Below are positions 1-26,549 of a DNA stretch of 26,549 nucleotides, in pieces. Every line of letters begins with the position of its first letter. The stretch's first letter is position 1. The position numbers and the translations under genes were made by a program. Source of the stretch: Ectocarpus siliculosus (lineage: Eukaryota; Sar; Phaeophyceae; Ectocarpales; Ectocarpaceae); NCBI GenBank assembly GCA_000310025.1, contig FN649755.1, forward strand, positions 2,188,181 through 2,214,729, in the 5' to 3' direction. The notes below the pieces were generated by a model. The model saw only the letters and a program-made list of their open reading frames with translations. It was not told where the DNA came from and ran no database searches.

Positions 1-28
1 CCCCCCCCCCCCCCCCCCCCCCCCCCCC
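1..28. repeat. Poly-C tract at window edge
   Basis: Twenty-eight consecutive C residues. Bases 29-601 hold no recognisable gene, only low-complexity T and C runs, and may include RLP24 intron sequence. The window also ends in a 13-G run (26537-26549), so both edges may reflect assembly breaks at homopolymers. Confidence 0.9.
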
Positions 29-601
29 ACAAAGGGTGTTTGGTTTTTGGCCGATCCAAATGTCCCACAAAAATTTTCACGGGAGAAGAGAAATTCCGGG
101 GAAAATAAAAATGGGCCCAAGGGCTTTTGGGCGGGCGCCCGGAAAGGAGATTTCGTTGGGGGGTAACGTTTTCTTTTTTTTCATTTTTTTTTTTTTTTTG
201 CCATCTATAATATCGGAAAAAGACAACGTTCCCGCTCTTATAGCTTGCACTACGTATGGTCGTGTGGGATTTTGAGTGGAGGGTCTATCAGCGGCACCCT
301 GGGAACAACAGCGTTCCCTCTCTGAGCTTGCAATACCTAATTGTCGTGTGGGAATTGTTTGTGTGCGGGGGTGTGAGCGGTAGTTCGGCGGGAAACCGGT
401 AGGGAAATGCGGAATTGAAGGCGACAAGGCCGTACGGCAGTCTCCCTGGACAGGGATGATTTACCCCTCATCCTGATCTGTGTTGCCGCTGCATGCACAA
501 GTGGTTTTGGTTGGTCATCAGTCGTGAGAGTGACCCCCCCCCCCCTCCCCCGCGCGCCCTTGTTGCGTTGCCGCCTCGTTGTGTTCATCTTGACCAATCA
601 G

Positions 602-691
602 GACACGACGTTCGACTTCGAGAAGCGGCGGAATAGGCCAGTCAAGTACGACAGGGAGGCCATGGGGAAGACTCTCCTCGCCATGAAGAAG
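602..691 (+). CDS. RLP24: RLP24 exon (first seen in window)
   Basis: The acceptor is ACCAATCAG at 593-601 and the donor AAG|GTGGGA is at 692. The 30 codons begin DTTFDFEKRR and end LLAMKK. The open frame continues upstream past the acceptor, but that extension is C-rich and unlike the family. Confidence 0.88.
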
Positions 692-2137
692 GTGGGAAAA
701 AAACGCCGCGAGTTCGCTTCTCTCTAGAAAAACCGTTGTAAAACGCAAACAGATTGAGTTTGATTGGTGTGCACAGCATGCATGTTGCTACCCCAGGTTG
801 TCTCTTCCGATGGCCCGTCGCTGCTGTAAAACTGCGCATACGGCGCCGGAAAACACCGGGAAAAGAATAAGCTTGTAGAAATACTGACAGCAGAATCAAA
901 GTGTGTGCCAGGTGTGTTCGTTACGTTCTACTCGCGCGGAAGAAATTTGGACGTCCTTATAAGGAAATAAACTACAATATACATACCATCAAAGAAATAT
1001 TTCCCCGTTCGAGATATTACCACAGCAGTAGTCGCAGGGCATGTGCTGAAAGTCTTGAGAGCGAGTAGTAGAAACACCTTCTGGATACTTGACTTATTTT
1101 TTATGTCTATGTCAACCTATACATTTTTTTTCTTTGCTCTAAAGCAAAGGTTTAATGTGAAGACAACAACAGAGGTAACTGGGTGCTTGGCTTGTTTTGA
1201 ATCTATTTAAGCCTACAACACCATTTTTTTTTTTTTTTTGTTAGGTGAAGGAGGTCCAGGCGAAGAGGGAGAAGCGGTTCTTCGAGAACAGGCACAAGGG
1301 AGCCCTTGCCAAGGAGAAGGCTGCCATCAAGGCCGAGATCAAGGACAACATCGAACTCCTCGCTCCGGCGGCGGCGGTGGACAGGGAGAAGACCCTCACG
1401 GCCATCTCGGACAAGGCCAAGCAGGTGTGTACATGGTACCCAAGCTGGTTCGTTTTTGTCGTCGTTGTCGTTGTCGTTGTCGTTGAGGTGTGGTGCAGCT
1501 GCAGTTTTTTGCTGATGTTGTTATTGTCGCACGTGCCGTGCACTCGACCAATCAGAGGGCTTAACAGCCCGCAGATGAAAAAAGAGGTTGTATGTAGCTG
1601 GAAGGGTCTTGCTGCTGTTGTTATAGTGGCAGTTGTCGTGTTGTTGTTGTTGTTGTAGTCGCAGCTCGTAGGGTTCTTGGTAACGCCATCGTCGTTTAAC
1701 GTATCGTTTTGTTGTGGTCGTTGTTGTTGTCGTTTAGGTGTGCTGCAGGTGTAGGTTTTTTTGCTGACGTCATCAGTGTTGGACGTGTCGTGGTGTCGTT
1801 TCCATTGCTGCCATTGCCATTGTGTGTGTGCGCGCTTTCTTTCTGTCATTCGTGGCACTTCATCCTTTGCGGTGGGATCCACGGCGCCCTAACCCCTTCC
1901 CCCACTTTTTCCTGTCGTTACTACAACACTTGTGTACGTCTCGTGTCCGTTATTTGCCTCTCGATCGATCCTGTGTCGCCACCCTACGTGCCTTTGAAGA
2001 GGCCAACACGTGAGTTCTGCCCCCTCTAACCCCCCTCTCTCTCCGCACCTCCCTCTCGTCCCCCTGTCCTCGCTGGTGAGCAGAAAGCCTCTGCGGCAGC
2101 GTCGAAAGCGAGAGCCCTCATGGAGACGGAGGACTAA
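602..2137 (+). CDS. RLP24: Ribosome biogenesis protein RLP24 (RSL24D1-like), 3' part, 3 exons
   Basis: Exons 602-691, 1245-1424 and 2084-2137 join in phase 0 into 108 codons ending in TAA at 2135-2137. The product carries the RLP24-type segment FDFEKRRNRPVKYDRE, then a Lys/Arg/Glu-rich helix (KEVQAKREKRFFENRHKG) and an Ala/Lys tail. The FEFEKRRN.P.KY..E signature followed by an AMKRVEE-like helix separates RLP24 from the cytosolic ribosomal protein L24e. In the family, RLP24 is a nucleolar pre-60S assembly factor that holds the L24 site and is released by the AAA-ATPase Drg1. The N-terminal zinc-finger exon (CxxC... type) is not recognisable in bases 1-601, so the gene is partial at the 5' end. 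Introns are GT..AG (donors GTGGGA and GTGTGT). The gene converges on the ITPase gene. Confidence 0.9.
1245..1424 (+). CDS. RLP24: RLP24 exon, basic helical segment
   Basis: It is preceded by a 17-T polypyrimidine run ending TTGTTAG at 1244 and followed by CAG|GTGTGT. The 60 codons start VKEVQAKREK, continuing AMKK-V of the previous exon in phase 0 as in human AMKRVEEI, and end SDKAKQ. Confidence 0.9.
1451..1485. repeat. (GTCGTT)n microsatellite
   Basis: GTCGTT units just inside RLP24 intron 2; further GTT-rich stretches recur at 1610-1660 and 1705-1735. Confidence 0.85.
2084..2137 (+). CDS. RLP24: RLP24 terminal exon
   Basis: Eighteen codons with stop: KASAAASKARALMETED then TAA. The acceptor may be CAG at 2081-2083 or the AG at 2079-2080, which would add one Gln; both keep the frame. 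The acidic terminus resembles the family's acidic C-terminal end. Confidence 0.75.
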   Translation, partial: KASAAASKARALMETED

Positions 2138-3378
2138 AACTAATGGGCCTACTTGTACTTGAAACAAAAGGACAGCAGGCCATGTTTTTGTGGCGTATCT
2201 CTTTTCTTTATTTTTGTTTGGGGGGGTGACGTGGTTGGGATTTGGTACTCGCCCATCTTCCGGCCTTGGGGCGGGGGGCATTTTTCCATGCATTGGGGGG
2301 GGAGGGGGGGGGGCGAGATGGTTGTCGCACTGGCGCTCATGGTTTCGTTGCTTGCATTTTTCCTTTGAGGGGTGTGTGACGTGGTTGTTGAACTGGCACA
2401 CATGTTTTGGTGCTGCGGGGGGGGCGAGCGGCCTTCTATCTGCCTACGGAGCCCCTTTTTGTTTTTTTCCCCTTCTCGGAAGCCGCTTCGCGGGGAGTTT
2501 AGGGAGAGGGGAAACCTTTGACAGGAGATGCCATGTAGAGGTTTATCATTGGGTTGCGTGAGATTCCGCCCTCCCTGGACCGTTTTTTCAAAGCTCTGCT
2601 GTTGTGCAGCTATGTAAAGCGACGCTGCCGAAACCGGCGGCGTTGGAAGCGTCGTCTTGTCGAGAGTGCCTTTCCGCGAACATGTGATGTTTGACTGGAG
2701 TAGTCGGGCTTTAAAGAATCGATTCAAGGGGGGGGGGGGTATGATATCATGCGTATGGGAACCTACGGTTAGCCCCCCCTCCTGCGGGGTGGGGAGAGAG
2801 TCGCGCACGAGTAACGGCTTCAACGCGCGTAGCGGTATAACATAGTGCCACCCATGCATACTGCACGTTTCGCGTGGGGTGGGAGGTGTTGTGGGTCCCG
2901 CAGTGGCACCTTACTTTTCTTCAAGATAAATTATGCGTGACGTCACAAAAGCCGGAGTGTCTTTTGGCGGGTAGTGTGTCGTTTGTTTGTATTTTCCGTC
3001 CTTTATGGGCCGTGTTCCATTATGTCCGTGCTGATGATCGGAAGAGCACACACACCTCAACATTAGCGAATCGAAATTGGCTCAATCAAACGTGTGTGGG
3101 TGCGATGTGCGTCCGGTCGGTTGATGATGGCGTTGACGGCGCTGTCCGACTGATCAGCCCCCCCCTCAGTGCATTAGCCTTGACGGGGGGGGATAGTAAT
3201 ATTGGTTTTAGTAGAGGATACGGTGTGGGCGTTTGGGGTGTAGGGATACGAACCCCTCCCCCTCTCTATTTCATGGATGAAAAAATAAAGTCCTCGCGAA
3301 GGAGGTCATCCTCTCAGTGGGCAGGACGGAAACCAGGCAACGATCTGTGGGGAAGCTCGGGCACGGCCATGCTTCGAG

Positions 3379-3583
3379 TACAGTCGGGGTCCCGGTTTAT
3401 TCAGCGGTTAATTGGATTAGCGGGATGCCCTGAATAGCGATCCCATAATCTCGTGGCACCGCTGCACCTCGCTCTGTAGTCAACCTTAAATACATCTTGC
3501 CAATCCGGTTTAGCGGCGGTGCTCTCAATAGCGGTTTCAACATTTTGTGACACTATGGACCGCTGAACCGGGATACTCCTGTA
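3379..3583 (+). mobile_element. MITE with pogo/Tc1-like ends, copy 2
   Basis: Same family and orientation as the copy at 10863-11071. They share the internal blocks GCGGGATGCCCTGAATAGCG and ACATTTTGTGACACTATGGA. It is flanked by TA. The ends CAGTCGGGGTCCCGGTT and (reversed) CAGGAGTATCCCGGTT are less well matched, so it appears older. Confidence 0.8.
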
Positions 3584-3890
3584 TTTTCTGTCTTCCGTCC
3601 TTCTGTGTGACTACAGACTCGAGCTCCTACAGAAATGCTGTGAACGCTGTTTTACCGGGTGATGAAAATGGAGAACAGAATGTTGAGCTCTTGACTCCGC
3701 GCGGTGATAGAACGTTCCCCAATCGAAAACCTGCATCTTGGAAGAAATGGTATCTGGGTCGAGTCGAGTTCTTTGTGCACACCCACCAACCAGTGGATTT
3801 TCTGAGATAGATGATGATTTTCGGGTCTGGAGCAACTTGTTCTCGACAGCGTTGGCAACGTAAAAAGAAATTGAGCCTGGACCCGACATG

Positions 3891-3934
3891 ATTGTTGTTC
3901 TTGTTGTTGTTGTTCTTGTTGTTGGCGGTGTTGT
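3891..3934. repeat. (GTT)n microsatellite
   Basis: TTGTTG triplets with two CTT variants, intergenic. Confidence 0.85.
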
Positions 3935-4304
3935 CTTGACATTAATAACCGTTCCGGTCTCTGTTCAGTACCTTCCAACTGATGCCGCTTGACAACACTA
4001 CCACCACCGCATTGCCGCTAGCAGAAACGTCAGGAGGGACAATAACCCTCCCGCCCTAGCAAGACGGCACCAAAGCACCGTTCTTTTTCACCCTTAAGAG
4101 CACCAATCAGTGGCGACGGGTATGTTGTACCACAAAAACAATCGTTGGGAACGCAAAGGCACATTGTACGAAAAAGTCGTATAACATTGTACCACAAATC
4201 GTAAACGTTTCGTTGGTGGCTCGGGATCGACCAACCAGCACCAGCAACAGACGGACGGACGGACGGGTGGCGCGCTGATTGTCGATGAAGTGTACCGTAC
4301 GCTC

Positions 4305-4364
4305 TACAGCTATAGGAACAACCCTGTAGAGATACCACAGTAGGAACAATCCTGCACAGATACA
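4305..4364. repeat. Short tandem duplication (28 bases)
   Basis: TAGGAACAACCCTGTAGAGATAC at 4313 is repeated with changes at 4341. Confidence 0.75.
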
Positions 4365-4389
4365 GAACGCGCCCGCACCTACGAACCCA

Positions 4390-4590
4390 GGAGTTTAAAG
4401 AAATTGAGCCTAAAAAAAAAAAAAATCAAAATTAAAGAACTTGAGCACCACTTGTTGTGAGCTCGGTTAAGAACGCCTACACTAAAACCTATAGAACGAC
4501 CATTCGTAGCATGACCCTAGGAATATGGTAACAACCCCCGGGCCAAAACTACAATAGAGGTTCTTATGTGGTGGCCCGTTCTGTATCTAT
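4390..4590. repeat. Dispersed intergenic repeat, copy 1
   Basis: Blocks AACTTGAGC, TGTGAGCTCGG, CACTAAAACCTATAGA and ACAATAGAGGTTCTTATG recur in the same order at 6081-6330. Identity is moderate. The nature is unknown. Confidence 0.55.
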
Positions 4591-5652
4591 CTGCACGCGC
4601 ACCCAGGACGCCAACCACGTTGTGCACGGTAAGAAACGAGTAGCTTGCCCACGGAAAGACGCCTGCTCCATGGAACACATCGTCTACAGATCATCGCTCG
4701 CCCGTGACAACACCTAGGACCGAATACGCTACTTAGGGACTCGGATGCATTCTGGGGGCTCCGAAGTAGAATCAAAGAGAGTATGCAGGGTGATCTACAA
4801 CGACAAGATCACATAAAGAGCGGGCACTTGCTCCGAAAGAACCATCCGTTGGAAAAATAGAGGCTCAACATTTTCACGAACAAAAAATGAAGAAAACAAG
4901 GTCAGGGTAGGTAGCGCACGTGGTACTTTCAACAAAAGTTGACAGTCTCGCGTTGTTGCGAATCTACGATCGATTACTCCCTGTCAGATCTACGAAAAAG
5001 CTACGAAAATAATGTATCTTACACTTAACCCTTGTACCTAAATAACAACCTGCGCTCGACGCCGGTGGCGACGAAAAAATAACAAAATGATCCAAGACCC
5101 CAATTCCGCGATTACTAACTCCCGGCGGGCCTGTCCTGTATCCATCACGTGTGTATGCGACTCTCGTGGTCACCCTGGCCACGGCAAAGGCCACGTGCAG
5201 AAGACATGATGAGCACACGCCAGACGGCCCCGGGCCTCTGGCGTCTCGAAAACCTCAAGGGTCCTCTTGAGCCCGGCACGTCTCGATCTGGCCCGAAACA
5301 CTTTCGGCGTTGGCCAGCAAAAACTCCTGACGTAGTAGTTAGTTGGCACAACAACACACGGCGGCGAGGGGATAGAGGCCGGCAGCTGAGCGAGTAGGGG
5401 GACAGGGGACATAAAAGCAAAAAAAAAACTGTTTTCGTCTGTACCGCTGTGTTTATATACCCCAATAGCTCGGTAGTTTCTTGCCGTGAGGGCGTCCGAG
5501 GACAAGGATCAATGAAGCCCAGTCCGCTCACCCTCACGTACTAAAAAAACTTTATCGCGTTGATTAGTCGATCCGTCCGTGCTTGCTTGTCGCTTTTTCA
5601 TGACAGCACCGTCGACACGCACCGCCCCGTATCGTGACAACCAAACAAACCA

Positions 5653-5680
5653 CCCTAACCCTAACCCTAACCCTAACCCT
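5653..5680. repeat. Interstitial telomere-type repeat (CCCTAA)
   Basis: Four full CCCTAA units plus CCCT, i.e. TTAGGG on the minus strand. It lies in the intergenic region between RLP24 and the ITPase gene. Confidence 0.9.
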
Positions 5681-6064
5681 CAAACCAGCAACGAGAATCT
5701 CTGAATGAGGATGAAATGAGCCGCACGCTTGGCTGGCGCAGGCTGCGTTGCCAACCACTCAACGCTCACGGGAACACAAAAAATACCTCATTCGTACGCG
5801 CGAGAGAGGTATTTTCTTTCGGAAGTGTCGGTCTTTCTGCCATGTGTGTCGTAACGCTATGTGGTAGGTAGAGAACACCAAGGTGACGTCATCGCCAGCC
5901 AGTCGCCGCCCCCCCCCTGTTCCCTGCGCTACACGCGGAGGTGACGCTGACGGTGCACGTGTGGCGCACTATGGTTGATGCATCTGTGCCGGCGTGTGCG
6001 CTCTACGACAGCCTTCCCCAATGCCGTGCCGGCGCATGCACAGATAGCGCCCGCCCTTTCAAGA

Positions 6065-6380
6065 CTTGGCAGTAAATAACTTGAGCCAAAAAGCACTCAA
6101 AATCTAGAAACTTGAGCGCCGTTTTTGTGAGCTCGGCAACCAACTCCCACACTAAAGCCTATACATAGACCACTTCTAGATCTAAAACCAAACGCAACTG
6201 TAAAGATTCTACTAATTAAAGAACACCATTTACAATCAAACTTCATTCAACAATCTATTTTAGATTAACCCAAGGAACAAAAGAACCCCAGCCTCGGCCA
6301 CAACTAAATAGAGGTTCTTGACAGTGCGGGCGCTAGCCGCGAACCACGGGCTCGGCCAAAATTAGAGGTTCTCAAGCGCC
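6065..6380. repeat. Dispersed intergenic repeat, copy 2
   Basis: Partner of 4390-4590, with AACTTGAGC, TGTGAGCTCGG, CACTAAAGCCTATACATAGA and ACTAAATAGAGGTTCTTGA. It is about 100 bases longer through an A/T-rich insert near 6180-6280. Confidence 0.55.
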
Positions 6381-6734
6381 GGCGCTCTCTGGGCTCGGTC
6401 TGCCTGTCGCTTCGATAAAGCACAACGCTTCAAATCATGTCCGTGACCGGCAGACCGCGTCTCCCGCGGGTAGACCGCGGGTGAGCTAGCAAGGCCGCCA
6501 CGAAGCCTTTAGAACATGTTTTCCGTGATATTTTCGCCGCACTGCGAATGGACGTCTTTTTCATTGGCCAGTCGTGGCTACAGTAGCTCGGTCGATCCTA
6601 ACGGATAAAACACGCCCGCGCACATACACGGGTCCCGACCACGGCCTTTAGAAACATTTTCTGTTTTAAAGGGAAGAGAGCGCTGCACTCTTCTCGCATT
6701 ACAAATGGAAGGCAAACTACCGCTGGAGGGATGG

Positions 6735-6812
6735 CTAAGGGTGCTCAGGGAGAATAACCCTTTTGTATGACCACGGGTTGGCTGGCGTAAACAGCACAAA
6801 GTGCTGTGTGCG
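6735..6812 (-). CDS. Probable terminal exon of ITPase fusion
   Basis: A 13-T tract and CACTTCAAATCAG form a strong acceptor 125 bases after exon 8. The in-phase reading gives 25 codons ([14 protein letters not shown]...) and a TAG. No homology supports the peptide, so this rests on splice signals and phase only. Confidence 0.38.
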   Translation of the reverse strand, partial: RTQHFVLFTPANPWSYKRVILPEHP

Positions 6813-9800
6813 CTGATTTGAAGTGAAAAAAAAAAAAAGCGCACGAGACTGACACCTTGTCACTTTGTCAGCCGGTCGATGCAAACAATAAAGACACACA
6901 CGGGCCTGCCCCCCCCCCTCCTCCTCTTCTCACTCACCTCAAGAGCTCGTATCGCGGCACCCCTGGGCAAAGAAGCCTCTCTCTGGTCGGAGCCTTCCGC
7001 CATCTCGCCGACGGTTTCATCGGAGCCGTCCGGCAGGAAGGCCGGGTGCCACCCGCTGCTGGCGCTGGCATCGCCTCCTTCGAAACTGGAAACCCCTCTC
7101 GGCATCACGATCTTCCCCGCAACCTTTGCGTCGAATACCTGTTGGGGGTGTTGGACATATGCATAGCGCGGCAGGTAAAAAAAAAATCAGCGAGGCGCCA
7201 TCTGTACTATCAGGCAGTTTCACAAAGGCGCTCAACACCAGTATCTAGAGCTAAGTCTTGCAAACACAACAACAGCAAGATACACAACAAAAACAACATA
7301 AAATCACTATTATTTCTGATACAAACAGAAACAGCAATAAACTAAAATGCAACGTGGTTGTTGTCAAGAAAAAAACACAAACCAAAAGAATGCTTTGGGT
7401 GTGGTACGCCGCGCTGCGAAAAAAAAAAAAACCTTTGGCGTCGCGCCAGGTCCCGCCGAGAACGCCACCCGGTGTTCCGCGACCGCCGTCTTGTCCTCGA
7501 ACCCCTCCAAGAGGCTCAGCAGGCCCTCAGCCCCGAGCTTGCCCACGAAGGCTGCGATGTAGGGGCCCGGCAGCGACGCCAGGGCGTTGAACGCCAGGGA
7601 GGAGCTCTCCACGATGACGGCGCCCTTCGTCTAGAAATTGGAAGCGGGGGGGGGGGGGGTGAGCGCTGGTGCCGGGCTCTCTGGTCACAACCACGCCGTC
7701 CTTCACTCGAAGACGTTGTTCCAAGTGCGGGGAGGAACGAAATCATGGCTTGCACCCCTTAGCGGTTAGACCATTGACCACGCGTCCTCCTCGAGAGGAC
7801 GGAGCACTGTTCCCACACGACCGATCACCGATGGTCAATCGTTCCTTCCTACTAACTGTCTCAAAAACTCTTTTTCGCTACCCGATCTGTCCGAAGCGCG
7901 GCGTGTACTCATGGCCGTGCATGCCGTAGTCGTTTGGCCATTGACCTCGCATCCCTACAAAAGCCGAAACGGAGCACACCGGGTTCGCACCGGACCAGGC
8001 TCTCACAGTACCAAGCGCGAAGCGCCGTTAGGTATTCGGCGAATCGCATGGAGGGGGGGGGTGAGCGCGGGTGCCGGGCTCACGACAACAACCACGTCGT
8101 CTTAAGGTTAAAGTCGCAGTTCGAAGTGCGGGGAGGAGCGTAATCGTGCCTTGCATGCCTTAGCTGCTGGGCCATTGACCACGCGTCCTCCTCGAGAGGA
8201 CGGAGCATTGTTCCCACAGGACCCATCACCGATGGTTAGTGTCGTTCCTTCCTAATTTGCCAACCAAAGGTGGCTAAAAAATGCTTTTCCTTCCATGTCT
8301 GCTCGAAGCGTGTGTGTGCGGGATTGAATCCGAGGGCGGAGCTACTTAGACATAATCTTGCTCTCTTGTCTTCATATCTACACGTACAAACACCATCGCC
8401 CGATGATCTGGGGCAATCAGCGCGGGGGGGGTAGTGGCGAGGCCGGGGTTTGTCGTCGTCCAGCAGTCACCACAAACAACCATTGGTGCAAGGCATGTGT
8501 ACGGCGATCGATCCCTTGGTAGCGACCAACTACAGCAAGAACGCGGCCCGCTTTGCAAGGTGGATTGAGTCGTCCCCATTGGATGGAAACGATCGACAAA
8601 AACAAACACTGGCTCCTGCGACGACGACATCATCATCAACATCAACAACGATAACAACGACCACCACGTCGACGACAACGACATCAACAACAACAACAAC
8701 AACACCATCAGCGACAACAACAACAACAACAAACACCAACACCATCAGCGACAACAACAACAACCACAACCAGCAACAACAACAACAACACCAGCAACAA
8801 CAATCAACGCACCTTTGCCGCCGCAGTGTTGCACTTCTCCACGAGGGCCTCCGTGGTGTCCCCCTGCAGCTCCGCCAGCGCCACCGCCGACACGCCAACC
8901 CTCAAGGACGACGGCAGCCGTGACGCCATCTTCGTTACGCTCTGCAAAAAAACAAACACAGCCAGGTCATGCAAACAAAAAAAATCTAAACAAATTCTGT
9001 GGTACAGCGACAGCGGTGCTGGCTTCGACGTGAGGGAGGGTTTGACAAGCTGAAACAAAAACCTCTTACGCCGTAGTTTTTTTTTTCTCTCAAGCCGAAT
9101 TATAGTTTTCTCTCAAGCTCAACAATCCGCACGCAACAACCTGACAAGCCGAACTATGTGTCAAAAAAACGCGTTTTCTTCGACAAACCCGACAGAAAAG
9201 ACGACGCAAGCGTGTACCATATAAAAAAACACAAATTTTGAACACAAGGGGTATCTACACTTTTACACATGCGCATGCATGGTGCTGACAGCTGACAGGC
9301 ACAACGCGGCGAGCCCACACACCTCGCCTCGCGCTCCTCCGGTTTGAGTAAAGAGCGGCATGTGTACACATGCCAACAAGATACGAACGGCTCACGTCGC
9401 ACGTGTACACAAAGTGATCCTGCACTATTGGCATGCGCATGATGCTGACAGGCAAAAAAAACGTGGTACAACAGCAGTACCAAGTGTGCTGCTGCGCTTC
9501 TGCTATGTTTAGTACCGAGGGGGGGAGCCCACCCACCTCGCGCTCCTCCCCCGGTTGGGCAAAGAACGTGATCGCCGCGGCCTCGCCCTCACCCCCGTCC
9601 GCTGCCGCTGTTGTTGTCTCCCCCTCCCCTTCGCGGTCTTCTTCCCCACGCACGTCGCCTTCCGCGTGCATCTCGCCCACGATTTTGTCCGTGTTGGCCG
9701 CCACGTAACCCTGAAAGGAGTTCGTATCGAAATCAGGCGAGTGGGAGCGCGGGGGGGGTGTACTCATAGTCGTGCATGCCGTAGTCGTTAGACCATTGAC

Positions 9801-12800
9801 CTCGCATCCCTACAAAGCCGGGACGGAGCACGCCGGGTTCTCACCGGACCAGGCTCTCACATCACCAAGCGCGAAGCACCGTGAGGTATTTGGCGAGTCG
9901 CATGAAGGGTGAGCTGCATCCTGCTAAGGGTGTTCGGCATCTTGTGCTTACTTCCTTGCGTACGGATGACAGCTGCGTATGACTTAATTTATTTTCTGGT
10001 GCTTTCACTTCCAGAGACAGTTGTAAGCACTGTGTAACTGCCTCGAGGGTGCTTGACCATTTTAACACAACGTGGTGCGATCATCCCCCGTTGCGCGGAG
10101 TGAGGGTTCTCCACCCCGCACAACATGATCTACTCGACCACCATTATGGTTACCGCCAAAAAAAAAAACGACGTAGAAAAAAAAAAACGGTAACCTGGTT
10201 GCCGAGTTCACGAAGTGAATTGGCTTGTTTTACAACGTCGTTGCCAAGCGACGAAAACCCAATCCCGATGGTAAACACCGGGGGGGGTGGGTGGGAGCGG
10301 GGGGGGGGGTTACTCATGTTTTGCATGCCTTAGAGGTTAGGCGATTGACCTCGCATCCCTACAAAGCCGGGACGGAGCACGCCGGGTTCTCACCGGACAA
10401 GGCTCTCGCATCACCAAGCGCGAAGCACCGCGAGGTATTTGGCTGAGAGACCCTAAATAACTATACAACCACAACTTTGAAACATGTCCATCTCCACGAC
10501 GTCATGAGGATGAGAGAGAGAGAGAGAAAGAGAGAGAGACCGCCACGCGACAAATCTACCACATTTCCTTCCATCTTCGTAACTTGTGCTAGCGTTTCCA
10601 CCGCCCCCCCCCCCTTCCACCAGATCGCGTTGATTCCACACGCGAAACCGCTCCCAGAGAAACAGTAAAATACTGCGGGCACCACCAAGAGAGACGCCAA
10701 GACGCGACAACGCATCAGCAATATCAACAACCACCGCCACAACAACAACCACCACCACCACAACAACAACAACAACACCAGGACAGCCAAAGAAACACCG
10801 CAAAAAACAACGCATCGCCCGCTGCTGTGCCGATACTGCTGTAAATAGTCGTCGCATTGTAGTACAGTCGTGGTCCCGGCATATTTAGCGGTTCCCTGTT
10901 GAGCGGGATGCCCTGAATAGCGATCCCGCCATTTCGTGGCACGGCTGGCTGTACCTCGGGGGTTAAACTACAATATAACTGCCAATCCGGTTCAGCGGCG
11001 ATGCTCTCAATAGCGGTTTTAACATTTTGTGACACTATGGACCTCTAGACTGAACCGGGACCACGACTGTACCTTGAGCATTCCTAGCGCCCTCCCCCTG
11101 TGCGAGATGGCGTTCTTGTCCTCCTTGGCCATCTCGGCGTAAGTGACGTCACGCCCCTCCGGCTGGAAAATTGGGTCCCACCCGAAGTTCGTAGGCCCCC
11201 GCGGGGGCACAATGGATCCCGCCGTCCTGCCGTCGAAAATCTGCGCAACCAAAGAAAAAGAAAAAAAACAAAACATTTGAGATGGGGGGGGGGGGGATGT
11301 GCGACCCAAATGCTTCAATGCCAAACATTACAACACCGCCAACGTAACAGCAGTTATCATGAACCGACGACAACAACAACAACAGCAGTTGCAACAACAA
11401 CAGCAGCAGCTGCAACAACAACACCCAATGAAACGCCAAAGATGACAACCATGACGACGACCAAAGCAACAACAACAACACGGCAAACAACGACATTGGG
11501 TTACAAAGAAAGCAAGAAAACAAAAAAAACCCAGCAGTTACGCACAACAGCAGCAGTTGCAACAACAACAGCAGCAGCTGCAACAACAACAGCAAAAACA
11601 ACAACACCCAATGAAACGCCAAAGATGACAACCATGACGACGACCAAAGCAACAACAACAACACGGCAAACAACGACATTGGGTTACAAAGAAAGCAAGA
11701 AAAAAAAAAAAACAGCAGTTACGCACAAACCTTGACTTCCTTGCCAGGGCCGGCGCTGAAGGCGAAAACGCACTGGGCGTACGCCGTCTTGTCCTGGAAG
11801 CCCTCGAGGATGCCGTTAAGCCCGTCATGACCGGTGCCGTCGAGGAACCACTTGATGTATGGTCCGGGCAGACCGCCTAGAGCGTTGAAGCACAGCCCCG
11901 TGTCTTCCACCATGACCGGGCCTTGCACCTTCATTTACACGATGGGAATTACATGTGTAGGTATAATGGATCAACTAACCGTTCTTGTCACGTACGAAGA
12001 ATTGTGTAGGTAGATCAACGTGAGCTTTCTTGTCGACTTCTAGAACATTACATTACCACTTGTGGTTTCGCTACAATCCCAGGAAAAGCCAGGTTTCCTT
12101 TTCTGCGTGGACTGCTGACAGGCAAGCATTTCGATTTTTCGGGTTCTCACAGGCCGCTAATACACAACGGCAATAAAATATGTTTAGGTAGATCAACTAA
12201 CGTTTCTTGCCATTCACGAATATCTGGTAACATTTCTTCAACTTCATCAGGACGTTGACCAAACAAATTGAACGAAAAAAAAAAAAAAAATAGTGCCCGG
12301 CGTTGCCTCGATTGTCATATTGAGAGGATGCTAAATAGGCGAGGAAGGATTTAAAGGTTGCTGTCCTGTGTTCCGAGACCGATGTAGGGGAAAAAAAGCG
12401 GCCTACCAGATGACGACGAAGCTCCACAACTTTGGCGTCCCTAGCTTTAGACAGCGCTGCTGTCATACCCATCCGATCTTCAACATTTGGTCCCGCCGCT
12501 AACCACGGCACGGCGTGACATCGGTTTCCACGGAGTGTTCGACGATAGCGACAACACCAGAAAACAGCAACAACACCAACAACGACAGCGGCAACACCAA
12601 CAACAAGGGCAGCAACTAAAAGAAGCACACACAGGCAGGCACCCTTTTGCTCTTCCTCGTCTGCTTTGTACCGCTTCTCTCGTTAAATCCCGAGAACACC
12701 CTAAATAGCGTCTCCCGTGATACACCCCCACGAGGTCGGTCTCAGATGACGGACGGCCTTTGGAAGCGCTTTCTGGTTTTCAGCCGCACCGACTCGGACG

Positions 12801-15800
12801 TCTTTTCATTGGTTACTCAGCCGCCTTAGCACGGTCCACGCTACTGAAAAAAGAGCATACATGCACGGCTGATATATTTCCATTGGTCAGCTTTTTGCGC
12901 GGTCGATGTTTCGTTTCAAAACACTCACACAACACAAACAACACACCTGCTCCGCAGCGAGGCGGCACTTCTCCCTAGAGACGTCGTGCGGCTCCCCCTG
13001 CAGCTCCGGCAGGTCTACCTTCTTGTTGTCCAGGGGGAAGGGGAAGCTGCTGCCGAGGATCTGCTTCACCTGAGTGGGAGGGGAGAGAAAGGTCCAGAGA
13101 GGGGAATAAGAGGCAACGTTTGCGTGTGTGCACGTTCGTCCCATCTGTTCTGGCGCCAGCCTACACACCTTACCGTGCATGTGTGTGGCGCGTCAGCCGG
13201 GCTTACACAGGAGTTTGTTTTCCTCTTCATGGAAGAACCAGAGAAAAAGTCGCACGGCGCAGTGCTTCTTGGCAAAAATACTACGCCGAGGAAAAGATGG
13301 AACCATGGAAAGAGGAAGATAATAACAAATTGGGTCTCTCTGCCGTGGACAATACGGAAGACGACGTTGTATTTAGATGCAAACTGGAGATGCGAATGGA
13401 GTAGGGTAGAACGCGAAGTTGCATTCCAACTACTTATGAAACAAGAACGAGTCGAGTGCACGACAGGTTGTGGATGCGAGCGATGACGTGGAACTTTTTT
13501 CACGCCATGTGTCCATCGCCAACAACCCGAACCCGGAAATCGAACCAAAGAAAAGGACGTCGTTAAACTTCAGCATCCAGCACGTGGCACCGCCAACACA
13601 AACTTGGACACTCGTGCACACGCCTGGCCGGCGAAGGGCCTTGGGAATAGGAAATCCTGGCTCGAAGGCGCGCTTCATTGCATAGGTGGTACAAGTAGAT
13701 CTAAGGACTACTGGTACAGCTTATTTGCATGGATGATACGGGTGGCAAATTAAAAAAAAAAGATTGACCGTGCCGTTCGGAATGGATGTCAAGCTCGAAA
13801 GAAAGAGTGTGGTTCAAACTGTGGTTATATCTCGAACGGGTATTAGTCTCTTTGTGATTGCATGTGCAGAATTTTCTAACAAGCAGCCTTTCTCCACCAC
13901 CCAAAGGCCAAGTCTCTCTGGCGTGCATTGCGCTACTCAATACGGAGTACTCAATAGTGAGAGCAATCCGCACGCAACAACCAACCGTCATGCCTAAAAA
14001 CAGAAAATAAAAAACAGAAAGAACAACCGCCATGGATAGACCTGCACTACCTGGGGTGTGTGTGGAAGGAATAACTCCTGTCGGTGACCTGCGTTGTCGA
14101 CAACCCGATCCAGTCTGGACGTCGATTTTTCCGCTCATGAATTCTCCTGAACGTGCCAACAGGAATCATTATTGTGCACAGGAGAACGACACCCCGGTTT
14201 TTTCGGGGGGTTTTCTCCCCAGTCAACCTTCCCTCTATATGGGGCTTACATGAAAAACATCGAGAGAAAAAAAAAAAGCACGAACGAACTGACGAAATGC
14301 AGAGCTCGTTCATGTATGTTATCGGGCGAAATGGTGCCGATGAACGACTTTTTCAAGCCAAGAAAGAAGAGTGCCGTAAACTGTGGTCCCTCTATATTGA
14401 AGGCTGCACGCATAGTGCCCAAGGGATTGGCTCGCGTAGTACCGGGCATACGGCACACCGCAAATCCAAGAGCGCGAGAAAATTGAGTTACAGTTAAATT
14501 CCATCCGTGATACAACTCGATCACACAGGCCTTTCTGAAGGGCGAACGGCCATATTTATGCGGAATTATTCAGGGACCACACCCGTATTCCAACCAGCGG
14601 AAATGCGGCCTAACCGGTTCCTGACAGTCTCGTGAACCCGACGAATCGTGTAGCTCGGGCGGAATCGAGGACGGTGTCCAGAAACCGAAGATATATGACA
14701 CTCATCAGATCAGCCGGAGTAGCTCAGTCGGTAGAGCGCAAGACTCTTAATCTTGTGGTCGAGGGTTCGAGCCCCTCCTTCGGTGCTTTTTTTCCTCCTC
14801 ACACTTGCACAATATTTATTTTTAGCCCGGTCGGGCTTAAATCGCGCCCTGCGGGCCGCTGACGGCGAAGCGGCGGAATCAAGTCTACTCTCAAAATCGA
14901 CACGATGACGTCGCGAGCACGGCTGGCGCCGCAGAGGGCACCGTTCTCTCAACAAGACGCCGCCACCAAGGGCTCCGGGCGCCGAGCGCCGGACAAAGCT
15001 GCCCGCGCCGTGGAAACCGCGCCGATTCATGTGTTCGCGCCTGCATCTGCTGCACCCGAGACTGTCGATAAACGCTGCTGTGATTGGACGGCACTGCTGT
15101 CGATTGGTGTATTGTTGGGAGCGCTTGAAGTTACAACAGAACTCGGAATTCGGAACTACCCAGCGAAACAAGCAAACCTTTGTGACGAAATGGTACAAAG
15201 CACTTGCTTCACCCTCGTGTGGTGGGGACTGCTGTGTAACGCTGCTACCTTGCAATTATCACAGGAAGGCAGACTTTCCTGGGGAAAGTCCTCCATCTGC
15301 ACCTGAAGGAGGTCCACCTGCCTCTTTCTGATATTTTGCAAGGGGGGCACAACATGCGGATCGGATTTCCGGCGTCCATGACGTCGATGCTTGATGCAGC
15401 ATCAGGAACCAACGTCCGGGACGTCATGGGCGCAGGCAAACCGAACCGCACGTTCTGCCGCCCTTCCGAAATATCAGGAGAGGGCGGGCCGACCTCCTCG
15501 AGGAACATTCTCCGGGTTGCATGCTACTTTTCTCCCTCGGAGCACCGCGTGCATGCCTTACTACCAACCCTCAAGAGTACCGCGTTTGTCGAACACAGAG
15601 GAGGGCGTAAGAAACAGCGATACTTGTTATTTTCTTCGTTGTTTTCGCCTCCCGGCGTTATTTATTTACTTCAATTATTATCGCGGTCACGGAGATGGCG
15701 GGCCTTCACCATGTTTCTCGGCCGACCACTCAAAGCACTAACCGAACGAAATTAACCAGAAGGGAAGCGAGCAACACTGTACAAAACAAGGAAAACAGAC

Positions 15801-16154
15801 ACAAAATAGAGACTGTAGGTAAGAAATACGTCGTCGAGCTTGTGTGTGTTTCTCCTTGCGGGGTGCGACCAAGAAAAGTAAATGATACAAAAGCGAATGG
15901 GCCGAGAACGAAAAAACCGCAGAAAAAAACAAAAAACACGCTTGCGGTACTAATTCATGGTGCACGCTGAGGGCTTCGATCCGGAAAAAAACAACATGAC
16001 GTACAAAGAACGCGATGGTACTCATCACGCAACATAGGCATACCTCCTTCAGTTTGTTGGCATTGCCGGTGACGAATGTGACTGGTTTCGCCTCCAGTGG
16101 CCGGCCCCGCTTGCCGGCCCCGCCGCCGCTGCCACCGCGCGTTGAGCAGCCCAG
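6735..16154 (-). CDS. Tandem ITPase (Ham1) fusion: active N-half, degenerate C-half, 9 exons
   Basis: Exons in order: 16154-16044, 13069-12947, 11928-11731, 11240-11073, 9710-9537, 8941-8813, 7630-7433, 7138-6938 and probably 6812-6735. All junctions are phase 0, giving 459 codons plus an unresolved N-terminus. Domain 1 (residues about 24-216) has TFVTGNANK (26-34), the LPELQGEP loop, VEDTG (85-89), [22 protein letters not shown] (163-169) and [11 protein letters not shown] (186-196), the complete motif set of inosine/xanthosine triphosphate pyrophosphatases, which remove deaminated purine nucleotides from the pool. An acidic linker (about 217-246) leads to domain 2 (247-434), which keeps [15 protein letters not shown] and LEGFEDKTA but reads FAQPG for TGN, VESSS for VEDTG, SGWHPAF for FGWDPIF and REASLPR for KNAISHR. 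The second half is therefore probably non-catalytic, perhaps a dimerisation or regulatory half; that role is inference. The start codon was not found. Confidence 0.88.
6938..7138 (-). CDS. ITPase fusion exon 8 (domain 2 equivalent of exon 4)
   Basis: Sixty-seven codons from [15 protein letters not shown] to RGAAIRALE. An extra Gly/Ala/Ser-rich stretch precedes [12 protein letters not shown] (FGWD.F.P.G in active enzymes). SLPR replaces SHR, so the conserved His is Pro. The acceptor is CACCCCCAACAG and the donor GAG|GTGAGTG. Confidence 0.88.
7433..7630 (-). CDS. ITPase fusion exon 7 (domain 2 equivalent of exon 3)
   Basis: Sixty-six codons, exactly the length of exon 3: [40 protein letters not shown], ending PGATPK. 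The metal-ligand Asp of VEDT is Ser here. The acceptor is CCAATTTCTAG next to a poly-C run; the donor is AAG|GTTTTT. Confidence 0.9.
7641..7902 (+). mobile_element. tRNA-head SINE-like repeat, type B copy 1
   Basis: A poly-G run then GTGAGCGCTGGTGCCGGGCTC, then CCTTAGCGGTTAGACCATTGACC, which resembles a tRNA A box/D arm, and CGCGTCCTCCTCGAGAGGACGG, a small hairpin. It is about as long as the copy at 8050-8340 and similar along its length. It lies in ITPase intron 6, with its poly-G end 10-15 bases from the exon 7 acceptor. Confidence 0.6.
7903..8049 (+). mobile_element. tRNA-head SINE-like repeat, type A copy 1
   Basis: Begins GTGTACTCATGGCCGTGCAT, with a tRNA-like A-box region (GCCGTAGTCGTTTGGCCATTGACC) and a B-box-like GGGTTCGCACCGGACC about 55 bases later. 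It shares most of its length with copies at 9758 and 10310. It is sandwiched between the two type B copies. Confidence 0.6.
8050..8340 (+). mobile_element. tRNA-head SINE-like repeat, type B copy 2
   Basis: Starts with a G-run and GTGAGCGCGGGTGCCGGGCTC and repeats the blocks of copy 1 (TTCGAAGTGCGGGGAGGA, GACCACGCGTCCTCC, ATCACCGATGGT). It ends near GGGATTGAATCC, a tRNA T-arm-like string. Confidence 0.6.
8622..8803. repeat. CAA/CGA/CCA triplet microsatellite
   Basis: About 180 bases of imperfect ACAACA, CGACGA and CACCA triplets immediately inside ITPase intron 6, next to exon 6. They create long spurious poly-Thr/poly-Val frames. Confidence 0.9.
8813..8941 (-). CDS. ITPase fusion exon 6 (domain 2 equivalent of exon 2)
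   Basis: Forty-three codons from [12 protein letters not shown] through [18 protein letters not shown] to AAAK, aligned with exon 2 (ELQGEP...EKC...AAEQ). The acceptor is GTTTTTTTGCAG and the donor AAG|GTGCGT. Confidence 0.85.
9537..9710 (-). CDS. ITPase fusion exon 5 (linker joining the two domains)
   Basis: Fifty-eight codons. [14 protein letters not shown] prolongs the C-terminal helix of domain 1. An acidic low-complexity linker rich in Glu, Gly, Thr and Ala follows, then [15 protein letters not shown], which aligns with beta1/P-loop of domain 2. The acceptor is CTCCTTTCAG and the donor GAG|GTGGGT. One exon containing the end of one domain and the start of the next is the direct evidence for fusion. 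Confidence 0.82.
9758..9907 (+). mobile_element. tRNA-head SINE-like repeat, type A copy 2
   Basis: GTGTACTCATAGTCGTGCAT... with GTAGTCGTTAGACCATTGACC, GGGTTCTCACCGGACCAGGC and a shared end TATTTGGCGAGTCGCATG. It is preceded by a G-run at 9751-9757. It lies in ITPase intron 4, about 45 bases from the exon 5 acceptor. Confidence 0.62.
10310..10445 (+). mobile_element. tRNA-head SINE-like repeat, type A copy 3
   Basis: Follows a 10-base G-run and contains GCCTTAGAGGTTAGGCGATTGACC, CATCCCTACAAAGCCGGGACG and AAGCGCGAAGCACCGCGAGG, nearly identical to the copy at 9758. It lies in the same ITPase intron 4. Confidence 0.62.
10509..10538. repeat. (GA)n microsatellite
   Basis: Imperfect GAGA run in ITPase intron 4, one AA interruption. 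Confidence 0.9.
10863..11071 (+). mobile_element. MITE with pogo/Tc1-like ends, copy 1
   Basis: A 205-bp element (10865-11069) flanked on both sides by TA. The left end CAGTCGTGGTCCCGG is an exact inverted repeat of the right end. It has no coding capacity. CAGT termini with TA duplication are typical of Tc1/mariner/pogo non-autonomous elements; the family name is inference. Its right end abuts the 5' splice site of ITPase exon 4. Confidence 0.85.
11073..11240 (-). CDS. ITPase fusion exon 4 (FGWD and SHR motifs)
   Basis: Fifty-six codons, [10 protein letters not shown] through [20 protein letters not shown] to [13 protein letters not shown]. The acceptor is CTTTGGTTGCGCAG. The donor is AAG|GTACAG, whose TA is the target-site duplication of a MITE that fills 10865-11069. 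No stop follows the domain, so the message continues into exon 5. Confidence 0.93.
11366..11726. repeat. Tandem duplication, period 183, in ITPase intron 3
   Basis: Two adjacent copies share CCCAATGAAACGCCAAAGATG (11424 and 11607), CAACGACATTGGGTTACAAA and CAGCAGTTACGCACAA. The units are rich in CAA and CAG triplets. They fill most of the 490-base intron. Confidence 0.85.
11731..11928 (-). CDS. ITPase fusion exon 3 (metal/substrate core)
   Basis: Sixty-six codons starting [17 protein letters not shown] and ending GPGKEVK. It holds the VEDT metal-binding pair, the [10 protein letters not shown] motif and GFQDKTAY. The acceptor (AAATGAAG) is weak, without a clear pyrimidine tract; the donor is AAG|GTTTGT. 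Confidence 0.93.
12550..12616. repeat. CAA/CAG triplet microsatellite
   Basis: Imperfect CAA triplets with CAG and CCA variants in ITPase intron 2. Confidence 0.85.
12947..13069 (-). CDS. ITPase fusion exon 2
   Basis: Forty-one codons from [11 protein letters not shown] through [18 protein letters not shown] to LAAEQ. They match the human VVQILG..IDLPEYQGEPDEIS..KC segment. The acceptor is CTCCCACTCAG and the donor CAG|GTGTGT. Confidence 0.93.
14713..14785 (+). tRNA. trnK(CTT): tRNA-Lys (anticodon CTT)
   Basis: A 73-base cloverleaf. The acceptor stem GCCGGAG pairs with CTTCGGT (two G-T pairs), the D arm is GCTC..GAGC and the anticodon stem CAAGA/TCTTG encloses the loop CTCTTAA. The T arm is GAGGG-TTCGAGC-CCCTC, and the discriminator base G73 is usual for eukaryotic tRNA-Lys. 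No intron and no encoded CCA. Internal A and B boxes fit Pol III transcription. It lies inside intron 1 of the ITPase gene, on the opposite strand. Confidence 0.95.
14787..14793 (+). terminator. Pol III T-run after tRNA-Lys
   Basis: Seven consecutive T residues begin two bases after the discriminator base, the usual RNA polymerase III stop. Confidence 0.8.
15307..15498. mobile_element. Foldback element / long imperfect hairpin
   Basis: Arms 15307-15385 and 15420-15498 are imperfect inverted copies (~79 bases each). GGAGGTC..CTGATATTT..GCGGATCGG..CCATGACGTC on the left is answered by the reverse complement on the right. The ~34-base loop contains the palindrome TGATGCAGCATCA. It is either a foldback MITE or a long hairpin transcript source, and lies in ITPase intron 1. 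Confidence 0.75.
16044..16154 (-). CDS. ITPase fusion exon 1 (phosphate-loop)
   Basis: Thirty-seven codons: a Gly-rich stretch, then [17 protein letters not shown], the beta1/P-loop start of Ham1 proteins. The donor is GAG|GTATGC at 16043. The start is set by the acceptor ACTTCCAG; the frame upstream reaches a TAA without an ATG, so the initiator is in a further upstream exon. A candidate ATG followed by the donor GTAGGT near 16283-16295 does not match in phase. Confidence 0.8.
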
Positions 16155-16699
16155 CTGGAAGTAACGTTTCGGCAGGTGTGCGGGTTCCGTTTTGCGGGAT
16201 TATCTCGCATTCAATCCATCTGAGACCATCTAAGCTAGCATGTGCTGGTCAGCGTCGATATGCCTCCCGCGTACCTACCCTCGCCCAGCATAACTGCGCG
16301 GCGGCGGGGGAGGGGGGGGGGAAGAAAGCTATGTCGGTGGCCTTGGGTGTGCTGCTGTCTGGGGTGCTACATACCATGAGTCTGGTCCGTTTCGATGTCG
16401 CCCAGAGAACCGGAGTCTTGTTGTGGTTTACGTGTTTTTTTCTTGTGGATGGCCAATGAGTTTTCGAAGGATTTTTTTTGTCTCAGCAGCAGTGTCTGCA
16501 AGCATCCGCTCATTCCGCCGTGCTGTCAAAACACGCCATCTTCGATCTACGAAGATCATTTTCGGCCTCTCGTTGAACTTGACAAAAAAAAGGGAAAATC
16601 TCAGCCATATTCTGTGGTAAATATCGTCAACGATACCGTTCAGCGTAAATGGGTGAAAAAAACTGTGCAGTACCCGTTGGCAGATTCGTCAGCAAGGAA

Positions 16700-16880
16700 A
16701 AGTGGAACCATGCAACCGGGTGGCTTACGGAAACACCGGGTGGTAATCCCATGGAATTGTCGCACGGAGAACCATGTAGCCGGGAGATCATGTGTCGCGG
16801 AGACAAGGCGGGTGGAAATCTTATGAAATCGTTGAAAGTGGCACCATGTGACCGGGGGGCTTGGGGTACGAGAACCACAT
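16700..16880. repeat. Degenerate tandem repeat, period about 64-72
   Basis: A GGNACCATG(N)RCCGGG block occurs at 16704, 16768 and 16840, and CGGGTGGNAATC..ATGNAAT occurs at 16737 and 16809. It makes long plus-strand frames that resemble no known family. Confidence 0.6.
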
Positions 16881-19855
16881 CGAGAGCTTCATTGTACCCG
16901 GTCGTGGAGCAACCAAGCTATAAGAAAAAACACTGACACTCCCCTTGCGAGTCTTCGCATCCTCACGGTATTCCGTGCACACACAGCAACCCCAAACAAA
17001 TCCCTCCAGTCGCGAAGGGGTCGGCATGTAGAAACACTACCATGTTCGTTGGATCGCGGCGGCCTTCCGAACGGCGGTGTTTGGCCTCCAAGCTTGAATT
17101 ATGTTCCGGGCTGCCGTTTCACAGCGAATAGAAACAATCATAGAGCGTTCTACTTCGGGGAGGGGGCGGGGGGGGGGGTGCTCCTATTCCAAGCCATATT
17201 CCAGCTGTATCAGCTACGTCGATTTAGACTTCTCTCCCTGAGCAGAAGTTCGTTCGAGATAAAGCCGCCGAACTCAAATCCACCGCAAAGCAAGACGCGA
17301 AAACAGCGACGGGCAACCTAGGAGAAGAGGTGGGCTGAACTACCTGCGAAGAAGCCAGCAAGGTAAACTACCGGTCGTGGTAGAGCTTACAGTCAAGGGG
17401 CCTCTGTAGGGGAAGTAATATAGGGCTGGTGGCTGATAATCGGCGGGTCAATCTAACGGCACGGATAAAAATCGAGTTGTTTCATGAAATACTGTTTGAG
17501 TATGGCGGGTGAATCGGCCTGACCTAAGCCGACCCTGCGGGGTGCCCGCGGGTCTTTCCCCCGTGTAGCTGCAACCACCGACGGACTTGTGTCTTCGATC
17601 AACCGTGACCGCCCCCGCCCAACGCGCTGCTGCAGCTTCGGCTGGCACGGGCGCATGGCCTCTCATCGTTTTTGGGGCGGAACAGGTTATTCACCGGCAA
17701 AGACAGACAAAACACTCGGTTGTGGACGTCGTCGTTCCTTGGTGGACAGCTTGAGCGCCCAACCCTTTCTTTCCGCGTGGCAAACGAACTAGAAATACGA
17801 GCGGGTGCTGGTGCTGGTGCTGCTGCATGCAACAGCCTGACTTGTCCCCGCACGCCGCGACACAGCGGAGGGCTCTTGCTTCAAGATCGGCAACGGACCG
17901 GACGAAAGTGGTTGGAATCATGCATTCCTAGGGGGGACAACGATTTGAGGTGCACCCGCTGTGCACGTCTTACGTCTTGAACAACAGATCAATCTCCTGT
18001 TGAACTGACCCAACAAGTACGAGAACTCACACACTAACAAAGGCATACATGCGTGACCTCTATCTATGCGTCGAAATAAAGTTGGAACGATGTGAAGACT
18101 GGGGAATATAAATAAAAGGGACGATACACACACACACACAAGACTGGCTTATACACTCCTTGGCCAGCCAGTTTGCGCGGTCGACGCTACTTCAGACCAC
18201 GTATGCACACACACACAATCACCAGACGAGTTCGGCTCGTTTCGCACTAAAAAATGTCCATTTCGTTTTTGGGGGGGGTTCTTTCAGCCGTCCGTTCGCG
18301 GTCGAGTTCCCTAGTCGGCGTTGTTGCTGCTGCCTCTGCCCTTCTTTCTGATTGGTCGACCGCAGTACGGCTCGGTACCTTCATGTCTGGGCAGGAAGCG
18401 AAAGGGTACACAGAGGACAGGTCGGTACAGGGCGCCGCTATGTACACAATCTCGAGAATATGTACCGGGGGTTGAATCGGAGTTGCCAGATGGATTTTGT
18501 GGAACTATCGCGGTAATCTGACGACGGGATCGGCACGGACAACGGCAGTAGCGATGATTTCACTAATGTCTGCATGTACCAAGAGATTTAGGACGGCAAG
18601 CTTCCATGCTTCCCCACAAAGCTATTTTCGAGCGGTGGGGGGGTGGGGGGTGGGTGGGGCACCGTACATACCTGCGACGCAATAGAAACAACACAAGCTC
18701 GATATGCGCTCTCCCTTGAATTATGCCTAGTTTGTATTGTGGGGCCGCTGTTAGGCTCAAAAATTGTTCTGATTTTGCCCGACACGTCTGTACCGCTGGG
18801 CTGTAGTAGCAATGCGTGGTGCTTGTACCAAGCACCAAGTAGAGAGACAGGTAGGCATTTCTCGTATGTATACCATATGTTCTCGAGAATGGCCTACGCA
18901 GCCGTAAACGGAGTCTCACACACCGCATTAGTCCATCGGCCGCTAAATCATGCTCCGACAAAAAACTCTAGATACTGCTTCTGTGGAGGTTCTCTTTGAT
19001 CACCACTTGAAGCGACATGGAACGCCATCCTCCCTTAAAAGGACCGGGGCACGCCACACGCCACCCCCGCATCTACGCTGACACTGCTGTGGGGTAAAGA
19101 ACAGAGCGCGTCCTTGCATTGTTCTCGGACAAAGGCGTACCGCAGGCTGCAAAAGTTAAGTCACCACGCCCCCTAGAACGTACGGCTCGAGTACTCAACG
19201 ACATAGGGAGGATCCCAACTCACACGACAGAACACGTTTTCTGATAGCTCGACTACTGTAGACGAATCCAACGCGCCCCCATTTTGAGCACAGTCACTCT
19301 GCTTGCTGCAGAGTGTTCGAAATTTGAAAACCGGTCTCAGCAGGGTGTGTGGTGTCTTACGCGACCTGTGGTGCATACCCTACACTAGACGCACGCCTGC
19401 AGCATGACCAACCTCGCCAGCGAATCTTGAATGCTCTCTCCCCTCCCGTGGATGTTCCTTCATAGAAATTCTCCCAAGCTACTACCGGTAGACTGCGTTT
19501 GCTTTTACCTTGCCGCCAATTCCTGGGCCTGGAATAGGTTAGATCTACTGCAGTCTAGACTACACGTAGTCTGTCACATGTCCAGCGGCAGAACGCAGTA
19601 AAGAAAGTTGTATCAAGTGGCTCTTGACAGCAGAGGCATCGGGATCTTCAACGAAAGGACAGCGATGCTACAGAAATATCTTTCTGTGTCTGGCTCACCT
19701 CGGTGATGACCCTAGCCGAGGCGAGCATCATCGCCTTTTCCCAGAGAGCCTGCATGGTCGTGGGCGGTGTTGTTGCAGTTGTCGCGGCCGTCGCCGCCGC
19801 AGCAGCAGCAGAGACAGGAGAATGACGATGCCGATCGACCGTTGGTGGGACATGG

Positions 19856-20076
19856 ATGAAGCCGGCAACAACACGCGATGTTTTGTTCAGCGACGGTGGT
19901 ACTGCTCGTCGCACTGCTGCTGCCGCCGCCGCCGATGCGTTGGCCTGCTTACATGCCGCAGCTGTCATCAAGAGCATGGGGAGAGACAATGCTGCTGCTC
20001 GTGCAACAGCAGTGCTGCATGAAGAGCCCCGCCTACAAGCTACAACAGGCATTAGCAGTTACACTTTGCCTCTCAG
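19856..20076 (+). CDS. Candidate exon, unknown
   Basis: An open frame from an ATG (MKPATTRDVLFSDGG) through an Ala-rich helix (ADALACLHAAAVIKSMG) to TTGISSYTLPLR. It is followed by CAG|GTAAGT, a near-ideal donor at 20077. No homology recognised and no partner exon found in phase. Minus-strand frames over the same stretch are also open, so it may be chance in Ala-rich GC sequence. Confidence 0.25.
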
Positions 20077-20708
20077 GTAAGTACAGCACTACACGGCAGA
20101 TGGCCCTAAGTGAGCTCGAGTATTTCTTGTCACCACCCAAAAGGACCCAAGGGCAGGGAGAGAGCGATCACGGGACTGTTGACAGTTTGGTTCCGCCGCG
20201 TTCCGTCTCGTTTAAAGGGAGGGATACAACCGCAGGTACGCAGTACGTGTGAGCTACTGCTGTGTACGGAGCTTTTTCCACAGCAGTCCTACTGTACCCA
20301 TCGTGCGGCCGCTCTAGCTTGCACCGTGTACTCATTCTCATTGTGAGGTGTGCGGATAGTAAGGGACACTATCCGAAACGTACCTTGCGAAATATTTTTG
20401 CGAAAGAGAGGCATCGGTTTCATGTGCAATATCGATCGTGTTACCGTATCGTCTTGTGCCGTAGGATATTGTATGTGTTTTTCATACAATATTTTGCACG
20501 CACAACACACATAGATGCAGGAGTAGTAGCGAATGGCACAGAGCGCAGCTGTGCAGAAGAGTGTTTTGCTGCAGCACTTACAGATGGTGAGATACTTTCT
20601 GCTGTGCATGTCTCTCGGCGCGTTTTACACCCAAGCGAGGGTTTCGCGACCTCCTCGACGTCATCGAGGAGACGTACCCCTCTGGAATGCGCTAAGGATA
20701 CCGACCAT

Positions 20709-20710
<2 letters not shown>

Positions 20711-20752
<42 letters not shown>
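20711..20752. repeat. (CT)n microsatellite
   Basis: About 20 uninterrupted CT units in the intergenic region. Confidence 0.95.
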
Positions 20753-20756
<4 letters not shown>

Positions 20757-20829
20757 GTCAGTCTGCCAGTGACCCCATACTCTTTCCCACCAGCCCCGTA
20801 GTCTAGGCTTCCAAGATCGACACCTCCAT

Positions 20830-20983
20830 ACACAAAATCGTCCAACATCTTCGAACCCAGATATTTGATGTACTTTAGTCCGACGACCGCAGAGCGCACG
20901 TACTGCTGTTTGTCCTGACACTCTTCGGGACAAGAGAACCGTTCGCTGTGTTTTGACGAAACGCGCGCGGGTGAACCAGGATG
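20830..20983 (-). CDS. Candidate exon, unknown
   Basis: A minus-strand frame reads SERFSCPEECQDKQQYV, then VGLKYIKYLGSKMLDDFVYGG and LGSLDYGAG. The composition looks like a folded protein rather than repeat. A GTGGGA donor lies near 20799 and ACACAG acceptors near 20960-20990. No family recognised; it could be a far-downstream exon of the kinase gene or part of an unrelated gene. Confidence 0.25.
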
Positions 20984-21169
20984 CTGTGTTTAAATTGTGC
21001 GCAGAAGAGTGCATAGGAGTGTGCGGCCATGCGTCAGTCGTCGGACGGGCGGTTTGGGGAAGCGGGTGCTGCTGAGATCGAAGATGCTGCCGCTGCCGCA
21101 TCCGTTCCGCCCACCTCTCCCGAACGTGTCCGTTCACAAACGCTACCTAGCTGTCTTCCTGTCAGTCTC

Positions 21170-22285
21170 TCTTCCGCCCTCCAAAGTTATGAATCCTGAC
21201 GGCGTCTTCCCCTTGGCCCTTCCTCATCCCTGCCGGCGTATCCCTGTGTTATTTTGGGTGTGTGTTGTCGCCCCAGCTATTCTGGAGAGCAAATCTACAT
21301 CGGGACTGATTTACTCTTTGGCGTTTTCTCCCCCTGCGGTGCTTGCCTTCCATTGCACGGCGATGAGGGTTCAGGTCAACATGATTATTGCTGTCTTAGG
21401 ATGAAACTCTACGTTACCCCGATTGTTACACGTCCCTTCAAGTTCCTGTACCATATGTCCTCCTCTCTGACTTCACACCTTAACTGCTCTTCCCCTTCTC
21501 ACCAAAGCCTTGTGCCCGAAAAGACGTTGGAACTCTCCCCTGTACTTCTCTCCCTCTCTCTCCCCCTCGTTCTTCCTCTCTCCCCCTTCGCTCTCTCTTT
21601 CTCCTGCTGGCACTTCACCTTGCTTCTGGCATTCCACCTTCCTAATCCAGCCCCGCGTGTCTCCACATCCACGATCCTCGGCTTTGCCTTGTCTTCTCCA
21701 CCATCTCCGCTACTACATAACCCCGGTATTCCGCCCACCTAAAACCATACTCCCAGCAGGAACTCCATACACAAACCCGTACTTCACCTATCTCTTCCTT
21801 TCGTCCGTTCGTATCTGTCTCTCGACGTTTCTATTTGTCGCTTCCCGTCTAATCCCTGCGTCTCTATCTGCCCACCTCTCGTGTGGTCCTGTCCGTCTGC
21901 CTGTGGTTGCAAAATTATCCCCTAAATTCCCTGCATCCGTCTTACTCAATTTCCACAACATATGTTTGCCCGTGTCTATCCACATCCGTCTCCGCCTTCA
22001 CGTCTATGGGTGTCCTGCACGTCTGCCCGTCTTCTGTGGCTCCACCTCCTTGTCTCTCTGTATCTCTGTCTCACTCCATCTCGCTCTCTATTTCTGCCTA
22101 CACCCACTTCCCGTGTTCTAGTGGCCTCACCTTCGTATGTCTGTCTCTATCTCAAAATCTCTATCGGTTCCATACCTCATCTCTTTCAGTGACCTCGCCT
22201 CGGCGTTCCTCCGTCCCTGCCTCCCTCTACGTCCCCGCCTGCGTCTCTCCCCTCTCCCTGTCTCTTTGATCCGATGTCCTCTTCC
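21170..22285 (+). other. 1.1-kb pyrimidine-rich tract
   Basis: The plus strand is strongly C+T-biased (many CTCTC and CCTCT runs), giving long Ser/Leu/Pro frames. The minus strand is correspondingly purine-rich, just downstream of the last recognised kinase exon. No family is recognised in any frame. Confidence 0.7.
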
Positions 22286-22294
22286 ACCTCTCAC

Positions 22295-22387
22295 CTTGGT
22301 GTGTTCTTCAGGCACGCGAGTCCAAAGGAGGTCAAGAGCGTCCCAGCAGGCCTCGGCGTGCACCGAAAGATACTCGTTCGTCGGGTT
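22295..22387 (-). CDS. HYKK-like exon F (acceptor uncertain)
   Basis: NPTNEYLSVHAEACWDAL... to PEEHTK matches the N.YL.VSE..AW.LL end of the family. The acceptor is uncertain. GCGAAAAAAG at 22388 gives the best family alignment but lacks a pyrimidine tract; GCACGCAAG near 22471 is also in phase 0 and would add 28 residues. A GTGAGAG donor follows, so a last exon may lie downstream. Confidence 0.7.
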
Positions 22388-25300
22388 CTTTTTTCGCGCC
22401 AAAGCAGCCGTCCCGGTGTCAGAGAGCGCAAAGCAGGACCGACTTTCGTCAGGGGGGGCGACGGAAGCCAATAGCTTGCGTGCCCAGTTACCGGGCAACT
22501 ACACTGCTACCGCTGTGTTCATGCAGCCAACGTGGTACAACAAGTCTGGTTCCCTGATAATACGATTCGGCAACGGGGCCATCTGGTATGTCTGTTCCCC
22601 CGAATGCGGGGATGGTTTGGTACGGCTGTGGACTCAAGGTGGTCTAGTCGGTACGAGCAGCCCGTCTTTGTTGACTGGATGTAGCGGTTCGTAGGTGGTG
22701 GCACAAGCAAGTCGGGCCCCCAAAGGGGGTCATTGTTAGCACTCGGTGCACGACGAAGATCTCGTCAAGAGCTCTGCATAGACCCGTTTGAACTCTCACA
22801 AGTTGTCGCGAGTATGCTCCCAGGGTGCCTGAAGCCGCGAGGCGGCACGCGACGAGGACCCTGAGGTGTCGGCTCTCGGCCGGCAGCAACGCCTTCACGG
22901 AAGAGAAACCCCGCAGGAGCAACGCCGCGGCGGTTATGGGATCCCCAGATTCCCTGGCACGCGTTTTCCGAAGAAGAGTTGTAGCACGCACGCAAGCAGG
23001 TAACTGAAAAGCACGGCGCGGCCGCCGTAGGTGGAGTTACGCCAAAACTTGAAGAGAGTGGAAGAACAAAAGATTGTAGACGTCGAAAGCGGTGTAACGC
23101 ATCAATTTTCTGGACATACGTAGTGCGAGAAGTGCTTGTGGAAGGGGCAAAGAGTAAGCATCCGACGACAAGCTGAACACTCGATCCGAATGGTCTGACT
23201 TGAGGGTGAAATCGCCAATTCTGCCCAGTCTCACTTGACAAGGAGAAACAGTACGGCGTTCGCCCTGGCTAGTTTTACCGCAGAAATCTATGTCGGATCG
23301 CATGCATGGGTGCTGACACCCGGCAATACTTAACATGACATAGTGGCGAAACTTGAGAGCAAAGAGAATGTTCTGACTGATCGTGGACACTCAGCAAGTT
23401 ATACACAGTCTCACTTGGCGAGGGGGGACAGCATAGCGTAGGCCATGGCGATGGCAACGTCGTTCACGACCCAGGTGTGCGCCGCGTCCCCGAAGTCGAT
23501 AACGCCTGCCACCTCTTGGAAATCCGGGGTCAGGATGATGTTTGCGTCGTTGAAGTCGCCCTGTGTCGCGAGTTTGTTCGTTCGACCGGCAAGAGCAAAA
23601 CAAAGCAGTGGCAAAACGGTGGTGATCTTGATACGTGGCCGATACGTGAAACGTCGAGTTGATCAGCATCACCGGGTACCCGACAATATTCAGAGAATGA
23701 AACAACCTGGATATGCCATCTGCGTCACGCGTTTTCACCGGCAATGTAGCGGGTACCCGGCATTGTTCAACCGGCATTCTATCAGGACCACTACCGTGTC
23801 ACGGGAGAGGAAAGAAAAGAGCGCGTGGGGGGGGGGGGGGGGGGGCAGATTGTGGACTCTCATGATCCCGACAAACGCTTGCAACATTTGTGAACAAACC
23901 GGGCCGGGAGGGAGAGGTGTTGAGGGGATGCGGGTTTCGTGCGGAGAAAAAAACAGAAAATACCACGCAGACACCAGGAACAAACAAAAACAAGGCGGGT
24001 GACACCCAATCAAACAGGACTGCACGAGGGAGGTGGGGAGCTACGGTACCCCCCCCCCTTGCCTTTAGCGTGTGGTAGATAAAAAACCGAGACAAGGAGG
24101 ACGCCCACACGAACTCATGGACACTACCCACAGCAAATCACTGAATAACGCGCTCTTTTTTGCCAAGGACGGTAGACCGAGAGCTGCAGGTAGTACGTTC
24201 AACAGCGAGTAGCGAGTGACACCCCGCCAAGAACGCCAACATGAACAGCAGCAGTAACACCACAATTGTTTAGAACGAAAGCAGCAACAAGCACACGTAA
24301 CGGTAGGACACAACAAACGCACATCACGCGACGACAGACGGCAAAAAAGCAGCAACAACAGCAACGACAACAGCAGCAGCAGCAACAATAACAACGACGA
24401 ACAAACAACAACGGAGTACACAGGTGACCTACGTGGACGACACCGTGACGGAAGTGAGCGCTAGTGGTCAAAACGGTCGACCGGAAGGCCTCGATGACGC
24501 TTTCCGCGAGCGCACGCCTAGCGGGGTCTTGCACGTACTTCGTGTAGCCCGACAACGCGCCTGTATTCTTCAGGTCCCTGGAAAATGTTAACACAGAAAC
24601 ACAGGCCAAAACAAAAAATTAACGAAAACAACATGCACAGGGACTATGACGAAAAGAAAGGGAAACAAAGGGAAACAATAATCCACAGGAAAAAAATTGA
24701 CAAAAAACGAAAAACAGAGAAGATGCGGTACGCATTGGAAAGTACCACGAGAATCCAAACAACGCGCGCGCGACCACGCGGTTGGCTTTGTGTGACGCCA
24801 CACATGCCTTTCACATCGTCTGGTATGCCTATATTTACGAAACCCCAGAGACTGGTGTAAGTATTTATTGGCGAAATATCACTGTTGCCTGACTTTGCCG
24901 AGGGCTTCCGATGAATATTAATTCTTACTGCTGGATCATATGGGTATGCACTGAATATCATAATCCCCAGACACATCTCACCACATCTCGTGACAACACC
25001 CCTTGACATAATGCACCCCGAACTTGCATCTCAGCACACTCCCCGACTCAATGCACCCCATTCAAACGCACGTCTCACCACGTATGCCCTCTGAGGAGAG
25101 ACTTGTCGTAAAAGTTGTCGAGCTCGACCTGCATCCGGCCCAGGTAGGCGCCGGTCTTCTCCATGAGCTCCGGTGTCACCTCGCTGCTCTTCATCATTGG
25201 TCCTTCCACCCACTTCAGGAGCCGCACCGACAACCTACGACCCGGTGAGACATGATAAGAAACCGTAAAACGCACGGAAAACCTTAAAGGGACAAAAAGT

Positions 25301-26401
25301 GCCGTTTCGGACTAGGTTTCGGAATGGCGACAACCGCAGCAATTATAGCGGCGGCGGCGGAGGCGGCGGCGGCGGCAGCAGCAGCAGCAGCAGCAGCAGC
25401 AGCGCAATGGCCATCACACCAACGCAAACTGACGGCGCGACAACAGCAGCAATAATAGCGGCAGCGGCGGCGGCAGCACCAGCGGCAGCACCAGCGCAAT
25501 GGCCATCACACCAACACAAAACTGACGTCGTCCCTTCGGTTTGCATACCACGTGGCCAAAAACAAAATGACGATGCGAGCGCCGTAGGGCATTGCAACCG
25601 GAGGCGAAACAACCAAACTCCTACGGGTGTCACTGTAGGTGTACCCCTACTCCCTCGACCATACATTGTAAACGCATCAACTAGAGAGTACTTGTGGCAC
25701 GGGGGCAGAATCTATTACCATCATTATCATGTTCCCATTGTACGATCGTGCCCGTATGCAACGTTCGTGGGCTCTCCTAACGTTCGGCGTGTTCACCACA
25801 AAAAAGAAGAATGGGTCCAGCTCGCTTGTGGACTTCTGAGCCCCCTCTGTTGGGATACCACTGGCGCTCTGGTGCGGGTACTCAGCTCAGATCGTGCCTT
25901 GTTCATAGTATGTGCGACAAGAGAGCCGGTGGCGGCGAAAGAGTTGATTACCCCCGGAAGCATAGGGTATGTTCTGGTTCTGGATAGCTCTCAGGCGTAG
26001 CCAGCACGGCTGCAGCCCATCTTCCGCGGCTCCAACAACAGAACATCAATATTAGAAAGGACAAGATATTGTTATTGTCGCCCACCGCACACGGAAGCGT
26101 CATGCCTACAAGCCAAACCCACGGAATACATCGGCAACAACAGCAAGCAGCCACACCGCCACCACCACCAACAGCAACGACAGTATGGAGCCCAGCAGCC
26201 TCACATCTCGCTCTTCTCTTCGCCCCCGCTCCCCGCTGCCCCCGTGGCCGACGCGACCGGCAGCATCTCCGTAGACACCAGGCTGCCCCCCGACGCCCGC
26301 ACCGGCGCAGGCACGACGAAGCCCCGGTCGGAGACATACAACACCACGTGGTTCAGCGCCACGATGAGAGCCTCGTCCTGAGAGTCCCACCCGTTGTGGA
26401 T
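22295..26401 (-). CDS. Hydroxylysine kinase / APH-family kinase, 5'-truncated, at least 6 exons
   Basis: Exons 26401-26205, 25234-25079, 24577-24433, 23560-23415, 22953-22800 and about 22387-22295 join with matching phases (0/2, 2/2, 2/0, 0/2, 2/0, 0/0). The product has the N-lobe end KIHN-like IHNGWDSQDEAL, RLLKWVEGPMM, a helix ending GHTW, DLKNTGAL, and the Brenner loop H-GDFNDANI (166-173), where His ends one exon and Gly starts the next. IDFGDA (187-192) gives the metal-binding Asp, and DPITAAALLLRGF and NPTNEYL follow, all typical of the HYKK/AGPHD1 group. These ATP/GTP-dependent cytosolic kinases phosphorylate small amines such as 5-hydroxylysine; the substrate here is not shown. The N-terminal glycine loop exons lie beyond the window end. 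The last exon has a good donor (AAG|GTGAGAG), so the true C-terminus was not located. Confidence 0.87.
22800..22953 (-). CDS. HYKK-like exon E
   Basis: One base completes Lys, then ESGDPITAAALLLRGFSSV, a Leu/Arg-rich helix, VACRLAASGTLGAYSRQL. It matches the D...AAA.L.GY....L...E...L......RL..S segment of the family. The acceptor is GCGTGCCAG and the donor CTT|GTGAGAG. Confidence 0.85.
23415..23560 (-). CDS. HYKK-like exon D (catalytic core)
   Basis: It starts GDFNDANIILTPDF and contains VAGVIDFGDAAHTWVVND and VAIAMAYAML. The Asp of the catalytic loop (D168), the loop Asn (N173) and the IDFG Asp (D188) are intact, so the kinase is predicted active. The acceptor is CGCGACACAG and the donor AA|GTGAGA. 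Confidence 0.94.
24344..24412. repeat. CAA/CAG triplet microsatellite
   Basis: Imperfect AACAAC and CAGCAG triplets in the kinase intron just beyond exon C. Confidence 0.85.
24433..24577 (-). CDS. HYKK-like exon C
   Basis: The acceptor is ACATTTTCCAG. One base completes Trp, then DLKNTGALSGYTKYVQDP, a helix, and FRHGVVH, whose His is the first residue of the catalytic H-x-D loop. The donor is CAC|GTAGGT. Confidence 0.9.
25079..25234 (-). CDS. HYKK-like exon B
   Basis: The acceptor is GGGTCGTAG and one base completes Met from exon A. It encodes LSVRLLKWVEGPMMK, a helix YLGRMQVELDNF and LLRGHT plus two bases of Trp. The donor is TG|GTGAGACG. It matches the strictly spaced R-L-L...G...LG..L..LD segment of the family. 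Confidence 0.88.
25329..25529. repeat. Minisatellite of two ~100-base units with GGC/CAG runs
   Basis: GCGCAATGGCCATCACACCAA recurs at 25402 and 25494, and GACAACNGCAGCAATNATAGCGG at 25329 and 25439. The internal GGC and AGC runs differ in length. It lies in the intron between kinase exons A and B. Confidence 0.8.
26205..26401 (-). CDS. HYKK-like exon A
   Basis: The acceptor is GACCTTTGCCAG and the exon runs 65 codons plus 2 bases. It starts IHNGWDSQ and includes VSDRGFVVPAPVRAS, the end of the kinase N-lobe, then a Gly/Ala/Ser/Glu-rich insert ending KSE-M across the junction. The donor is AT|GTGAGG. An alternative acceptor CTCTCAG at 26378 would drop the first eight residues, including the IHN motif. 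Confidence 0.82.
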
Positions 26402-26536
26402 CTGGCAAAGGTCGACGGGGGTGACGGGGAATGTTGTGTGTGTGTGGGGGGGGGGGGGGCGAAAGTCCCATGGGTTATGGATGTGGCAATCTGGGCCACG
26501 GGGGCGACGGGGAAAGTTCAAATGTGTGGGTGTTTG
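26381..26536. repeat. Decayed tandem copy of kinase exon A start
   Basis: The segment at 26381-26455 (exon A start, acceptor, then a GT-rich and poly-G run) is repeated at 26463-26549 with an offset of ~82. On the minus strand the copies read IHNGWDSQ and IHNPWDFR behind similar CCCCGTCRCCCCCGT tracts. Confidence 0.7.
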
Positions 26537-26549
26537 GGGGGGGGGGGGG

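Follow-up and report, generated by a model that had tools for sequence, protein, structure and literature searches.

The best-described relatives of the gene analysed here are human ITPA and the other members of the Ham1 family (PF01725, TIGR00042), of which both halves of the predicted product are homologues. The human enzyme is a homodimer of 194-residue chains with one domain per chain (excerpts of PMC5075207), and its catalytic site lies close to the interface (excerpts of PMC5075207 and PMC9152572); here, in contrast, two domains stand in one predicted chain, and one of the two is without catalytic residues. Another house-cleaning nucleotide pyrophosphatase, the monomeric dUTPase of herpesviruses, is about twice the size of its oligomeric relatives and reportedly evolved through gene duplication (excerpts of PMC8961515). 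It belongs to a different enzyme family from ITPase and, according to the same excerpts, has one site, with the motif order changed along the chain, whereas here domain 1 alone has the complete motif set, an observation that counts against one active site composed of motifs from both halves. The pairing of an active copy with a catalytically dead paralogue is described for the trypanosome AdoMetDC-prozyme and for the kinase and pseudokinase of JAK (excerpts of PMC10211241 and PMC6221367), and in JAK, as in the present gene, both copies are found in one chain (PMC10211241, in part). These systems have other folds; in them the dead copy is reported to act as a regulator, whereas for the present gene this is presumed.

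The window, meaning the whole stretch of DNA that was analysed, comprises 26,549 nucleotides of the Ectocarpus siliculosus genome (FN649755.1, positions 2188181-2214729), and the genome searches covered the 189 Mb assembly of 492 contigs. On the minus strand of the window, eight exons extending from 16154 to 6938 and a short tentative ninth exon at 6759-6745 were identified. In window coordinates, they are as follows.

Exon 1, 16154-16044, minus strand: N-terminal extension and strand beta1 with the TGNANK motif of domain 1
Exon 2, 13069-12947, minus strand: LPELQGE (E44) region of domain 1
Exon 3, 11928-11731, minus strand: VEDTGL...LPGPYIKWF of domain 1; the acceptor is pyrimidine-poor
Exon 4, 11240-11073, minus strand: NFGWDP...KNAISHR of domain 1, ending in an open phase-0 donor
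Exon 5, 9710-9537, minus strand: end of domain 1 (GYV...), acidic and glycine-rich linker of about 38 residues, and beta1 of domain 2 (ITFFAQPG)
Exon 6, 8941-8813, minus strand: ALAELQGD region of domain 2, in which E44 is retained
Exon 7, 7630-7433, minus strand: VESSSL...LPGPYIAAF of domain 2, without D72 and T73; its length equals that of exon 3
Exon 8, 7138-6938, minus strand: remainder of domain 2, ending in REASLPR, with nine residues inserted into the specificity loop and without D152, K172, S176 and H177
Exon 9 (tentative), 6759-6745, minus strand: GYSP and stop, at the same intron position as between exons 4 and 5; another acceptor is possible

Joined in one frame, with the tentative ninth exon included, these exons give 438 codons with two Ham1p_like domains; if they join as modelled, the product of 438 residues compares with an ITPase norm of a single domain of about 190-200 residues. 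Exons 1 to 8 have AG acceptors and GT donors throughout, the length of every one of them is divisible by three, and all introns of the predicted gene are in phase 0, so that the splice junctions of the model are all in phase. The GC content is 0.63-0.70 in exons 1 to 8 versus 0.40-0.55 in the introns. A scan of 101 bases for promoter and terminator elements found nothing, which has no bearing on the gene model. The first-pass annotation had described a single gene at 6735-16154, and of this the frame joined across the exons stands, while both of its ends have to be revised. No in-frame ATG is present in exon 1 downstream of its acceptor, and the start codon must lie further upstream, beyond 16154, where a scan gave 12 candidate ATG exons for the 5' end, all unproved. 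As for the 3' end at 6735, phase gives it no support, and a phase-0 acceptor yields the GYSP-stop exon listed above. Within intron 1, a tRNA-Lys gene (anticodon CTT) is located at 14713-14786 on the plus strand, opposite to the ITPase gene.

The argument for one product comes mainly from exon 5, which reads on without a stop codon from the end of domain 1, across the linker, to the first strand of domain 2. Together with the phase-0 donor of exon 4, this bears out the earlier claim of a single open frame through both halves, and since exon 5 thereby links the two domains in frame, one product is favoured and we infer a fused transcript. Two tandem genes or two isoforms, in which the halves would be separate proteins and domain 2 would start independently, a short distance ahead of exon 5, are still to be considered, because an in-frame ATG is located at 9767-9765 (minus strand), 57 bases upstream of the acceptor of exon 5, and its frame is open through exon 5; moreover, retention of intron 4 would terminate domain 1 after 17 further codons and give a domain-1-only end. 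This arrangement nevertheless appears improbable to us: the GYV directly after the exon 5 acceptor follows the same intron position as GYSP and fits the C-terminal residues of the family, and a protein search of the assembly that used domain 1 as the query turned up no alternative terminal exon for this domain.

The membership of both halves in the Ham1 family was examined by profile searches and by comparison with human ITPA. A search against PF01725, which had been proposed as a check, recognised Ham1p_like sequence twice in the joined product (252.5 bits, hmmscan), and domain 2 by itself, taken with exon 5, scores 73.1 bits against a cut-off of 22.5 (E 3.5e-20) and is thus not a chance match; exon 8 alone remains below this cut-off with 19.8 bits, and exon 6 alone gives no match to the Ham1p_like profile. 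With TIGR00042, domain 2 scores 60.2 bits versus an equivalog cut-off of 145. Human ITPA (2car) is matched by domain 1 with an E value of 4.7e-72 and by domain 2 with an E value of 8.1e-28, and the two domains are 47% identical to each other over 159 residues. Domain 1 aligns with residues 5-191 of the 2car chain, key residues included, and carries the catalytic and recognition set T14, K19, E44, D72, F149, D152, K172 and SHR (residue numbers are those of human ITPA, i.e. the 2car chain index minus 2). Domain 1 had been described as active, with the motifs TGN, VEDT, FGWD and SHR, all of which are present, and judged by its sequence it looks like a complete eukaryotic ITPase. For E22, F149, R178 and the SHR signature, the roles are given in excerpts of PMC10901923 and PMC5075207, for E44 and D72 in excerpts of PMC9016069, and for D72 also in an excerpt of PMC9152572; those of the other residues are general background on this family.

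To define what domain 2 has lost and kept, we used as conserved columns those with at least 90% agreement in 22 sequences, namely domain 1 and 21 prokaryotic relatives, which gave 45 columns. Domain 2 has the majority residue in 29 of them and differs in 16, in one of which domain 1 is also off the majority. The losses comprise T14, N18, K19, E22, D72, T73, G82, K89, G134, N148, D152, I154, K172, N173 and S176, and H177 is replaced by P. The equivalents of T14 to E22 hinge on a shift of one alignment column, but the ten-residue stretch concerned is free of T, N and K in either placing. Retained are, among others, E44, Q46, K56, E71, the PGP motif, F149, W151 and R178, and the insert of nine residues in the specificity loop lies between the equivalents of F149 and G150. 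The motifs AQP, VESS, SGWH and LPR previously read in domain 2 were all recovered, as was the LPGPYI common to both halves, and its description as a true but catalytically degenerate Ham1 homologue agrees with the profile search and the residue comparison. On account of the lost conserved catalytic residues, domain 2 is a putative pseudoenzyme, and we infer that it is inactive.

The exon structure is informative as to the origin of domain 2. When the two halves are aligned, three of four exon ends occupy identical columns; the first end occupies columns 15 and 14, respectively, one column apart and four columns before an alignment gap. Because the intron positions coincide, the second half is most simply a duplicate made once these introns existed, which points to an internal duplication as the probable source of domain 2. 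In a phylogenetic tree, domain 1, domain 2 and human ITPA are grouped with a support of 92/93, which is below the tool's mark of 95, and the tree does not distinguish a duplication before the split from animals from one after it. The branch of domain 2 is 1.59 long versus 0.14 for domain 1, i.e. about eleven times longer, and its placement is unsure because of this length and of an odd composition. The introns at matching positions (1 and 5, 2 and 6, 3 and 7) show no similarity except for one match of 19 bases between introns 1 and 5. Similarity between introns 4 and 6 was also considered as a trace of the duplication and was rejected, since the matches are dispersed repeats. Copies of this repeat, about 120-150 bases long and 85-90% alike, are located at 9758-9909 and 10322-10443 (intron 4) and at 7903-8055 (intron 6); judged by eye, they are tRNA-derived in appearance.

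The long branch of domain 2 and its raised dN/dS could also be those of a functionless decaying duplicate, which would be read through as its frame happens to be open. Between the halves, dN/dS is 0.46 (NG86) or 0.55 (LWL85) with a dS of about 1.1-1.2, which is near saturation; by rough inference the ratio of domain 2 itself may be near 0.8, and its constraint would therefore be partial. Neutral evolution was simulated starting from the domain 1 codons, with 1500 runs for each of two mutation models. The absence of stop codons in domain 2 has a P of 0.0125 under neutrality, or 0.0895 at half the divergence, and of 0.0173 or 0.1567 in the neutral runs under the two mutation models; with GC-biased mutation, the open frame survives in 16% of the runs. 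By itself, the lack of stop codons is thus weak evidence of constraint, and GC3 proved informative in the simulations under unbiased mutation only. What speaks against decay is the pattern of the retained residues. Domain 2 is identical to domain 1 in 30 of the 45 conserved columns versus 47 of the 126 other columns (p 0.0009, Fisher), and within the conserved columns nonpolar residues were kept in 23 of 26 cases versus 6 of 18 for polar ones (p 0.0003, Fisher). When the column in which domain 1 itself departs is left out, the retention amounts to 29/44 conserved versus 47/126 variable columns, which was attained in none of the 1500 neutral runs of each model, and the excess of nonpolar retention has a P of 0.002 and 0.0027 under the two models. 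In addition, no splice junction of the model has gone out of phase. Domain 2 is not simply decaying, and we regard the functionless duplicate as very improbable; from the residues kept and lost, it looks as though the fold is under constraint and the catalytic surface is not.

Copy number and occurrence in other genomes were analyzed by profile and protein searches. The family profile gave three matches in the 189 Mb assembly, all of them exons of the tandem ITPase gene, and protein searches gave six and seven matches, just one of which, with an E value of 0.39, lies outside the gene. These searches thus found no other Ham1 gene in the assembly, and no match to the alternative ITP-cleaning family PF01931 was obtained there, with the proviso for both results that weak exons may hide behind introns. 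Searches of viral contigs with domain 1 and with domain 2 as the query gave no relatives. Searches of prokaryote species genomes with domain 1 gave the 21 relatives that served as outgroups; all 21 are in open frames of 178-228 codons and are therefore single-domain proteins. Of 99 sampled genomes from one bacterial phylum, 97 gave a single Ham1 match. Another gave two matches, on different contigs, and the last gave three, two of which abut as halves of one domain. The open frames that contain single matches reach 451 codons. Two full Ham1 domains side by side were found in none of the 99 genomes, a count that might overlook a second domain if it is strongly degenerate. Among the full-text literature matches listed for tandem, fused or brown-algal ITPases, no title or beginning of an abstract describes a tandem ITPase, and a word search in the main text of selected literature on gene fusions, covered in part, gave no mention of Ham1 or ITPase. 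The earlier statement that this layout is undescribed is in line with the matches listed and the bacterial sample; it may already occur unremarked in eukaryotic protein databases.

Taken as a whole, we consider it rather probable, though well short of certain, that the gene encodes a single-chain tandem ITPase in which domain 2, an internal duplicate, most likely serves as a structural partner of domain 1. Domain 1, with the complete residues of the family, would use Mg2+ to cleave (d)ITP and XTP into the monophosphate and pyrophosphate. Domain 2 would have arisen by internal duplication of the whole domain, introns included; residues that serve in binding triphosphate and metal have since gone from it, while constraint on the fold has persisted. 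The simplest role for a tethered copy that is catalytically dead but retains its fold would be that of a built-in partner for domain 1, standing in for the second protomer in the usual ITPase homodimer, presumably through intramolecular pairing. Such a role is plausible because the catalytic site of the human homodimer is near the interface; otherwise, domain 2 might stabilise or regulate domain 1.

It is also conceivable, although we think it unlikely, that domain 1 homodimerises between chains and that domain 2, rather than acting as the dimer partner, is an appended pseudo-domain, e.g. a nucleotide sensor or a protein-binding module. The linker of about 38 residues would allow independent movement, and part of the base pocket is kept in domain 2 (equivalents of E44, E71, F149, W151 and R178); triphosphate binding by domain 2 looks unlikely, however, because K19, D72, D152 and K172 are changed and because of the insert between F149 and G150. 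The reading with domain 2 as a built-in partner can be extended, slightly more doubtfully still, to the proposal that in a brown-algal lineage the ITPase homodimer was replaced by one chain, the only Ham1 enzyme of the cell, in which the noncatalytic domain derived from the second protomer keeps those base-pocket residues and regulates the sole site, i.e. a built-in allosteric control. A naturally occurring fusion to a dead copy would be a direct test of the second protomer's contribution to ITPase activity, and it would bring a housekeeping pyrophosphatase into the known enzyme-pseudoenzyme fusions, an advance that is modest unless regulation by domain 2 is demonstrated.

Two minor observations concern the surroundings of the gene and the assembly. 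The EsV-1-7 repeat family is expanded in brown algae, and its domain (PF19114) gave 150 scored matches among 880 candidates in the assembly and none in any of the 14 prokaryotic control genomes. Downstream of the ITPase gene, at 5653-5676, the window contains a short telomere-type run of CCCTAA units.
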